Source: Arthrobacter caoxuetaonis (GTDB lineage Bacteria; Actinomycetota; Actinomycetes; Actinomycetales; Micrococcaceae). From it: a DNA stretch of 64,000 nucleotides. The notes under the pieces are model-generated. The model was not told where the DNA came from and did not search any database. It saw only the letters and a list, made by a program, of their open reading frames with translations. The position numbers were made by a program, and so were the translations under genes. The stretch's first letter is position 1. Every line of letters starts with the position of its first letter. Below, in pieces: positions 1-64,000 of this stretch. The stretch lies in NCBI RefSeq assembly GCF_023921125.1, contig NZ_CP099466.1:1860001-1924000 (forward strand), given 5' to 3'.

Positions 1-260
1 ATCCGCGAACCCGTCACGGTTTCCGCGGGATCGTAGGCTTTCCCGTTCACGACGACGGCCTGGACCCCGCCATGGATGAAATCCACGAAAGTCGAGGCGG
101 CGGATTCGCTGCAGGTGAAGTGGATGGTGCTTCGAGAACGGAAGCCGGGCGCCGCCGGGTCAGCGGCATTCCCCAGGTCCAGTTCGACGTCGTAGGACTC
201 TACCGTCAGCAGGCGGGAGCGGGCAGCAGCTTCATCGCGGCTCAGGTTTTGGTTCGACAC
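1..260 (-). CDS. pepN: Aminopeptidase N, N-terminal part (cut by window edge)
   Basis: This is the first 86 codons of an M1-family zinc aminopeptidase, which removes N-terminal residues from peptides in the cytoplasm; the catalytic part lies outside the window. Reading from GTG at 260, the protein opens SNQNLSRDEAAARSRLLTVE and then SYDVELDLG with FRSRSTIHFT, the usual opening beta-strands of actinobacterial PepN (known family pattern, recognised by eye). The GTG lies 4 bases after the stop of the upstream membrane-protein gene on the same strand, so the two are probably co-transcribed. The GTG was chosen because the ATG two codons upstream opens a frame that stops after eight codons. No HEXXH motif can be seen because of the truncation. 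Confidence 0.82.
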   Translation of the reverse strand, partial: MSNQNLSRDEAAARSRLLTVESYDVELDLGNAADPAAPGFRSRSTIHFTCSESAASTFVDFIHGGVQAVVVNGKAYDPAETVTGSR

Positions 261-264
261 CCGT

Positions 265-1917
265 TCATTCAACCATCTTGGGTGCCGGATCCGCAGGCGC
301 CTGCCGGGCACGCCGCCGCCAAGTGCGTCCCGCCAGCTCTTCCGCAGCCTGCAGCGAAAGTGAACCCAGGACAATAAAGTACGGCACGTAGAGGTACAGG
401 AAGCGGGCCCGCCCTTCGGAAAACATCAGGAACACCAGCAGGCCCAGCAGCCCCAGTCTGGCGGTTACCGGGCCCAGCGCCTGGAGCCGCTCTCCCCGGA
501 GGAACAGTGCTGCGCCGCACAGCCCCAGCAGCAGGAACCAGGTGCCCTGCCACACCGAGAGAAGGAACCCGAAGCCCGGACGCCCCGGGCCGTAGAAGTC
601 CTGGACCCAGCGGCTGAAGCTGTCCTCGGCAAGGAAAGCGTTCGCGTCCATGCTGCCTTCTCCCCAGCTGAAGAACGATCCGTCGCCGGTGATCCAGCGC
701 AGTTTCGCGTTCAGGAAAGCTGCGTACCCGCCCGGGCCCATGGACTCGACCCGTTCCGTATACGCCCGCAGTCCTGCGTTGAACCGCTCCTTCGGATCCT
801 CGACCGCCAGGGTGCTGGTTCGGTCTTTTTCGTTGTACGCACCGTAGTAATCCCCGTGAGGTCCTGGATACTGCTGCGCTCCCACCTTGAGGAAGTGGGT
901 AAAGGGGAGTGTCTGGCTGTCCGAGGTCCCCGCTGCGGGAAAACCAGATACCTCCTTCCAGCTGTTCAGTGCTGCGTTGGTCCCTGCGAAGGTTCCTGCG
1001 GCCAGCACGGCGGCAACCGTGCCTGCCAGCAGGTCCTGCCGCCAGTTCGAGCGGCGGATGGACAGCAGGAGCACCAGCACGGCGCCTGCCAGGGCAATCA
1101 GGACTGTTGGTTTGATGCCGTAGCCGACGGCCGCTGCCGCTCCGGCGGCGGCCCAGAGCAGGAGCCGGCCGGGCAGCCGGGACCGTGCAGCCAACCCCAC
1201 CAGGCAGAGGATGAGGATCGGAAACAGCAGTCCGGCCGTATCCGAGTAGAAGACCGGCAGCCAGGGAGAAAGCGCAATAAGGATGATCGAGGGCACCAGG
1301 GTCAGCCTGGCAGCCTGCTTTCCGCCGAAAAGATAACCACAGGCATACGTCAGCAGCATCCCGGAGAAAAGCACCGCGGCGTTCAGGTAGGCGACTGACT
1401 GCCGCAGGTCCACCGCACCAAAGGACTCTGCTGCTTCCAGGTACTTGCCCAGGAGCAGCATGAGCAGCAGATTGTTGGGGTTCACCTCGAAGTAGCCCCG
1501 GTCTGCTGCCTCGGGTGTCCCTTCGGAAACCGCTGTCCCGGAATAGTAGATCGCGGCCGCGTCCCAGTCCGGCGGCAGCCTGACCGCATCGGCCACGCGG
1601 GCACTAACCGCAAAGACCGCGGCCCATCCCAGCAGCGCGGCTGGTATCTGCAGCCACCGCACCGGGGACAGGGCGGCATCAAGCCGGGAGAGCAGCCAGG
1701 GATAGCCTGCAGCAAGGACCAGCACTGCGGCACCTGCCAGGACGGCAGCCCACGTCTCATAGCGGGAGTAGCCGTAGGAAGGCACCACCAGGTTGGACAG
1801 CGCCAGCCAGAGAATGAGCGCGCACCACAGCAGGCCCGCAAAGCGGGGCAGCAGCCCGGCGGTGCGGGTGGTTTGCCTGGACCCGCCAACAGGTCCTTGG
1901 CGTGCTGTGTGGCTCAT
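265..1917 (-). CDS. Polytopic membrane protein, GT39/ArnT-like glycosyltransferase (putative)
   Basis: A 550-residue membrane protein with about 11-13 hydrophobic segments. After a first membrane helix it has an exported loop around residues 118-150 (LPPDWDAAAIYYSGT, then YFEVNPNNLLLMLLLGKYLE), where families that use polyprenyl-phosphate sugars carry their catalytic acid. A second hydrophilic loop lies at about residues 330-430. This layout fits GT-C fold mannosyl- or arabinosyl-transferase-like proteins, but no family-specific motif is certain. The start ATG at 1917 has a GAGGG ribosome site 3 bases upstream. It is followed after 4 bases by pepN. A role in cell-envelope glycan assembly is inference only. 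Confidence 0.7.
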   Translation of the reverse strand: MSHTARQGPVGGSRQTTRTAGLLPRFAGLLWCALILWLALSNLVVPSYGYSRYETWAAVLAGAAVLVLAAGYPWLLSRLDAALSPVRWLQIPAALLGWAAVFAVSARVADAVRLPPDWDAAAIYYSGTAVSEGTPEAADRGYFEVNPNNLLLMLLLGKYLEAAESFGAVDLRQSVAYLNAAVLFSGMLLTYACGYLFGGKQAARLTLVPSIILIALSPWLPVFYSDTAGLLFPILILCLVGLAARSRLPGRLLLWAAAGAAAAVGYGIKPTVLIALAGAVLVLLLSIRRSNWRQDLLAGTVAAVLAAGTFAGTNAALNSWKEVSGFPAAGTSDSQTLPFTHFLKVGAQQYPGPHGDYYGAYNEKDRTSTLAVEDPKERFNAGLRAYTERVESMGPGGYAAFLNAKLRWITGDGSFFSWGEGSMDANAFLAEDSFSRWVQDFYGPGRPGFGFLLSVWQGTWFLLLGLCGAALFLRGERLQALGPVTARLGLLGLLVFLMFSEGRARFLYLYVPYFIVLGSLSLQAAEELAGRTWRRRARQAPADPAPKMVE

Positions 1918-1988
1918 GGTCCCTCGGGCAGCCAGGGTGGGTCGAAAGATTCTCGAGCCTATTGCGCAGGCGGCACCGGGGACAATAC

Positions 1989-3011
1989 TCAGCCGGCGGG
2001 CACCAGGAGGACAGCCAGGATTAGCGCGCCGGAGACAATGAGGGACCAGGACACCAGCGAGGCGGCGACTGCCGGGCCGCCCGTCCGTGCCAGCTGCCGG
2101 AGGTTTACGGATACGCCGAGTCCGAAGAGGGCGGCAGCGAACAGTACTTCCTGGAGACCGGCGGCCACGTCGAGGACCCCGGAGGGCAGTACCCCGGACG
2201 TGCGGAGCGCCACAGCGGCCAGGAAGCCCGCCACGAACAGCGGGACCAGCGGAGGGTACGTGCCGGTTCCTTCGCTGCGCCGGCGATGGTCGAGTCCGGC
2301 CAGGGCACTGACCGGAGCGAGCATCAGCACGCGGACCAGCTTGACGACGACGGCCAGGGCCAGGGCTGCGGGCCCCGCCGTCTGTGCAGTCGCCACGACC
2401 TGCCCCACGTCGTGCACCGAAGCGCCGGTGAGGAATCCGAAGGTGTCCGGGGACAGTCCAAGCATGCCGGACAGCAGTGGAAGCACGGCGATGGCCAAAG
2501 TTCCGCAGAGGGTCACCATGGCCGCCGGGACAGCGGTCCGCTCAGCGGGGACCGCCCGGGCAGCGGCAACTGCGCCGACGGCGGAGACACCGCAGATCGA
2601 GAATCCCGCAGCGACGAGGACGGATTCCTCACCGGGCAGGCGGAAGAGGCGGCAGATGAACCAGGTGGCAGCGAACGAGAAACCGACCAGGGCGATGACG
2701 AGTCCCACCGAGATCCAGCCGAGCCCGGCAATGTCGACCAGTGACACCTTCAGGCCCAGCAGGACAATTCCCAGCCGGAGGAATCTCTTGGCAGCCAGCG
2801 CAATTCCGGGCCGCCAGCTTCCAGCCGCAAGCGCCGCGGGACCGGGAATATTGCCCGCCAGCAGGCCCAGCACCACGGCCGCGGTGAGCACCGGAATGCC
2901 GGCGGCCACCCGGTGCAGGAGGAACCCGGCCAGCACGGCAACAGCCACAGCTGCCAGGCCGGGGGCCAGTTTACGGAGGTCGGCGGGTTGCGGCATGGTC
3001 TTACTGTTCAT
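1989..3011 (-). CDS. YeiH/UPF0324-family putative sulfate exporter-like permease
   Basis: A 340-residue integral membrane protein of the YeiH (UPF0324) family, with about ten membrane helices. Family-type segments are LTAAVVLGLLAGNIPGPAA near the N-terminus, RLGIVLLGLKVSL, and the glycine-rich central stretch AGFSICGVSAVGAVAAARAV, with GASVHDVGQVVATAQ further on. The transported substrate of this family is not firmly known; 'sulfate exporter' is a database label. ATG at 3011 is preferred to an upstream TTG at 3032, because the TTG falls inside a perfect 24-base inverted repeat that looks like an operator. The gene is divergent from the P-type ATPase at 3115, so the 100-base gap must hold both promoters. 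Confidence 0.8.
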   Translation of the reverse strand: MNSKTMPQPADLRKLAPGLAAVAVAVLAGFLLHRVAAGIPVLTAAVVLGLLAGNIPGPAALAAGSWRPGIALAAKRFLRLGIVLLGLKVSLVDIAGLGWISVGLVIALVGFSFAATWFICRLFRLPGEESVLVAAGFSICGVSAVGAVAAARAVPAERTAVPAAMVTLCGTLAIAVLPLLSGMLGLSPDTFGFLTGASVHDVGQVVATAQTAGPAALALAVVVKLVRVLMLAPVSALAGLDHRRRSEGTGTYPPLVPLFVAGFLAAVALRTSGVLPSGVLDVAAGLQEVLFAAALFGLGVSVNLRQLARTGGPAVAASLVSWSLIVSGALILAVLLVPAG

Positions 3012-3035
3012 GAGTTGGACCCCCCGGTCCAACTC
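3012..3035. promoter_or_regulatory. Perfect inverted repeat abutting the yeiH-like start codon
   Basis: Arms GAGTTGGACC (3012-3021) and GGTCCAACTC (3026-3035) are perfect complements separated by CCCC. The repeat ends one base before the ATG of the minus-strand permease gene and lies in the divergent gap with the ATPase gene. It could be a repressor operator or, in RNA, a hairpin hiding the ribosome site. No T-run follows, which argues against a terminator. Confidence 0.6.
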
Positions 3036-3070
3036 CGCTGCGATCGGTTACCGCCCGGAGCGCCCGTTGG

Positions 3071-3076
3071 TAGACT
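3071..3076 (+). promoter_or_regulatory. Candidate -10 box of the P-type ATPase gene
   Basis: TAGACT matches the actinobacterial TANNNT -10 box and lies 38 bases before the ATG at 3115. This would give a leader of roughly 30 bases that includes the AGGGG ribosome site at 3103-3107. The -35 region is not convincing. Confidence 0.35.
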
Positions 3077-3114
3077 TGGCAGACCATCCGCCGAGCCCAG
3101 TACAGGGGCAGCCC

Positions 3115-5904
3115 ATGCAGCATGGCAGCGATCCGCCGGCCGGCGCGTCTCCCGCCCCGGCCACCGATCCCGAGTCCCGCGTACCAGCACCATGGACCCT
3201 TCCGGGGCCTGAGGTCGCTTCCCTTCTCGGCACGGACGCCCACAGCGGCCTTACGCACCGCGCCGTAGAGGAACGCCGTTCTGAGTACGGGCTTAACCGG
3301 CTGGCCGGGAAGCCCGCGGTTCCGGCGTGGCGCAAGATTCTGGCGCTGCTCTCGGACCGGCTGATCCTGGTCCTCCTCGCTGCCGCCGTCCTCAGCGCCG
3401 TCGTTTCCGGGGAACTCGAAACTCCGATCGTCATTCTTGCCGTCGTCATCCTGAACACCACCCTGAACTATGTCCAGGAGCGCCGGGCGGAGAACAGCCT
3501 GGAGGCCCTCCGGAAAACGGATGTAGGCACCACCCGGGTCCGCCGGGATGGCACGACTGCCACAGTTCCCCGCGAAGACCTGGTTCCCGGGGACATCGTC
3601 CTCCTGGAAGCGGGGGACTCCGTTCCGGCGGACGGACGCCTGCTGGAAGCAGTGCGGCTCCAGGCAGCTGAAGCGGCCCTTACGGGTGAATCCCAGCCAG
3701 TCAACAAGGACGCGCAGGCCACCCCGGACGCAGACGCACCACTCGGCGACCGCCACAGCATGCTGTACATGGGCACGGACATCAGCCGGGGCCGTGCCCT
3801 GATGGTCGTCACGGGCACGGGGATGGCCACCCAAATGGGACACATCGCTCATATGCTCGGCAGCACCCCGGATGAAAAGACAACCCTGCAGCGCAGCATT
3901 GACCAGTTGGCCGCGCTCCTGACGTGGATCGCCCTTGCCGTCGTGGCACTTGTTTTCCTGCTGGGACTGCTGCGCGGTGAGGACCTGAGCACCCTGCTCC
4001 TGACCTCGGTGTCCCTGGCCGTGGCCACCATCCCAGAGGGACTCACCGCCGTCGTGGCCTTCACTCTCGCCATGGGTGCGTCGCGCCTTGCCGCCCGCGG
4101 AGCCATCATCAAACAACTCTCCGCCGTGGAGACCCTCGGCGGGACGTCGCAGATCTGCACGGACAAAACCGGCACCCTGACACTGAACGAAATGACTGCG
4201 CGCCGCATCCTCGGCCCCGCCGGGCCCACCTTTCGGGTCACCGGGACCGGCTACGGCGTAGACGGCAAGATTCTGAGCCCGGACGGCGACCAGGTTCCGG
4301 CACTGACCGAGGCGTACCTCGCCATGGCCCTTTGCAACGATGCCTCCGTCACCGACGGCATCCTCTCCGGCGACCCGACTGAAGGTGCACTGGTGGTGCT
4401 CGCCGAGAAGGGAGGCATCGATCCGATGGGAGCGCGGGCGACGCATCCCCGGGTCGCGGAAATCCCCTTCGACTCCGCCTATAAGTACATGGCGACTTTC
4501 AACACCAGCAGGAACGAACCGGGAACCGTCCACTGCAACGTCAAGGGTGCACCCGGCGTCGTCCTGGAAATGTGCTCCCACGCAGCCGTTGCGGGCGGCG
4601 TCGAACCGCTGGACACCGGTTGGCGGGAACGCCTGGCAGAGGAAGTGGCGGCAATGGCCGGATCCGGGCTGCGGACCATGGCCGTTGCCGGACGCTGGCT
4701 GGATGATCCGGTGCCCGAGGACCCGGCAGGCCTCAAGGAAACGGCGACGAACCTTGTCCTGTACGCCGTCGTCGGCATCATGGACCCGCCCCGCCCCGAA
4801 GCGCGTGAGGCAATCGAGCGTGCCCACGGAGCAGGCATCAGCGTCCACATGATCACCGGGGACCATCTTGTCACTGCTTCGGCAATCGCCGAGGACCTCG
4901 GTATCCGGGGCAGCGCCGTTTCCGGCGCGGACCTGGACGGGCTCAGCCAGGACGAACTCGAAGCGAGGGCACCGCAGTACGGCGTGCTGGCCCGGGTTTC
5001 TCCCGAACACAAACTGAGGGTGGTCGAGGCGCTCCAGGCCGACGGAAGTGTCGTTGCCATGACCGGCGACGGCGTCAACGACGCCCCGGCGCTCAAGCGG
5101 GCCGACATTGGAATTGCCATGGGGATCACGGGAACGGATGTTTCCAAGGGCGCGGCGCGAATGATTCTCACCGATGACAACTTCGCCACGATCGTCGACG
5201 CTGTCGAGGAGGGGCGCGGCATCTATGCCAATATCCTCAAGTTCGTCCGTTTCCAGCTCACCACTGCGTGGGGATTCGTACTGATGTTCCTCGCCGCGGC
5301 AACGTTCGGATTCGCCGGGGGAGCGCCCTTCACCGCAATCCAGATTCTCTGGGTCAACATCATCATGGACGGGCCGCCGGCGCTGGCACTCGGGGTGGAC
5401 CGGACCGATCCCAGCGTCATGCGGCAGCCGCCGCGGAAGCCGCGGGAGCCGCTGCTTACCGGCCAGCGGCTGGTGGGGCTGCTGGTGTCCGGGATCGTGA
5501 TGGCGGCGGGAACCTGCTGGGTCGGGCTCGCCTCACCGTCGATCTTCCCGGGAAGCGAAGCACCGGGGGAGGACTTCGCGACCACCATGGCGTTCACTAC
5601 CTTCGTGTTCTACCAGGTCTTCAACCTGCTGAACGTCCGCAGCGAAACGTCGTCGGTCTTCTCACTGCAGACCTTCACCAACCGGAGCATCTGGCTGGCC
5701 CTGGGCGCCGTCGTCGTGCTCCAGATCCTGGTGGTGCAGGTGGGCGTGCTGGAGAACCTGTTCGACACATCCCCCCTGACCGCGGACCAGTGGCTGCTGT
5801 GCATTGGTACGGCTGCCAGCATCATCGTCGTCTCCGAAATCAGCAAGGCAGCCGCCGCCATCCGGCGCCGCCGGGCTACCAGGGAGACGGCCGGTAATCC
5901 TTGA
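3115..5904 (+). CDS. Cation-transporting P-type ATPase, P2A/P2B (Ca2+-ATPase-like)
   Basis: A 929-residue P2-type ATPase that pumps a cation, probably Ca2+ or a related ion, across the cytoplasmic membrane using ATP. Visible motifs in order: N-terminal cation-ATPase domain, actuator TGES at residues 190-193, PEGL ion-binding turn at 307-310, phosphorylation site DKTGTLT beginning at D350, hinge MTGDGVND at 649-656, and C-terminal membrane helices from about 710 onward. PEGL and overall length are typical of SERCA/PMR1-like bacterial pumps; heavy-metal CPX motifs are absent. ATG 3115 was chosen over much longer upstream readings because it has AGGGG 7 bases before it and the upstream reading runs antisense through the permease gene. 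Its last 29 bases overlap the convergent SDR gene. Confidence 0.9.
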   Translation: MQHGSDPPAGASPAPATDPESRVPAPWTLPGPEVASLLGTDAHSGLTHRAVEERRSEYGLNRLAGKPAVPAWRKILALLSDRLILVLLAAAVLSAVVSGELETPIVILAVVILNTTLNYVQERRAENSLEALRKTDVGTTRVRRDGTTATVPREDLVPGDIVLLEAGDSVPADGRLLEAVRLQAAEAALTGESQPVNKDAQATPDADAPLGDRHSMLYMGTDISRGRALMVVTGTGMATQMGHIAHMLGSTPDEKTTLQRSIDQLAALLTWIALAVVALVFLLGLLRGEDLSTLLLTSVSLAVATIPEGLTAVVAFTLAMGASRLAARGAIIKQLSAVETLGGTSQICTDKTGTLTLNEMTARRILGPAGPTFRVTGTGYGVDGKILSPDGDQVPALTEAYLAMALCNDASVTDGILSGDPTEGALVVLAEKGGIDPMGARATHPRVAEIPFDSAYKYMATFNTSRNEPGTVHCNVKGAPGVVLEMCSHAAVAGGVEPLDTGWRERLAEEVAAMAGSGLRTMAVAGRWLDDPVPEDPAGLKETATNLVLYAVVGIMDPPRPEAREAIERAHGAGISVHMITGDHLVTASAIAEDLGIRGSAVSGADLDGLSQDELEARAPQYGVLARVSPEHKLRVVEALQADGSVVAMTGDGVNDAPALKRADIGIAMGITGTDVSKGAARMILTDDNFATIVDAVEEGRGIYANILKFVRFQLTTAWGFVLMFLAAATFGFAGGAPFTAIQILWVNIIMDGPPALALGVDRTDPSVMRQPPRKPREPLLTGQRLVGLLVSGIVMAAGTCWVGLASPSIFPGSEAPGEDFATTMAFTTFVFYQVFNLLNVRSETSSVFSLQTFTNRSIWLALGAVVVLQILVVQVGVLENLFDTSPLTADQWLLCIGTAASIIVVSEISKAAAAIRRRRATRETAGNP

Positions 5905-7339
5905 GGAAGACCCCGTACAGGTCTTCGCCTGCCTCGCCCATCACGATCGGATCGTAGACCCGCGCCGCTCCGTCAACGAGGTCCAGGGGCGCGTGGAAAC
6001 CCTCCTCGGCCAGGCGAACCTTGGTCGGATGCGGCCGCTCGTCGGTGATCCAGCCGGTGTCCACCGCCGTCATCAGGATGCCGTCGGTCTCCAGCATTTC
6101 GCCGGCACTGGTGCGCGTGAGCATATTCAGCGAGGCTTTGGCCATATTGGTGTGGGGGTGCCCGGGACCCTTGTAGCGGCGGGCGAACTGGCCCTCCATG
6201 GCGGAGACGTTCACGATGTACTTGCGCCGGGCGGGGGAAGCGGCCATGGCGGGACGCAGCCGGTTCACCAGCAGGAACGGCGCCGTCACGTTGCACAGCT
6301 GCACTTCGAGCATCTCAAGCGGGTCCACCTCGTCCACCAGCTGGGTCCAGCTGTTGACCGGTGCCGTATCCGGAACCAGGCCGCCGGCGTCGATTGCCGT
6401 GCCGGCCTCCAGCTTGGCCAGGGACGAGGAGCCGGCTGTCAGCGCCAGCGACGTCACCGCGTCGCCGGCGAGCACGGGATGCTCCGCCACGGAGCCGGCC
6501 AGCGCAGTGGGGTGGGCGTTGTAGGTATTGCCAAACGTCACGAGCTCCGGCATCGGCCGGCCCGAGGGAAGTTCTTCATGTTCGGCGTCCACCAGCGGCT
6601 GGTAGGCGTTAGACGTCCGCCGGACGGTCTGGGCAGCGTTGTTGATCAGGATGTCCAGCGGCCCGTCGGCGGCGACAGCGTCGGCCAGGGAGATCACCTG
6701 CGCGGGGTCCCGCAGGTCAATACCGACAATCTTGAGCCGGTGCAGCCAATCCGCTGAGTCCTCCATGGCCGCGAAGCGGCGGGCCGCGTCCTTCGGGAAA
6801 CGGGTGGTGATCGTTGTGTGGGCACCGTCGCGGAGCAGCCGCAGCGCAATGTACATGCCGATCTTGGCGCGCCCGCCGGTCAGCAGTGCACGCCGTCCGG
6901 TGAGGTCGGTCCTGGCGTCCCGCTTGGCGTGGCTGAAGGCAGCGCACTCCGGGCAGAGCTGATGGTAGAAGGCGTCGACCAGGGTGTAGGGCTGCTTGCA
7001 GATGTAGCAGTTGCGCGGCTTCAACAGGGTTCCGGCGGACGGGCCGTGGGCGGCACTGCGCAGCTGCGCACCGCGGGTCTCGTCGTCGATCCGGTCCGGA
7101 GCGCCGGTGGCGGTGCGGGCCACGACGGCGCGGTCCGCTTCCGCCACCGCGTCCCGCTTCGCAACTTTGCGGTGCTTCTTGACGGCCTTGAACATCTTGG
7201 CGGTTGCCCGGCGGACGGCGACGTGGTCCGGGTGGTCTTCCTCAAGCACATGGATCCGGGAGAGGACCCGGAGGCAGGCCTCCAGGTCTTCAGGGCTGAG
7301 GTCGGTGCTGTCAGTGCTGCTCAGGTCAGTGCTGCTCAT
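5876..7339 (-). CDS. SDR-fold protein with N-terminal helical region and zinc ribbon
   Basis: A 487-residue protein. Residues 1-100 are charged and probably helical. A zinc-ribbon motif follows with C111, C114, C129 and C132. From about 150 there is a Rossmann/SDR domain with TGGRAKIG at 154-161 (dinucleotide loop), a conserved INNAAQT strand, and SAMEGQ around the catalytic serine. The normal catalytic YxxxK appears as TNMAK, so the tyrosine is threonine here unless a nearby Tyr substitutes. The substrate is unknown; proteins of this architecture are annotated only as SDR oxidoreductases. The ATG at 7339 starts MSSTDLSS; a longer reading upstream would add a proline-rich tail with no ribosome site. 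The 3' end overlaps the ATPase gene on the opposite strand by 29 bases. Confidence 0.75.
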   Translation of the reverse strand: MSSTDLSSTDSTDLSPEDLEACLRVLSRIHVLEEDHPDHVAVRRATAKMFKAVKKHRKVAKRDAVAEADRAVVARTATGAPDRIDDETRGAQLRSAAHGPSAGTLLKPRNCYICKQPYTLVDAFYHQLCPECAAFSHAKRDARTDLTGRRALLTGGRAKIGMYIALRLLRDGAHTTITTRFPKDAARRFAAMEDSADWLHRLKIVGIDLRDPAQVISLADAVAADGPLDILINNAAQTVRRTSNAYQPLVDAEHEELPSGRPMPELVTFGNTYNAHPTALAGSVAEHPVLAGDAVTSLALTAGSSSLAKLEAGTAIDAGGLVPDTAPVNSWTQLVDEVDPLEMLEVQLCNVTAPFLLVNRLRPAMAASPARRKYIVNVSAMEGQFARRYKGPGHPHTNMAKASLNMLTRTSAGEMLETDGILMTAVDTGWITDERPHPTKVRLAEEGFHAPLDLVDGAARVYDPIVMGEAGEDLYGVFLKDYRPSPW

Positions 7340-7517
7340 GGAGTCGTTTCTGGGATGTGGTCCGCCGGGGGTATGCACGGCGGAGGGCAAAATGGTGCAC
7401 TTCGACCTTACCGCCACGGGCACGCCAAGCCGGAATCAAGCGGCGGGGCCCACAGCCCGGACATCCCAGCGGCCTGCAGGTAGGCTGCCGGGATGCGGGC
7501 CGCGGGTTCCGCACCGC

Positions 7518-8762
7518 CTAGTCGATGCGGACCGTCTGCCCCTTGCTCAGCACGGTGAGGCCCGACGCCGTCACGGTGTAGCCGCGGGCAAGATCAAGCT
7601 CCCGGTCCACGCCGACAGTGGCACCCGGCGGGATCTGCACGTTTTTATCCACGATGGCCCGGCGGACAATTGCCCGTTCTCCCACATGCACGCCGTCCAT
7701 GATCACGCTGTCGCTGACGCTGGACATTGCGTCGACGTAGACGTCATGCGCCAGGACGGACCCGGAGACGCTGCCCCCGGAAATGACTGCACCGTTGGAC
7801 ACAATCGAGTCCAGCGCGGTACCCGGTTCGTCGGAAGGGCCGCGGACGAACTTGGCGGGCGGCGAGATGCTCTGCCTGGTGTAAATGGGCCACTGCAGGT
7901 TGTACAGGTTGAATGCGGGGACGGGCGAAATCAGGTCCATGTTCGCGTCGTAGTAGGAATCCAGGGTGCCGACATCCCTCCAGTACCGCTGGTCCCGTCC
8001 GGTCGCCCCGGGAATCACGTTTTCGGTGAAGTCGTAAACCGCCGCTTCTCCGCGGTCCACGAAATACGGAATGATGTCCCCGCCCATATCGTGCTTGGTG
8101 ATCAGGCGCTCCGCATCCACCCGCAGCGCTTCCACCAGGGCATCAGTCGTGAAGACGTAGTTACCCATCGAGGCCAGGAAGCTGTCGGGATCATCGGGCA
8201 GGCCGGGAGTGCTTGAGGGCTTTTCCACGAAGGCGGCGATCCGCCCCGGCATGGAGGGGTCCGTTTCGATAACGCCGAACTGGTCGGCCATGGACAGCGG
8301 CTGCCGGACCGCTGCCACACTGCACGGCGCACCCGAGGCAATGTGGGCGTCGACCATCTGGGAGAAATCCATCCTGTACACGTGGTCTGCCCCGATCACG
8401 ACGACGATGTCCGGCCGCGCGTCGTCAATCAGGTTCATCGACTGGTACAGGGCGTTGGCGCTGCCCAGGAACCAGCTCTTTCCGACCCGCTGCTGTGCGG
8501 GCACGGATGCCACGTAGTTCTGCAGCTGTGTCGACAGCCGCCACGTTTCGGAAATGTGCCGGTCCAGGCTGTGCGACTTGTACTGGGTCAGCACCACAAT
8601 CTGCAGGTAGCCGGAATTCACCAGGTTGGACAAGGCAAAATCGATGAGCCGGTATTTCCCGGCGAAAGGCACGGCGGGTTTGGCCCGGTCAGCAGTAAGC
8701 GGCATCAGCCGCTTGCCCTCGCCCCCGGCGAGGACAACGGACAGGACTTTCTTCGGTGCCAT
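7518..8762 (-). CDS. glgC: Glucose-1-phosphate adenylyltransferase
   Basis: Makes ADP-glucose from ATP and glucose-1-phosphate, the sugar donor for glycogen and maltose-1-phosphate synthesis in the cytoplasm. The 414-residue protein has the nucleotidyltransferase signature [12 protein letters not shown] at about residues 12-23, [20 protein letters not shown] (substrate and allosteric region), and a C-terminal left-handed beta-helix (residues about 290-405) with hexapeptide-like repeats. ATG 8762 was preferred to ATG 8768 or a start at 8783 because AGGAG sits 7 bases before 8762. It is divergent from glgA across 113 bases, the usual actinobacterial pairing. Confidence 0.95.
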
Positions 8763-8863
8763 GTGCATACTCCTGACTTCCACCCACAGGTGGGAAACTG
8801 TTTAGCCTGCCGGACAGGTAAGCCTGCTGCCCAACAGACTAGATCACCGCACGTGATGTGCAC

Positions 8864-8869
8864 TACGTT
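8864..8869 (+). promoter_or_regulatory. Candidate -10 box for leaderless glgA
   Basis: TACGTT ends 6 bases before the GTG at 8876, so the transcript could begin at the start codon. No ribosome site is visible upstream of that GTG. Confidence 0.35.
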
Positions 8870-8875
8870 GTACAA

Positions 8876-10072
8876 GTGCGAGTAGATATCGTTTCCAAGG
8901 AATTCCCGCCGGAAATTTACGGCGGTGCCGGTGTGCACGTCGCTGAGCTGAGCCGGGTGCTGGCAGGTCTCCTCGACCTCCACGTCCACTGCTTTGGGGC
9001 ACCGCGCGAGCTGGACTATCACGGAGCCCGGGTCCAGGCCTACCCCGTTCCGGCTGAGCTCGAAACCGCCAATCCGGCCGTTCAGACCCTGGGAACGGAC
9101 CTTGACATGCTTCAGGGCTTCCAGGGCGCAGACGTCATCCACTCGCATACCTGGTACGCGAACATGGCCGGCCACCTCGGCTCGCTGCTGTACGGGGTTC
9201 CGCATGTGCTCAGTGCCCACAGCATCGAGCCGCTGCGTCCCTGGAAAGCCGAACAGCTGGGCGGAGGCTATGCGCTTTCCTCCTGGGTCGAGAAAACGGC
9301 GTACGACGCCGCCTCGGCCATCATCGCCGTCTCGGAAGGGATGCGCCGGGACATCCTCCGCGCCTACCCGGAAGTCACCCCCGGGAAAGTGCACGTTGTC
9401 CACAACGGCATCGACACCGGCGCCTGGCGGCCTGACCACGACCCGGATGCCCTCCGGGGCCTGGGCATCGACCCGGATGCCCCGTCGGTCGTCTTCGTCG
9501 GGCGGAACACCAGGCAAAAGGGCGTCCCCTATCTTCTCCGCGCAGCTGCCCTCCTGCCCCCGGACGTGCAGGTCATCCTGTGCCTCGGTGCCGCGGACAC
9601 ACCCGAACTCGCCTCAGAGACGGCCATCCTCATCGGGGAGCTGATGGAAACCCGCGGCGGTGTTGTCGTGATCGAACGCATGCTGCCCAGGGACGAGCTC
9701 ATCAAGGTCCTCAGTTCCGCCACGGCGTTTGCCTGCCCGTCGATCTATGAGCCGCTGGGCATCGTCAACCTTGAAGCCATGGCGTGCGGCACGGCGGTCG
9801 TGGCCAGTGCCACCGGCGGCATTCCTGAAGTCGTGGACGACGGAGTGACCGGACTCCTGGTCCCCCTGGACCAGCTCGACGACGGCACCGGCACCCCGCT
9901 TGATCCCGAGACCTTCGTCCGGGACTTCGCTGCCGCGCTGACCGTTGTTGTCACAGACCCGGACCGCGCAGCCCAAATGGGCCAGGCCGGCCGCCGGCGT
10001 GCCGAGCAGGAGTTTTCCTGGGACACCATCGCCCAGGCGACCATCGACGTCTACCGTTCGGTTCTTCCCTAG
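8876..10072 (+). CDS. glgA: Glycogen synthase, actinobacterial GT4 type (ADP-glucose dependent)
   Basis: A 398-residue GT-B glycosyltransferase of family GT4. It uses ADP-glucose to extend alpha-1,4-glucan or, as its mycobacterial homologue GlgM does, to make maltose-1-phosphate. The N-terminus VSKEFPPEIYGGAGVHV is the family signature, and the nucleotide-binding C-domain has the EX7E motif in YEPLGIVNLEAMACGTA at about residues 292-308. GTG 8876 was chosen because it aligns the protein with the family N-terminus (MRV...); the ATG at 8858 adds six residues. glgC lies divergently upstream, and a strong two-way terminator follows. Confidence 0.93.
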   Translation: MRVDIVSKEFPPEIYGGAGVHVAELSRVLAGLLDLHVHCFGAPRELDYHGARVQAYPVPAELETANPAVQTLGTDLDMLQGFQGADVIHSHTWYANMAGHLGSLLYGVPHVLSAHSIEPLRPWKAEQLGGGYALSSWVEKTAYDAASAIIAVSEGMRRDILRAYPEVTPGKVHVVHNGIDTGAWRPDHDPDALRGLGIDPDAPSVVFVGRNTRQKGVPYLLRAAALLPPDVQVILCLGAADTPELASETAILIGELMETRGGVVVIERMLPRDELIKVLSSATAFACPSIYEPLGIVNLEAMACGTAVVASATGGIPEVVDDGVTGLLVPLDQLDDGTGTPLDPETFVRDFAAALTVVVTDPDRAAQMGQAGRRRAEQEFSWDTIAQATIDVYRSVLP

Positions 10073-10090
10073 AAACGTCTGAAGACAGTG

Positions 10091-10133
10091 AAAAAGCGGT
10101 GTCCGCAGGGCTGCCTGCGGACACCGCTTTTTT
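10091..10133. terminator. Bidirectional Rho-independent terminator, glgA / acyl-CoA oxidase
   Basis: A 19-base perfect stem (10091-10109 with 10114-10132, loop GCTG) is flanked by A5 on the left and T6 on the right. It can therefore stop glgA transcription on the plus strand and the convergent acyl-CoA oxidase on the minus strand. Confidence 0.93.
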
Positions 10134-10143
10134 GGTTCAGCTG

Positions 10144-12240
10144 TTAGCGGCTGGCCTTGGCGGCCTGCTTCTTCCGCTGGATCAGGATCTTCTCGTCGAC
10201 CGGAGCCGCACCGCTTGCCCGGAGCAGGCGCTGGTACTCCATGGACTCATCCTGGCGCTCCTTCTCGGCGCCCGTGGCAACTGCTGCGCGCAGGTGCTCC
10301 GGCCCGTAGCCGAAGGCGTTGACCAGGTCCATGGCGTGCGGGCGGATCTTGGCCAGCAGCCGGTTGATGTACTCGCCCAGGGTGCGGGCGCGCTGGGAAG
10401 ACAGGCGGCCGTGCATCAGGTACCAGGCCAGGTTCTTTTCGATCAGGCTCAGGCCAAAGAGATCGCGCAGCCAGGTCACTACCTGCCGTGTGCCGTCGTC
10501 CTCAATCCGCTCCAGGCCGCGGGTGAAGGCCTCCCACTGCAGCAGCTCGGCGTGTGCCCGGGCAGCCTCAATCAGGTCGTGCTGGTTCCGGTTGAACACC
10601 GCCGCGGCCTCCGCCTTGGGCAGCTTGCGGGCCTTCTGGAGCTCTCCGGCGACCTCCGCGACCATCGTGGCGACGCGGTCTGCCAGCAGGGCGTGCTGGG
10701 TGCGGGCGTCACGCAGGGCAATGGCGGATTTCTTTTCGGAGCCCGTGTCGGCGACGGTCTGTACGATCTGCCGCAGGCCGGAGCGGTGGAAGGTGCGTTC
10801 AGTGGCCTGCCCCACCACGTAGCGGGCCAGGACACCGAAGTCGGCGCTCTGGAATTCCTTGGCGTAGTCGGCGAGCAGCCGCTTGGCTACCAGCTGGAGC
10901 AGGACGGTGTTGTCGCCTTCGAAGGTGACGTAGATGTCCAGGTCCGACCGGAGGGCCGTGAGGCGGTTCTCAGCCAGGAACCCCGCACCACCGGTTGCCT
11001 CACGGCATTCCTGCAGTGTGTCCAGCGCGTGCCAGGTTGAAAGTGACTTCAGCGCCGCGGCCAGTGTTTCAAGGTCCTGGCGGTTCTCGTCCGTGTCGTC
11101 CGCGCCGGAGAACACGTCGTCGAACTTTGCCAGCAGTTCATCGTGGGCGAAGGAGGCCGCATACGTTGTGGCCAGCAGCGGCAGCAGCCGGCGCTGATGC
11201 TGCTGGTAGTCCATCAGCACTTCCTCGACGGTATCCGAGGCACCGTTGAACTGCCGGCGTTCGGTCGCGTACTTGATAGCGATGTTCAGTCCCAGCTTGG
11301 AGGCAGCAACTGCTGCGCCGTCGAGCGATACCCGCCCCTGGACCAGGGTGCCGATCATCGTGAAGAAGCGGCGTCCCGGGCTTTCGATGCTAGACGTGTA
11401 GGTACCGTCCTCAGCGACGTCTCCGTAGCGGTTCAGCAGGTTGGTACGGGGAATCCGGACGTTGCTGAAGTGCAGCCGGCCGTTGTCGATTCCGTTGAGG
11501 CCGCCCTTGACTCCGTCATCCTCGCCGCCGATGCCGGGCAGGAATCCGTTCTCATCCCGCAGCGGAACGTAGAACGCGTGGACTCCGTGGTCGACGCCCT
11601 TGGTGATCAGGTGGGCGAACAAAACGGCGGCCTTGCCGTATACGGCGGCGTTGCCGATGTAGTCCTTCCACGCCGCGCGGAAAGGCGTGTTGATGATGAA
11701 TTCCCCGGCCGCCTCGTCGTATTCCGCCGTGGTGGCGATGCTGGACACATCGGATCCGTGGCCGGTTTCCGTCATCGCGAAGCATCCCGGGATTTCCAGG
11801 CTCATGATGCCGGGGAGCCACTTCTCGTGGTGTTCGCGGTTGCCGAGGTGCAGGACGGCGGAGCCGAAGAGGCCCCACTGCACGCCGGCTTTGATCTGCA
11901 GTGACGGATCGGCCACCACCAGCTCCGCAAACCCGGCGACATTTCCGCCGTGGTTGTCCTGGCCGCCGACGTACTCGGGGAAGGCACGGTGCACGGCATC
12001 GGCGTCAACGAGGATTTTCAGCTGGTCCATGACGCGCAGCCGGTGCTCGGTGTGCGTCAGGCCTGCGGGGGTGTGAAGCGCATCGGTACCGGCAAGTGCC
12101 CTGGCCTTCAGCCGGATGTCCTCCCACTTGCCCAGGAGCGCACGGCCCAGTGCCTCTACGTTGACGGTAGCCGAATCGTCATCGCTGATGACGGTGCTGG
12201 CCGGAATCTGGCGCTCTGGAGTGGAGACTGATTGCGTCAT
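10144..12240 (-). CDS. Acyl-CoA oxidase/dehydrogenase family (ACOX-like), FAD enzyme
   Basis: Catalyses the first alpha,beta-oxidation step on acyl-CoA esters. At 698 residues it has acyl-CoA oxidase length rather than the 380-400 of ordinary dehydrogenases. CFAMTETGHGSDVSSIATT at about residues 153-171 is the ACOX flavin-binding signature. The ATQ-rich C-terminal half carries the two ACOX helical domains, and AGGAGFLAENRLTALR corresponds to the conserved region near the active site. The ATG overlaps the tetR stop by 4 bases (ATGA), so translation is coupled and the pair is probably autoregulated. With the divergent thiolase, reductase and hydratase genes it forms a beta-oxidation set. Confidence 0.87.
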   Translation of the reverse strand: MTQSVSTPERQIPASTVISDDDSATVNVEALGRALLGKWEDIRLKARALAGTDALHTPAGLTHTEHRLRVMDQLKILVDADAVHRAFPEYVGGQDNHGGNVAGFAELVVADPSLQIKAGVQWGLFGSAVLHLGNREHHEKWLPGIMSLEIPGCFAMTETGHGSDVSSIATTAEYDEAAGEFIINTPFRAAWKDYIGNAAVYGKAAVLFAHLITKGVDHGVHAFYVPLRDENGFLPGIGGEDDGVKGGLNGIDNGRLHFSNVRIPRTNLLNRYGDVAEDGTYTSSIESPGRRFFTMIGTLVQGRVSLDGAAVAASKLGLNIAIKYATERRQFNGASDTVEEVLMDYQQHQRRLLPLLATTYAASFAHDELLAKFDDVFSGADDTDENRQDLETLAAALKSLSTWHALDTLQECREATGGAGFLAENRLTALRSDLDIYVTFEGDNTVLLQLVAKRLLADYAKEFQSADFGVLARYVVGQATERTFHRSGLRQIVQTVADTGSEKKSAIALRDARTQHALLADRVATMVAEVAGELQKARKLPKAEAAAVFNRNQHDLIEAARAHAELLQWEAFTRGLERIEDDGTRQVVTWLRDLFGLSLIEKNLAWYLMHGRLSSQRARTLGEYINRLLAKIRPHAMDLVNAFGYGPEHLRAAVATGAEKERQDESMEYQRLLRASGAAPVDEKILIQRKKQAAKASR

Positions 12241-13001
12241 TGCGTGTCCTTACTTGTCGGCACTGCGTCGGAGCCGGTTCGGCCGCCACGCACAGTGGTG
12301 GAGGGAGTAACAGTCTTTGCTGAGGGGTCGGGGGTGTCCCAGCCGATCCCGTCGAAAAGCCAAATGGTGAGCTGGTCGGTCATTTCGGCTTCAGTCGGAC
12401 GATCCGGTCCGGCCGGCGTCGCGAGCCAGCGTTCGCCGGCTGAACGCACCATCCCCAGGGCTGCGATGGGCCAGAAGCCCGCGGCGGACTGAGTCACGGC
12501 ATCCGACTGGTGGCCCTTCAGGTACAGCTGCACGGCGTGGTCCATCATGGCGCTGATATTCGCCATGAAATGCGAGAGGGCGACGGCGACACCGGGTTCG
12601 CTGCCTGCCGCAGCCTCGCCTGCCGGGCTGCCCGTGACAAAGGCATAGACATTGGGAGAGGTCTCGGCCATCTGCAGATAAGCCGAGACCATGGCACGCA
12701 TACCCGAGCGGGGGGAGTCCGCGCTGCGCCCGGCGGCCAGGATCTTTTCCTGCATCTGGTTGATCACGACTTCGCCCATGGCCTGCTGAAGTCCTGACTT
12801 GTCGCCGAAGTAGCGGTAGTACACGGACTTGGAGGTACCGGAAGCAGCGGCGATTTCTTCCATGGATGCCTGCGCGCCCAGGGTGTGGACGGCGCGGCGG
12901 GCGGCCTTGATCAAGGCTCCGCGCCGCTCGGTGCGGTGGGCTTCCCACCGCACCGACCTTCCGTCCGCCGTCCGTGTGTCTTGTTTCACTGCGCTGTTCA
13001 C
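12237..13001 (-). CDS. TetR-family repressor of the beta-oxidation locus
   Basis: A 254-residue TetR protein. The helix-turn-helix is at about residues 40-80 (MEEIAAASGTSKSVYYRYFG, then DKSGLQQAM), preceded by a basic N-terminal arm; the remainder is the all-helical ligand domain, likely sensing an acyl-CoA by analogy with FadR/KstR-type regulators (inference). The GTG start at 13001 lies only 4 bases from a perfect inverted repeat in the gap with the divergent thiolase gene, which suggests a short or absent leader and autorepression. The acyl-CoA oxidase gene follows with a 4-base overlap. Two extra helices before the HTH make it slightly long for the family. Confidence 0.88.
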   Translation of the reverse strand: MNSAVKQDTRTADGRSVRWEAHRTERRGALIKAARRAVHTLGAQASMEEIAAASGTSKSVYYRYFGDKSGLQQAMGEVVINQMQEKILAAGRSADSPRSGMRAMVSAYLQMAETSPNVYAFVTGSPAGEAAAGSEPGVAVALSHFMANISAMMDHAVQLYLKGHQSDAVTQSAAGFWPIAALGMVRSAGERWLATPAGPDRPTEAEMTDQLTIWLFDGIGWDTPDPSAKTVTPSTTVRGGRTGSDAVPTSKDTQ

Positions 13002-13004
13002 GAT

Positions 13005-13029
13005 ACTCAGCGTATCAGGTACGCTGAGT
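13005..13029. promoter_or_regulatory. Likely TetR operator in the tetR/thiolase divergent gap
   Basis: Arms ACTCAGCGTA (13005-13014) and TACGCTGAGT (13020-13029) are perfect complements around a 5-base centre. A second short palindrome, GTTACAGTAAC, overlaps at 13028-13038. Position and size fit a TetR dimer-pair operator controlling both directions. Confidence 0.75.
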
Positions 13030-13073
13030 TACAGTAACTCTCGTCACACAACGACCCCCAAGGAGAATGACGA

Positions 13074-14405
13074 ATGGCTGCACAACCCGCCCCCGCACCC
13101 CAGCCGGTGCAGGTCTCTGGTCCCGCCGTACGGAACGCCGTCGTAATCGGCGGCAACCGCATTCCCTTCGCCCGGTCCGGCGGAGCGTATGCCCACAGCT
13201 CGAACCAGGACATGCTCACCGCCGCGCTTGACGGACTTGTTGCCCGCTTCGGGCTGCAGGGGGAACGGGTCGGCGCTGTCGCGGCCGGCGCGGTTTTGAA
13301 GCACTCACGGGATTTCAACCTCACGCGGGAGGCAGTCCTTGGCTCCGCGCTGTCCCCGGAAACGCCGGCCTACGATGTGCAGCAGGCCTGCGCCACCGGC
13401 CTGGAAACCGTGGTTTCCCTCGCAAACAAGATCAAGCTGGGCCAGCTGGAATCCGGCATCGCCGGCGGTGTCGATTCCGCCTCGGATGCCCCAATCGCCG
13501 TCAGTGAAGGTTTGCGCCGCGCGCTCCTGGACCTTTCCCGTGCCCGGAACACCAAGCAGAAGCTCGCAGCCATCGCCAAGATCCGCCCGAAGGACCTGGC
13601 ACCGAACGCACCGAACACCGGCGAGCCGCGCACCGGACTCTCCATGGGGGAGCACCAGGCGCTGACCACGGCACAGTGGAAGATCACCCGCGAAAGCCAG
13701 GACGAACTGGCGTACAACAGCCACCGCAATCTGGCAGCTGCCTACGACCGCGGCTTCTTCGACGACCTCATGACCCCGTACCGCGGACTGTCCCGCGATT
13801 CGAACCTGCGTGCAGACACCTCGCTGGAGAAGCTTGCCTCCCTCAAGCCGGTCTTCGGCCGTGCCCTGGGCGACGAAGCAACCATGACCGCCGGCAACTC
13901 CACCCCGCTGACCGACGGCGCATCGGTTGTGCTTCTCGGCTCGGAAGACTACGCCCGCGAACATGATCTGCCGATGCTTGCCAACATCGTCGATGCCGAG
14001 GCCGGTGCGGTCGATTTCGTCCACGGCCGCGACGGACTGCTCATGGCGCCGGCCTTCGCCGTGCCGCGCCTGCTGGCCCGCAACAACATGACGTTCGACG
14101 ACTTCAACTTCTTCGAGATCCATGAAGCCTTCGCGGGTACGGTGCTGAGCACCCTCGCCGCCTGGGAAGATGACGAGTTCTGCCGCACGCGCCTGGGCCT
14201 GGAGGGCCCGCTGGGCAGCATCGACCGGAGCAAGCTCAACGTTAACGGCTCCTCGCTCGCTGCCGGCCACCCGTTCGCCGCCACCGGCGGCCGGATCGTC
14301 GCCTCGCTGGCAAAGATGCTGTCCGAGAAGGGATCCGGGCGCGGCCTTATCTCGATCTGCGCGGCCGGAGGCCAGGGTCTCGTGGCCATCCTGGAGGCCC
14401 GCTGA
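13074..14405 (+). CDS. Acetyl-CoA C-acyltransferase (thiolase, FadI-like)
   Basis: Cleaves 3-ketoacyl-CoA with CoA in the last step of beta-oxidation. In the 443-residue protein the nucleophilic cysteine is C106 in QQACATGLE, the histidine motif HEAFAGTVL begins at H350, and the second cysteine is C429 in CAAGGQG; all three catalytic elements are present. The length and the N-terminal pattern are those of FadI/trifunctional-type thiolases rather than short acetoacetyl-CoA thiolases. An AAGGAG ribosome site lies at 13060-13065, 8 bases before ATG. The gene heads a three-gene plus-strand operon with a reductase (1-base gap) and a hydratase. The TetR operator is just upstream. Confidence 0.92.
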   Translation: MAAQPAPAPQPVQVSGPAVRNAVVIGGNRIPFARSGGAYAHSSNQDMLTAALDGLVARFGLQGERVGAVAAGAVLKHSRDFNLTREAVLGSALSPETPAYDVQQACATGLETVVSLANKIKLGQLESGIAGGVDSASDAPIAVSEGLRRALLDLSRARNTKQKLAAIAKIRPKDLAPNAPNTGEPRTGLSMGEHQALTTAQWKITRESQDELAYNSHRNLAAAYDRGFFDDLMTPYRGLSRDSNLRADTSLEKLASLKPVFGRALGDEATMTAGNSTPLTDGASVVLLGSEDYAREHDLPMLANIVDAEAGAVDFVHGRDGLLMAPAFAVPRLLARNNMTFDDFNFFEIHEAFAGTVLSTLAAWEDDEFCRTRLGLEGPLGSIDRSKLNVNGSSLAAGHPFAATGGRIVASLAKMLSEKGSGRGLISICAAGGQGLVAILEAR

Positions 14406-14406
14406 C

Positions 14407-15747
14407 ATGTCGGATACCTATCTGAACCTGGTCAACTCCGGCCTTACCAAGGAGATTGCCAAGAAGCTGGGGCTGCCGCGGCCGGCTGTGCTGCGCCGTT
14501 TCGACCCGTCCAAGCCCCTGGTGCCGGGACCGCTCCTGGTCCTGGGGAAAGGCGAGTCCGCTGACGCCCTGGCCTCGGTGCTGCTTTCCTGGCAGCAGGA
14601 TGTCCGCCGCCACGCGACTCCCAAGGAGAAGCTCGGCGCCATCCTCATGGTCCTGGACGAAGTGATGTCGCCGGAGGACCTCTCCTCGGTCAGCCTTGAC
14701 GCCGGCGCCAGCCTGCGCGACCTTGCCTCCGGGGGACGGATCGTCACCGTCTCGCGGCCGGCCTCCGAGGCGCAGGACCCCGCTGCAGCTGCCGCGCGCC
14801 AGGGTGTCGAGGGCACGCTGCGTTCCCTTGCGCACGAACTGCGCGGCGGGGCGACCGCGAACGGGATCGTGCTGGCCAACGGAACCGGTGCCACGGCTCC
14901 GTCCGTGGCCGCCGCCCTGCGTTTCCTGCTCTCCGGCCGCAGCGCGTACGTGAACGGGCAGTTCATCACCGTTGGTTCCGCCGCCGGGGAACTGCCCGCC
15001 GAATGGACCGCTTCGCTGGCGGCCAAGACCGCCGTCGTCACCGGAGCCGCACGCGGCATCGGAGCTGCGATCGCCCGCGTGCTGCACCGCGAAGGCGCCA
15101 ACGTCATTGTGGTCGACGTTCCGGCAGCGGGGGAGCAGCTGGCAGCGGTAGCGAACGAAATCCGCGGTACCGCCCTGCAGGTGGATATCACCCGCGACGA
15201 CGCTGCCGACAGGATCCTGGCACACGCTTCCGAGCGTTACGGCCGGCTGGACATCGTGATCCACAATGCCGGGATTACCCGTGACAAGCTGCTGGCCAAC
15301 ATGGACGCCTCACGCTGGGATTCCGTGATTGCGGTCAACATTGCTTCACAGCTGAAGATGAACGAGCGTTTCCTGGCTTCGGAGGCGTTCAGCAAGCAGG
15401 GCCGGATTGTCTCGCTGGCTTCCACCAGCGGCATTGCCGGCAACCGCGGCCAAACGAACTACGCGGCATCCAAGGCGGGGATCATCGGTATGGTCCGGGC
15501 CACCGCACCCCTGCTGGAGCCCCGCGGCGGTTCGATCAACGCCGTCGCTCCCGGCTTCATCGAAACGGACATGACCGCCCGGATGCCGGCGCTGACCCGC
15601 CAGGTTGCCCGGCGCCTTTCGAGCCTGCAGCAGGGTGGACAGCCCGTCGACGTTGCCGAGACCATCGCGTTCCTCGCCTCGGACGGTGCAGCCGGCGTGA
15701 ACGGCCAGGTCCTGCGGGTCTGCGGCCAGAATATGGTCGGAGCATGA
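14407..15747 (+). CDS. High-molecular-weight FabG (FabG4-type) 3-oxoacyl reductase
   Basis: A 446-residue SDR with two Rossmann-like halves, as in mycobacterial FabG4 (about 450 residues). It reduces 3-oxoacyl-CoA/ACP with NADH or runs in the reverse direction during fatty-acid breakdown. The N-terminal half (1-200) is a degenerate flavodoxin-like domain. The C-terminal half carries TGAARGIG near residues 214-221, NAG, and the triad region SLASTSGIAG plus TNYAASKAG with Tyr and Lys present. The ATG at 14407 follows the thiolase stop directly; a longer reading inside the thiolase gene was rejected. The MaoC gene overlaps its stop by 4 bases. It may partly cover for the broken fabG at 60.5 kb (inference). 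Confidence 0.9.
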   Translation: MSDTYLNLVNSGLTKEIAKKLGLPRPAVLRRFDPSKPLVPGPLLVLGKGESADALASVLLSWQQDVRRHATPKEKLGAILMVLDEVMSPEDLSSVSLDAGASLRDLASGGRIVTVSRPASEAQDPAAAAARQGVEGTLRSLAHELRGGATANGIVLANGTGATAPSVAAALRFLLSGRSAYVNGQFITVGSAAGELPAEWTASLAAKTAVVTGAARGIGAAIARVLHREGANVIVVDVPAAGEQLAAVANEIRGTALQVDITRDDAADRILAHASERYGRLDIVIHNAGITRDKLLANMDASRWDSVIAVNIASQLKMNERFLASEAFSKQGRIVSLASTSGIAGNRGQTNYAASKAGIIGMVRATAPLLEPRGGSINAVAPGFIETDMTARMPALTRQVARRLSSLQQGGQPVDVAETIAFLASDGAAGVNGQVLRVCGQNMVGA

Positions 15748-16652
15748 GTGTCCAGGACCTGGAGCAATTCCAGCTCCACGAAATCCCCGCACTCGGCCGG
15801 CTGTACCTTTCCGCGGCCGGCAACGCTGCGCGCAGCAAACTGACATCCTCGGCTTCGACCCAGACGCTGCCGGCAGCGCGCCACACCGTCACCAACGCCA
15901 GAGTGGATCTGGACCGGCTGACGGACTTCCAGCGCCTGGTGCTCCGGAGCGCCCAGGACACGCTTCCGTCAGGGTACGTTCACACGTTCGCCTTCCCGGT
16001 GGCCATGAGCGTGATGGCACGTGAGGACTTCCCCCTGCCCCTGCTGGGCATGGTGCATCTGCGCAACCACGTCACGCATCTGCGGCCCATCCATTACACG
16101 GAGCCGCTGAGCGTCACCGCCTGGGCGGAAAACCTGGCCGGGCACCGCGCGGGAACACAGGTGGAACTGGTGGCCGAAGTCCGGTCCGGCACCGAACTCG
16201 TGTGGACCGGGCGTTCGGTCTATCTGGCAAAGGGCGTGTTCCTTCCCCGGATCGACCGCCCGCAGGCCCGGACGGAGCGGGAGGACTTCACCCCGCCGCT
16301 TCCCACGGCCCAGTGGCGGCTCGGAGCGGACGCAGGACGGAACTATGCCAAGGTGTCGGGGGACTTCAACCCCATCCACCTGAGCAGCCTCTCCGCCAAA
16401 GCGCTGGGCATGAAGCGCTCGATCGCCCATGGCATGTACCTCGCCTCGCGGGTCGTTGCGGAAGCGGGTCCGGCCCTGCCGGAACCCTTCGAATGGAGCA
16501 TCGAGTTCGAATCGCCGGTGTTCCTTCCGGCGACGGTGAGCGTCCGCATTTCAGACGCCGGCGCCCCGGGCGACATGGCAGGGACAACGTTCACGGGGTG
16601 GAACCAGCGCAGCCGCCGCAGGCACTTCCACGGCTGGGCCCGGCCGCTCTGA
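15744..16652 (+). CDS. MaoC-like (R)-specific enoyl-CoA hydratase, double hot-dog
   Basis: A 302-residue protein with two hot-dog folds, the layout of actinobacterial Htd/MaoC dehydratases that hydrate trans-2-enoyl-CoA. The hydratase-2 motif is in the C-terminal half: GDFNPIHLSSLSAKALGMKR with the following IAHGM, including the D and H catalytic positions, at about residues 210-235. The N-terminal fold lacks it and is structural. The ATG overlaps the reductase stop (ATGA), so thiolase, reductase and hydratase are translationally linked. With the oxidase across the operator they cover all four beta-oxidation steps. Confidence 0.88.
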   Translation: MSVQDLEQFQLHEIPALGRLYLSAAGNAARSKLTSSASTQTLPAARHTVTNARVDLDRLTDFQRLVLRSAQDTLPSGYVHTFAFPVAMSVMAREDFPLPLLGMVHLRNHVTHLRPIHYTEPLSVTAWAENLAGHRAGTQVELVAEVRSGTELVWTGRSVYLAKGVFLPRIDRPQARTEREDFTPPLPTAQWRLGADAGRNYAKVSGDFNPIHLSSLSAKALGMKRSIAHGMYLASRVVAEAGPALPEPFEWSIEFESPVFLPATVSVRISDAGAPGDMAGTTFTGWNQRSRRRHFHGWARPL

Positions 16653-16680
16653 AAGATAAGGATGCCGGGACCTGGACTGC

Positions 16681-16686
16681 TAGAGT
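16681..16686 (+). promoter_or_regulatory. -10 box for leaderless kynU
   Basis: TAGAGT ends 7 bases before the kynU ATG at 16694. No ribosome site is visible, so the mRNA probably starts at or next to the ATG. Confidence 0.5.
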
Positions 16687-16693
16687 TCGGGCC

Positions 16694-17926
16694 ATGAACG
16701 AATCCCGTTTTGCTGAACTGGCCAAGGAACTGGACGCTGCGGATCCCTTGGCTGACCTGCGCGAACGTTTCGTTGGACACAATGACCCGGCCATCAGTGC
16801 CTACTTTGACGGCAACTCCCTCGGCCGGCCGCTGGCGGCAACTCTGGACCGGCTGGGGGAGTTCGTTACCCATGCGTGGGGCAGCCGGCTGATCCGCTCC
16901 TGGGACGAGGGCTGGCTCGCCCTTCCCTCGGCAATCGGTGACCAGCTGGGCGCGACAGTCCTCGGCGCGGCGCCGGGGCAGTGCATCGTGGCGGACTCAA
17001 CCACAGTGCTGCTCTACAAACTGGCGCGTGCGGCTGTGGCTGCCGGCGCAGGCCGAACCGAGATCGTGCTGGACCGGGACAACTTTCCCACGGACCGCTA
17101 CGTCATGGACGGAATCGCCCGCGAGTGCGGTATGACGCTCCGCTGGCTGGAGGCGGATTACGACGGCGGCGTGAGCCCGGAAGCCGTGGCTTCCGCCGTC
17201 GGGCCGCAGACGGCCCTGGTGGTCCTCAGCCACGTGGCCTACCGGTCCGGTTTTATCGCCGACGTCCCGGCCATCACCGCCCTGGTCCATGAAGCCGGCG
17301 GACGGGTCCTCTGGGACCTGTGCCATTCGGCCGGCTCGGTTCCCGCCGAGCTCGATAACTGGAACGTCGATTATGCCGCCGGCTGCAGTTACAAGTACCT
17401 GGGCGGCGGTCCCGGCGCCCCTGCGTGGGCCTACGTTGCCCGCCGCCACCAGGAAGACTTCGCCCAGCCCATCCAGGGCTGGCTGGGCGCAGGCGATCCA
17501 TTTGCCATGGGAGCGGACTACGTACCCGCCGCAGGGATCCAGCGGGTGGTCTCGGGAACACCGCCGATCCTGGGCATGCTGGCCATACAGGACATGATTG
17601 CGCTCATCGCCGAGGCAGGCATGGACGCCGTGCGAGCCAAGTCCGTGCAGCTCACCTCCTTTGCCGTGCAGGCATTCGACGAAATCCTCGCTCCGCTTGG
17701 CGTCACGCTGGCGTCGCCGCGGGACACCGCCCGCAGGGGCAGCCACGTCACGATCGACCATCCGTCGTTCAAGGACGTCACGGCCCGGCTGTGGGAACGC
17801 GGCATCATTCCGGACTACCGCAACCCCAACGGCATCCGGCTGGGACTTTCTCCGCTGTCCACGTCCTTCGCTGAAACCTGGACCGGAATCGAAGCCATCG
17901 CCTCAGAGCTCCGGCACGCCGCCTAA
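16694..17926 (+). CDS. kynU: Kynureninase
   Basis: A PLP-dependent hydrolase that splits kynurenine to anthranilate and alanine (tryptophan catabolism). The 410-residue protein shows FDGNSLGRPL near the N-terminus, the phosphate-binding region SHVAYRSGFIADVP, the aspartate strand VLWDLCHSAG, and the Schiff-base lysine K234 in CSYKYLGGGPG, all standard for the family. No tryptophan dioxygenase or kynurenine formamidase gene is nearby, so its partners are elsewhere. It has its own likely promoter 7 bases before the ATG. Its stop overlaps the convergent stress-protein stop by 4 bases. Confidence 0.93.
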   Translation: MNESRFAELAKELDAADPLADLRERFVGHNDPAISAYFDGNSLGRPLAATLDRLGEFVTHAWGSRLIRSWDEGWLALPSAIGDQLGATVLGAAPGQCIVADSTTVLLYKLARAAVAAGAGRTEIVLDRDNFPTDRYVMDGIARECGMTLRWLEADYDGGVSPEAVASAVGPQTALVVLSHVAYRSGFIADVPAITALVHEAGGRVLWDLCHSAGSVPAELDNWNVDYAAGCSYKYLGGGPGAPAWAYVARRHQEDFAQPIQGWLGAGDPFAMGADYVPAAGIQRVVSGTPPILGMLAIQDMIALIAEAGMDAVRAKSVQLTSFAVQAFDEILAPLGVTLASPRDTARRGSHVTIDHPSFKDVTARLWERGIIPDYRNPNGIRLGLSPLSTSFAETWTGIEAIASELRHAA

Positions 17927-18345
17927 TCCTGCAGGGCCTGGCCGGCCTTGACCGCGAGGACCGGGCAGGACGCCTCCAGCAGGATCCGCTGCGCCGTGCT
18001 GCCGAGGAAAAGCTTGCCCACCGGCGTGCGGTGCCGTAAGCCGACGACGATCAGCCGTGCCCCAAGCCGCGAGGCAACCGCCAGGATTTCGTCCGCGGGG
18101 TCGTAGTCCCCTTCCGGATGGATGATCTCGAAGGACAGTCCTGCCGATTCCAGTTCCGCGGCAATCGAGTTCAGGTCATCGGCGGCATCCTCGCCGTGCG
18201 CATGCCCGTGCCCCAGGCCGCGGCCCGTGGTGCGGACGTTGACGACTGCCAGCTCGTCCTGGAACAGCTCGGCCACCCGTCTCGCCTGCGCGAGGGCGGC
18301 AGCACCCTCGGCTCCCGGGACGTACCCAACGACGATGCTAGCCAT
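17923..18345 (-). CDS. Universal stress protein (UspA family)
   Basis: A 140-residue single UspA domain. It has the first beta-strand SIVVGYVPG, a histidine- and glycine-rich insertion (GLGHGHAHGED) after the second strand, and an ATP-loop-like region VVGLRHRTPVGKLFLGSTAQ, close to the Gx2Gx9G(S/T) ATP-binding pattern of the UspFG group. The role is stress-related and the ligand may be ATP. It overlaps the 3' end of the APC permease gene by 8 bases, so the pair is one operon; Usp-transporter pairings are common. It is convergent with kynU, overlapping by 4 bases. Confidence 0.88.
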   Translation of the reverse strand: MASIVVGYVPGAEGAAALAQARRVAELFQDELAVVNVRTTGRGLGHGHAHGEDAADDLNSIAAELESAGLSFEIIHPEGDYDPADEILAVASRLGARLIVVGLRHRTPVGKLFLGSTAQRILLEASCPVLAVKAGQALQD

Positions 18346-19810
18346 GGAGTTCCTCCGGATCAGTAAAGCGGGTTCGTTTGGCTTTGACCGCCCGGTTCCA
18401 CAGCCAGGTAAAGAACCACAGGACGACGCCTATCGCCAGCAGGATTCCGGCGATGCGGTACTCGATGGGGTCCTGCGCCCAGGGACCCACCAGGAAGGCG
18501 CAGGTGGCGGCCCCGATCCAGGGCATGATGCCGGGGGAGCGGAATGTCTTGCGGACAGCCGCAGGTCCGTCCTCCGTGTTCGGCTGGGGATCCGGCGGAC
18601 GCCGGCGCAGCACGATGCAGGCTATGTTCACGACCGTGAACACGCAGAGCAGAAGCAGTGCGGTGGTTCCGCCCAGCGCCGAAACCGTTTGCGGACCCAT
18701 GGCGTTGGTGACCAGGATGATGAGTCCGGTGGCGATTGCCGTGGTGAACACGATCGCCGCCCACGGTGTCCTGCGCCCGGGCAGGATCAGGGCCAATCCA
18801 CGGGGCAGAACCTCCTGGCGCGACATCCCGTAAAGCAGCCGGCTCGCCATCAGCATGTTGATCAAGGCCGTGTTGGCCACGGCGAAGATCGACAGGAACG
18901 GATAAAAGACGTCGATCGGGAACCCCGGAGCGCCGGTCTGCACCACTTCCAGCAGGGGAGTCTGGCTTTCGGAGAGCTGCCCTACCGGGACCACCGCCAC
19001 GGCGGCGATGGAGACCAGCAGGTAGATGAAGACCGTTATGCCCAGGCCGCTGAGCATGACCTTGGGAAATATCCGCGCCGGGTCCTTCGTCTCTTCGGCC
19101 ATGTTGACGGAGTCCTCGAACCCGACCATCGAGAAGAACGCCAGGGACGTAGCCGCGGTGAGCGCCAGAAACACGGATTTCCCGCCCTCGGTCTCGAAGA
19201 CCATGACCCGGGAGAAGTCCACGTTGCCCTGGCCCATGGCCCAGAAGCCGATGCCGATCACGATCAGGAGCCCGGTCAGTTCCACGATGGTCAGGAAGAC
19301 GTTGAACTTGATGCTTTCCCCGACCCCGCGGAGATTGATGAGCGCCAAAAGCACCATGAAACTGACTGCTATGGCGGTTACGCCGAATTGCCCCCAGCCG
19401 AGGTTGAACCCGACCAGGAAGTTCTCGGCAAGGAACTTCGACGCCGTAGAGGCTGAGGTGATGCCGGAACACAGGACGGCGAAGGTCACCAGGAACGTGA
19501 CGAAGTGGATCCCGAAAGCCTTGTGCGTATACAGGGCGGCTCCGGCTGCCTGCGGGTACTTGGTCACCAGTTCCAGGTAGGACAGCGCCGTGATCGTGGC
19601 AACGGAAAAGGCGATCAGGACCGGAGCCCAGGCCGCTCCGCCAATCTCTCCGGCGATCTGTCCGGTCAGGGCGTAGACGCCGGTTCCCAGCACGTCACCC
19701 ACGATGAACAGGAGCAGGAGCTTGGTTCCCATCACCCGTTTCAGTTCCGGGCCGCTGCTTTCCCGCGGCGAACCGTCGGTCGCCGCATTCTCACCTCCGG
19801 GAACACTCAT
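18338..19810 (-). CDS. APC-superfamily amino acid permease
   Basis: A 490-residue transporter with about 12-13 membrane helices. The first helix has the APC unwound-helix signature (VGDVLGTGVYALTGQIAGEI), and the sixth-helix region FFSMVGFEDSVNMAEETKDP is the second substrate-binding segment. The substrate cannot be told from sequence; cationic amino acids or amines are likely for this subgroup (inference). ATG 19810 (MSVPGGENA) is preferred because the longer reading adds an arginine-rich stretch with no family support. The stress-protein gene follows with an 8-base overlap. Confidence 0.88.
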   Translation of the reverse strand: MSVPGGENAATDGSPRESSGPELKRVMGTKLLLLFIVGDVLGTGVYALTGQIAGEIGGAAWAPVLIAFSVATITALSYLELVTKYPQAAGAALYTHKAFGIHFVTFLVTFAVLCSGITSASTASKFLAENFLVGFNLGWGQFGVTAIAVSFMVLLALINLRGVGESIKFNVFLTIVELTGLLIVIGIGFWAMGQGNVDFSRVMVFETEGGKSVFLALTAATSLAFFSMVGFEDSVNMAEETKDPARIFPKVMLSGLGITVFIYLLVSIAAVAVVPVGQLSESQTPLLEVVQTGAPGFPIDVFYPFLSIFAVANTALINMLMASRLLYGMSRQEVLPRGLALILPGRRTPWAAIVFTTAIATGLIILVTNAMGPQTVSALGGTTALLLLCVFTVVNIACIVLRRRPPDPQPNTEDGPAAVRKTFRSPGIMPWIGAATCAFLVGPWAQDPIEYRIAGILLAIGVVLWFFTWLWNRAVKAKRTRFTDPEELHG

Positions 19811-19915
19811 GCCCGGTATTCTGCGCGCGGAAGCACCGGCGCCGCAATGCACCCGGCAGGATCCATCCACTCGGGCTCCGAATCCGGACCGGCGTGTACC
19901 GGCTGCCGGGGGAAC

Positions 19916-21217
19916 TTAGCCCTGGATCCCAGGTTCAGGAATAACCCGCACCGCCTGGATCCTGTGGTGGTCAACCTCCATGACACGCAGCTGCCCGCCC
20001 GGTGCAGGGACGGCATCCCCGGGGACGGCCATGCGCCCGAGCTGGTCCAGGATGTAGCCGGCAACAGTTTCGTACTGCCCTTCAGGCAGCACTATCCCGG
20101 TGAGCCGGTCGAATTCCTGCAGGATCAATCCGCCGTCGACCAGCATTCCGCCTTCCAGGGCGAGGTGGCGGTCTTCCGGGTCCCGGGCGGTGTCGTATTC
20201 GTCGTAGATCTCGCCGACAAGTTCCTCGACGAGGTCCTCCAGCGTGACAATGCCGTCAGTGCCCCCGTATTCGTCAGCCACGACGGCGATGTGGCTGTTC
20301 TCCCGCCGCATCCTGGACAATGTGGGCAGGACGGTTGCCGTACCCGGCAGGAACAGGATGGGCCGGGCAATCTCACCGAGCCGGGTCTCGCCGGATGGGT
20401 CCGGATCACGCCCGATGAGGTCCCGGACATGGATGAAGCCGAGCACATCATCCGGTGACGCGCCCATGACCGGATACCGGGAATAGGGCAGCTCATGGAC
20501 GCGGACCCGTGCTTCGGCCAGGGTGAGTGATGCGGGAAGGAACTCGACCATGGGCCGCGGGCGCATCACTTCCTGCAGGAGCCGGTGGCCGGCGCCGAAG
20601 ACATCTGCCAGGATGCTGCGGCTCTCATCCGCGATGGTAGGACTGGATTTCACCATCTCCAGCAGCTCCTGCTGGGAAATGGGCACGTTCTTCAGCTGGG
20701 GATCTCCGCCCAGCAGGCGGACCACGGCGTCCGTGGAGACAGACAGCAGCCGGATCACCGGGCGCATCACCGCAGCGAAAAGGGACAACGGGGGAGCAAG
20801 GACACGTACAAAGCCCTCCGCGTTCTGCATGGCGAGCCGCTTGGGAACAAGTTCCGAGAACACCAGGGACAAGTAGGCGACCACCAGCGTCATGGCAACA
20901 AATGCGGCGCTCTGGGCAAGGGAAGGCGCCAGTCCCCAGCCCTCCAGGACCGGGGAAATTGCCGGCGCCAGCGCCGAAGCCCCATAGGCAGCCGAAAAGA
21001 ATCCCGAAAGGGTGACGCCGATCTGGATGGCAGAGAGGAACAGATTCGGGTTCCGCGCGAGCTGCGCGGTCCGTGCTCCGCGCTTCCCGGAGTTTTCCAG
21101 CCGGAGGATCTGGCCCTCGCGAAGTGTCACCAGGGCCATCTCCGCTCCGGCGAACACGCCGCCGAGCAGGATGAAGAAGAGCACCAGGACAATGTTCAGT
21201 AATGCACTGCCGTCCAT
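19916..21217 (-). CDS. CNNM/CorB-type membrane protein with CBS pair (hemolysin C family)
   Basis: A 433-residue protein. A DUF21 membrane domain (residues about 1-190, four helices, with FSELVPKRLAMQNAEGFV) is followed by two CBS domains (about 205-330) and a C-terminal CorC/HlyC transporter-associated domain. Such proteins are Mg2+ or Co2+ exporters or transport regulators; the 'hemolysin' label is historical. ATG 21217 was chosen because the upstream extension is non-hydrophobic, and because a TACCCT -10-like box sits 6 bases before this ATG (leaderless type). The tRNA-Leu terminator lies upstream on the same strand and insulates it. Confidence 0.88.
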   Translation of the reverse strand: MDGSALLNIVLVLFFILLGGVFAGAEMALVTLREGQILRLENSGKRGARTAQLARNPNLFLSAIQIGVTLSGFFSAAYGASALAPAISPVLEGWGLAPSLAQSAAFVAMTLVVAYLSLVFSELVPKRLAMQNAEGFVRVLAPPLSLFAAVMRPVIRLLSVSTDAVVRLLGGDPQLKNVPISQQELLEMVKSSPTIADESRSILADVFGAGHRLLQEVMRPRPMVEFLPASLTLAEARVRVHELPYSRYPVMGASPDDVLGFIHVRDLIGRDPDPSGETRLGEIARPILFLPGTATVLPTLSRMRRENSHIAVVADEYGGTDGIVTLEDLVEELVGEIYDEYDTARDPEDRHLALEGGMLVDGGLILQEFDRLTGIVLPEGQYETVAGYILDQLGRMAVPGDAVPAPGGQLRVMEVDHHRIQAVRVIPEPGIQG

Positions 21218-21223
21218 GATGCG

Positions 21224-21229
21224 AGGGTA
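21224..21229 (-). promoter_or_regulatory. Candidate -10 box for leaderless CNNM gene
   Basis: On the minus strand TACCCT ends 6 bases before the ATG at 21217. It fits TANNNT but is weaker than the TAGNNT boxes elsewhere. Confidence 0.3.
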
Positions 21230-21328
21230 CCCATGCGCAGGCCGCGGTGACAGAGCCCGAAGTCCGGCGGGGGATGAGATGAAGAACACAGCGGTACCGG
21301 GCCGCTGCCCGGCGTCGGCAGGGGATAC

Positions 21329-21370
21329 AAAAAAGACCCTCCTGGTAACCGTGGTTACCAGGAGGGTCTT
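21329..21370 (-). terminator. Rho-independent terminator of tRNA-Leu
   Basis: An 18-base perfect stem (21333-21350 with 21353-21370, loop GT) is followed on the minus strand by T6 (complement of A6 at 21329-21334). It lies directly downstream of the tRNA. Confidence 0.93.
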
Positions 21371-21375
21371 CGCTG

Positions 21376-21459
21376 TGCGCGGAGGGGGACTTGAACCCCC
21401 ACCCTCAATAAGAGGACTAGCACCTCAAGCTAGCGCGTCTGCCATTCCGCCACCCGCGC
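21376..21459 (-). tRNA. tRNA-Leu, anticodon GAG
   Basis: An 84-base cloverleaf on the minus strand. The acceptor 5' GCGCGGG pairs with 3' TCCGCGC and the discriminator is A. The anticodon arm CTAGC / GCTAG holds loop TTGAGGT (anticodon GAG, reading CUC/CUU). There is a long class-II variable arm and a T arm GGGGG-TTCAAGT-CCCCC. CCA is not encoded (ACA follows). Confidence 0.96.
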
Positions 21460-21616
21460 TTGGGTGTCTTCCGAAGAACGTTTTTCATTCCGTTTCTTCG
21501 TTTGCAACGGGAAAAACTCTAACACGGTTTTACCGGGAAGAACGAATCGGCCCAGTTCAGCTCCCGGTTCCGTGACGCGGCTGGAACAAAGCCGGGCTTC
21601 CGGCGTGCCCAGTAGC

Positions 21617-21622
21617 TAGGCT
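21617..21622 (+). promoter_or_regulatory. Candidate -10 box of the M20 peptidase gene
   Basis: TAGGCT lies 30 bases before ATG 21653. The leader would carry the AAGGAG ribosome site at 21641-21646. Confidence 0.35.
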
Positions 21623-21652
21623 GGCCCTATCCCGCCGAGCAAGGAGAAGTGC

Positions 21653-22954
21653 ATGAGCGTTCGCGCCGAAGACGAAGTCACCCGTATCTGCCAGGATCTG
21701 ATCCGCATCGACACCTCCAACTACGGTGACGGAACCGGACCGGGGGAGCGGAAGGCAGCAGAGTACGTCGCCGGACTTATCGAAGAGGTGGGACTGTCAG
21801 CTGACCTGTTCGAATCCGCACCCGGCCGCGCCTCGGTGGTGACCCGCCTTGAGGGCTCCGATCCCTCCCTGCCCGCACTGGTAGTCCACGGCCACCTCGA
21901 CGTCGTGCCGGCGCAGAAGCAGGACTGGAGCGTGGACCCGTTCAGCGGCGAGGAACGGGACGGCCTGATCTGGGGCCGCGGGGCAGTCGACATGAAGGAC
22001 ATGGACGCCATGATCCTCGCGGTGATGCGCGAAATGGCCCGCACAGGTACCCGCGGCCGGCGTGACCTCATCTTCGCCTTTTTCGCGGATGAAGAAGCCG
22101 GGGGCAGCTACGGCGCCAGCTGGGCAGTAGACAACCGCCCCGAACTGTTCGACGGCGCCACGGAAGCAATCTCCGAGGTCGGCGGGTTTTCGGCGACTAT
22201 CGGAGGCCGGCGTACCTACCTGCTGCAGACCGCTGAAAAAGGAATCTCGTGGCTGCGCCTGAAAGCACACGGCCGGGCCGGACACGGCTCCCAGATCAAC
22301 ACCGACAACGCAGTGACCCGCCTGGCCGGTGCCGTCTCGCGGATTGGTGCCCACGAGTGGCCCATTGAACTCACCGATACCACCCGCGCCTTCCTGGACG
22401 GGGTGACCGAGCTGACCGGCGTCGAGTTCGATCCCGAGAACCCTGACAAACTGCTCAGCGAACTCGGCACCGTGGCCCGGTTCGTTGGTGCAACGCTGCA
22501 GAACACGGCCAACCCGACACTGTTGTCCGCCGGATACAAGCACAACGTCATCCCGGGTACGGCAGAGGCACTGATCGACGCACGGACCCTGCCCGGCCAG
22601 GAAGAGCATCTCCTGGAAGTCATCCGCGGACTGGCAGGCGACGGAATCGACGTCAGCTACGAACACAAAGATGTCTCGCTCGAGGTGCCCTTTTCCGGAA
22701 ACCTGGTGGATTCCATGGTGGACGCCCTGCAGGCGGAAGACCCGGGTGCCCCGGTGCTGCCGTACACCCTCTCCGGCGGCACCGACAACAAATCCCTCAG
22801 CCGCCTGGGAATCACCGGATACGGTTTCGCTCCGCTGCGCCTGCCCGAGGACCTTGACTTCACGGGGATGTTCCACGGTGTGGACGAACGAGTCCCTGTT
22901 GATTCCCTGAAGTTCGGCACGAAGGTACTGTCCCGCCTGCTCCGCGGGTACTAG
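21653..22954 (+). CDS. M20/M25/M40-family metallopeptidase (dipeptidase/deacylase)
   Basis: A 433-residue di-zinc hydrolase that cleaves small peptides or N-acyl amino acids. Metal ligands are visible: HGHLDVVP (first His), GAVDMKDM (bridging Asp), FADEEAGG (catalytic and metal Glu pair), and a late His in FHGVDERVP. The lid domain between about residues 190 and 320 contains GRAGHGS. The substrate is not defined by sequence. AAGGAG is 6 bases before the ATG. The next plus-strand gene, an acyl-CoA dehydrogenase, begins 51 bases later. Confidence 0.9.
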   Translation: MSVRAEDEVTRICQDLIRIDTSNYGDGTGPGERKAAEYVAGLIEEVGLSADLFESAPGRASVVTRLEGSDPSLPALVVHGHLDVVPAQKQDWSVDPFSGEERDGLIWGRGAVDMKDMDAMILAVMREMARTGTRGRRDLIFAFFADEEAGGSYGASWAVDNRPELFDGATEAISEVGGFSATIGGRRTYLLQTAEKGISWLRLKAHGRAGHGSQINTDNAVTRLAGAVSRIGAHEWPIELTDTTRAFLDGVTELTGVEFDPENPDKLLSELGTVARFVGATLQNTANPTLLSAGYKHNVIPGTAEALIDARTLPGQEEHLLEVIRGLAGDGIDVSYEHKDVSLEVPFSGNLVDSMVDALQAEDPGAPVLPYTLSGGTDNKSLSRLGITGYGFAPLRLPEDLDFTGMFHGVDERVPVDSLKFGTKVLSRLLRGY

Positions 22955-23005
22955 GCACCACCCTTGACCTGCCCTGACCAGACAGCCCGGAAGGATCCCG
23001 AACCG

Positions 23006-24157
23006 ATGCCCGCCGCAGATATTCTCACTCCCGGCCTGCTGGAACGGCTGCGCCGCCGTGCACCGGAGTACGACCAGCGCAATGCCTTCTTCGACGAGGA
23101 CCTCCAGGAGCTGCGCGACGCGGGCTACTTGGCGCTGTTTACGCCGGTGGAGCAGGGCGGTTCGGGCCTGGGCCTTCCGGAGGTCGTGGCGTGCCAGCGG
23201 CTGCTGGCATCTGCGGCACCGGCAACCGCGCTTGCCATCAACATGCATCTGGTCTGGTGCGGTGTCGCCCACCTGCTGTCCCTGAAGGGGGATGACTCCC
23301 TGTCCTTCGTCCTGGAGGAAGCGTCCCGCGGCGAGGTCTTTGCCTTTGGCATTTCCGAACCCGGTAACTCTGCCGTCCTTTTCGACTCGCTGACGGCTGC
23401 GGTTCCGCAGGGCGGCGGAAGCTACGCGTTTACCGGGCGGAAGATCTTTACCAGCCTGTCACCGGCGTGGACCAGGCTGGGCATCTTCGGAAAGGACTCC
23501 ACAGACCCCGCTGAACCGAGTCTGGTCTTCGGCTTCGCAGACCGGTCCACGGCGGGCATCTCGGCCCTGGATGACTGGGACACGATGGGAATGCGGGCCT
23601 CGCAGTCACGAACCACGCTGCTGCAGGACGCCCTCATACCGGCGGACCGGATTGTGCGGCATACGCCTGTGGGCCCCCACGCCGACCAGTTCGTGTTCGG
23701 TATCTTCAGCCTCTTTGAGACGCTGCTGTCCGCGGTGTACACGGGGATCGGGGAACGAGCGGTGGAACTGGCTGCCGAGGCTGCCGCAGGCCGCACCAGC
23801 CAGGATGTCCCGGCATCGCAGGATCCGCACACCCGCTGGCGGATCGCCGACGCCGCCATCAGGATGGACGGTGTACGGCTCCAGCTTGAAGCCGTAGCCC
23901 GCGACCTGGAAGAGGGAGCCGATCACGGCAGTTTCTGGTTCCCCCGGCTCTCCGGCCTGAAGCTGCGTGCAACAGACACCGTGCGTACCGTGGTGGAAAC
24001 AGCCATGAAGACTGCCGGCGGCCGCAGCTACTTCCGCGGCCAGGAGCTGGAGCGGCTCTACCGGGACGTACTGGCCGGGATGTTCCATCCTTCAAGCGAG
24101 GACTCTGCGCATAACTCCATGGCAAATGCACTGCTGGGGCCAGTCCAGGACCAGTGA
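23006..24157 (+). CDS. Acyl-CoA dehydrogenase family protein
   Basis: A 383-residue flavoprotein of normal dehydrogenase length. It contains FAFGISEPGNSAVLFD (flavin/substrate strand), DDWDTMGMRASQSRTTLLQD (conserved middle domain) and a C-terminal helical domain with MKTAGGRSYFRGQELERLYR near residues 330-350. A clear catalytic glutamate cannot be assigned. The best guess is an acyl-CoA or related desaturase for amino-acid or sulfonate-type acyl groups, but the substrate is unknown. ATG 23006 is preferred to a TTG at 22964 because GGAAGGA lies 10 bases before it and it gives the family N-terminus. Confidence 0.85.
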   Translation: MPAADILTPGLLERLRRRAPEYDQRNAFFDEDLQELRDAGYLALFTPVEQGGSGLGLPEVVACQRLLASAAPATALAINMHLVWCGVAHLLSLKGDDSLSFVLEEASRGEVFAFGISEPGNSAVLFDSLTAAVPQGGGSYAFTGRKIFTSLSPAWTRLGIFGKDSTDPAEPSLVFGFADRSTAGISALDDWDTMGMRASQSRTTLLQDALIPADRIVRHTPVGPHADQFVFGIFSLFETLLSAVYTGIGERAVELAAEAAAGRTSQDVPASQDPHTRWRIADAAIRMDGVRLQLEAVARDLEEGADHGSFWFPRLSGLKLRATDTVRTVVETAMKTAGGRSYFRGQELERLYRDVLAGMFHPSSEDSAHNSMANALLGPVQDQ

Positions 24158-24172
24158 AACCGGGCCTGCCGG

Positions 24173-24412
24173 CTAGGCAGTCCGCTGGACCCGCATGACT
24201 TTCCTCCGCAGCCAGTACCGGTGGATGCCTCCGCGGTAAATGCGCGTGCGCTGGAGCTCCCACTTGCCGTACTCCGCGTGGTCGGTGATTTTTCGGCGGG
24301 CTTCCGGCAGCGACTCATGGGGTCCGACAGAAAGGACCAGATACTCATAGTCCTTGGCGGGAGCGGCAGGAAAGGACCAGTCCGGTTTCAGAATTTGTTC
24401 TCGCATTTCCAT
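24173..24412 (-). CDS. DUF5703 family small protein
   Basis: A 79-residue basic protein conserved in Actinobacteria (DUF5703, recognised by eye). It contains DYEYLVLSVGPHESLPEARR in the middle and ends in an arginine-rich stretch (RYWLRRKVMRVQRTA). There is no membrane segment or signal peptide. The function is unknown. Two ATG codons (24412 and 24406) are possible; the first has GGGATGG just upstream. It is divergent from the acidic-protein gene at 24448, with 35 bases between the two start codons. Confidence 0.7.
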   Translation of the reverse strand: MEMREQILKPDWSFPAAPAKDYEYLVLSVGPHESLPEARRKITDHAEYGKWELQRTRIYRGGIHRYWLRRKVMRVQRTA

Positions 24413-24434
24413 CCCATTTTGCCTGCTTTGCGGC

Positions 24435-24440
24435 TAACGT
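24435..24440 (+). promoter_or_regulatory. Candidate -10 box for leaderless gene at 24448
   Basis: TAACGT ends 7 bases before ATG 24448, and no ribosome site is present between them. Confidence 0.4.
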
Positions 24441-24447
24441 CTAGTCC

Positions 24448-24801
24448 ATGAGCATAGATCCGCGCGTAGCGCTCCAGTCCCTGGTTGCCGCTTTTGAGGA
24501 GCACCTTGCTGCTGCTGCCACCCGCCGCGGAGAGAAGGATCCTGCCGTCGAAGGCGCCTACCTGGCTATTGCTGACGCTTTCGAAGTCTACGAGGAAGTG
24601 CTCTACGACGCCTACGGTGAAGTCACCCCGCTCGAGATTTACGACGATGAAGAGGCCGACGAGGATCTGCTGGACGAAGACGAGGAAGTCCTGCGAGGAT
24701 CCGCTGCCGGCAGCCCCTCGGCCTTCGGCACCGAGGAAGAAACCGAAGAGTTCGACGGCGACCCCGAACCCTACGGCCGGCAGGCCGGCAGCGACCGCTA
24801 G
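24448..24801 (+). CDS. Conserved acidic protein of unknown function
   Basis: A 117-residue very acidic protein. The first 65 residues look helical (LQSLVAAFEEHLAAAATRR, AIADAFEVYEEVLYDAYGE). The rest is a low-complexity acidic tail with DDEEADEDLLDEDEEVL. Homologues in Arthrobacter are sometimes labelled primosomal or hypothetical; nothing in the sequence supports a defined activity. It lies upstream of uppP on the same strand but uppP has its own likely promoter. Confidence 0.7.
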   Translation: MSIDPRVALQSLVAAFEEHLAAAATRRGEKDPAVEGAYLAIADAFEVYEEVLYDAYGEVTPLEIYDDEEADEDLLDEDEEVLRGSAAGSPSAFGTEEETEEFDGDPEPYGRQAGSDR

Positions 24802-24838
24802 CCCGGCAGGCCTGCCATGCGGGGGCTTGCGCGTGCCC

Positions 24839-24844
24839 TAGAGT
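24839..24844 (+). promoter_or_regulatory. -10 box for leaderless uppP
   Basis: TAGAGT ends 6 bases before the GTG at 24851. Confidence 0.5.
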
Positions 24845-24850
24845 CGTAGG

Positions 24851-25675
24851 GTGAATTGGTTCGAAGCGATATTCCTCGGTTTCCTTCAAGGACTGACCGA
24901 ATTCCTGCCCATCTCATCCAGTGCGCACCTGCGGATCGCCGGTGAACTGCTGCCCGGGGCCCAGGATCCCGGCGCCGCGTTTACGGCTATTACCCAGCTC
25001 GGCACGGAGACCGCCGTCGTTGTCTATTTCTGGAAAGACATCGTCCGGATCGTCAAGGCCTGGTTCGGTTCGCTGGCCGGCCGCGTACCCCGTTCCGATC
25101 CGGACGCCCGGATGGGGTGGCTGATCATCGTTGGTTCGCTGCCCATCGCCGTCCTCGGCCTGCTGTTCCAGGACCAGATCGAAAGCACGTTCCGCAGCCT
25201 CTGGCTCGTGGCGACCATGCTGATCGTCTTTGGCATCATCCTGGCCATCGCAGACACCGTGGGAAAGCAGCAGCGGACCCTGGACCAGCTGACGTACAAG
25301 CACGGCATCTTCTACGGTTTTGCCCAGGCCCTGGCGCTCGTCCCCGGCGTGTCCCGTTCCGGCGGCACGATTACCGCCGGGCTGCTGATGGGATACACCC
25401 GGGAGGCCGCCGCGCGCTATGCCTTCCTGCTGGCCATTCCCGCGGTTTTCGGCAGCGGCCTGTACCAGCTCGCCAAATCATGGGGAGAAACCGGCCCTTA
25501 CAGCGGCGCCGAGACCGCTGTCGCCACAGGGGTGGCCTTCGTTGTGGGCTTCATCATCATCGGATGGTTCCTCCGCTACGTTTCCACGCGCAGCTATCGC
25601 TTGTTCGTCTGGTACCGCATCGGCCTGGGCGTGGCGATCTACGTTGCACTCGGGTTTGGAGTGCTGCAGCCCTAA
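24851..25675 (+). CDS. uppP: Undecaprenyl-diphosphatase
   Basis: An inner-membrane phosphatase (BacA family) that recycles the C55 lipid carrier for cell-wall synthesis. The 274-residue protein has about eight helices. The two family motifs are intact: [19 protein letters not shown] at residues 10-28 with its catalytic glutamate, and [19 protein letters not shown] at about 164-182 with the arginine. It starts with GTG and has a -10 box 6 bases upstream, so the mRNA is likely leaderless. The uppP-mshC order is common in Actinobacteria. Confidence 0.95.
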
Positions 25676-25724
25676 GCGCCGCAGCCGGCCCGCTTTACGA
25701 ATGTGTTCCCCCCGTCCAAGTAAG

Positions 25725-25730
25725 TAGAGT
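25725..25730 (+). promoter_or_regulatory. -10 box for leaderless mshC
   Basis: TAGAGT ends 6 bases before GTG 25737, identical in sequence and spacing to the box before uppP. Confidence 0.5.
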
Positions 25731-25736
25731 TGACCT

Positions 25737-27029
25737 GTGATCGCCTGGAAATCCCGCCCCCTTCCCGACCTGCCCGGCAAGTCCCCGGAACTCGTTCTCT
25801 TTGATACTGCCCAGCGCAGGACGGTTGCCGTCCAGCCCGGCGAGGAGGCCGGACTCTATGTCTGCGGCATCACCCCCTACGACGCCACCCACATGGGGCA
25901 CGCTGCAACCTACGTTGCGTTCGACCTGCTGAACCGCCAGTGGCGGGATGCGGGACACACCGTGAACTACGTCCAGAACGTCACCGACGTCGACGACCCG
26001 CTGCTCGAGCGTGCCGCGGCCACCGGCGTGGACTGGACGGTCCTGGCCAAGGAACAGACCCAGCTCTTCCGGGAAGACATGGAAGCGCTGAACGTCCTGG
26101 CACCCCGCAGCTACATCGGCGCCGTGGAGTCCATCGAATGGATTGTCCCCGTGGTCGAAGAACTGCTGGACCGCGGCATCGCCTACCGGGTACCGGCGCA
26201 CGGCTCCGAGCCCGGCGGCGACGTGTATTTCTCGGTTGAGGCCGCCCAGGAACTCGAAGCCGACGGACCCGATGCCTGGTGGCTCGGGCAGGTATCCGGG
26301 CTCACGGCGGAAGCAATGCTTCCGGTCTTTGCAGAGCGCGGCGGTGATCCGGATCGTCCCGGAAAACGCCACCCGCTCGATGCCCTGCTCTGGCGCCTAG
26401 CCCGGCCGAACGAGCCGCTGTGGCCAGGGGGACGCCTGGGCGACGGACGCCCCGGCTGGCACATCGAGTGTTCGGTCATAGCCCGCCGGTTCCTGCCGGC
26501 ACCGTTCACGGTCCAGGCCGGGGGATCGGACCTGATCTTCCCCCACCACGAAATGAGCGCCGGCCATGCCTACGCCTGTTCCGGCGAGCCGCTGGCACGG
26601 CACTACGCCCATGCCGGCATGGTGGGGCTGGACGGCGAAAAGATGAGCAAGTCCCTGGGGAACCTGGTCCTGGTCTCCCGGCTGCGCGCCGACGGCATCG
26701 AACCGGCCGCTATCCGGACTACCCTTGCCGGACACCACTACCGCTCCGACTGGTTCTGGACTGCCGATGACCTGGGGCGTGCCCAGGAACGGCTCCGCCG
26801 CTACCGCCAGGCGCTGGAGCTAACCAGCGAAGGAGCAGCTGCGAACCTGCTGGCACAGTTCAGGTCATCGCTTGCCGACGACCTGAATGCCCCCGCCGCC
26901 CTTGCCGCGGCAGACGAGTGGGCATCCGCCCTGCTGGACGCACCCGGCACTCCGCCTGCAGGGAGCAGTGCCGGAGCCGGCCTTGCGGCCGCAGCGTTCG
27001 ATGCCCTGCTGGGCATCACTCTCCGCTAG
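25737..27029 (+). CDS. mshC: Cysteine:GlcN-Ins ligase (mycothiol biosynthesis)
   Basis: Joins cysteine to 1-D-myo-inosityl-2-amino-2-deoxy-alpha-D-glucoside using ATP, the third enzyme of mycothiol synthesis. The 430-residue protein resembles cysteinyl-tRNA synthetase. It has zinc cysteine C43 in [16 protein letters not shown] (which also holds the HIGH-like motif), [33 protein letters not shown] with further zinc ligands, and KMSKS at 302-306. It is distinguished from CysS by its shorter C-terminus and the GVDWTVLA region. It starts with GTG after a -10 box. The PAC2 gene follows convergently. Confidence 0.95.
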
Positions 27030-27074
27030 GGCCCCTTACGGAGCGCAGGGCCGCAGTGCTCCGCGCCGGCCGGC

Positions 27075-27953
27075 TCAGTCCCGGCGACGGCGCTTGAGGT
27101 AGCGCTCGAACTCACGGGCGATCGACTCGCCGGTGGCTTCGGGGAGCTCAGCAGTGTCCTTGGCCTCTTCGAGCTGGCGGACGTAGGCCGCAATCTCGGG
27201 GTCTTCAGTGGCGAGCTCGTCCACACCGCGCTCCCATGCCTCGGCCTCTTCGGTCAGGACCGAAGTGTCGATCGGAATCTGCAGGAGCTCTTCGATCCTG
27301 TGCAGCAGCGCCAGCTGCGCCTTCGGCGACGGCGGCTGTCCAACGTAGTGCGGAACAGCGGCCCAGAGCGAGAGTGTGGGTATATCGGCAAGCGTGGCTA
27401 CTTCGGCGAGGACACCCACAATGCCGATGGGCCCTTCGTACTGCGAGGCCTCAACACCCAGGTGCTCGCCCAGGTCCTCTTCTTCGCACGTGGCGGTGAC
27501 CGGTATGGGCCGGGTGTGCGGCACGTCGGCCAGGAGGGCGCCGGCCAGCACAATGCAGTCCACGTCCAGTTCCCTGGCCAGGCCGATCAGCTCCGCCGTG
27601 TAGGCACGCCACTTGTAGGACGGTTCAACACCCGTCACCAGGATCAGGTCGATGTTGGTACCCGGAACTTCGGCACGGGAAATGCGCGTTGTAGGCCATT
27701 TAATCCGGCGCTGGCCGGACGCGCTGCGCTCGATCGCCGGGCGCGTGAACTGGAAATCGTAGTACTCATCCGCATCGATGCCGGCGATCTTTTCGCTGTC
27801 CCAGTAGAGGGACAGGAAGTTCAAGGCATCACTGGCTGCCTCTCCGGCGTCGTTCCACCCTTCGAAAGCTGCCAGCATCACGGTCACCCGCTCACCCGTG
27901 CCGCCGAAAAAATCCTGCAGGCCGGCGGCTGGGGACTTATCCGAATTACTCAC
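27075..27953 (-). CDS. PAC2 family protein
   Basis: A 292-residue member of the PAC2 (proteasome assembly chaperone 2-like) fold family. It opens with VTVMLAAFEGWNDAGEAASD, has the strand IDLILVTGVEPSYKWRAYTA, and a C-terminal charged helix (EDPEIAAYVRQLEEAKD) ending in RRRRD. In eukaryotes PAC2 aids proteasome assembly; the actinobacterial proteins have no proven role, so placement 3-8 kb from the prc genes is suggestive only. GTG 27953 has AAGGTGA about 4 bases upstream. It is divergent from the HAD phosphatase gene. Confidence 0.85.
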   Translation of the reverse strand: MSNSDKSPAAGLQDFFGGTGERVTVMLAAFEGWNDAGEAASDALNFLSLYWDSEKIAGIDADEYYDFQFTRPAIERSASGQRRIKWPTTRISRAEVPGTNIDLILVTGVEPSYKWRAYTAELIGLARELDVDCIVLAGALLADVPHTRPIPVTATCEEEDLGEHLGVEASQYEGPIGIVGVLAEVATLADIPTLSLWAAVPHYVGQPPSPKAQLALLHRIEELLQIPIDTSVLTEEAEAWERGVDELATEDPEIAAYVRQLEEAKDTAELPEATGESIAREFERYLKRRRRD

Positions 27954-28041
27954 AGATTCACCTTATGCCCACCGCACCGCACTGTCAGTCCCACGCGCCG
28001 ACCAAGGAGCAGCCGGGGCGAGGAAGATGGCAGCCGCCACG

Positions 28042-28047
28042 TAGACT
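28042..28047 (+). promoter_or_regulatory. -10 box for leaderless HAD phosphatase gene
   Basis: TAGACT ends 6 bases before ATG 28054; no ribosome site is visible. Confidence 0.5.
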
Positions 28048-28053
28048 GGGCTT

Positions 28054-28776
28054 ATGTCCCTCCCTGGTGTTCCTGTCCTGCCCGGCGGCTCCGCGTCCGT
28101 GCTGCAGGCGGTGCTCTGGGACATGGACGGAACCATCGTCGACACCGAACCGTACTGGATCCAGGCCGAGAAGGACCTTGTCGCTGCCCACGGGGGCACG
28201 TGGACGGACGATGACGCCGAGGAACTCATCGGCCAGGCCCTTGACTATTCCGCACGCCGGCTGCAGCAGGCCGGCGTAGCACTGCCCGTCGAGGGCGTCA
28301 TCGCGGCCCTCGCCGGCGAAGTTGCCCGGCACCTGCAGCAGGAGGTCCCCTGGCGTCCGGGAGCGCGCGAACTGCTGGAGGAGCTGGCTGCGGAGGACAT
28401 CCCGTGCGCCCTGGTCACCATGTCCACCGGTCCGCTGGCCCGCCTCATCGCGTCGACCCTGCCGGAGGGAACCTTCAGGTCCGTCGTCAGCGGGGACATG
28501 GTGTCACGCGGCAAACCGCATCCCGAGCCCTATCAGCTTGCCTTCGACCAGCTCTCCGCCGCTTTCCCCGGACTGGCCAAGTCCCGCTGCCTGGCGGTCG
28601 AAGACTCCTATCCCGGTTATACCTCCGCGCGGGAAGCAGGGCTCCCGGCCCTGGCTGTTCCGCATATGGTTCCGTTCCCGCCTGATCAGGGCAGGATCCA
28701 ATGGGACACCCTGGCCGGACGGAGCCTGGCGGACCTGCAGGAGCTCGCCGCCCTTTCGGCAGGAGGCGCACAATGA
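28054..28776 (+). CDS. HAD-family phosphatase (beta-phosphoglucomutase-like)
   Basis: A 240-residue HAD hydrolase with motif I WDMDGTIVDTEPY at about residues 26-38 (nucleophile and acid/base Asp), a helical cap, motif II VTMSTG, motif III lysine in SRGKPHPEPY, and motif IV AVEDSYPGYTSAREAGLP. All catalytic residues are present. The substrate is a small phosphorylated metabolite that cannot be named from sequence. The S2P protease gene starts inside its stop codon (ATGA overlap), so the two are co-translated. Confidence 0.9.
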   Translation: MSLPGVPVLPGGSASVLQAVLWDMDGTIVDTEPYWIQAEKDLVAAHGGTWTDDDAEELIGQALDYSARRLQQAGVALPVEGVIAALAGEVARHLQQEVPWRPGARELLEELAAEDIPCALVTMSTGPLARLIASTLPEGTFRSVVSGDMVSRGKPHPEPYQLAFDQLSAAFPGLAKSRCLAVEDSYPGYTSAREAGLPALAVPHMVPFPPDQGRIQWDTLAGRSLADLQELAALSAGGAQ

Positions 28777-29939
28777 CCCAGGGACCGGATGCCCCGAAGA
28801 AGGAACGCAGCGAAGGAATTTCCCTGGGGAGGATCGGGGGAGTCCCGGTAACGCTGGCCTGGTCCTGGTTCGTGATCGCGGCCGCGATCGTTTTCCTGTT
28901 CGGGCCCCGGGTCGCCAGTGTGCTCCCGCAGCTTGGCGGAATCGCCCCCTATGCGGTTGCCCTGGGCTATGCCCTTCTCCTCCTGCTGTCCGTCCTGGTC
29001 CATGAGCTGGCGCATGCGCTGACGGCACAGGCCTGGAAATGGCCGACGCCGAGGATCGTGCTCACACTGTGGGGCGGCCACACGCAGTTCGGCGACGTAA
29101 GGGCCACTCCCGGCAAGTCACTGCTCGTGGCCCTGGCCGGCCCGGCGGCAAACTTTGTCCTGGCGCTGTGCGGCCGCATCGTCCTGCCTTTCCTGGAGCC
29201 CGGCACAGTGGCCTGGCTGCTTACCGACATCTTCGTCTGGGCCAACATCCTGGTAGCCGTATTCAACGTGCTTCCCGGCCTGCCCCTCGACGGCGGCAGG
29301 ATCGTGGAAACGATCGTCTGGAAGGTGACCGGAGTCCAGGAGAAGGGGACTGTGGCGGCAGGCTGGGCCGGGCGCATTATTGCGGTTGCCCTGGTTGCTG
29401 CAGTCTTCATCCCGCCCTATCTCCAGGGCCGGACTCCGGGGCTCAGCCTGGTCCTCGTGACAGCACTCGTCTCCGGCTTCCTGTGGATGGGCGCCTCTGC
29501 GGCGATCACCAACGCAAGGATGCGGCTGCGGCTTCCCGCCATTTCGGCTGCTGCCCTGATGGAACCGGCGCGCCAGGTGCCGACCGGTATGTCGGTCCTG
29601 GAAGCCCGGCGGATCGCCGCGGAGGCAGGGACCGGCACCGCACTGGTGGTGACTGCCGCAACCGGCAGGCCGGAAGCCGTCGTCGACAGCGGCGCACTCT
29701 TCGCCGTGCCGGCGGAATATGCCGCCGGGACACCGGTGGATGCTGCGGCACGCGCACTGGCTCCCGGTGCCTACATACCGAACGCGGCTACGGGCCAGGA
29801 ACTCATCCAGTACCTCTCCAAGCTCTCCGGCAGCGAGTACGCCGTCATCGACAAGGAAGGAACGGTGGTGGGACTGCTCCGGCAGGCCACCGTCGTTGCC
29901 GCCATTACCGGGCGCCGGCCGAAAACCGTCCGGCCCTAA
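28773..29939 (+). CDS. Site-2 protease family membrane metalloprotease with CBS domains
   Basis: A 388-residue M50 intramembrane zinc protease. The active-site helix has VHELAHALTAQ (HExxH) near residue 75, and the third zinc ligand region is NVLPGLPLDGGRI at about 164-176. About six membrane helices are followed by a pair of CBS-like domains from about residue 265 (PTGMSVLEARRIAAEAG ... VIDKEGTVVGLLRQA), which may sense adenine nucleotides. No PDZ domain is seen. The substrate is unknown. AGGAGG lies 6 bases before the ATG. It overlaps the phosphatase gene by 4 bases and sits immediately upstream of trmI and the proteasome genes, its usual actinobacterial place. Confidence 0.9.
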   Translation: MTQGPDAPKKERSEGISLGRIGGVPVTLAWSWFVIAAAIVFLFGPRVASVLPQLGGIAPYAVALGYALLLLLSVLVHELAHALTAQAWKWPTPRIVLTLWGGHTQFGDVRATPGKSLLVALAGPAANFVLALCGRIVLPFLEPGTVAWLLTDIFVWANILVAVFNVLPGLPLDGGRIVETIVWKVTGVQEKGTVAAGWAGRIIAVALVAAVFIPPYLQGRTPGLSLVLVTALVSGFLWMGASAAITNARMRLRLPAISAAALMEPARQVPTGMSVLEARRIAAEAGTGTALVVTAATGRPEAVVDSGALFAVPAEYAAGTPVDAAARALAPGAYIPNAATGQELIQYLSKLSGSEYAVIDKEGTVVGLLRQATVVAAITGRRPKTVRP

Positions 29940-30009
29940 GACTCCGGGCGGAACAGCACGCTGACTCCGCCGAGACTATCGACCAGCCACACACGAAGGA
30001 CAGTGACAG

Positions 30010-31059
30010 ATGAACAACCCGGGTACCCCCGCCTCCTCCGCAGCACACGGAGCGGACATGCGCCGCGGCCCCCTGCGTCCGGGCGAGCGCGTCCAGCTCA
30101 CCGATGAAAAGGGGCGCCGGAACACGATCACCCTTACGGAAGGTGGTGCCTTCCACACGCACCGGGGCTACCTTCCGCACGAAAGCATCATCGGAGTTCC
30201 CGAGGGCACGATCGTCACCAATACCACCGGGCACCAGTACCAGGTCCTGCGCCCGCTGCTGTCCGACTTCGTGCTGTCCATGCCGCGCGGTGCCGCCGTC
30301 GTCTATCCCAAGGACGCCGGACAGATTGTCACCATGGCGGACATCTACCCCGGCGCCCGGGTGGTGGAAGCGGGAGTTGGCTCCGGTGCCCTGAGCATTT
30401 CCCTGCTGCGCGCCGTGGGGGACAAGGGTTCCCTGCATTCCTACGAACGCCGCGCGGAGTTCGCGGACATTGCCCGCGGCAATGTCGAGACCTTCTTCGG
30501 CGGCCCGCACCCCGCATGGGACATCACCCTGGGTGATTTCCAGGACGAAGTCGTCAAGAACCAGGAGCCCGGAAGCGTCGACCGGGTAGTGCTGGACATG
30601 CTGGCGCCCTGGGAATGCGCTGACGCCGTGGCCACGGTACTGGCACCGGGAGGCGTGTGGATCTCCTATGTCGCCACCGTCACCCAGCTTTCGCGCACGG
30701 CGGAAGCCATCCGGGCAGATGGCCGTTTCACCGAACCCGAAGGCTGGGAGTCGATGGTCCGCGGCTGGCACCTGGAAGGACTGGCTGTCCGGCCCGACCA
30801 TCGGATGGTTGCGCACACCGGTTTCCTGCTGTCCGCCCGCCGGCTTGCCGAAGGCGCCACCGGACTGGTGGCCAAGCGCCGGGCCTCAAAGACTGACTTC
30901 AGCCAGGAGGATCTCAACGCCTGGACACCCGCTGCAGTGGGGGAACGCGAAGTCTCGGACAAGAAACTCCGCCGGGCGGCCAAGGATGCCAGCTCCACCG
31001 TGCAGCGCGGTGCCCTGCTCAATGCCGAGCGTTTCCAGGAAGAGCACGGGCCGGAGTAA
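30010..31059 (+). CDS. trmI: tRNA (adenine-N1-)-methyltransferase (m1A58)
   Basis: An SAM-dependent enzyme that methylates A58 in the T-loop of tRNAs. The 349-residue protein has a small N-terminal beta-domain ([13 protein letters not shown]) and a Rossmann methyltransferase domain with the SAM motif [20 protein letters not shown] at about residues 116-135, and the catalytic-loop region [17 protein letters not shown] at about 194-210. The C-terminal 60 residues are a basic extension seen in actinobacterial homologues. An alternative ATG at 30058 would drop 16 disordered residues. trmI lies directly upstream of the Pup-proteasome genes, as in mycobacteria. Confidence 0.93.
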
Positions 31060-31168
31060 GACCCATAATGCCCTAGCCGCAAAACACAAGACTCCTGGCC
31101 CGGTGTATTGCTGGCCCCGCTACGTTATCGTCAAACGAAGGGACCTTAGCAGTGAAGGTGGTCAGAGA

Positions 31169-32923
31169 ATGGTTGACGCGGAAAACACCAGTGGAACCGG
31201 GGTTGAAGGTACCCGCAGCGAGTACGGAACAGCCAGCGCGGAATCGCGGCAGCTCAATGTCCTGAGGGACAAGCTGCGCAACGTTGACCGCCAGCTGGCG
31301 GCCCTAACCCACAACAACGCCCGGCTGGTTGCCATGCTGGAAACGGCCAGGGCGGAGATCATCAGGCTCAAGGACGCACTGGAGAAGGAAGGCGCGACTC
31401 CGTTCAGCTTCGGAACAGTGCTCGCCGTTAACAGCCGGACCGAACCCGAGCCCGGGGTTTCCACCACGGCCACCGTCCAGGAGAGCGTGGACATCATCCA
31501 GTCGGGACGGAAGCTCCGCGTTGCGGTGAGTCCGTTGCTGGACCTCGGGCAGATCGTGCCCGGCCAGGAAGTCCTGCTGAACGAATCACTCACGGTGGTT
31601 GCGGGCCTCGGCTTCGAGAAGGCAGGGGAGCTCTTCACCGTCCAGGAACTCCTGGACGGTGACCGGGCGCTGGTGGTGGGCCGGGCCGACGACGAGCGGG
31701 TGGTCCGGCTCAACGGCCCCCTGGTCGAAGAGAAGGTCCGGGTCGGAGACGCCCTCACGGTGGATACGCGGATCGGCTATGCACTGGAGAAAATTCCCCG
31801 CAGCGAGGTCGAGAACCTTGTCCTCGAGGAAGTTCCGGACATCTCCTATTCCGATATTGGCGGGCTGGGGCCGCAGATCGAAGCGATCCGCGACGCCGTC
31901 GAACTGCCCTTCATGCATCCGGACCTCTACCGCGAACACGGGTTGAAGGCTCCGAAGGGAATCCTGCTCTACGGCCCTCCAGGCTGCGGCAAGACCCTCA
32001 TTGCCAAGGCAGTGGCCCATTCGCTGGCCGCACGGGTCATGGAACAGACCGGCATCTCGGGAACCCGCAGCTACTTCCTGAACATCAAAGGCCCGGAGCT
32101 GCTGGACAAGTACGTCGGCGAGACCGAACGGCACATCCGGCTCATCTTCGCCCGGGCACGGGAGAAGGGATCCGACGGCAGCCCCGTCGTGGTCTTTTTC
32201 GACGAAATGGACTCACTGTTCCGCACCCGCGGCACAGGTGTCTCCTCCGACGTCGAAACCACCATCGTTCCGCAGCTGCTGAGCGAGATCGACGGAGTCG
32301 AGAAACTTGAGAACGTGATTGTCATCGGCGCCTCGAACCGCGAGGACATGATCGATCCCGCCATCCTGCGGCCCGGACGCCTCGACGTGAAGATCAAGAT
32401 CATGCGCCCGGATGCCGAGGGCGCTGCCGAGATCTTCGCCAAATACCTCACACCGGATCTCCCTCTGCACCGGGATGACCTGGCAGAGCACGGCTACGAT
32501 CCGGTAGCCACGGTCCGGGAGATGATCCGGCGGACCGTGGAAAAGATGTACGCCGAGGACAAGTCCAACGAGTACCTCGAGGTGACCTATGCCAACGGTG
32601 ACACAGAGATGCTCTATTTCAAGGACTTCAACTCCGGCGCGGTCATCCAGAACGTCGTGGACCGCGCGAAGAAGTACGCGATCAAGGATTTCCTCACCCT
32701 GCGCCAGCGGGGACTGAGGATCGACCACCTGATGCGCGCCGTCGTGGACGAATTCCGCGAGCATGAGGACATGCCCAACACCACGAATCCCGATGACTGG
32801 GCACGGATCTCGGGCAAGAAGGGAGAGCGCATCACGTACATCCGCACGATCATCCAGGGCAAGGCCGGTCAGGAGCCGGGCCGTACCATCGAGACCGCGG
32901 CGAACCCGGGACAATATCTGTGA
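31169..32923 (+). CDS. mpa: Mycobacterial proteasome ATPase (Mpa/ARC)
   Basis: A hexameric AAA+ unfoldase that recognises pupylated proteins and feeds them into the 20S core. The 584-residue protein has an N-terminal coiled coil at about residues 25-70 (binds Pup), two OB-fold domains (about 75-220), Walker A GPPGCGKT at 269-276, Walker B FFDEMDS around D345/E346, and a C-terminal tail ending GQYL, the penultimate-Tyr motif that docks on the proteasome alpha ring. ATG 31169 gives the normal N-terminus; longer in-frame readings overlap trmI and were rejected. dop begins inside its stop codon (GTGA). Confidence 0.97.
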
Positions 32924-34530
32924 CGGTCCGACGGGTCATGGGGACGGAGACCGAGTACGGCGTCCTCGCTCCCGCCCTGCCGAACGCCAACGCAACCGTC
33001 CTCTCCAGCCAGATCGTCAACGCCTACGCCGCAACCGTGCGTTCGGGAATGGGAAACCTCTCCGGAACCCGGTGGGACTACACGGACGAGGCGCCGCTTA
33101 ACGATGCCCGCGGGTATACCGTGCCCCGGACTGCGGCGGATCCAACACAGCTGACGGACGCGCCGCCCGTGCTGGACGCCGAGCAGATCGCCATGGAAGG
33201 CGGAGGTCCGTCCGCCTTGTACGGCGAGACCCAGGACAGCACCGTGCTCATGAACATGGTGCTGGGAAACGGCGCGCGGCTCTATGTGGACCACGCGCAC
33301 CCGGAGTATTCCTCGCCTGAGGTAACGAATCCCCATGACGCGGTGCTGTGGGATAAGGCGGGTGACGCCGTCGTGCTGGCGGCCATGCGGCACATTGCGC
33401 GCACTCCGGGCTTTGCTCCTGTGCTCCTCTACAAGAACAACACGGACAGCAAGGGTGTCTCCTACGGCGCCCATGAGAACTACCTGGTCCCGCGAAGCGT
33501 CCCGTTTGGCCGGCTGGTATCGGGGCTCCTCCCGTTTTTCGCCTCGCGCCAGGTGATCTGCGGTTCCGGGCGCGTCGGGATTGGCACCAGCAACCAGCGG
33601 CAGGGCTACCAGCTGAGTCAGCGGGCCGACTTCTTCGAGACCGAAGTCGGACTGGAGACGACGATCCGCCGTCCGATCGTCAACACCCGGGACGAGCCCC
33701 ATGCCGTAGCGGAGAAGTACCGGAGGCTGCATGTCATCATCGGCGACGCCAACCTCAGCGAAGTTTCCGCCCTGCTCAAGGTGGGAACGACGTCGGCGGT
33801 CCTGTCCCTGATCGAAGCGGACGCCGTGCCGGCGGTCGAACTGCGTGATCCGGTGGGTGCCCTGCAGCTCATCAGCCACGATCCCTCACTGACGCAGCTC
33901 GTTGAGCTGAAGGACGGCCGGATGGTGACCGGACTGGACCTCCAGGAGATGTATCTCGAAGCTGCAGCGGCCCATGCCCGGACGGGCGGGGGCGCCGACG
34001 CCGCGACCGAGGACATCCTGAACCGGTGGATGTCTGTGGTCGGCATGCTTAAAAGGGACCCGATGGCGGCGTCGGCCCAGGTGGACTGGGTGGCCAAGCT
34101 CAAACTCCTGCAGGCCTACCGGGACCGGGACGGGTTGGCCTGGAATGATGCACGGCTGAACCTGATCGACCTGCAGTACTCCGACATGCGGCCGGAGAAG
34201 GGGCTCTACTACCGGCTCGCCGCCCGCGGCCAGATGGAACGGATCCTGACCGATGAGCAGATCGCAGCGGCGGTAACCCAGCCGCCCGAAGACACCCGTG
34301 CCTATTTCCGCGGCCGGTGCATTACCAGGTTCCCCGACGAGGTGATTGGTGCCAGCTGGGATTCCATCATCTTTGAGCTTCCCTCCCGGCGCAGGCTCCA
34401 GCGCATTCCCACCCGTGAGCCGCTGCGCGGAACGAAGGCGCTCACCGGGGAGCTTTTCGACGTTTCTGCCGATGCGGAGGATTTTGTGGCCAGGCTCCTG
34501 ACCGGTCCGGAACCTACCGTGGCACCATAG
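32920..34530 (+). CDS. dop: Pup deamidase/depupylase
   Basis: A carboxylate-amine-ligase-fold enzyme that deamidates the C-terminal Gln of Pup to Glu and can remove Pup from substrates. In the 536-residue protein the nucleotide-binding glutamate is in [10 protein letters not shown] at the N-terminus, the catalytic aspartate lies in [16 protein letters not shown], and [20 protein letters not shown] is the conserved ATP/Pup site shared with PafA. The long Dop-loop (about residues 50-100) distinguishes it from PafA. It overlaps mpa by 4 bases (GTGA), so it is translationally coupled. It is somewhat longer than mycobacterial Dop because of the loop. Confidence 0.96.
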
Positions 34531-34569
34531 GACGTAGGACACATCTACCTAGCTGGAAAGGGCAGCGTC

Positions 34570-34779
34570 ATGGCAACCCAGGACAGAAAGAGCACCGGAT
34601 CCCGCCCCCAGGATCAGGAAGAAATTGATGAGGTGACACCGCCGCCGGCAGCCGAACCTGCCGAACAGTCGACGGCCAACACCGAAGGTGTGGACGACCT
34701 TCTTGACGAGATTGACGGCGTTCTGGAGAACAACGCAGAAGAGTTTGTCCGCGGCTTTATCCAGAAGGGCGGTCAGTAG
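34570..34779 (+). CDS. pup: Prokaryotic ubiquitin-like protein Pup
   Basis: A 69-residue intrinsically disordered protein tag that is ligated to lysines of target proteins. It ends FIQKGGQ, so it is made in the Gln form and needs Dop to become GGE before PafA can use it. The helical Mpa-binding part is VDDLLDEIDGVLENNAEEFV at residues 41-60. A GGAAAGG-like ribosome site precedes the ATG. prcB starts 3 bases after the stop, and dop ends 39 bases upstream. Confidence 0.97.
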   Translation: MATQDRKSTGSRPQDQEEIDEVTPPPAAEPAEQSTANTEGVDDLLDEIDGVLENNAEEFVRGFIQKGGQ

Positions 34780-34782
34780 CGG

Positions 34783-35607
34783 ATGACTCAACCGGACCCG
34801 GCACAGGCGGTCGCGGCGGCAGCCGGCTCATCGTTCAGTGAGCACTTGAGCCGCCACCATCCCGACCTGCTTCCGTCGGCGCGGCGGCTGGGGTCCGTAC
34901 CTGCAGGATCGGCAGCCGGAGCCGCCCCGCAGGCCACGACCATCGTGTCGCTGACCTACGCCGGCGGCGTCCTGATGGCGGGGGACCGGAGGGCAACCAT
35001 GGGTAACATGATCGCCAGCCGCCATATCCGCAAAGTCTTTCCGGCGGACAATTACTCCGTGCTCGGCATCGCCGGGACGGCAGGGATCGCGCTGGACATG
35101 ATCCGGTTGTTCCAGGTGGAGCTGGAGCACTACGACAAGATCGAGGGCACTCCCATGAGCCTGGACGGCAAGTCCAACCGGCTCGCGGCCATGGTCCGCC
35201 AGAACCTTCCGCTGGCACTGCAGGGCCTGGCGGTCATTCCCCTTTTCGCCGGATACGACACCGACCGTCACGAGGGCCGGATCTTCTCCTACGACGTCAC
35301 CGGCGGACGGTACGAGGAATACGAGCACCACAGTGTGGGCTCGGGTTCCGTCTTTGCACGCGGGGCCCTGAAGAAGCTCTGGCGGCCTGGCCTGGATGAA
35401 GAGGAGGCCGTGCGTGTTGCCGTAGAGTCCCTCTACGATGCCGCCGACGACGACTCCGCGACCGGAGGCCCGGACCTGGTCCGGAAGCTGTGGCCCGTGG
35501 TGTACATCGTTAATGCCGCAGGAATCCGCGAGATTCCCGAGCGGGAACTGCACCAGATGGCCGAAGAGCTCGTGGCACGGCGTTCAGTCGCCGGGCTGGA
35601 GGCATAG
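34783..35607 (+). CDS. prcB: Proteasome beta subunit
   Basis: The catalytic subunit of the 20S proteasome. The 274-residue precursor has a 51-residue propeptide; self-cleavage before T52 (in [13 protein letters not shown]) exposes the nucleophilic threonine. [20 protein letters not shown] carries the conserved Asp, Arg and Lys-region residues of the active site, and [13 protein letters not shown] follows near the C-terminus. prcA starts 3 bases after its stop; pup lies 3 bases upstream. Confidence 0.97.
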
Positions 35608-35610
35608 GCG

Positions 35611-36366
35611 ATGACACAGCAGTTCTACGTATCGCCCGAGCAACTCATGAAGGACCGGGCGGATTTCGCCCGGAAAGGCATCGCCCGCGGCCGTTCCGTG
35701 GTGGTGCTCACCTGCCGTGACGGCATAGCTCTCGTCGCCGAGAACCCGTCGCCCTCCCTCCACAAGCTCGGCGAGATCTACGACCGGATCGGTTTTGCGG
35801 CGGTGGGAAAGTACAACGAGTTCGAAAGCCTCCGGCAGGCCGGAGTCCGCTACGCCGACGTGCGGGGATATTCCTATGCCCGGGAGGACGTTTCCGCTCG
35901 GGGACTGGCCAGCGTCTATGCCCAGAGCCTCGGTTCGGTTTTCACCACCGAAGGCAAGCCGTTCGAAGTTGAACTCGCGGTCGCCGAAGTAGGGACCGAA
36001 CCGTACAGCGACCACCTTTACCGCCTGACATTTGACGGTTCGATCGCGGACGAGAGCAACTACGTGGTCATGGGCGGGCAGGCGGACATCGTCAACGATT
36101 CACTGGCCCGGACCTGGTCTCCGGACACGTCCTTCAGCCAGGCCATCGAAGTGGCCGTGAAGGCGCTCTCTTCCACCCGGGTTGCTCCAGAAGCGGGATC
36201 CAACGGCGAACCGCCGGCGTCCCCGCCCGAGCTGCTGGGGGCCGGCCTTCTGGAGGTCGCCGTCCTGGACCGTGATCCGCTCTCTACCCGGGGGACTGTC
36301 CGGGCTTTCCGCAGGATTGGAACCGTTGAGCTGGACCGCTTGCTGGCCGGCGCGGAAGGAGACTGA
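35611..36366 (+). CDS. prcA: Proteasome alpha subunit
   Basis: The outer-ring subunit that forms the gate of the 20S core and the docking surface for Mpa. The 251-residue protein has the alpha-type N-terminus [20 protein letters not shown], then strands [16 protein letters not shown] and [18 protein letters not shown]. There is no catalytic threonine, as expected. GGAGGC precedes the ATG. Its last base is shared with the ATG of pafA (TGATG), giving tight coupling. Confidence 0.97.
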
Positions 36367-37727
36367 TGGACCGCAGGATCTTCGGTGTGGAAACTGAATT
36401 CGGGATCGCCTACTCGGGACCGGATTCGCGGCCTCTTTCACCGGAAGAAGTGGCGCGTTACCTCTTCCGCAAGGTAGTCAGCTGGGGAAGGTCATCGAAC
36501 GTCTTCCTGACCAACGGATCCCGGCTCTACCTCGACGTCGGATCGCATCCCGAATACGCCACGGCGGAATGTGACGACCTGGCTCAGCTGATCGCCCATG
36601 ACCGGGCCGGTGAACTGATCCTCGACGACCTCGTAGACGAAGCGGAGGAACGGCTGCAGGCAGAAGGATTCAACGGGAGCGTCTACCTCTTCAAGAACAA
36701 CACTGACTCCGCAGGTAACTCCTACGGCAGCCACGAGAACTACCTCATTCCCCGCCGCCTGGAATTCTCCCGCCTGGCCGACATCCTGATCCCGTTCCTG
36801 GTCACCCGGCAGCTGCTTGTTGGGGCCGGAAAGGTCCTGAAGACACAGTCGGGTTCCCTGTACGCGTTCTCCCAGCGCGCCGACCACATCTGGGAAGGCG
36901 TGTCCTCCGCAACGACCCGTTCGCGCCCGATCATCAATACCCGCGATGAACCCCACGCCGACGCCGAGCATTACCGCCGCCTGCACGTCATTGCGGGCGA
37001 CTCCAACATGTCCGAGACCACCTCGATGCTCAAGGTCGGGACAGTGGACCTGATGCTGCGGATGATCGAGGCAGGCGTGATCATGCGCGACCTCAGGCTG
37101 GAGAATCCGATCCGCAGCATCCGGGAAATTTCCCACGACCTCACCGGATCGGCCCCGCTGAAACTGGCCAACGGGTCCAGCATGACCGCCCTGGAGCTGC
37201 AGCACATCTATCTGGAGCGTGCTGCGGACTTCGTGGACGCGAACGGTGCGCACAACCGGTATGTTCCGCGCATCCTCGACCTGTGGGGCCGCGCCCTGGA
37301 CGCTGTCGAAACCGGCGACATCTCAGGGATCGACACCGAAATCGACTGGGCCATCAAGAAGAAGATCGTTGACCGCTACGCCGAGCGCTCAGGGTTGGAC
37401 ATGGGATCCCCGCGCCTGGCCCAGATCGACCTCACGTACCACGACATCTCCCGCAAGCGCGGACTGTTCTACCTCCTGCAGTCCCGCGGAGAAACCGCGC
37501 GCGTGGTCGACGACAGTGACATCAAGGAAGCGGTGGATGTCCCGCCGCAAAGCACCCGGGCCAAACTGCGCGGCGACTTTGTCCGCCGGGCGAAAGCTGC
37601 CAACCGTGATTTCACCGTCGACTGGGTGCACCTGAAGCTCAATGACCGCGCCCAGCAGACAGTGCTGTGCAAGGATCCGTTCGCCGCCGTGGATGAGCGG
37701 GTGGAAGCGCTGCTGTCCACCCTCTGA
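36366..37727 (+). CDS. pafA: Pup-protein ligase
   Basis: Links the C-terminal Glu of Pup to substrate lysines through a phosphorylated intermediate. The 453-residue protein is homologous to Dop. [11 protein letters not shown] holds the ATP/Mg glutamate, [18 protein letters not shown] holds the catalytic aspartate, and [20 protein letters not shown] is the shared site. It lacks the Dop-loop. The start overlaps the prcA stop by one base. It is the last gene of the mpa-dop-pup-prcB-prcA-pafA run, and 150 bases separate it from the next gene. Confidence 0.97.
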
Positions 37728-37793
37728 CCCGCGGCACCCCTGCTTTCCGGAGCTCAGGCGCCACTGTCCTAGGCTCCTCTCAGGTGTACGCGT

Positions 37794-37799
37794 TAGGGT
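37794..37799 (+). promoter_or_regulatory. Candidate -10 box upstream of FKBP lipoprotein gene
   Basis: TAGGGT ends 5 bases before an ATG at 37805 that opens a 22-codon frame. It is the best promoter candidate for the lipoprotein gene at 37884. Confidence 0.35.
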
Positions 37800-37804
37800 G
37801 GGAC

Positions 37805-37873
37805 ATGCTGTCCGGATGCGCATGCACCGCTGCGGCGCCCGCTTCCGGGAACAGTCACATTGTCCGCCACTGA
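37805..37873 (+). CDS. Possible 22-residue leader peptide
   Basis: A short frame that starts 5 bases after a TAGGGT box and ends 10 bases before the lipoprotein GTG. The peptide reads MLSGCACTAAAPASGNSHIV then RH. If the mRNA starts at the ATG, ribosomes would translate this before reaching the GAAAGAAG site of the main gene. There is no homology evidence; chance is possible in high-GC DNA. Confidence 0.25.
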   Translation: MLSGCACTAAAPASGNSHIVRH

Positions 37874-37883
37874 AAGAAGTACT

Positions 37884-38765
37884 GTGCGAAAAGTACTAGC
37901 TATACTCCTGCCCGCCCTCCTCCTGCTGACCGCCTGCTCGGGCGATGACAGCAGCGGTCCACTGTCCTCAGTCAAGGTCAGCTCCAACGGCGACGGCAGC
38001 GTCCCCACCGTGGAGTTCGACACGCCGCTGACCGTTGATGAGCCCACGCTGGTGCGGGTGAACGACGGCGACGGGGAGGAACTCACCGAAGGCCAGACGG
38101 CATCCGTCCGCCTTGTGGTCCTTGACCCCGAGAACGGGGAAGCAGGCCAGGAGACATACACGGCCGAGACGGCCGAGGACATCGCCGTGGACGAGTCCCT
38201 CAAGCAGGGCAATGAGCAGATGTACAGCGCCCTGGTTGGTGCGCCTGTCGGCTCCGACTTCGCCTACTACGTTCCCGGCAGCGAAGACTCCGGAACGCAG
38301 AACCAGTTCATCGTGTTCACGTTGACCGATGCCCGCGACATTCCGACGCGTGCCTGGGGCACCGACGTCGATCCCGTCGAAGGCCAGCCGGCCGTGACCC
38401 TGGATGACGACGGCAAGCCCACGATCACCGTGCCGGAGGCAGACGCACCCACCGAACTCATCGCCCAGGACCTGAAGAAGGGCGACGGGGCTGTCGTTGA
38501 AGCTGATGACACCGTCACGGTGCAGTACCACGGCGTGAAGTGGTCCGACGGTTCCGTCTTCGACTCCAGCTGGGAGCGGGGAACGACCATGTCCTTCGGC
38601 CTGGATCAGGTGGTTTCTGCCTGGACCGAGGGACTGGCCGGAAAGACAGTTGGCTCCCAGGTGCTGATTGTGGCACCTCCCGCCACGGCCTACGGCTCTC
38701 AGGAGGGCCACGAGCTCCAGAACGAAACCCTCGTGTTCGTCGTGGATATCCTCGAGGCGAAGTAG
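37884..38765 (+). CDS. Secreted FKBP-type peptidyl-prolyl isomerase lipoprotein
   Basis: A 293-residue lipoprotein that probably helps fold exported proteins outside the membrane. The signal peptide VRKVLAILLPALLLLTAC ends in the lipobox LTAC, so the cysteine at residue 18 would be lipidated. The mature part has a diverged FKBP-like region (about 45-165) and a proper C-terminal FKBP domain (about 200-293) with VTVQYHGVKWSDGSVFDSSW and the closing VFVVDILEAK. GTG 37884 was chosen because GAAAGAAG precedes it and it starts the signal peptide cleanly; a TTG at 37860 would bury it. The cytosolic FKBP follows. Confidence 0.9.
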   Translation: MRKVLAILLPALLLLTACSGDDSSGPLSSVKVSSNGDGSVPTVEFDTPLTVDEPTLVRVNDGDGEELTEGQTASVRLVVLDPENGEAGQETYTAETAEDIAVDESLKQGNEQMYSALVGAPVGSDFAYYVPGSEDSGTQNQFIVFTLTDARDIPTRAWGTDVDPVEGQPAVTLDDDGKPTITVPEADAPTELIAQDLKKGDGAVVEADDTVTVQYHGVKWSDGSVFDSSWERGTTMSFGLDQVVSAWTEGLAGKTVGSQVLIVAPPATAYGSQEGHELQNETLVFVVDILEAK

Positions 38766-38779
38766 CCGTTTTAGCCGGA

Positions 38780-38785
38780 TAAGAT
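38780..38785 (+). promoter_or_regulatory. Candidate -10 box between the two FKBP genes
   Basis: TAAGAT lies 28 bases before ATG 38814, upstream of an AAGGAG ribosome site. It suggests a separate promoter for the second FKBP. Confidence 0.3.
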
Positions 38786-38813
38786 TGCAGGCAGTCCCAA
38801 ACGAAGGAGTTCC

Positions 38814-39209
38814 ATGTCATTCGGAAAGCGCGAGTACGACCGGCAGAAGCCGGAAATCGATTTCCCGGAGCACGATGCCCCGACAGACCTCGTCATCGAG
38901 GACATCGTTGTTGGTGACGGTGCCGAGGCAAAGCCCGGGGACACCGTCTCCACCCACTATGTCGGCGTAGCGTTCTCCACCGGGGAAGAGTTTGATGCCT
39001 CCTGGAACCGCGGTGCCCCGCTGGACTTCAAGGTCGGAATCGGCCAGGTCATCCAGGGATGGGACCAGGGCCTGCTGGGAATGAAGGTCGGCGGACGCCG
39101 CCGCCTCGAGATTCCCGCACACCTTGCGTACGGTGACCGGGGCGCCGGCTCTGCCATCGCCCCGGGGGAGTCCCTGATCTTCGTCGTGGATCTGCTCGGC
39201 GTCCGCTAA
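38814..39209 (+). CDS. FKBP-type peptidyl-prolyl cis-trans isomerase, cytosolic
   Basis: A 131-residue single-domain FKBP with no signal peptide. It catalyses proline isomerisation in the cytoplasm. The whole domain is seen: PGDTVSTHYVGVAFSTGEEF, FKVGIGQVIQGWDQGLLGMK (active-site tryptophan region), GGRRRLEIPAHLAYGDRGAG and the final strand LIFVVDLLGV. AAGGAG lies 5 bases before the ATG. It follows the lipoprotein FKBP by 48 bases and is followed by a stem-loop, so it ends its transcription unit. Confidence 0.94.
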   Translation: MSFGKREYDRQKPEIDFPEHDAPTDLVIEDIVVGDGAEAKPGDTVSTHYVGVAFSTGEEFDASWNRGAPLDFKVGIGQVIQGWDQGLLGMKVGGRRRLEIPAHLAYGDRGAGSAIAPGESLIFVVDLLGVR

Positions 39210-39232
39210 GGACGCAGCAGCTCCCTCCGCAT

Positions 39233-39282
39233 CCAAGGGCGGACAGGCGGGCGTCGTTCAGACGCCGCTTGTCCGCCCTTGG
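39233..39282 (+). terminator. Long stem-loop after the FKBP gene
   Basis: A stem of about 22 pairs (CCAAGGGCGGACA on the left with TGTCCGCCCTTGG on the right, extended inward with one mismatch/bulge) closes on loop GTTCA at 39256-39260. Only a short T3 follows, so it is a likely but not classical terminator before pafBC. Confidence 0.65.
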
Positions 39283-39305
39283 CGTGTTTGACGCCGCACG
39301 GGCGG

Positions 39306-39311
39306 TAGATT
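39306..39311 (+). promoter_or_regulatory. -10 box for leaderless pafBC
   Basis: TAGATT ends 6 bases before GTG 39318, and there is no ribosome site between them. Confidence 0.5.
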
Positions 39312-39317
39312 AGCCGT

Positions 39318-41327
39318 GTGTCCCAGCAACCTGCCGAAAAACGCACTGAACGCCTGCTCAACCTGGTCATAGCCATGCTCTCCAGCCGGCGTGGCTTCAC
39401 CAAGCATGAGCTGTTTGAAGAAATCGAACTCTACTCTGAAGCCGCCTCCACGGAAGCCCGCGAAAAGCTCTTCGACCGGGACAAGGCCTTCCTGCGCGAG
39501 CAGGGCATTCCGGTGGAGTCCTACAGCGACGACGCCCTCTTCGAGGGGGACAACACCGTCCAGCGCTACCGGATCCGCAGCGAGGAGTACCGGCTGCCCG
39601 AGGTGACTTTCAGCAGCGCCGAATCAGCCGTGCTCGCCCTGGCCGCCCAGATGTGGGAACAGGCAGCGCTGGGTTCCGCAGCGGCCCGCGCAGTGCGCAA
39701 GCTCCGGGCACGCGGCGTGATTGCCGAGGATGCGGCTGCCAGTCCCATCCAGCCCGGGATCCGGACCAGCGATCCAACCTTTTCGGCCGTGTTCCGTGCC
39801 ACGGCCGGCCGCGTGCCCATCACCTTCGGCTACCGGGCAACAGGCGGCACGGAAGCCACCCGGCATCTTGAGCCGTGGGGAATGGGCTCGCGCTACGGGC
39901 ATTGGTACGTCGTCGGCTGGGACAGGGACCGGCAAGCCGAGCGCTACTTCCGCCTCTCCCGAATGACGACGGCGGTCAAGACCGGCCGCGGTACCTACAC
40001 AGTTCCTGCACACTTTGACATCCATGCCTCCCTCGCATCACTCGATGCGGTTTTTCCGGCGCAGAGGGCAGTGGTCGACGTGCGTTCCGGAGCCGGCGCC
40101 GAACTGCGGCTGCGCGCCGGAACAGCAAACGCAACCGGCCCGGAGCCGGAAGGACTCAGCGCGCCGGCAGCCGGAAAAGACCGGATCAGCCTCACGGTCA
40201 CCGATCTTGACGGGCTCGCCGCGGACGTTGCGGCGCTGGGGCCGGCTGCCGAGGCAGTCCATCCTCCCGAGCTGCGCAGCATGGTGCAGGCCGCTCTGAT
40301 GGCCGCCCGGGAGAGACAGCTGGAACCCGTTCCGGAGTTCCCCGAGCCCGCAGCGCCCCGGACCAGGGCACCGAAGGCCGCTGGGGCGCAGGAGCGGCTC
40401 AGCCGGCTGCTGGACCTGGTCCCGTACATCCTCGCCAACCAGGGCGCGGACCTGGAGGAAACCGCCGGCAGGTTCGGCGTGAGCGCGGAGCAGCTCGCTG
40501 CGGACCTGAACCTCTTGTTCGTCAGCGGTCCGCGCTACTACCCCAACGGGCTCATGGACGTGGATTTCGAGACGGGCGAGATCTTCATCGACAACGCCGA
40601 CAACCTCTCCCAGCCCGTCCGGCTGTCCATGGATGAGGCCGCCGCCCTCATTGTCGGCCTCGACACCCTGGCCGCCCTGCCGGGTGCTGCCCCCACTGAC
40701 GCCGTCGCCAGTGCCCATGCCAAGCTCAGCGAGGCGGCCGGAACCGCCGGGACCGCCGGGTCCGCCATAGCCGCCGCGGTCCTCCCATCGGGGGCCGCAC
40801 CGGCCCTCCTTGAGGACCTGCGCCGGAGCGTCAGCGACAAGCGCCGGCTCTCGATCCGGTACGTGGTGCCCAGCCGCGACGAGGTTTCGGAGCGGGTCAT
40901 CGATCCCCGCCGCATTTTCTCCGAGAACGACACGTGGTACTTAGACGCCTGGTGCCACCGGGCCGAAGCGACCCGGTTTTTCCGGATAGACCGGATCGTG
41001 GACTGGGAGGACGCCGGCGCCGTTCCCCCGGACACCCCGGAACCCGTCCAGCAGTTCCCTGCCAGCCTGTTCACCGCGGGGGAGGCCGATGAGTCCGTCA
41101 CAATCCGCCTTCTGCCCGACGCGTCCTGGGTAGCAGAAGCGTATTCGGCAGAGCTCAGCACCGCACTGCCGGACGGCAGCCAGGTTGTTGTCCTGCGAAC
41201 TCCTGCCACGGGCTGGATTCCGGGATTCATCGGGCGTCTGGGCGGAGCGGCGTCCGTAGCGGCACCCGAGGAACTGCGGAGCGCCACAGCGGCCTGGCTC
41301 GATGCTGCCCTGGAAAACTACGCGTGA
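39318..41327 (+). CDS. pafBC: PafB-PafC fused WYL-domain transcription activator
   Basis: A 669-residue regulator made of two similar halves: PafB-like (residues about 1-330) and PafC-like (about 350-669). Each has a winged-helix DNA-binding domain (RLLNLVIAMLSSRRGFTKHE; LSRLLDLVPYILANQGADLE), a WYL domain (GHWYVVGWDRDRQAERYFRL; NDTWYLDAWCHRAEATRFFR) and a WCX C-terminal extension. In mycobacteria PafB and PafC are separate and activate the RecA-independent DNA-damage response; the fused form is known from Arthrobacter. The linker at about 325-350 is Pro/Ala-rich. It starts with GTG next to a -10 box. Confidence 0.95.
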   Translation: MSQQPAEKRTERLLNLVIAMLSSRRGFTKHELFEEIELYSEAASTEAREKLFDRDKAFLREQGIPVESYSDDALFEGDNTVQRYRIRSEEYRLPEVTFSSAESAVLALAAQMWEQAALGSAAARAVRKLRARGVIAEDAAASPIQPGIRTSDPTFSAVFRATAGRVPITFGYRATGGTEATRHLEPWGMGSRYGHWYVVGWDRDRQAERYFRLSRMTTAVKTGRGTYTVPAHFDIHASLASLDAVFPAQRAVVDVRSGAGAELRLRAGTANATGPEPEGLSAPAAGKDRISLTVTDLDGLAADVAALGPAAEAVHPPELRSMVQAALMAARERQLEPVPEFPEPAAPRTRAPKAAGAQERLSRLLDLVPYILANQGADLEETAGRFGVSAEQLAADLNLLFVSGPRYYPNGLMDVDFETGEIFIDNADNLSQPVRLSMDEAAALIVGLDTLAALPGAAPTDAVASAHAKLSEAAGTAGTAGSAIAAAVLPSGAAPALLEDLRRSVSDKRRLSIRYVVPSRDEVSERVIDPRRIFSENDTWYLDAWCHRAEATRFFRIDRIVDWEDAGAVPPDTPEPVQQFPASLFTAGEADESVTIRLLPDASWVAEAYSAELSTALPDGSQVVVLRTPATGWIPGFIGRLGGAASVAAPEELRSATAAWLDAALENYA

Positions 41328-41389
41328 ACTGCTCATGACACCCCGCGTGCCGGAAACCGCAGCGGCATAGGGTGCTTGCCACGCTCCAC

Positions 41390-41395
41390 TATGCT
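41390..41395 (+). promoter_or_regulatory. -10 box for leaderless gene at 41402
   Basis: TATGCT ends 6 bases before ATG 41402. Confidence 0.45.
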
Positions 41396-41401
41396 GGGAC
41401 C

Positions 41402-41731
41402 ATGCCTTGGTGGTCGTGGATCGTTATATGGGTTGCCGTTACGGCGGTTGCCCTGCTGCTGTATGTGCTGATCGGCATCCGGCTCTTCCGCAAGTTCATG
41501 GCGGTGCTGGGCGAAGTGCAATCAGCCGGGTCCCGGTTGTCCTTTGCGCCTCCTGCCCCCTCGCCGGTAGCTGCGGACTCACTGCCGGCGGTGTTCCTCG
41601 ATCCTGCCGCTGCGAGGCGCCGGTACGAGGACGGCAAGGCAGAACGGAAAGAGGCCCGGCGCGAACGCCGGGTCGAGCGGCGGCACCTCCGCGGGCAACC
41701 GCGGGCGTGGCGCGATATCCCCGGGCTCTGA
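41402..41731 (+). CDS. Small membrane-anchored protein of unknown function
   Basis: A 109-residue protein with one N-terminal membrane helix (WIVIWVAVTAVALLLYVLIG) followed by a short linker and a very basic, probably helical C-terminal tail (RRRYEDGKAERKEARRERR). The N-terminus MPWWSW is probably outside and the charged tail inside. It lies between pafBC and tatA, where actinobacteria often have a small hypothetical gene. The ATG follows a -10 box by 6 bases. The function is unknown; an accessory role for Tat is only a positional guess. Confidence 0.7.
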   Translation: MPWWSWIVIWVAVTAVALLLYVLIGIRLFRKFMAVLGEVQSAGSRLSFAPPAPSPVAADSLPAVFLDPAAARRRYEDGKAERKEARRERRVERRHLRGQPRAWRDIPGL

Positions 41732-41763
41732 CATAAAATGGCTTGTAACGAAAGGACACCGGC

Positions 41764-42072
41764 ATGCGCCTAGAAGGCTGGCATATTGTCATCATCATTG
41801 TTATTGCGATCCTCCTCTTTGGAGCTCCCAAGCTCCCGGGACTGGCACGCAGCGTTGGACAGTCCCTGCGGATCTTCAAGTCCGAGGTACGCCAGATGAA
41901 GGACGAGAACACGTCCGGAACAGCTGACGGCGAGCCCATGGAAGGCCGTGTCGTCAATAACCCGGCCAACCCGGCGCACCCTTCTGCCACGCCCAACCAG
42001 GGGCCGGCACCGACGCAGACACCGCCGCCGGGATCCACTCCCGGCACCGGTAATCCGCACACCACCCCGTAG
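41764..42072 (+). CDS. tatA: Twin-arginine translocase subunit TatA
   Basis: The pore-forming subunit of the Tat pathway for folded proteins. The 102-residue protein has one membrane helix (WHIVIIIVIAILLFG), the FG hinge at residues 19-20, and the amphipathic helix PKLPGLARSVGQSLRIFKSE. The tail is Pro/Thr-rich. The ATG has GAAAGGA 7 bases upstream and a TAAAAT -10-like box at 41734-41739. tatC begins 5 bases after the stop. Confidence 0.93.
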   Translation: MRLEGWHIVIIIVIAILLFGAPKLPGLARSVGQSLRIFKSEVRQMKDENTSGTADGEPMEGRVVNNPANPAHPSATPNQGPAPTQTPPPGSTPGTGNPHTTP

Positions 42073-42077
42073 CGGCA

Positions 42078-42905
42078 GTGGCGCTGAACCGAGGGCGCAA
42101 ATCCAACCCTGAAGGGCGGATGGCCCTCAAGGAACACCTGAGGGAATTCCGCAACCGGCTGTTCAAGGCGGCAATCGCCGTCGTGCTGGGCACGGTGGGG
42201 GGATTCTTCCTCTACATGCCCGTCTTCAATGAACTGACTCGTCCTGTCCGGGAACTTTCGGAGCAGGAGGGGCGGCTCGCGACGATCAACTTCGACGGCG
42301 TCGCGACCTCCTTCGACCAGATGATCCAGGTCTCGGTCTTCATTGGCGTGCTGGTATCCAGTCCCTTCTGGCTCTACCAGCTGTGGGCGTTCATCACGCC
42401 CGGCCTGCGGACCAAGGAGCGCCGGGCCGCGCTGGGGTTCCTGGCTGCCGCCGTTCCGCTGTTCCTGGCAGGGGTGGGGCTCGCTTGGCTGATCCTTCCG
42501 AATGCCGTCGGTGTCCTCACTGACTTCACCCCCGAAGGCGCAGCCAACGTCATTACCGCCTCGGTGTATCTCGCCTTTGTCCTTCGGCTGCTGCTCGCCT
42601 TTGGCATTGCCTTCCTGATCCCCGTTGTCATGGTCGGGCTGAACCTGCTGGGGCTGCTCCCGGCGAGGACCATAGTCAAGTACTGGCGGATCACGGTCTT
42701 CATCATCTGCCTCTTCGCCGCCATGGCGGCCCCCGGCGGCGATGCCCTGAGCATGTTCTACCTTGCCGCACCGCTGCTGGTGCTCTTCGCCGTCGCCGTC
42801 GGCCTCTGCTTCCTTAACGACAAGCGCCGCACCCGCCGCAACGCAGCCAGGGAAGCCGCTGTGGACGCTGAGGCAGACAAGGCATCGACCCTCGAGGACA
42901 TCTAG
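42078..42905 (+). CDS. tatC: Twin-arginine translocase subunit TatC
   Basis: The receptor subunit of Tat; it binds the twin-arginine signal peptide in the membrane. The 275-residue protein has six helices. The conserved cytoplasmic N-terminus is MALKEHLREFRNRLFKA, and the first-loop motif SPFWLYQLWAFITPGLRTKE is intact. The C-terminal tail is charged. It starts with GTG at 42078, 5 bases after tatA, so the two are one operon. No tatB is in the window. Confidence 0.95.
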   Translation: MALNRGRKSNPEGRMALKEHLREFRNRLFKAAIAVVLGTVGGFFLYMPVFNELTRPVRELSEQEGRLATINFDGVATSFDQMIQVSVFIGVLVSSPFWLYQLWAFITPGLRTKERRAALGFLAAAVPLFLAGVGLAWLILPNAVGVLTDFTPEGAANVITASVYLAFVLRLLLAFGIAFLIPVVMVGLNLLGLLPARTIVKYWRITVFIICLFAAMAAPGGDALSMFYLAAPLLVLFAVAVGLCFLNDKRRTRRNAAREAAVDAEADKASTLEDI

Positions 42906-42923
42906 CCCTGCCCGAACACCGTT

Positions 42924-42929
42924 TAGGCT
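42924..42929 (+). promoter_or_regulatory. -10 box for leaderless helY
   Basis: TAGGCT ends 6 bases before ATG 42936. GGAGAT between them is too close to the ATG to act as a ribosome site. Confidence 0.45.
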
Positions 42930-42935
42930 GGAGAT

Positions 42936-45785
42936 ATGACTTCCCCGTCTGAGCGGTACCAGGCCGCCAAAGAACGCACCGGACACGCACGGACCCGTCT
43001 GGCAGTCTTCGAGCAGTCCCTGGGCTTCGATCTCGACCCTTTCCAGATCGAAGCCTGCCGCTCGGTGGAGGCGGGACGCGGCGTGCTCGTGGCAGCACCG
43101 ACCGGCGCCGGCAAGACGGTCGTGGGGGAGTTCGCCGTCTACATGGCGCTCGAACGGGGCCTCAAGGCTTTCTACACGACGCCGATCAAAGCGCTCAGTA
43201 ACCAGAAGTACGTGGAGCTTTCGGCGTCTTACGGGCCGGAGAACGTTGGCCTGCTCACGGGGGACACCAGCATCAACCCCGACGCTTCAGTGGTCGTAAT
43301 GACGACTGAAGTCCTGCGCAACATGCTGTACTCCAATTCCGCGACGCTGGATGACCTTGGCTACGTGGTCATGGATGAGGTCCATTACCTCGCCGACCGT
43401 TTCCGCGGTGCGGTCTGGGAAGAAGTCATCATCCACCTGCGCTCTGACGTGCAGCTGGTGTCACTGAGCGCGACGGTGTCCAATGCCGAGGAGTTCGGAG
43501 CATGGCTGGACACGGTCCGCGGGGATACCGACGTCGTCGTCACCGAGCACCGGCCGGTACCGCTGTGGCAGCACGTCATGGTGGGCCGGGACATCGTTGA
43601 CCTCTTCGCCACCGATGTGTCCTTTGACGAAGCTGCGGACGATTCCGAGCGTCCGGCCGGCATTCAGGAAAAGGTGAAGGTCAACCCGGAACTGCTCGAC
43701 CTGGCACGCAACGAATCCCGGCTGAACCAGCGCTCCCGCTGGGGTTCACAGCGGCCCGGCTCTGGCGGCCGCAAATACGAGCGGGGCCGCGGCAGTTCCG
43801 CTCCCGCCGCGCCGCAGACGCGCACCCCCCGGGCTTCCCGCCCGCAGGTCATCAGCCAGCTGGACAAGCGCGGACTGCTTCCGGCGATCACGTTCATTTT
43901 TTCGCGCAACGGCTGCGACGCCGCAGTCCGGCAGTGCGTCGACTCCGGACTGGCCCTGACCACGGAAGCTGAACGCCGGGTCATCGCGGCAATGGTGGAT
44001 GAAGCCAGCCGGGACATTCCCGAAGACGACCTGGAGGTGCTGGGATTCTGGACCTGGCGCGAGGGGCTGGTCCGCGGCTTCGCGGCCCACCACGCCGGCA
44101 TGCTGCCCACGTTCAAGGAAGTCGTGGAGAAGCTGTTCGCCGCCGGCCTGGTCCGCGCGGTGTTCGCCACGGAGACCCTCGCCCTGGGCGTCAACATGCC
44201 GGCACGCTCCGTGGTCTTGGAAAAGCTGGACAAGTTCAACGGTGAAGCCCACGTAGACATCACGGCGGGGGAGTACACGCAGCTGACCGGCCGCGCAGGA
44301 CGCCGCGGAATCGATGTCGAAGGCCATGCCGTGGTCCTCTGGCAGCCCGGCACCGACCCCGCGGCGGTTGCAGGCCTCGCCTCGCGGCGCACCTATCCGC
44401 TGAACTCATCGTTCCGGCCGACCTACAACATGAGCATCAACCTCATCGCACAGTTCGGCCGCGACCGTGCCAGGGAAATCCTCGAGTCCTCCTTCGCCCA
44501 GTTCCAGGCGGACCGGTCCGTGGTTGGGCTGGCACGGCAGGTGCGTTCCCGGGAGGAATCCCTCACCGGGTACGAGAAGGCGATGACCTGCCATCTGGGG
44601 GACTTTTCCGAGTACTCGGCCATGCGCCGGAAACTTTCCGACCTGGAGCAGTCGGCCTCCAAGTCGAAGGCCCGCAGCCGCCGCAGCGCGGCCGCCGCTT
44701 CCTTGGAAACCCTGCGTCCCGGGGACGTCATCGATGTACCGGGCGGGCGCAGTCCCGGCTACGCAGTGGTCCTGACGCCGGACACCAGTGCGCGTGAACC
44801 CCGGCCAACCATCCTCACCGAAGACAAGCAGATCCGGCGCCTGAACGTGGGGGACCTGGATGGGCCCCTGGATGTGGTCTCGCAGATCCGGATCCCGAAA
44901 TCCTTCAACGCCCGGACGCCCAAGGACCGGCGTGACCTGGCTTCATCGCTGCGCAACGCCTTGCGCGAACACCGCCCGCCCCGGCCCGCCGGCGGGCGCG
45001 GTGCCTCGCTGCATGCAACGGGTACCGAGCGGCAGGAGCAGGCGATTGCCGAACTGCGCCGTAAACTGCGTGCCCATCCGTGCCACGGCTGCAGCGAACG
45101 GGAAGACCATGCCCGCTGGGCCGAGCGCTGGTGGAAGCTGCGCCGGGAGACCGACAACCTGACCGCCCAGATCCGGGGCCGCACGAATACCATCGCCAAG
45201 ACATTCGACCGTGTCAGCTCGGTATTGGAGCATTACGGATATGTCGCTCCGGATGCCGACGGAGTACCGCAGGTCACGCCTGCAGGCAGCAAGCTTCGCC
45301 GGATTTACGGTGAGCGGGACCTGCTGGCGGCGCTGGGCCTGGAACACGGGGCGTTCGACGATCTCGACGCCGTCGAACTGGCCTGCCTCGCCACGGCACT
45401 GGTCTACCAGCCCAAACGCGAAGAGCGCGGGCTGCGCCCGCGGATGCCCAGCGCCGTGCTCGACGGCGCCGTCGACATCCTGATCCGGCAATGGTCCGAG
45501 CTGACGGACCTCGAGGAAGCGGAGAAGCTGCCCCTGACCGGTGAACCTGAACTGGGCCTGGTCTGGCCGATGTACAAGTGGGTGCAGGGCAAGCACCTCC
45601 AGGTGGCCCTCAACGGCACCGAACTGGCGGCCGGCGACTTTGTCCGCTGGTCCAAGCAGGTGATCGACCTGATCGACCAGCTGGCCAAGGTGCCCGAGCT
45701 GCAGCCTGACCTGCGCCGGCGCTGCCGTGAGGCCATAGACCTGATCCGCCGCGGCGTCGTGGCCTACTCCGCCGTCAGCGAATAG
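42936..45785 (+). CDS. helY: Ski2/Mtr4-like DEVH-box RNA helicase HelY
   Basis: A 949-residue superfamily-2 helicase that probably unwinds RNA for decay or processing. Motif I is LVAAPTGAGKTVVGEF at about residues 50-65, the DEVH box is VVMDEVHYLADRF, motif III is LSATVSN, and motifs V-VI are ALGVNMPARSV and QLTGRAGRRGIDVEGH. The C-terminal 180 residues form the DSHCT domain. A disordered basic insertion (about residues 265-305) separates the two RecA folds. It follows tatC as in other Actinobacteria. Four cysteine/histidine positions (PCHGCSEREDHARW) near residue 716 may bind metal. Confidence 0.94.
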   Translation: MTSPSERYQAAKERTGHARTRLAVFEQSLGFDLDPFQIEACRSVEAGRGVLVAAPTGAGKTVVGEFAVYMALERGLKAFYTTPIKALSNQKYVELSASYGPENVGLLTGDTSINPDASVVVMTTEVLRNMLYSNSATLDDLGYVVMDEVHYLADRFRGAVWEEVIIHLRSDVQLVSLSATVSNAEEFGAWLDTVRGDTDVVVTEHRPVPLWQHVMVGRDIVDLFATDVSFDEAADDSERPAGIQEKVKVNPELLDLARNESRLNQRSRWGSQRPGSGGRKYERGRGSSAPAAPQTRTPRASRPQVISQLDKRGLLPAITFIFSRNGCDAAVRQCVDSGLALTTEAERRVIAAMVDEASRDIPEDDLEVLGFWTWREGLVRGFAAHHAGMLPTFKEVVEKLFAAGLVRAVFATETLALGVNMPARSVVLEKLDKFNGEAHVDITAGEYTQLTGRAGRRGIDVEGHAVVLWQPGTDPAAVAGLASRRTYPLNSSFRPTYNMSINLIAQFGRDRAREILESSFAQFQADRSVVGLARQVRSREESLTGYEKAMTCHLGDFSEYSAMRRKLSDLEQSASKSKARSRRSAAAASLETLRPGDVIDVPGGRSPGYAVVLTPDTSAREPRPTILTEDKQIRRLNVGDLDGPLDVVSQIRIPKSFNARTPKDRRDLASSLRNALREHRPPRPAGGRGASLHATGTERQEQAIAELRRKLRAHPCHGCSEREDHARWAERWWKLRRETDNLTAQIRGRTNTIAKTFDRVSSVLEHYGYVAPDADGVPQVTPAGSKLRRIYGERDLLAALGLEHGAFDDLDAVELACLATALVYQPKREERGLRPRMPSAVLDGAVDILIRQWSELTDLEEAEKLPLTGEPELGLVWPMYKWVQGKHLQVALNGTELAAGDFVRWSKQVIDLIDQLAKVPELQPDLRRRCREAIDLIRRGVVAYSAVSE

Positions 45786-45877
45786 CCGCCCGCCGGGCGG
45801 CCGCTTCCGGCTACGGTCAATTCTGTCGTCCCGCCGCGGACGGTTTAGCGCAGCAACTACGAAGAACAGGTGAGTCC

Positions 45878-47518
45878 TTGAACAGCACGGCCCCGGCGAA
45901 TGAGCTGGTCCTTTACCGCAACGGTTCGGTTTACAGCTCGGCCGATCCTTTTGCGACCGCCATGCTCGTGGACGGCGGCACCGTCGCCTGGGTCGGTTCC
46001 GAGCAGGCGGCCACCTCGATCCAGGACTCCAAGATGCGGGTCGTGGATCTTCAGGGTGCCCTCGCTGCACCCGGCTTCGTCGACTCGCACGTCCACCTCA
46101 CGGAGACCGGCCTGGCCGAATCTTCGCTGGACCTCTCCGGCGTCCGCTCCCTGGCAGAGCTGCTCAGCACTGTTGCCGCTGCAGCCGGTGAGTCCTCCGG
46201 GCTTCTGCTCGGGCACGGCTGGGATGAATCGGGCTGGCCCGAAGCGCGGATTCCCACTGCGGCAGAGCTGGATGCGGCCTCCGGAAACCGGCGGGTCTAT
46301 CTGGCCCGCGCAGACGTGCACTGCGCCGTCGTTTCGGGGACCCTGGCAGCCGAACTCGGCCTGTCCGGCATGGATGGCTGGGACAACGGCTTTGTGACCC
46401 GCGGTGCCCATGAGGCTGCCCGCACCGCATCCCGCAATCTGAGCCTTCAGGAACGTGCCCGCTTCCAGCGTGCCGCCTTGGACCTGGCTGCCTCCCGGGG
46501 AATCGTAGCAGTGGCCGAAATGGCGGCTCCCCATATTGCTCCACCGGAGGACCTGCGCCAGCTCCTGGGCCTTGAAGGCACACTCGGTTCCGTTCCCGGC
46601 CCGCAGGTCCTGCCGTACTGGGGCCAGCTGGCAACCACTGAACAGGACCTGGCAGACCTGCGGGAAGCGTTTGGCGGTAAACTCCTGGGCCTTGCCGGAG
46701 ACTTGAACATTGACGGTTCCTTCGGCGCCCGGACAGCGGCGGTGCGGCTCCCGTATGCGGATGCTCCGGAGACTTCGGGAAGCCTCTACCTGGGCGAGGA
46801 AGAGGCAGCCCGGCACCTTGAACTGGCCACCCGCGCCGGCCTCCAGGCCGGTTTCCACGTCATCGGCGACGCAGGGCTGGACACAGTGCTGGCAGCACTG
46901 CGCCGCGCAGCGGAGGCCGTGGGGGAGCAGAAGCTCCGCGCGGCGCACCACCGCCTGGAGCATGTGGAACTGACTGACGACGGCGCCATCGCTGAACTGG
47001 TCCGCTTTGGGGTCACTGCCAGCATGCAGCCGTCCTTCGACGCCGCCTGGGGCGGCGGCAGCGGCATGTACAGCCAGCGGCTGGGCAGCCGGAGCAGTTC
47101 CATGAACCGCTTCGCGTCGCTGCTTTCCGCCGGGGTTCCCGTAGTCTTCGGTTCTGACGCACCCGTTACCGCGCTTGATCCCTGGCGAACGGTCCAGGCG
47201 GCCGTGTCCCATTCCAACCCCCAGGAGCGCATCTCCGCCCGGGCCGCGTTTATTGCCCATACCCGGGCAGGCTGGCGTGCCGCCGGGACCGGCAATCCGA
47301 TGCTGGGCCAGCTTGCACCCGGAACCCCGGCCTCGTTTGCTGTCTGGGAGGCCGACGAGCTGATGGTGCAGACTCCCGACTCGTCCGTAGCGTCCTGGAG
47401 CACCGATCCCCGGGCAGGAACACCGTTGCTTCCCGCCTTGGACACCGGTTCACTTCCGCGCTGTCTGCAGACCGTGCACCTCGGTACGGAACTGTACCGC
47501 GCACCGGATTTCAATTAG
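45878..47518 (+). CDS. Amidohydrolase family protein (YtcJ-like)
   Basis: A 546-residue metal-dependent amidohydrolase. It has the metal-binding GFVDSHVHLTETGLAE near residues 66-81, a long insertion domain, GFHVIGDAGLDTVLAALRRA around residue 327, RLEHVELTDDG, and the final metal aspartate in VVFGSDAPVTALDPW at about 425. This is the YtcJ/exoenzyme-regulatory-protein-like group, which hydrolyses unknown amides or formamides. It begins with TTG at 45878, supported by AGGTGA 6 bases upstream. A 440-base non-coding stretch follows before ppm1. Confidence 0.85.
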   Translation: MNSTAPANELVLYRNGSVYSSADPFATAMLVDGGTVAWVGSEQAATSIQDSKMRVVDLQGALAAPGFVDSHVHLTETGLAESSLDLSGVRSLAELLSTVAAAAGESSGLLLGHGWDESGWPEARIPTAAELDAASGNRRVYLARADVHCAVVSGTLAAELGLSGMDGWDNGFVTRGAHEAARTASRNLSLQERARFQRAALDLAASRGIVAVAEMAAPHIAPPEDLRQLLGLEGTLGSVPGPQVLPYWGQLATTEQDLADLREAFGGKLLGLAGDLNIDGSFGARTAAVRLPYADAPETSGSLYLGEEEAARHLELATRAGLQAGFHVIGDAGLDTVLAALRRAAEAVGEQKLRAAHHRLEHVELTDDGAIAELVRFGVTASMQPSFDAAWGGGSGMYSQRLGSRSSSMNRFASLLSAGVPVVFGSDAPVTALDPWRTVQAAVSHSNPQERISARAAFIAHTRAGWRAAGTGNPMLGQLAPGTPASFAVWEADELMVQTPDSSVASWSTDPRAGTPLLPALDTGSLPRCLQTVHLGTELYRAPDFN

Positions 47519-47600
47519 GGGTCCGAATATTCCCCTTGGAACTTCTCTGGAAACCCCCTCTGACCTGCAATTACGTAGAAGTCGCCTAGTCAGCATTGTG

Positions 47601-47628
47601 TTGACACTCTCCGCTCAGCACGTAGGCT
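47601..47628 (+). promoter_or_regulatory. Near-consensus sigma-A promoter
   Basis: -35 TTGACA (47601-47606), 16-base spacer, -10 TAGGCT (47623-47628). It is the best -35/-10 pair noticed in the window and lies 331 bases upstream of the ppm1 start. Confidence 0.75.
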
Positions 47629-47880
47629 AAGGGGACTGCGGACCGGAGACGCCTTGTGCCGATGCCAGTCCGTGAGGCCCGTGCACACGTGCGTGGGGGG
47701 TGGTGGTTCGTCCACCAGAAATGTGTTCGGCCACCAGCAGCAACGCATTGGGGTGGGTTCATCCGTCAGTAGAAAACAGGTCCGGCTTGCCCGGGACTGG
47801 CCCGAAGACGGCGGAACCCGCCCCTCTGTGCGCCTGCGCATCCAACGTACCCGCACGGGCGTCTGCCCGGACGCGTCCCA

Positions 47881-47886
47881 TATACT
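47881..47886 (+). promoter_or_regulatory. Candidate -10 box proximal to ppm1
   Basis: TATACT lies 72 bases before the ppm1 GTG. No clear -35 was found. Confidence 0.35.
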
Positions 47887-47958
47887 GGGAGACCTGCCTA
47901 TCGGCAGTACCCCTCCGGGCCGCGATCAGCGCGGCTCGTGTTTGTTGAAAGGCCATGC

Positions 47959-48687
47959 GTGCGCGTCCTCACCATCATCCCCACCTACAACGAGATCGAG
48001 TCGCTACCCAAGACCCTGGCACGGCTGCGGGCCGCTGTACCTGACTCGGACGTGCTGATTGCGGACGACAACAGCCCCGATGGTACAGGCGCCTTCGCCG
48101 ACGAACAGGCAGCCCGCGATCCGCAGGTCCATGTCCTGCACCGCAAGGGCAAGGAAGGGCTTGGCGCTGCCTACATCGCAGGCTTCCGCTGGGGTCTGGA
48201 CAAGGGTTACGACATCCTCGTGGAGATGGACGCCGACGGCTCCCACAAGCCCGAGCAGCTGCCGCTCCTCCTCGACGCCTCGAAGGAAGGGGCTGACCTG
48301 GTCATCGGTTCCCGCTGGGTACCGGGCGGGTCGGTTGTGAACTGGCCACTGCACCGCAAGCTGCTTTCCCGCGCGGGGAGCACGTATTCACGGTTCATGC
48401 TGGGAATCCCGGTCCGCGATATCACGGCCGGGTACCGCGCCTTCCGCCGCACCACCCTGGAGAAACTGGACCTCTCCGCCGTTGAATCCGTGGGCTACGG
48501 CTTCCAGGTGGACATGACGTTCCGGGTAGCGCGGCTGGGCCTGACCATCAAGGAAGTTCCCATCACCTTCGTCGAGCGAGAGTTTGGCGCGTCGAAGATG
48601 AGCGGCAACATTGTTTTTGAAGCGATTGGGAACGTGACCAAGTGGGGCCTGGGCGCCCGCTGGGAGAAACTAACCCGCCGGGGCTGA
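47959..48687 (+). CDS. ppm1: Polyprenol monophosphomannose synthase (GT2)
   Basis: Transfers mannose from GDP-mannose to polyprenyl phosphate on the cytoplasmic side of the membrane, making the donor for lipoglycan and protein mannosylation. The 242-residue protein is a soluble GT2 domain: LTIIPTYNEIESLPKTL, DDNSPDGTG, and the DxD-type EMDADGSHKPEQL at about residues 92-104. GYRAFRRTTL and FVEREFGASKMSG are typical of DPM synthases. No fused acyltransferase domain is present. GTG 47959 is chosen because GAAAGG lies 7 bases before it and it matches the family start; the longer in-frame reading has no ribosome site. A strong terminator follows. Confidence 0.93.
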   Translation: MRVLTIIPTYNEIESLPKTLARLRAAVPDSDVLIADDNSPDGTGAFADEQAARDPQVHVLHRKGKEGLGAAYIAGFRWGLDKGYDILVEMDADGSHKPEQLPLLLDASKEGADLVIGSRWVPGGSVVNWPLHRKLLSRAGSTYSRFMLGIPVRDITAGYRAFRRTTLEKLDLSAVESVGYGFQVDMTFRVARLGLTIKEVPITFVEREFGASKMSGNIVFEAIGNVTKWGLGARWEKLTRRG

Positions 48688-48714
48688 GCCCCCGGACAGA
48701 CACACCGGGTACGG

Positions 48715-48749
48715 CAAAGGCCGGCTGCCGTTACGGCAGCCGGCCTTTG
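48715..48749. terminator. Two-way terminator between ppm1 and rbpA
   Basis: A perfect 16-pair stem (48715-48730 with 48734-48749) closes on loop TTA. It ends in AAAGG on the left and CCTTTG on the right, so it serves the convergent ppm1 and rbpA transcripts. Confidence 0.85.
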
Positions 48750-48801
48750 TACGTCCGGAGCGGGTCCTGCCGGCGTCTACCGGAAGGCAGGGAGACAGCT
48801 G

Positions 48802-49149
48802 CTAGGAAGCAGCACGCTCCCCGCGGCGTTCGCGCAGCTTGTCCAGGCGATCTTGGAGGATGACCTCAAGCTCTTCGATGCTGCGGCGTTCGAGCAGCAT
48901 GTCCCAGTGCGTACGTACAGGCTTGTCGTTGCTGGTGTCCGGCTTCTCGCCGTCAACCAGCAGGGCTTCCTTACCGGTCTTGGAAACCCATACCGGAGGA
49001 ACCTCGGCTTCAGCGGCAAAGGTCACGAACACCCGTTCGCCGTCCTCGCACCGGTATTCGACACGCTGGCGGGGAGCCGGCTCCACACCGGATTCCGTCT
49101 CCATGCTCTGCGCACCCAGTCGCATACCCCGCAGGCTACGATCGCTCAT
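48802..49149 (-). CDS. rbpA: RNA polymerase-binding protein RbpA
   Basis: An actinobacterial transcription factor that binds the sigma subunit and RNA polymerase and stabilises open complexes. The 115-residue protein has the N-terminal tail MSDRSLRGMRLGAQSMETE, the core domain with VEYRCEDGERVFVTFAAEAE, the basic linker, and the C-terminal sigma-interaction domain THWDMLLERRSIEELEVILQ. The ATG has AGGGAGAG 3 bases before it. A 216-base upstream gap contains a SigR/SigH-like promoter and a TATAAT box, matching the stress control of rbpA known in Streptomyces. Confidence 0.95.
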   Translation of the reverse strand: MSDRSLRGMRLGAQSMETESGVEPAPRQRVEYRCEDGERVFVTFAAEAEVPPVWVSKTGKEALLVDGEKPDTSNDKPVRTHWDMLLERRSIEELEVILQDRLDKLRERRGERAAS

Positions 49150-49262
49150 TATCTCTCCCTCAATCAGTTTTCGAAGGACCGCTGGGGTCCATCTTTAGTG
49201 CTCGCTGCGCCGAAGGGGCAGCCCCCCGTGCTCTGTGCAGCACCAAACGGTTCGTCTGGTAG

Positions 49263-49289
49263 AACGCCGCAGCCGCAAATCCTGTTCCC
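49263..49289 (-). promoter_or_regulatory. SigR/SigH-type promoter of rbpA (candidate)
   Basis: On the minus strand GGGAAC (49284-49289) is separated by 18 bases from GTT (49263-49265). This is the thiol-stress ECF sigma consensus (GGAAC/T, N17-19, GTT). It would give a leader of about 105 bases before the rbpA ATG. Confidence 0.6.
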
Positions 49290-49330
49290 GGCAGAGCTGA
49301 CTTACAGCCCATACCCCGGCAAACAACCAA

Positions 49331-49336
49331 TTATAC
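49331..49336 (-). promoter_or_regulatory. TATAAT -10 box upstream of rbpA
   Basis: A perfect TATAAT on the minus strand lies 181 bases before the rbpA start. No good -35 is visible, so it may work as a weak or extended -10 promoter. Confidence 0.4.
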
Positions 49337-49365
49337 CGGCAGCCGGGCAGCGGCACGTACCGGGT

Positions 49366-50343
49366 CTAAGGAGCCTGTTCCCCGGAGCCGACCGGAACAC
49401 CGGTGCCGGTGCCTGCAGCGGAGCCAGGCGCAGCGACGGGGGAGGAGGGACCGGGCTTCACATCGGGAAGGAAATCTCCCAGTGCTGATCCCACGCCCCG
49501 CAGTGCCTCGCCCAGCTCGCTCGGGATGATCCACAGCTTGTTGGCGCTTCCCTCTGCCAGCTTCGGCAGGGTCTGCAGGTACTGGTAGGCAAGCAGCTTC
49601 TGGTCCGGGTTGCCCTTGTGGATCGCATCGAAGACCTTCTGGATGGCCTGTGATTCACCGTCTGCCCGGAGAATCGCTGCCTTGGCGTCACCCTCAGCCG
49701 CCAGGATCGCAGCCTGCCGACGGCCTTCTGCGGTAAGGATCTGGGACTGCTTGGTACCTTCGGCGGTCAGGATGGTTGCACGGCGTTCACGCTCGGCACG
49801 CATCTGCTTTTCCATGGAGTCCTGGATGGACAGGGGCGGCTCAATCGCCTTGAGCTCAACCCGGGAGACCCGGATGCCCCAGCGGCCGGTGGCTTCATCG
49901 AGGACCCCGCGCAGCTGGCCGTTGATCCTGTCGCGGGAGGTGAGCGCTTCCTCGAGGTTCAGCCCGCCGACGACGTTTCGCAGCGTGGTGGTGGTGAGCT
50001 GCTCGACGGCGTGGATGTAGTTCGCGATTTCATACGTTGCGGCCCGGGCATCCGTGACCTGGAAGTACACGACAGTATCGATGGAGACCACGAGGCTGTC
50101 CTCGGTGATCACCTGCTGCGGCGGGAAGGAAACGACCTGCTCACGCAGGTCAAGCAGCGGCAGGAGCCGGTCGACGAATGGAATGAGGATGTTCAGTCCA
50201 GGGTCCAGCGTCCTCAGGTACTTGCCGAGCCTTTCCACCACGCCGGCCCGCGCCTGGGGGATAATCCGGACGGATTTGACCAGGACGACCAAGACGAAGA
50301 TGACCAGGACGGCCAAAACGATAAGCACTACGGTGGTTTCCAT
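49366..50343 (-). CDS. SPFH/Band 7 membrane-scaffold protein (stomatin-like)
   Basis: A 325-residue membrane protein with an N-terminal hairpin helix (VVLIVLAVLVIFVLVVLVKS) and an SPFH domain (about residues 30-190) containing IIPQARAGVVERLGKYLRTL and the stomatin-type strand SIDTVVYFQVTDARAATYEI. A long coiled coil rich in A/E/R/Q (about 190-260) follows, with repeats of the type ILTAEGxxQAxI. The C-terminus is Pro/Gly-rich. ATG 50343 is preferred because AAGGGGG lies just upstream and the longer reading has no membrane or family support. It follows a NfeD-like gene, the usual NfeD-stomatin pair of membrane microdomains. Confidence 0.9.
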   Translation of the reverse strand: METTVVLIVLAVLVIFVLVVLVKSVRIIPQARAGVVERLGKYLRTLDPGLNILIPFVDRLLPLLDLREQVVSFPPQQVITEDSLVVSIDTVVYFQVTDARAATYEIANYIHAVEQLTTTTLRNVVGGLNLEEALTSRDRINGQLRGVLDEATGRWGIRVSRVELKAIEPPLSIQDSMEKQMRAERERRATILTAEGTKQSQILTAEGRRQAAILAAEGDAKAAILRADGESQAIQKVFDAIHKGNPDQKLLAYQYLQTLPKLAEGSANKLWIIPSELGEALRGVGSALGDFLPDVKPGPSSPVAAPGSAAGTGTGVPVGSGEQAP

Positions 50344-50457
50344 ATTCCCCCTTGAAAGGTGGCCGGTGCCTGGGTGGTCCGGCCTCTGTCTGCCCCCGTT
50401 CCAGCGGAGGACTGTGGCCTTCGGGCGGAGCCGTCGGGCCAAGGATTCGGTTCGGTA

Positions 50458-50970
50458 CTACCGGCCGGAAAGCCCGTCGCCGCTGCCCGGCTCCACGCCC
50501 CTGCCGCGGCCGGGCTTCAGCGGTTCGACGACCGCCGTCGCGCCCTCAATGCGGGTGACGGATACTTCTTCGCCTGCGGGAAGCAGGGATCCATCACCGG
50601 ACCGGGCGGTCCAGGTGTCACCGGCGAGCTTCACGGTGCCGGTGCGCGAGCCGACGGGTTCCAGGGTGAGCGCAGCTTCGCCGATCAGGCGGTCAATGTT
50701 GGACCGGTGCTCTTTGGTGCCCATCTTCAGGTGCTTGAGGCCGATGGGCCGGACGACCACGATCATCAGCAGGGCCACAACACAGAACAGGACTACCTGA
50801 AGGAACAACGGAGCGGCAAGGACAGCGGCAAGCATCGCGGCGAGGGCACCTGCGGACAGCATGGCGAAGAAGAGATCCAGCGTCAGTGTCTCTATGGCAG
50901 CAAAGCCGAGAAAGAGCACCAGCCAGACAACCCAGCTGTAATTGACGAGCCAATCGAACAGTTCCTGCAT
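50458..50970 (-). CDS. NfeD-like membrane protein
   Basis: A 170-residue protein with three or four membrane helices (WVVWLVLFLGFAAIETLTL; LFFAMLSAGALAAMLAAVLA; LFLQVVLFCVVALLMIVVV) and a C-terminal OB-fold NfeD domain (about residues 100-160: DRLIGEAALTLEPVGSRTGT, KLAGDTWTARS). NfeD proteins pair with SPFH proteins; the SPFH gene lies 114 bases downstream on the same strand. ATG 50970 was chosen because GGAGGG lies 6 bases before it; the upstream extension is not conserved-looking. Confidence 0.88.
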   Translation of the reverse strand: MQELFDWLVNYSWVVWLVLFLGFAAIETLTLDLFFAMLSAGALAAMLAAVLAAPLFLQVVLFCVVALLMIVVVRPIGLKHLKMGTKEHRSNIDRLIGEAALTLEPVGSRTGTVKLAGDTWTARSGDGSLLPAGEEVSVTRIEGATAVVEPLKPGRGRGVEPGSGDGLSGR

Positions 50971-51124
50971 GATGCTTCCCTCCGGCTCAGTCCGGTCGGT
51001 GTTTGGGCGGCGGGCTGAGAAAGTTTGCTGGTCCTTGGGCACATTCTGCCTGACTTTCCGTGCTTAACCTAGGCGTCCGCGGAGCCCGGGCGCGCCCCGC
51101 GGGCGGCGCTGCGCACCCGGCGGG

Positions 51125-51964
51125 CTAGACGGCGGCGAAACGGGAAACAGAAAAAGCCGCGCTTACGGACAGGGGAAATGACGCTGAGTCCAGCGTGTGC
51201 TCCAGGCCTGCCCGGTCGAGATGGTGGGCCGAAGGCCCCATCAGTGCGGCGTTCATTGTGTCAGTGCGGCTGAGGTCCATGCTGTATTCGACGCGCCGGG
51301 AGGCTTCCAGCGTGAAGCCCGGGCCGAGTGCCTGCGCGACGTGCTCATCCTTCCCGGCGCCGATGCCCAGCAGCCCGGCTATCGCACGGAGTTCGCGCAG
51401 ATGGGACGGCAGGGGCGTGACCACTACCAGCGCCCCGCCGGGAACAAGGACGCGCCGGAACTCCTGCGGATTCCGGGGGGCGAAGACATTCAGCACAAGA
51501 TCTGCCGCTCCGTCAGCCAGCGGCAGCGGCCGCCAGACATCCCAGACGAGCGCAAAGCCGGACGGCAGCGCCCGGGCGGCGCGGCGGAGAGCGTACTTGG
51601 AAATATCAAGGGCAACCACCTCGGAGGCATCCAGTGCCTTTGAGACTTCGGCGAGGTAGTACCCGGTGCCGGCACCGGCATCAAGGATGACTGGATTCGC
51701 AGCTGCCGTTGTACCCAGATCTGTCAGTGCCTGTGCCAGGGGGGCATAGTGTCCTGCACCCAGGAAATCGGCCCTCGCCTGGACCATGTCGGCCGTATCC
51801 GCCTGGAACTTGGTTCCGGCTCCTGTCAGCAGATTGAAATAGCCCTGCTTTGCGGCGTCGAACCCGTGTCCCTGAGGACAGCCCAGCCGGCGGCGCCCGG
51901 CGTCCGCAAGCAGTTTCTCCCCGCAGGCGGGGCAGACCAGCAGCGGCCGGGATTCGATGGGCAT
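51125..51964 (-). CDS. 23S rRNA (guanine-N1)-methyltransferase, RlmA-like
   Basis: A 279-residue SAM enzyme that modifies a guanine in helix 35 of 23S rRNA. The N-terminal zinc finger has CPACGEKL and GCPQGHGFDAAKQGYFNLL, as in RlmA/TlrB. The methyltransferase domain has the SAM motif VILDAGAGTGYYLAEVSKAL and the VVALDISKYALRRAARALP strand. The family includes RlmAI, RlmAII and the tylosin-resistance protein TlrB; which guanine is modified cannot be told. ATG 51964 was chosen because a TAGGAT box sits 7 bases before it. It is divergent from the S9 peptidase gene. Confidence 0.88.
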   Translation of the reverse strand: MPIESRPLLVCPACGEKLLADAGRRRLGCPQGHGFDAAKQGYFNLLTGAGTKFQADTADMVQARADFLGAGHYAPLAQALTDLGTTAAANPVILDAGAGTGYYLAEVSKALDASEVVALDISKYALRRAARALPSGFALVWDVWRPLPLADGAADLVLNVFAPRNPQEFRRVLVPGGALVVVTPLPSHLRELRAIAGLLGIGAGKDEHVAQALGPGFTLEASRRVEYSMDLSRTDTMNAALMGPSAHHLDRAGLEHTLDSASFPLSVSAAFSVSRFAAV

Positions 51965-51971
51965 ACCTCCC

Positions 51972-51977
51972 ATCCTA
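51972..51977 (-). promoter_or_regulatory. -10 box for leaderless RlmA-like gene
   Basis: On the minus strand TAGGAT ends 7 bases before ATG 51964. Confidence 0.4.
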
Positions 51978-52030
51978 GGCGGCCGCGGCTGGCCGGCGCC
52001 TGCCGATCAGAGTGAGCCGGGACACCTTGC

Positions 52031-52036
52031 TAAGCT
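52031..52036 (+). promoter_or_regulatory. -10 box for leaderless S9 peptidase gene
   Basis: TAAGCT ends 7 bases before GTG 52044. The opposing box of the divergent methyltransferase gene lies 54 bases to the left. Confidence 0.45.
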
Positions 52037-52043
52037 CGGTTCC

Positions 52044-54128
52044 GTGAAACCCAGTGACCTTCCCTTCCTGAATTCCGTATCCGAACCCACCCTGCACCCG
52101 GACGCCAGCCGTGCCGTCGTCTCCGTGCAGCGCCCTGATTTTGCTGCCGATGCCTATGTGGGCCAGCTGTGGAATATTCCCCTGGACGGCGGAACACCCT
52201 CCCGCCTGACCCGCGGTTTCAGCGATACCGCTCCGCAGTTCTCGCCGGATGGGAGCACACTGGTCTTCCTTCGCTCCCATGCCGGAGGCCGCCCGCAGCT
52301 GTTCGCCATGCCGGCTCCCGGCGGCGAACCCGTGCAGCTGACTGACCGGTTGCTGGGCGTGTCCTGGTTCCGGTTCGCACCCGATTCCACGCGCCTGGTC
52401 TTCTCCTCCCGGGAACCTGAGCAGGGCCGGTACGGAACGGTCGACGGCGTAGGCCCCGGTGCCGAGGACCCGCGCCTGATCACAACACTGAAGTACCGGA
52501 TGAACGGGCTGGGATACTCCGGCGACAAACACGCCCAGGCTTTTGTCCTCGCCCTTCCCGATCCCGGCGGCGAACCTTTTATCCGTCCGGTGGGGCGGGC
52601 AGCGGTGGACAACGGCGGCGCCGCCGCCGACGGGCTTCCCGAGGCACGGCAGCTCACCCGCTGCGGAACGGATGTCCAGAACCCGGTCTTCAGCGCGGAC
52701 GGAACACGTGTCCTCTTCACCGCTGCGCTGCATGAAGGCGCAGATGCTGACCTGGTGACCGACGTCTACGAGGTCAGCGCTGACGGACCGGGGGAGGAGC
52801 CGCGCAGGCTTACCAATCTGGCCGGCGGTCCCCGCCTTGGCGCCAGCTACCCGGTCCAAAGCCCGGACGGAGCGTGGCTGTACTACTTGGCGCAGGACCT
52901 TTCGGATACCGGACGGGACTTCGTGGCACGCAACACCGCCCTGTACGCCGCCCCGGCCGGCAACCCCGCCAACGCCGTCCGCCTCACCGATCCCGAGACC
53001 GTTGACCTCGCAGGGGGAGGGATCGTTCCCGAGCACGGTGCCGTCCTGGTTTTCAACCTCCACCGCGGGGCAACCCAGCTGCTCCGCGTTGATGCAGCCG
53101 GAACCATCGACACTCTCGTCGCGGGTCCGCGCGTAGTCACGGGTGCGGCGTCCGCGGCAGGAACCGTCGTCGTCTCCTTCACTGATCCCGGTACTGCGGG
53201 AGACGTAGCGGCCGTGGACAGCGAAGCCCCGGACAACATCCGGGTGCTGAGCGACTTCTCCGCCGATTTCCGTGCCTCCGCCGGCGTGCTCGAACTCCGG
53301 GAAGAAACGCATCCCTCTGCCGACGGCTATCCGGTCCATGGCTGGGTTGTCCTGCCGGAGGGCGAAGGACCGCACCCGGTCCTGCTGAACATCCACGGCG
53401 GACCGTTCTCGCAGTACGGCTGGGGCCTCTTCGACGAGGCGCAGACCTATGCTGCGGCCGGGTATGCAGTGCTGATGTGCAACCCGCGCGGCTCCTCAGG
53501 GTACGGACAGCAGCACGGCCGTTCTATCCAGGCAGCGATGGGCACGCTGGACCTGCAGGACGTGCTGGGATTCCTGGAGGGCGTCCTGGCCGCACACCCG
53601 GACCTCGACGCCGGACGCCTGGGCGTAATGGGCGGTTCCTACGGCGGGTACCTGACGGCATGGACCATTGCGCAGGACCACAGGTTCACTTCCGCCATTG
53701 TGGAGCGCGGCTTCCTCGATCCGCTGTCCTTCATTGGATCCTCGGACATCGGATGGTTCTTTGCGGAGGCCTACACGGGATCTGATCCCCAACACATCCT
53801 CACGCAGAGCCCCTTTGCCCAGGTGGACAAGGTCCGCACACCCGCCCTGGTGATCCACTCCGAGGAGGACCTGCGCTGCCCGGTTGAACAGGCACAGCGC
53901 TATTACACAGCCCTGAAGCTGCGCGATGTCCCCACCGAACTGCTCCTGTTCCCGGGCGAGAACCATGAGCTGTCGCGGACAGGAACGCCCTGGCACCGCC
54001 GCCAGCGCTTCGAGCACATCCTGCGGTGGTGGGCCAAGTGGCTGCCGACAAGCCAGAACCCGGCTGCGGAAGAAGCCGGCGAAGCCGAAGACAACACCGG
54101 GGCACGGGTACCGGCACCCCAGGCGTAG
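52044..54128 (+). CDS. S9-family serine peptidase (acylaminoacyl peptidase-like)
   Basis: A 694-residue cytoplasmic peptidase. The N-terminal 420 residues form a beta-propeller with TolB/WD-like repeats (TRGFSDTAPQFSPDGSTLVF; SADGTRVLF), which filters substrates. The C-terminal alpha/beta hydrolase has the nucleophile S532 in GVMGGSYGGYLTAW, an Asp in the DLRCPVEQAQ region, and His in PGENHELSRTG. All three catalytic residues are present. Acidic low-complexity residues end the protein. GTG 52044 is supported by the adjacent -10 box; no signal peptide is seen. Confidence 0.92.
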   Translation: MKPSDLPFLNSVSEPTLHPDASRAVVSVQRPDFAADAYVGQLWNIPLDGGTPSRLTRGFSDTAPQFSPDGSTLVFLRSHAGGRPQLFAMPAPGGEPVQLTDRLLGVSWFRFAPDSTRLVFSSREPEQGRYGTVDGVGPGAEDPRLITTLKYRMNGLGYSGDKHAQAFVLALPDPGGEPFIRPVGRAAVDNGGAAADGLPEARQLTRCGTDVQNPVFSADGTRVLFTAALHEGADADLVTDVYEVSADGPGEEPRRLTNLAGGPRLGASYPVQSPDGAWLYYLAQDLSDTGRDFVARNTALYAAPAGNPANAVRLTDPETVDLAGGGIVPEHGAVLVFNLHRGATQLLRVDAAGTIDTLVAGPRVVTGAASAAGTVVVSFTDPGTAGDVAAVDSEAPDNIRVLSDFSADFRASAGVLELREETHPSADGYPVHGWVVLPEGEGPHPVLLNIHGGPFSQYGWGLFDEAQTYAAAGYAVLMCNPRGSSGYGQQHGRSIQAAMGTLDLQDVLGFLEGVLAAHPDLDAGRLGVMGGSYGGYLTAWTIAQDHRFTSAIVERGFLDPLSFIGSSDIGWFFAEAYTGSDPQHILTQSPFAQVDKVRTPALVIHSEEDLRCPVEQAQRYYTALKLRDVPTELLLFPGENHELSRTGTPWHRRQRFEHILRWWAKWLPTSQNPAAEEAGEAEDNTGARVPAPQA

Positions 54129-54167
54129 GAAGTCTCAGCGGGCTGCGGACGCCCGGCGTACCTGGAC

Positions 54168-54809
54168 TCAGAACCCCAGGATGCGCCGGGCGTCGTCGAT
54201 TCCGGGTGCAGCCCAGCGCACGAATTCGGAGTTGGAACTCAGTGATCGGGTTAGTGCCTTGTCCACGTAGACAATGCCGTTGAGGTGGTCTGTTTCGTGC
54301 TGGACGATCCGTGCCGGCCAGCCGTGGAACTCCCGCCGCCGCGCGATGCCTGCCTCGTCGTCGTAATCCAGCCCCACCGAACGGTGGCGGATGACGACGC
54401 CCTGATAGCCCTCGAAGGACAGGCAGCCTTCGTAGAAGGCTGCGGTCTGCTCATCCAGCGGCTCATAGCGCGGATTCATGATCGTAAAGAAGGGCAGCGG
54501 TGAGCGTTCGCGCAGTTCCGCTGCTTCCGGTTCGGGGGCGTAATTGTCCTCCAGGACTGCGATCCGCAGCGGAATGCCGATCTGCGGCGCGGCCAGTCCC
54601 ACCCCGGGCGCATCGTGCATGACGCGCCGCATGAGGGCAATCAGCGCAGCCAGCTCGTCATCGTTGAGCTGGCCGTCAAACGGCACGGCCGGGCGGCGGA
54701 GGGCGGGGTGCCCCAACTGCACGATCGGCACCAGCTCAGATTCGAGCATGGGCAGGACAAGTTCGCGGATGGCCGTGGACGATTCCGCTGAGGAGGGTTC
54801 GTAGATCAC
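54168..54809 (-). CDS. def: Peptide deformylase
   Basis: Removes the formyl group from nascent proteins. The 213-residue enzyme has the three family motifs: GVGLAAPQIG (motif 1), EGCLSFEG (motif 2, metal Cys) and QHETDHLNG (motif 3, two metal His and the catalytic Glu). The N-terminal extension of about 25 residues is longer than in E. coli Def. It begins with GTG at 54809, which lies 6 bases after a TAGGAT box. It is convergent with the S9 peptidase gene. Confidence 0.95.
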   Translation of the reverse strand: MIYEPSSAESSTAIRELVLPMLESELVPIVQLGHPALRRPAVPFDGQLNDDELAALIALMRRVMHDAPGVGLAAPQIGIPLRIAVLEDNYAPEPEAAELRERSPLPFFTIMNPRYEPLDEQTAAFYEGCLSFEGYQGVVIRHRSVGLDYDDEAGIARRREFHGWPARIVQHETDHLNGIVYVDKALTRSLSSNSEFVRWAAPGIDDARRILGF

Positions 54810-54815
54810 GCGTTA

Positions 54816-54821
54816 ATCCTA
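54816..54821 (-). promoter_or_regulatory. -10 box for leaderless def
   Basis: On the minus strand TAGGAT ends 6 bases before GTG 54809. Confidence 0.45.
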
Positions 54822-54896
54822 GTGGGCGGCAGTGCCAATGCCGGATCCAGCCCTTACCTGCTCCTTTGCCGCCGGGCATGCTCCGGGCATAAGAAA

Positions 54897-54933
54897 GGCC
54901 TGAGGCATCGCTGCCTCAGGCCGGACTTTTTTT
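54897..54933. terminator. Terminator downstream of the DUF4193 gene
   Basis: A perfect 11-pair stem GGCCTGAGGCA / TGCCTCAGGCC (54897-54907 with 54912-54922) has loop TCGC. T7 follows on the plus strand (54927-54933) and TTTCTT on the minus strand, so it can end the minus-strand DUF4193 transcript and any plus-strand read-through. Confidence 0.85.
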
Positions 54934-54958
54934 GCACGCGGGTGCAGGGGAGTGGCTG

Positions 54959-55261
54959 CTAGCCTTCGCAGTCCACGCAGTACTTGTCGCCGTTCTTCTC
55001 CCGTGCAACCTGGGAACGGTGGCGAACGAGGAAGCAGGACATGCAGGTGAACTCATCAGCCTGGGCCGGAACAACCTTGATCAGCAGTTCCTCACCGGAG
55101 AGATCCGCGCCGGGCAGGTCGAACCCGTCGATGGCGTCGGACTCCTCGACATCGATAACCGCTGTCATCGCTCCGCCGCGCTGCTGTGCCTTCAGGCCCT
55201 CCAGCGAGTCGGTGGGCTGGTCTTCTTCCTTGACGCGCGGGGCATCGTAATCGGTAGCCAT
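54959..55261 (-). CDS. DUF4193 family protein
   Basis: A 100-residue acidic protein conserved in Actinobacteria, with a C-terminal zinc-ribbon-like pair FTCMSCFLVRHRSQ and KYCVDCEG. The function is unknown. In mycobacteria (Rv2699c) it lies divergent from the DUF3093 gene near dut; here those neighbours are missing and a recombinase element lies upstream instead. AGGAGT lies 13 bases before the ATG, a little far. A TATGAT -10 box is 44 bases upstream. Confidence 0.9.
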   Translation of the reverse strand: MATDYDAPRVKEEDQPTDSLEGLKAQQRGGAMTAVIDVEESDAIDGFDLPGADLSGEELLIKVVPAQADEFTCMSCFLVRHRSQVAREKNGDKYCVDCEG

Positions 55262-55305
55262 GTGTAGTGCTGTACTCCTGAATTTGTGGGGGGGTTCGAG
55301 CGTAG

Positions 55306-55311
55306 ATCATA
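55306..55311 (-). promoter_or_regulatory. -10 box of the DUF4193 gene
   Basis: TATGAT on the minus strand, 44 bases before the ATG at 55261. It marks the last clearly native base run before the mobile element. Confidence 0.4.
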
Positions 55312-55528
55312 TAGCTGAAGCAGCCGATCACACCAAACGGCCGCCGCTTGGGTCGGAATGAGGCGTCCGGGGAGTCCGAATGGTCAGTTCCCTTCCTGAA
55401 GAAGCCGACACGGCCTGCGGCCCGGAGTGCCTGATGGGTCTTCCTGCAGACAATCCCCTTGCATTTACAGGTCGACGCCCGTACAACGACGCTTCCCCTG
55501 GAAATGTTCCCGGACGATCAGCGATGCG

Positions 55529-55820
55529 TTATGTCAACCCGTTCCAGGGCAGGCGAGGCTTCACGGGGGATTATGTCAACCAGAAATGGGCCGCCCAACA
55601 AACGCCAACATGACGAGAAACACGCAAGGACCTTTTACAATCCGGGAGTTCCGAGTCTGGTGTTACAAGAGTGGCCGGGCACGGAGCTTCAGCCGGGGCG
55701 CTGTTGAATGCCGCAGACGGGCCGGCGAGCCGCTTGGTACAAACGGCGGCAATAATGTGAGGCAGGCCACTTTCAGGCCCTGTTCTTTAACGCCGATAAT
55801 CTACATTATGTCAACTAGAA
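55529..55820 (+). repeat. Three direct repeats TTATGTCAACC near the left end
   Basis: Copies at 55529-55539, 55571-55585 (extended TTATGTCAACCAGAA) and 55806-55820 (TTATGTCAACTAGAA). Start-to-start spacing is 42 and 235 bases. They may be arm-type recombinase binding sites; no copies were noticed elsewhere in the window. Confidence 0.6.
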
Positions 55821-56004
55821 GACGGCACATTCCAGGAAAGTGCGAATAGGCCGGTCCGCTGACACCTGCCCCGTTTGGCGCGTGAATCCGGGGAACAAGG
55901 CGTAATGACAGCCCGAAGAAGAACGCTGGATGATTCTTCATCCACGCGGGCGGCCTGCCCAAACCGGCGTCTGACTAGGCGTTTTAGTACGACGATTGAC
56001 CAAG

Positions 56005-56021
56005 TTCGCATAATATGCGAA
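56005..56021. promoter_or_regulatory. Perfect palindrome upstream of the recombinase gene
   Basis: TTCGCATA and TATGCGAA meet around a single central A. Another TTCGCA half-site follows at 56025-56030. It ends 27 bases before ATG 56049 and is a good operator candidate for the element's own HTH protein. Confidence 0.6.
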
Positions 56022-56048
56022 AGTTTCGCACATGACGCAGAGACGAAC

Positions 56049-57164
56049 ATGACGGGTTTACCGCCCGGGGTTGTCCCCCTTCAGCTGGCCCAGGGCCTGC
56101 CCGTACTCCATCCCGAGGAACTTGTGTGGGTGGAGATGCTCAATGGATGGTGCAACCAGCAGCTCGGCCGCAACCTGTCCTTCACGACAATCGACCAGCG
56201 AATCGCGAACATCGAACGGTTCAGGCGGTTCACGGAAAAGTACCCGTGGCACTGGGAGGTGACAGACATGGATGACTTCTCCCTGGAACTTCGCGGGGTC
56301 CGCGGTGTTAGCCACTCGACGATGCTCAACTATCAAGGATCGGTCCGGCTCTTCATGGAGTATGTGACTGATTCAAGTTACGGCTGGGCTGAAGAGTGCC
56401 TGAAGCGGTTCGGAACCCATCCTGCGCAAATAGCCTTCGAATGGAACACGGCAAGGCATCGCGAAGACTCTATGGGCGGTCCGAAGAAGCGCCCCTACAC
56501 CCGGGAAGAATTGCAGGTCCTCTTCGACTGCGCGGACAACCATGTCGTGGCTGCCCAGCGGTCCGGCCACAAAGGCTGGGCGGCCTGGTTCAGGCTCGCA
56601 ACGATGATGAAAACTGCCTACGCATGGGGACTGAGACGCAATGAGGTCCGGCAACTGGAGCTGGCGGACTTCGGGCGCAACCCGGCCGCCAAAAGCTTCC
56701 GGGGTTTCGGGATGGTTTACGTGCGCCATGGGAAAGCCAAGGCCGGATCGCCGCCCAAGCACCGAACGGTCGTCACCGTGCCCCAAGCCGATTGGGCAGT
56801 CGACTGTCTCCGGGACTGGATCGATGACATCCGGCCCCGAATCGGCTCAGCGCAGACCAACGACTACGTATTCCCATCCGAGCGCAACGGAGCGATGACG
56901 GCTGATGCCCTCAGCCGGGCATTCACCGTCATCCGGAGAGAAGCAGGCCTTGGCGACGGCCTGGACTTCCACTCACTGCGCCGCTCCTACGTCACACACC
57001 TTATCGAGGACGGATACGACGCGTTCTTCGTGCAGCAACAGGTCGGGCATGAACATGGTTCCACCACGTCGATCTACACTGGCGTATCCCCCGATTACCG
57101 GAACCGTGTGGTGCAGCAAGCCTTCAACCAAATGGCTGCCGAACTAGGCCAGACAGCGGAATGA
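56049..57164 (+). CDS. Tyrosine recombinase/integrase of the element (TnpA-like)
   Basis: A 371-residue site-specific recombinase. The N-terminal SAM-like DNA-binding domain is at about residues 20-110 (HPEELVWVEMLNGWCNQQLG; TMLNYQGSVRLFMEYVT). The catalytic domain has Arg in AYAWGLRRNEVRQLELAD, the beta-hairpin lysine region VRHGKAKAGSPPK, H308-x-x-R311 in HSLRRSYVTHL, H334 in VGHEH and the nucleophile Y343 in TTSIYTGVS. All catalytic residues are present, so the enzyme looks active. ATG 56049 was chosen because it places the start at the family N-terminus, after the palindrome; an ATG at 55905 would add 48 residues across that palindrome. The HTH gene follows 10 bases after the stop. Confidence 0.88.
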   Translation: MTGLPPGVVPLQLAQGLPVLHPEELVWVEMLNGWCNQQLGRNLSFTTIDQRIANIERFRRFTEKYPWHWEVTDMDDFSLELRGVRGVSHSTMLNYQGSVRLFMEYVTDSSYGWAEECLKRFGTHPAQIAFEWNTARHREDSMGGPKKRPYTREELQVLFDCADNHVVAAQRSGHKGWAAWFRLATMMKTAYAWGLRRNEVRQLELADFGRNPAAKSFRGFGMVYVRHGKAKAGSPPKHRTVVTVPQADWAVDCLRDWIDDIRPRIGSAQTNDYVFPSERNGAMTADALSRAFTVIRREAGLGDGLDFHSLRRSYVTHLIEDGYDAFFVQQQVGHEHGSTTSIYTGVSPDYRNRVVQQAFNQMAAELGQTAE

Positions 57165-57174
57165 GAGGCAGAGA

Positions 57175-57516
57175 ATGAATCGGCGTATCGAACACAAATG
57201 GCGGCTCCGGGAGATCATGGCAGCCAGAGGCCTGAACAACATTTCAGACCTGCTCCCCTTGCTCACCGACCGCGGCATCACCTTGTCGGACTCACAGATA
57301 TACCGGCTGGTAGGGCAGAAGCCGGAACGTATGTCATTGGCGCTGCTGGGTGCGATTACCGACGCCCTGGAATGCTCCGTCGAGGATCTCTGCCACTTCG
57401 AAGCGGTATCATCCAACAGCCGGCTTCGACGGACCGTTGGCAGCACGGCCGAGCCCATATCGCTGAATGAAACCATCCGGCCACGGCGTGCCCGGATCCG
57501 CCCCACCGACCGATGA
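57175..57516 (+). CDS. Small XRE-type HTH protein of the element (TnpC-like position)
   Basis: A 113-residue protein. Residues about 10-70 form a Cro/XRE helix-turn-helix (WRLREIMAARGLNNISDLLP; ITLSDSQIYRLVGQKPERMS). The C-terminal tail is basic and probably disordered (RRTVGSTAEP, RPRRARIRP). It may repress the recombinase operon or assist recombination, as the small third protein does in Tn554-like elements (inference). The next gene overlaps its stop by 4 bases (ATGA), so the three genes are one translation unit. Confidence 0.82.
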   Translation: MNRRIEHKWRLREIMAARGLNNISDLLPLLTDRGITLSDSQIYRLVGQKPERMSLALLGAITDALECSVEDLCHFEAVSSNSRLRRTVGSTAEPISLNETIRPRRARIRPTDR

Positions 57517-58976
57517 ACAGCAGTCCCCGGACCTGCGCCCGCTGCACCCGCACAGGTGTGAAGTTTGCCGTCACGTGGCCGGAAGGCAGCATCTGCCGGC
57601 GCTGTCATCAGCGGATCACTCGCATCCACGGGGTCTGCCCCGGCTGCGGGGAACAGCGGCTCCTGCCCGGCCTCTCCCCTTCCGGGGAGACTGTTTGCGT
57701 GGATTGCGCCCAAATTCCGGCAAACTTCCACTGCACCAGGTGTGGAGTTGAGGATGAGCCGGTCCGGACGGGTCTCTGCGCGCGTTGCTGCCTGAAAGAT
57801 GACCTCGGAGATCTGCTGCGCGATGAGCACGGCGGCATCGCTGAGCATATGCTCCCGCTTTATCGGGCACTAACAACACAAGCGAACGCGCGCAGTGCCA
57901 GGGTCTGGATGATTACCAATAAGCCGGCGAAAGAGCTGCTGCGCGCCCTGGGGACCGGCTCAGCCTCCCTCACACACGAAACATTTACTCAGCACCCGAC
58001 ACCGGGAAAAGTTCAGCATCTGCGCAAACTGATGATGAGTTTGGAAATGATCGAGGAACGCAACGGGCGCATCGAACGGTTTGAAATCTGGCTCGACCAG
58101 AAGTTGCTGAAAGTCCCCTCCCCGAAGCGCAAGCGGCTAATCGCGCAATTCGCGAGGTTCGTCCACTTGAACCGGATGCGCCATCTGGCCAGCCACAACA
58201 GCCTCAAGGAAGGCACCCTGCTGAGTGCTCGTCAGTCCACCTCGACGGCCATCGAGTTCCTCGAGTTCTTGGACGGGCGCGGAAAGGACCCTGGTGAATG
58301 CACCCAGGAGGACATCAACGATTGGCTGGCGGGAGGGCCAACAACCCGAAGCCTCGCCCGCACGTTCGCCAGATGGGCCATGGGAGCCCGGCACATCCCT
58401 AAACTCGACTTCCCGTACCGCGTAGCCAAGACGCTTCCCCGACTTAGCCAAGACCGTCGTCTGGAGTTGATTCGCCGTGCTCTAGACGATGATGAACTTG
58501 ACTCCGGCGACCGCGCTGCATGCCTACTCATGCTCCTCTTCGGCCAGCCCCTCACGCGAGTCGCCGCCATGAAGATGGAGCAGTTTTTGCACTCCGACGA
58601 CGGTGGTTTGCAGGTCGTTTTCGGCGAGGACCCGATCGAAGTCCCAGCCGTTTTCAGCCCAGTCTTCAAGGACTACCTCGCCAACCGGCCAAATACGAAT
58701 ACCGCCTCCAACCCAGGCTCGCCCTGGTGCTTTCCCGGATTCAGCCCGGGCGAGCACATTAGCGCGAACCGCCTCATGATTCGATTGCGTGAGGTGGGAA
58801 TCGATTTGCAGGGAGCAAAGAATGCAACCCTCCAGGAACTTGTCCTGTTGATACCGCCGGCCATTGCAGCCGATGCCTTGGGCTACAGCTATCAGGTGAT
58901 GGACATCCACGAACAACGCGCTGGTGCCCGCTGGAAGGCGTACCCCGAACTTGTGAGATCCCAAAGCAAGGACTAA
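57513..58976 (+). CDS. Zinc-finger tyrosine-recombinase-like protein (TnpB-like), degenerate
   Basis: A 487-residue protein. The first 95 residues have twelve cysteines in six CxxC pairs (CARC, CRRC, CPGC, CVDC, CTRC, CARC), probably three zinc ribbons. A phage-integrase-type fold follows: residues about 195-280 are the N-terminal SAM-like region, and ACLLMLLFGQPLTRVAAMKM carries the first catalytic Arg position. The usual HxxR box is replaced by QELVLLIPPAIAADALGYS, and no clear nucleophilic tyrosine follows. It probably does not cut DNA itself but acts with the first recombinase (inference). Its last 41 codons lie in the 226-base repeat found again at 61165. Confidence 0.8.
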   Translation: MNSSPRTCARCTRTGVKFAVTWPEGSICRRCHQRITRIHGVCPGCGEQRLLPGLSPSGETVCVDCAQIPANFHCTRCGVEDEPVRTGLCARCCLKDDLGDLLRDEHGGIAEHMLPLYRALTTQANARSARVWMITNKPAKELLRALGTGSASLTHETFTQHPTPGKVQHLRKLMMSLEMIEERNGRIERFEIWLDQKLLKVPSPKRKRLIAQFARFVHLNRMRHLASHNSLKEGTLLSARQSTSTAIEFLEFLDGRGKDPGECTQEDINDWLAGGPTTRSLARTFARWAMGARHIPKLDFPYRVAKTLPRLSQDRRLELIRRALDDDELDSGDRAACLLMLLFGQPLTRVAAMKMEQFLHSDDGGLQVVFGEDPIEVPAVFSPVFKDYLANRPNTNTASNPGSPWCFPGFSPGEHISANRLMIRLREVGIDLQGAKNATLQELVLLIPPAIAADALGYSYQVMDIHEQRAGARWKAYPELVRSQSKD

Positions 58977-59078
58977 TCAGGGATGGCGGCCCCAGCCACC
59001 CTGACACGCGCCGGAACCGAAGAATCGGCCCGAAGTGGTAGGAATTGGCCGGTTAGGCAAATGCCGGGTTACCAGTAG
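58853..59078. repeat. 226-base direct repeat, copy 1 (element right end)
   Basis: Identical to 61165-61390 except for A at 59060 versus C at 61372. It contains the last 41 codons of the zinc-finger recombinase gene and about 100 bases after its stop. Sequences differ completely outside both copies. Confidence 0.95.
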
Positions 59079-59209
59079 GCCAGTACCACTTAGCCCCTAT
59101 CCGGAGGAGTTTCCGACACGGCCTTTTTAAATCCGAGCCAGGAATGCAGATGCTGCGGCCGCCGTGAAGGCGCGACGAATTGCGGTAACTACCATGTATC
59201 CCCCTAGGT

Positions 59210-59695
59210 ATGGCTGCCAAAGTCGGCAGGTGCGGCAGAGTCTACGTAAAAAATGGCTACGATATTCGGACCGATGAAAGGGGTGTAAAATACTCGATTC
59301 CAGAAACCGAGCCCCAGGGCTCAATGAATGGTGCGTTCTACCTGCCAAAGGATGCTCCGGCGTCAGGCGAGGTGAGCATTATGGGTACTGTCGATGGCAA
59401 TTGCGGGACGGCCACCCTCACCGGCGCCGGTAAGAGCTTTTTCACTGCATACGCCATAAAGCCGTGGTTCGGTGCGGCGTTCAAACACACTTGGCGAGTT
59501 GCCGTGTCATCATCGTCGGGTTATCAGGTCTACAACCTTGACGGGTTCGCACCTCTAATTGGCAACTGGTCCACCAGCCGCTCCATCTCGTTCGCCGGCA
59601 AACCCTACAACGGGTGGGTCTCCACCGGCACCGTGACCACCCGGATTGGTGCTGTCTGCGGTTCGATGACGCCCGGGGACCTCTGGTACTCGTAA
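59210..59695 (+). CDS. Unknown protein, possibly a secreted protein without its signal peptide
   Basis: A 161-residue frame. The second half is rich in G, S, T, F and Y and looks like a beta-rich extracellular domain (FFTAYAIKPWFGAAFKHTWR; GYQVYNLDGFAPLIGNWS), with two cysteines (NCGTATL, AVCGSM) that could form a disulfide. No signal peptide or good ribosome site precedes ATG 59210, so the gene may have lost its 5' end. It lies just right of the element's copy-1 end, in the segment between the two repeats. The function is unknown; a stem-loop follows the stop. Confidence 0.5.
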   Translation: MAAKVGRCGRVYVKNGYDIRTDERGVKYSIPETEPQGSMNGAFYLPKDAPASGEVSIMGTVDGNCGTATLTGAGKSFFTAYAIKPWFGAAFKHTWRVAVSSSSGYQVYNLDGFAPLIGNWSTSRSISFAGKPYNGWVSTGTVTTRIGAVCGSMTPGDLWYS

Positions 59696-59703
59696 AGACG
59701 GCA

Positions 59704-59746
59704 CAGAGGCCCCGATTGGAGAGGACATTTCCGATCGGGGCCTCTG
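59704..59746 (+). terminator. Stem-loop after the gene at 59210
   Basis: Arms CAGAGGCCCCGAT and ATCGGGGCCTCTG (13 pairs, 59704-59716 with 59734-59746). No T-run follows. Confidence 0.6.
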
Positions 59747-59838
59747 GCTTGAAGCGAACCATTTACTGAAGGCAAGCCGAATGCGATGCTGGGCACCATC
59801 GACCAGTCTCGGTCCGTCCGACAAAGGAAGGAGTCGCT

Positions 59839-60450
59839 ATGCGGGGAATAAGGCATAAACGGGGGACTGTTTGGCCAGAGGATATGGCCATCCGGATTGA
59901 CGACCACGCGCAGAATCTGAAGATGCTGCTCTTCATCCGGCAGGCCTGGATGATCGCCCAGCACATCGAGATCCCGGAACTCAGCCCTGTGCCTTCGATA
60001 GGTGCATCTAAGATCCCGGAGTCCGCACGCCGCGAGGTGTGGGACGAACGCTGGAAGCAGGAATGGGGCCGCAGCTGGGCCTGGTTCAATGTGAGCAGGG
60101 TTCAAGATGCGCCACTCTCACAGGAAGAGATGCAGAATCTCTCCAGTCCTGGGCAGGGGCTGCACCCGATTGTGCCACCGTTCTGGCCAGTCGAATACGG
60201 CGAAGACGGGTTAGACCTGGTGGCCTTCAGCGCCTGGGACAGACAGACAATGCCGGACTTCCCTTCCAGCTCCGAACAAGATAGCCTTCCGGCGCTGGTC
60301 AAGGCATGGCAAGACGGGCTTACGACAATCATCGTGCTCCCCTATTTGGGGTACTTCGCTCAGCGTCTAAACGACAGCCACCTAGTCGTCTCAGCTGAGA
60401 CAAGGAATGACCCGGAGCTCTACACTCGTGCGCTCCAAACTCGCCGCTGA
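59839..60450 (+). CDS. Unknown protein, possible cargo of the accessory segment
   Basis: A 203-residue soluble protein, rich in W, P and acidic residues, with no recognised domain, signal peptide or membrane helix. Notable parts are WPEDMAIRIDDHAQNLKMLL, REVWDERWKQEWGRSWAWFN and a Pro-rich middle (LHPIVPPFWPVEYGEDGLD). A good AAGGAG ribosome site lies about 7 bases before the ATG, so it is probably translated. It lies between the recombinase element and the fabG remnant and may have arrived with the mobile DNA. No function can be given. Confidence 0.6.
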   Translation: MRGIRHKRGTVWPEDMAIRIDDHAQNLKMLLFIRQAWMIAQHIEIPELSPVPSIGASKIPESARREVWDERWKQEWGRSWAWFNVSRVQDAPLSQEEMQNLSSPGQGLHPIVPPFWPVEYGEDGLDLVAFSAWDRQTMPDFPSSSEQDSLPALVKAWQDGLTTIIVLPYLGYFAQRLNDSHLVVSAETRNDPELYTRALQTRR

Positions 60451-60506
60451 TGCCGAGTAATGCGCAGCCACCAGAGAGTATCGGGCTACTTGTACGGGCC
60501 CGGCAC

Positions 60507-60535
60507 CCCGCGCCGGCCGCAAGTCCCGGCGCGGG
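60507..60535 (-). terminator. Stem-loop after the fabG pseudogene
   Basis: Arms CCCGCGCCGG and CCGGCGCGGG (60507-60516 with 60526-60535) lie 20 bases beyond the fabG stop on the minus strand. There is no T-run; it is probably the former fabG terminator. Confidence 0.5.
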
Positions 60536-60554
60536 CAGGAGAGCGCGGCTGCCG

Positions 60555-61164
60555 CTAGTGCCCCATGCTGCCGCCGCCGTCGCCGTCGACGGGGATGACA
60601 GCTCCGGAGATGTAAGGGGCTTCATCGGAGGATAGCCAGCGGATCACCCGGGCGATCTCTTCCGGCTCAGCAAAGCGTCCCGCCGGGATTCCTTCGAGAT
60701 AGTGGGCCTGCATCTCGTCGGAGACTTCGTTGAACATGTCGGTCTTCACGAAGCCGGGCATGATGACGTTCGCAGTGATCCCCCTGGACCCCAGCTCCCG
60801 CGTCAGGGACCGTGCGATGCCGATGAGCCCGGCCTTGGACGCTGAGTAGTTGATCTGGCCGGCGGCGCCGTAGATAGCGGACACGGATGAGACCAGGACG
60901 ATGCGCCCGCTGCGCTTTTCATCATGCCCTTGGACGCGCGCTTCACGGCACGGAAAGCGCCGGTGAGGTTGGTGTCGACGACGGAGGTGAAGTCCTCCTC
61001 GCAAATGCGCAGGAGCAGCTTGTCGTTGGCGATTCCGGCGTTGGCCACCAGGACGTCCACGGGGCCATGGGCTGCTTCGACTTCCTTGAAGGCTTCGTCG
61101 ATGCTTTCTGAGTCCGTGACATCAGCCCGGACGGCCAGGATGCCTTCGGGCAGGTCGGCGTCGG
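60555..61164 (-). pseudogene. fabG: Broken fabG (3-oxoacyl-ACP reductase), 5'-truncated and frameshifted
   Basis: This is the remains of a MabA/FabG-type reductase of fatty-acid synthesis. Reading down from 61164 gives ILAVRADVTDSESIDEAF, VDVLVANAGIANDKLLLR and TNLTGAFRAVKRASKGMM. The frame then shifts at an A4 run near 60918 and resumes as RSGRIVLVSSVSAIYG, INYSASKAGLIGIARSL and ISGAVIPVDGDGGGSMGH. The catalytic Ser, Tyr and Lys codons survive, but the first 35-40 codons with the NAD(P)-binding TGxxxGIG loop are missing, replaced by the second copy of the element end. Either defect alone would inactivate it. The A-run change could be a sequencing error; the truncation is not easily explained that way. 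Confidence 0.85.
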
Positions 61165-61390
61165 ACCGCCGGCCATTGCAGCCGATGCCTTGGGCTACAG
61201 CTATCAGGTGATGGACATCCACGAACAACGCGCTGGTGCCCGCTGGAAGGCGTACCCCGAACTTGTGAGATCCCAAAGCAAGGACTAATCAGGGATGGCG
61301 GCCCCAGCCACCCTGACACGCGCCGGAACCGAAGAATCGGCCCGAAGTGGTAGGAATTGGCCGGTTAGGCACATGCCGGGTTACCAGTAG
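61165..61390. repeat. 226-base direct repeat, copy 2 (orphan element right end)
   Basis: A second copy of 58853-59078 with one mismatch (61372). It joins the truncated 5' side of fabG directly and is all that remains of another element copy. The offset between copies is exactly 2312 bases. Confidence 0.95.
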
Positions 61391-61642
61391 TAGTCTGCGT
61401 ATCGCATCAAATGAATCATTCGTGTGGGTCGGCGTCGCTCCCCTCCAATGGTCGCGGAAAGGTGTGCTGACCTGCGAGAATGCAGGACCTTGTGGGCCGG
61501 TGGTGTGCGCATCAAGCGTCAGGGTGATGTTGGCGATCACCAAACCTTCATCCGCAAGGGGTTCCACCGGAGTTCCTTCGATCAGGAAGTAGTAGCAGTT
61601 TACTACTGGTTCGCCACCCGGGTGATAGTGTTCTACTACCAC
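61391..61642 (-). pseudogene. Truncated reading frame cut by the repeat (unrecognised)
   Basis: A minus-strand frame from about 61642 reads PVEPLADEGLVIANITLTLD and GPAFSQVSTPFRDHWRGATP before running into the 226-base repeat at 61390, where native sequence ends. It has protein-like composition but no family was recognised. A palindrome at 61588-61607 lies inside its 5' part, so either the start is further in or the frame is not a gene. It faces hxlR divergently, the usual place of an HxlR target gene. Confidence 0.3.
61588..61607. promoter_or_regulatory. Inverted repeat upstream of hxlR
   Basis: AGTAGTA (61588-61594) and TACTACT (61601-61607) around GCAGTT. A similar weaker pair TAGT/ACTA is at 61626-61638. 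Together they are likely HxlR operator sites in the gap before the gene. Confidence 0.5.
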
Positions 61643-61656
61643 TCGCGGAGGTGACA

Positions 61657-62169
61657 ATGGAAGGCAAGCGCTCTAGTTGCCCCATCAATCGGGGTGTTGA
61701 GTTCCTCGGAGATCGGTGGAGTCTGCTGATCCTTCGGGACATGGCGTTCGTGGGTTCGCACGGTTTCCGTGAGTTGCTGGCAAGTTCACAGGAGGGCATC
61801 TCGCCCTCGACGCTGTCTGCGCGGCTGAAGTCACTGGAATGGTCTGGGCTGGTCAGCAAGATCGGAGCTCCTCGAGGACACCAAGGCTCCTACACCCTCA
61901 CCGAGGAGGGCATCCAACTCGTTCCCCTACTGTTCGAACTGGCCCACATCGGATCAATGCTCGACCCGACAACCAGGTCGACGGAACCGCGATTCCAAGG
62001 CTGGTATGGAGACGCTGAGAAGATCGCGGCGTACATGGATGAGCTTCGAGAGCGCGAAGGCCTCACCCCCAGCACGAACGCAGCGGTTGAGTCTCCCCAG
62101 GAGCCGCCCCCGACCAGCCGAATGGAACGTCAGGGCTCGCGTGACTTGGATCGGGCGCGAGAGAAATGA
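61657..62169 (+). CDS. HxlR-family transcription regulator
   Basis: A 170-residue winged-helix regulator. The HxlR signature is complete: CPINRGVEFLGDRWSLLILR with its first-helix cysteine, GFRELLASSQEGISPSTLSA and RLKSLEWSGLVSKIG. The C-terminal 60 residues are a charged tail. Members often sense redox or reactive carbonyl compounds through the conserved Cys; here the cysteine is near residue 8 of the domain. GGAGG lies 5 bases before ATG 61657. The alkD-like gene overlaps its stop (ATGA), so it may control DNA repair of alkylation damage (inference). Confidence 0.85.
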   Translation: MEGKRSSCPINRGVEFLGDRWSLLILRDMAFVGSHGFRELLASSQEGISPSTLSARLKSLEWSGLVSKIGAPRGHQGSYTLTEEGIQLVPLLFELAHIGSMLDPTTRSTEPRFQGWYGDAEKIAAYMDELREREGLTPSTNAAVESPQEPPPTSRMERQGSRDLDRAREK

Positions 62170-62849
62170 CGACCTATACCAAGCTCGCCGAGATCCTCGA
62201 CACCCTCGACGAAGAGGCCGACCCTGAAGCACGCCAAGCGATGGGTGACCAGTACGGGATCCACGCCGGAAGCTCCTATGGGGTTCCAATGCGGCGGTTG
62301 TTGGAGATCGCCAAGGCCACAGGAATCGACCACGATCTCGCCCTCGCACTATGGGATCAGGGGTCATACGAGGCGCAAACCCTTGCAGCCATGGTGGATG
62401 ACCCCGGCCAAGTCACCAGAGACCAAATGCAGCGCTGGTGCGAGGACTTCGACAACTGGGCAGTCGTCGACACTGTGTGCTTTCGACTGTTCGACAAGTG
62501 CACGCATGCCTGGACGATGGTCGACTGCTGGGTCGCCGATGACCGCCTGTTTGTGCGACGAGCCGGTTTCGCCCTCATCTGGGCCTTGGCCCTTCATGAC
62601 CGAGCCGCGCCCGATCACCAATTTCTAAAGGCACTCGACTACGCCCAGGCGGCCAGCCGGGATCAGCGGCCTCTGGTCGGGAAGTCGATCACGATGGCGA
62701 TGCGAGCCATCGCCACCAAGCGACCAACGCTGCTCACCGATGTCGTCACCATTGCCAACCGACTCTGCGACGATGGCGATCCTGCAGCGCGACGCGTGGG
62801 AAGGCCGATCCAGCGAAGTTTCGGTACCCGCACATCAGCAGGTAAGTGA
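62166..62849 (+). CDS. DNA alkylation repair protein (AlkD/HEAT-repeat type), 3' end altered
   Basis: A 227-residue all-helical HEAT-repeat protein of the AlkD/DUF1061-type group that removes or binds alkylated bases. It has YGIHAGSSYGVPMRRLLEIA near the N-terminus, DNWAVVDTVCFRLFDKCTHA (D/W residues of the active cleft) and LVGKSITMAMRAIATKRPTL. The last 18 residues (RRVGRPIQRSFGTRTSAGK) do not look like the family C-terminus, and an unrelated coding fragment reads antisense from here, so the 3' end was probably replaced at about 62800. It is co-translated with hxlR by a 4-base overlap. Confidence 0.78.
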   Translation: MTTYTKLAEILDTLDEEADPEARQAMGDQYGIHAGSSYGVPMRRLLEIAKATGIDHDLALALWDQGSYEAQTLAAMVDDPGQVTRDQMQRWCEDFDNWAVVDTVCFRLFDKCTHAWTMVDCWVADDRLFVRRAGFALIWALALHDRAAPDHQFLKALDYAQAASRDQRPLVGKSITMAMRAIATKRPTLLTDVVTIANRLCDDGDPAARRVGRPIQRSFGTRTSAGK

Positions 62850-63057
62850 CCGATCGCGCTTCGTCCCAGTTGCGGAATCTCAACGGGAAACCGTTGATCG
62901 GCTTGCCGGCCAGGCGCCATTGCGTCCCGTAAGACCTGTCCGGCTCTATGTCCGGGTCGGGTTCCCCGTGCAACCAAACACCTGGCCGCCCGACCTGCCC
63001 ATTACCACCGTCGATTTTGACGCCAATTCGCCGAGTCTTGATACGCAGAGTGTCCAA
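62806..63057 (-). other. Orphan coding fragment (unrecognised)
   Basis: A minus-strand frame reads IDGGNGQVGRPGVWLHGEPD and RLAGKPINGFPLRFRNWDEA with high GC at third positions, but has no start, stop or ribosome site of its own and runs into the alkD-like 3' end. It may be a remnant of a lost gene. No family was recognised. The 290 bases between the alkD-like gene and the last SDR gene contain nothing else. Confidence 0.2.
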
Positions 63058-63127
63058 TAGACGTGAGATAGGAGTCCCCCGGGCACTGCCCGCCCGGAAG
63101 GCTGTGCGCGGACCGGCCCGGCGGGCG

Positions 63128-63133
63128 TAGATT
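63128..63133 (+). promoter_or_regulatory. -10 box for leaderless SDR gene
   Basis: TAGATT ends 7 bases before ATG 63141. Confidence 0.45.
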
Positions 63134-63140
63134 AATAACC

Positions 63141-63926
63141 ATGACACGCACATACATCGTTACGGGATCCGCCTCCGGCATCGGCGCAGCAACCGCTGAG
63201 CTCCTGAAGGAACGCGGCAACACAGTGATCGGCGTTGACCTTCGCAATGCCGACGTCGAGGCGGATCTGAGCACACCCGAGGGCCGGCAGATCGCCGCAG
63301 ACCGGGCCGTGGAGCTCGCCGGCGGCTCGGTAGACGCCGTGATCGCCTGCGCGGGCATTTCCGCACCCATCCCCCTCACCGTCTCGGTCAACTTCTTCGG
63401 CGTCACGGAGTTCCTGGACCGGCTGGCACCGGTACTGGCAGGAAGCGAAGCGCCGCGCGCCGTCGTCGTCAGTTCCATGGCATCCCTGCAGCCCAACTCC
63501 CCCGAGCTCGTCGACGCCATGCTTGCCGGGGATGAAGCGCTGGCCCGCCAGATCGGCCAGAAACTCGCTGACCAGGGCCCGCAGATCGGCTACCTGAACT
63601 ACCCCTCCAGCAAGCGCGCCCTGAGCCGCTGGGTACGCCGGGAGTCGGTCAGCGACCGCTACGCCGGCAACGGCATCCCGCTCAACGCTGTTGCCCCGGG
63701 AACCGTCCTCACGGCGATGACGAAGGAACTCCTGGCCACGCCGGAGGGCGTGAAGATGGTGGACGAGAACGTGCCCATGCCCCTAAACGGCCACTCGGAG
63801 CCCGTAGTGATTGCACGGCTGCTGGCCTGGCTCGCCAGCGAAGAAAACTCACACCTGGCCGGCCAGACGATCTACTGCGACGGCGGAGCAGACGCGACCC
63901 TGCGCGGGGACGACATCTGGGGCTAG
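63141..63926 (+). CDS. SDR-family NAD(P)-dependent oxidoreductase
   Basis: A 261-residue short-chain dehydrogenase of the 3-alpha-hydroxysteroid-dehydrogenase-like group. The cofactor loop is TGSASGIGAATAELL at residues 8-22, CAGIS follows at about 71, and the catalytic triad is in VVVSSMASLQ (Ser) and YLNYPSSKRAL (Tyr and Lys). NAVAPGTVLTAMTKELL and LAGQTIYCDGGADATL complete the fold. It is intact, unlike the fabG remnant 2 kb to the left, and is not its missing half. The substrate is unknown. A -10 box lies 7 bases before the ATG and a strong nested stem-loop follows. Confidence 0.88.
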   Translation: MTRTYIVTGSASGIGAATAELLKERGNTVIGVDLRNADVEADLSTPEGRQIAADRAVELAGGSVDAVIACAGISAPIPLTVSVNFFGVTEFLDRLAPVLAGSEAPRAVVVSSMASLQPNSPELVDAMLAGDEALARQIGQKLADQGPQIGYLNYPSSKRALSRWVRRESVSDRYAGNGIPLNAVAPGTVLTAMTKELLATPEGVKMVDENVPMPLNGHSEPVVIARLLAWLASEENSHLAGQTIYCDGGADATLRGDDIWG

Positions 63927-63931
63927 GAACG

Positions 63932-63980
63932 CCGGTCCGGCAGGAACGCACGCTGTAAGGCAGCGTGGCTGCCGGACCGG
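63932..63980. terminator. Nested stem-loop after the last SDR gene
   Basis: Outer arms CCGGTCCGGCAG and CTGCCGGACCGG (63932-63943 with 63969-63980) enclose a second hairpin CACGCTG / CAGCGTG (63949-63955 with 63961-63967). No T-run follows, so termination is likely but unproven. Confidence 0.6.
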
Positions 63981-64000
63981 ACCGCTGCCTGGGGCAACGA

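Follow-up and report, generated by a model that had tools for sequence, protein, structure and literature searches.

A three-gene recombinase element beside a whole dif site in Arthrobacter caoxuetaonis

A module of three genes, encoding a catalytic tyrosine recombinase (P1), an XRE/Cro-type HTH protein and a zinc-finger pseudo-recombinase (P3), lies directly beside dif, the site by which bacteria separate joined chromosome copies, in Arthrobacter caoxuetaonis. We consider the module, with a probability of roughly 0.78 for this explanation as a whole, to be a small mobile element that inserts site-specifically at dif. The window analyzed is a 64,000-nt stretch of the forward strand (GCF_023921125.1, NZ_CP099466.1, 1,860,001-1,924,000), and coordinates are window-based (Table 1).

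The element and the adjoining dif site

The pattern CGCCGATAA-N6-TTATGTMAA has one exact match on the 3.56-Mb chromosome, at 55789-55816 (position 1,915,791 of 3,555,050, with dnaA at 720), and none in the reversed-pattern control. The match is identical in 24/28 bases to the dif suggested in published work for Frankia (F. alni), and occurs with at most one mismatch in 29/29 genomes of the genus. GC skew is flat across 20 sampled 20-kb stretches, so the terminus is neither located nor confirmed by GC skew. Relatives possess the empty site, and the joined flanks of the window align gap-free to these empty sites, from dif through GTCCCCC. As read from the aligned sequences, the element directly borders one dif arm on its outer side, leaving dif whole. 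The alternative that dif forms part of the element is rejected because near-identical elements carry different dif centers and flanks.

In the window, a pile of elements spanning 7.2 kb follows dif. The left end of element 1 is constant in the window and in copies L004 and L013, preceded by variable bases, and its right end (59078) coincides with the end of a 226-bp repeat and of the L004 match. Of the module limits given in the initial annotation, 55312-59078, the right one holds, whereas the left end falls at ~55818 instead. Only two copies of the repeat were found in the genome, the second closing a recombinase-less segment 2 that bears a FabG-like remnant; at this remnant, another reading frame continues into the repeat. 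Segment 3, likewise recombinase-less, carries two cargo genes. The dif site, the repeat copy at 61165-61390 and the segments reaching ~63055 were absent from the initial annotation.

Table 1. Features of the dif locus in window coordinates
Feature	Position	Strand	Evidence
Host flank gene, DUF4193	54959-55261	-	Pfam PF13834 E 1.4e-39; same left dif flank in genus relatives
Chromosomal dif (XerCD) site, whole, left edge of insertion	55789-55816	+	sole exact pattern match; 24/28 vs F. alni dif
Element 1, trio only, 3.26 kb, beside dif	55818-59078	+	left end: window, L004, L013; right end: 226-bp repeat end, L004 match end
P1, catalytic tyrosine recombinase	56049-57164	+	Pfam Phage_integrase E 4.9e-23; catalytic residues conserved
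XRE/Cro-type HTH protein	57175-57516	+	Pfam HTH_26 E 2.2e-12
P3, predicted pseudo-recombinase with six zinc-finger CxxC pairs; recombinase fold lacking HxxR His and usual Tyr	57513-58976	+	alignment of 44; AF2 and fold searches
Right-end repeat copy 1	58853-59078	+	near-exact 226-bp repeat
Segment 2, recombinase-less, right end same as element 1	59079-61390	+	repeat 61165-61390; starts at element 1 right end
FabG-like SDR remnant, truncated at the N terminus and interrupted by right-end copy	60555-61164	-	Pfam adh_short_C2 E 1.2e-30 for 60555-61004
Right-end repeat copy 2	61165-61390	+	near-exact 226-bp repeat
Segment 3, recombinase-less, left end like Paenarthrobacter-type elements	61391-63055	+	left-end bases vs L008
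Cargo, HxlR-type regulator	61651-62169	+	Pfam E 7.4e-12
Cargo, DNA alkylation repair protein	62166-62849	+	Pfam DNA_alkylation E 7.9e-21
Six bases at far pile junction, host flank after	63056-63061	+	joined flanks gap-free vs empty sites, dif to GTCCCCC
Host flank gene, SDR	63141-63926	+	starts ~125 bp past dif in empty relative

The gene trio

The three reading frames proposed initially are all confirmed, including the 4-base overlap of HTH and P3 (57513-57516). P1 retains a complete active site (R196, K229, H308, R311, H334 and Y343), with the last four residues present in 48/48 copies and R196 and K229 in 47/48. P3 contains twelve cysteines arranged as six CxxC pairs between residues 8 and 92, each conserved in 40-44 of the 44 homologues aligned, with gaps in the others. 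Pfam detects no integrase domain in P3 and a weak match in just 2/44 relatives. The AlphaFold2 model of P3 (pLDDT 91.4), a further check proposed at the outset, predicts a recombinase fold, with residues ~199-485 matching Xer, integron, Tn1549 and Cre recombinases in fold searches and a Foldseek TM of 0.2-0.4 across the whole protein. Profile comparison of P1 and P3 is not significant, so their relation rests on folds and, given also the low whole-protein TM, the mapping of residues lost from P3 is approximate. In this approximate register, the HxxR histidine is missing in 44/44 homologues, its paired arginine is R in 35 and K in 9, and the column aligned to the catalytic tyrosine holds His in 41, Tyr in 2 and a gap in 1, consistent with the earlier proposal of a zinc partner that has lost its catalytic motifs. 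Y477 of P3 is invariant (43/44, with a single gap). A PDB sequence search with P3 returned six chains (E 0.028-0.69), mostly ribosomal L37e; P3 has no match in PHROGs, nor does the element DNA among phage records. One genome-contig scan with P3 matched Arthrobacter sp. SF27 alone, and P3 relatives are present in 244 plasmid records.

Use of dif across the family

HTH and P3 genes follow P1 in 120 of the 128 P1 copies examined, a count that leans towards trios because the sample was drawn via P1 or P3 matches, and one that bears out the initial statement that similar trios recur in actinobacteria. Neither observation named at the outset as refuting the initial reading, homologues of P3 with HxxR and Tyr intact or three genes that never travel together, was made. 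Distinctness of copies was judged on the 250 bp preceding the match start and the 200 bp following it. Identical elements inserted elsewhere therefore merge when their dif lies further out; L008 was merged into circle L007, L010 into L009 and L012 into L011. Removal of L063 (minus strand, 22% identity, outside the family) and of eight copies with <350 bp upstream leaves 119, and 53 of these have a dif-like site (threshold ≥14/18) upstream of P1. The first orientation accounts for 37 sites, 33 of them 216-267 bp before P1, and the other for 16, with 14 at 180-188 bp; 47/53 sites thus lie at a near-fixed distance and six fall outside both clusters. The background is 0 in 799,080 strand positions, and chance proximity to dif is rejected on these distances and this count. 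One 14/18 site, 742 bp away in L178, was judged a chance match, reducing 54 sites to 53.

A dif-like site is absent in 66/119 copies. Similarity to umuC/umuD within ~1.3 kb upstream occurs in none of the 53 dif copies versus 17 of these 66, and 49/119 copies have neither feature. One lineage occupies the opposite side of dif, and two Kocuria plasmids have both sides occupied.

Selection of the target

In 92 copies all three genes were of sufficient length for trees, and 68 of these were kept after thinning (L182 and others left out). First-orientation dif users form one clade on the P3 tree (97/92) and no such clade on the P1 tree; all dif users group on the P3 tree with weak support (75/78). 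Three copies in the first-orientation clade carry no scored dif; read by eye, L188 follows the right end of another element, the site of L123 is degenerate and L229 is unexplained. The AU test of P1 against a single first-orientation clade is borderline (p 0.0498), its groups having been completed by hand, with L188, L123, L229 and L204, after the trees were seen. In a umuDC-type trio, P3 bears ~345 extra residues in front, with more CxxC pairs. The better grouping of dif users by P3 than by P1, together with this longer P3, lends indirect and modest support to the initial suggestion that the zinc partner selects sites.

Selection by P1 or the HTH protein instead is a serious competitor, at somewhat less than even odds: on the P1 tree, too, the dif labels are clustered (7 changes vs 24.3 when shuffled), but the P3 tree requires fewer changes (6) and unites first-orientation users. 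With P3 as the putative selector, we tentatively envisage, more doubtful than credible as a whole, a transposon superfamily whose live recombinase is guided by an exchangeable address subunit, itself a dead recombinase bearing zinc. A P3 with one zinc block would lead to either side of dif and a longer zinc array to umuDC, the dif lineages exploiting, and leaving intact, the one site that circular replicons must keep.

Mobility and competing explanations

Near-identical elements (99.8-100%) reside beside different dif-like sites within single genomes, two in Paenarthrobacter YJN-5, two in A. agilis TMP24 and three in G456. P. ureafaciens AT harbors tandem element copies and a 4,712-bp circular record; the tandem junction exceeds that of the circle by 2 bases. 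At the right end, the window, SF27, AT and YJN-5 carry AGTAG, ACTAG or ACTAA, as found after dif, whereas A. agilis has ACGCG and G456 a different sequence. In the mobile-element explanation, P3 (recombinase fold, catalysis lost, six CxxC zinc knuckles) and the HTH protein would place P1 on dif, P1 would cleave and rejoin strands within a short crossover adjacent to the dif arm, and the element would move via a circular form, along a Tn554/SE-like pathway. A spared dif would keep chromosome dimer resolution working, so the site would be harmless to the host, and later insertions landing behind earlier ones would produce piles at dif.

The gene order of Tn554 is A-B-C. The initial annotation, which proposed a Tn554-like family, had given TnpA-TnpC-TnpB, an order not confirmed by a published table, which lists TnpA, TnpB and TnpC. 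Small size, site specificity, recombinase partners as drivers, a third protein in most members and residence on plasmids and chromosomes are shared with Tn554 and its published actinobacterial relatives, as far as the account in PMC3414803 extends, and some of these relatives, above all Famint36/41 pairs without TnpC, may belong to the trio superfamily. Plain membership in the Tn554 family is nevertheless very improbable and the proposal not supported, because TnpA and TnpB both carry RHRY in the available account (PMC10214605), whereas here one protein does and the third lacks the HxxR histidine in all 44 homologues; in its 828- and 864-aa versions, Pfam finds no integrase domain. In the actinobacterial elements, a TBSSR of 611-828 aa is paired with a partner of ~350 aa, and the portion of PMC3414803 available describes no zinc domain or dif target.

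We regard as very unlikely that the elements are IMEX-like passengers integrated by host XerC/XerD, with the trio in another role. IMEX such as LME-1 likewise insert exactly at dif with an intact dif on one side, but LME-1, in the available account (PMC9765430), uses the host recombinase XerL, carries a 22-bp dif copy and recombines within dif. The trio elements lie beside dif rather than in its center, the AT circle and the pile (55818-63057) contain no dif-like site (best 12/18 in each), the P1 active site is whole in 47-48/48 copies, and other trios are located by umuDC. The adjacency of recombinase genes and dif-like sites on chromosomes and plasmids also accords with an immobile replicon-maintenance (dimer resolution) system kept by its own dif-like site, a highly improbable reading given near-identical copies at several sites within one genome, tandem copies, circle, cargo and piles, and no element left end seen by eye beside dif in 26/29 genus genomes.

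Implications

On circular replicons, dif is a conserved harbor. Known IMEX use host XerCD; the trio family would reach dif with a recombinase of its own, in chromosomes as well as plasmids from several genera, sparing the site and able to take both sides. Such elements offer an explanation for cargo accumulated at dif, make sense of proteins that plasmid annotations call "recombinase XerD" or hypothetical, and allow a test of whether a pseudo-recombinase can steer its catalytic partner.

Comparison with known systems

Among the open-access papers listed by the literature searches and covered through titles and abstract openings, none describes trio elements at dif in actinobacteria. RIT and GInts are likewise recombinase gene clusters, and GInt ginC lacks RHRY; RIT comprises three adjacent recombinase-related proteins, whereas the middle gene of the trio encodes an HTH protein, and GInt has four genes, with no dif target mentioned for either in the parts of the sources available. 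SEs resemble the trio in the order recombinase-other protein-second recombinase, in their circular form and in site specificity, with one partner, Tfp, lacking RHRY, and the short variable junction bases of trio elements may be comparable to the 6-bp fingerprint/footprint of SEs. They differ in carrying intA, tfp, intB and srap with two RHRY recombinases, versus three genes and one RHRY protein in element 1, and were found in Gammaproteobacteria only in the survey reported (all from the available text of PMC10214605).

That the family is poorly described, as the initial annotation stated, is close to correct: Romaniuk et al. (PMC6305408) reported the trio in 2018 from Antarctic Arthrobacter plasmids, under the name "XER modules"; "dif site" is absent from the main text of that paper. 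As described in the available part of that text, XER modules contain a XerD-like recombinase, an XRE regulator and a second recombinase-like protein in the same order, together with variable cargo, and in three published plasmids are inserted between umuC and umuD. The pA2H2 module has a P1 40.5% identical to that of the window and a third protein 25% identical to P3, of 828 aa vs 487 aa in the window. It shows no dif-like site upstream (best 11/18), whereas the window copy is at dif and not at umuC/umuD. The trio as XER modules, some by umuDC, was already known; new here is dif as its target.

Family and survey

The element family, built on a trio of P1 (a catalytic tyrosine recombinase), an XRE-type HTH protein and P3 (a zinc-finger pseudo-recombinase), is real and widespread. 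P3 relatives (E to 1e-20) occur in 34/297 genomes of the order and in 244 plasmid records, and P1 relatives (E to 1e-40) in 60/245 genomes of the family and 11/396 of the phylum, the own genome counted in each genome tally. Among 128 distinct P1 copies, the 119 that belong to the element family and have ≥350 bp upstream formed the survey base. A dif-like site (score ≥14/18) lies upstream of P1 in 53 of these 119; as background, the chromosome of the window itself yielded 0 such sites over 799,080 strand positions. Sites in the window orientation (n=37) mostly lie 216-267 bp before P1 (33/37), and those in the second orientation (n=16) 180-188 bp before it (14/16).

The window insertion

The window dif, the XerCD site upstream of P1, is identical at 24/28 bases to CACGCCGATAATGCACATTATGTCAAGT, the dif suggested for Frankia alni in PMC3025954. 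The two-arm pattern has one exact match on the 3.56-Mb chromosome (reversed-pattern control, 0) and recurs with ≤1 mismatch in 29/29 genomes of the genus. With dnaA at 720, dif at base 1,915,791 lies 54% round the chromosome, whose GC skew is too flat to indicate the terminus. The genome's other dif-like site (L083, C2:40522-40545), the one pattern match on the second contig, carries one mismatch; a P1 search of that contig found no copy.

Relatives share the gene order DUF4193 gene-dif-SDR gene, the SDR gene starting ~125 bp past dif in one genome (G308); the same genes flank the window site with 7.2 kb between them. When the window flanks are joined at dif and 63062, they match six empty sites in a gap-free alignment that starts at dif and extends as far as GTCCCCC; past this point gaps appear. 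Two further genomes of the genus (G300 and G316) have element left ends at this insertion place, and inspection by eye saw none at dif in the other 26/29. The 226-bp right end of element 1 occurs twice here, with no further copy elsewhere in the genome, and segment 3 starts like an element of another type. Several elements therefore seem to have landed in succession at the window dif, each behind the previous.

Features at dif and dif-like sites
Feature	Coordinates	Description
dif site	55789-55816	AACGCCGATAATCTACATTATGTCAACT; upstream of P1
Element 1	55818-59078	trio its sole content
Segment 2	59079-61390	no recombinase; right end shared with element 1; truncated FabG and two ORFs lacking any Pfam match
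Right-end repeat, copy 2	61165-61390	last 226 bp of element 1, one mismatch; behind FabG-like remnant
Segment 3	61391-63055	left start like Paenarthrobacter-type elements; HxlR regulator, DNA alkylation repair protein
Divergent trio pair (L118, L119)	about 1866-4571	Kocuria rosea plasmids (plasmid coordinates); different lineages, either side of one dif-like site

Mobility and target

Near-identical elements occupy different sites: Paenarthrobacter YJN-5 has one 4.74-kb element (99.9%) on two plasmids, each copy next to a different dif-like site, a 3.27-kb element (99.97%) lies on two plasmids of A. agilis TMP24, and a trio-only element of ~3.2 kb (99.8%) occupies three sites in G456. The dif centres and flanks vary between these copies whereas the element sequences do not, which indicates that dif belongs to the target. 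Searches of an open-access library yielded no account of dif as a target of trio elements.

P. ureafaciens AT carries two tandem element copies on pA and a circular record of the tandem unit, pD (4,712 bp). Searched for a dif-like site, this circle has none (best 12/18), which argues against host XerCD as the integrase. The circle junction is 2 bases shorter than the tandem junction, a real difference or an assembly effect. Five contigs (L048, L160, L161, L169, L211) end 252-261 bp before P1, near the element left end, as would be expected of repeated or circular elements breaking assemblies.

Both sides of a dif-like site can be occupied. In Kocuria rosea strain 13, two plasmids (L118, L119) carry trios of both orientation lineages, one either side of a single dif-like site (15/18). 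In L200 (G513), the dif-like site used by a second-orientation trio has, by eye, a reversed Paenarthrobacter-type-like left end on its other side.

Candidate address protein

Trees of P1 and P3 were built on 68 trios. On the P3 tree, 21/21 dif users of the window orientation fall into a single clade (97/92) that includes three rows without a scored dif, whereas the P1 tree splits them. All dif users also form a P3 clade, a weak one (75/78). Constraining the window-orientation users to one clade worsens the P1 tree by 7.3 log units (p-AU 0.0498), and constraining all dif users worsens it by 34.3 (p 0.021), in groups completed only once the trees had been seen. Second-orientation users (7 rows) form a single lineage on both trees, with one row lacking a scored site. 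This tree contrast, together with differing zinc blocks, modestly favors P3 as the putative address protein.

Comparison with known systems

PMC6305408 already noted the trio core in 2018, and our copies with umuC or umuD upstream (17/66 non-dif versus 0/53 dif copies) agree with the XER modules of Antarctic Arthrobacter plasmids that it describes. The third protein of one such module, that on plasmid pA2H2 (L246), has the P3 architecture preceded by some 345 residues with more CxxC pairs; it measures 828 aa, and its counterpart in pAP13 (L249) 864 aa, both trios adjoining umuC/umuD. Right-end bases AGTAG, ACTAG or ACTAA, like those after dif, occur in the window, Arthrobacter sp. SF27, AT and YJN-5 elements and are absent from those of A. 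agilis and G456; they resemble, short of proof, the footprints of SE, a class with two RHRY recombinases, described in PMC10214605. The present family appears to work like SE and Tn554 elements and, by the features tested, is a member of neither.
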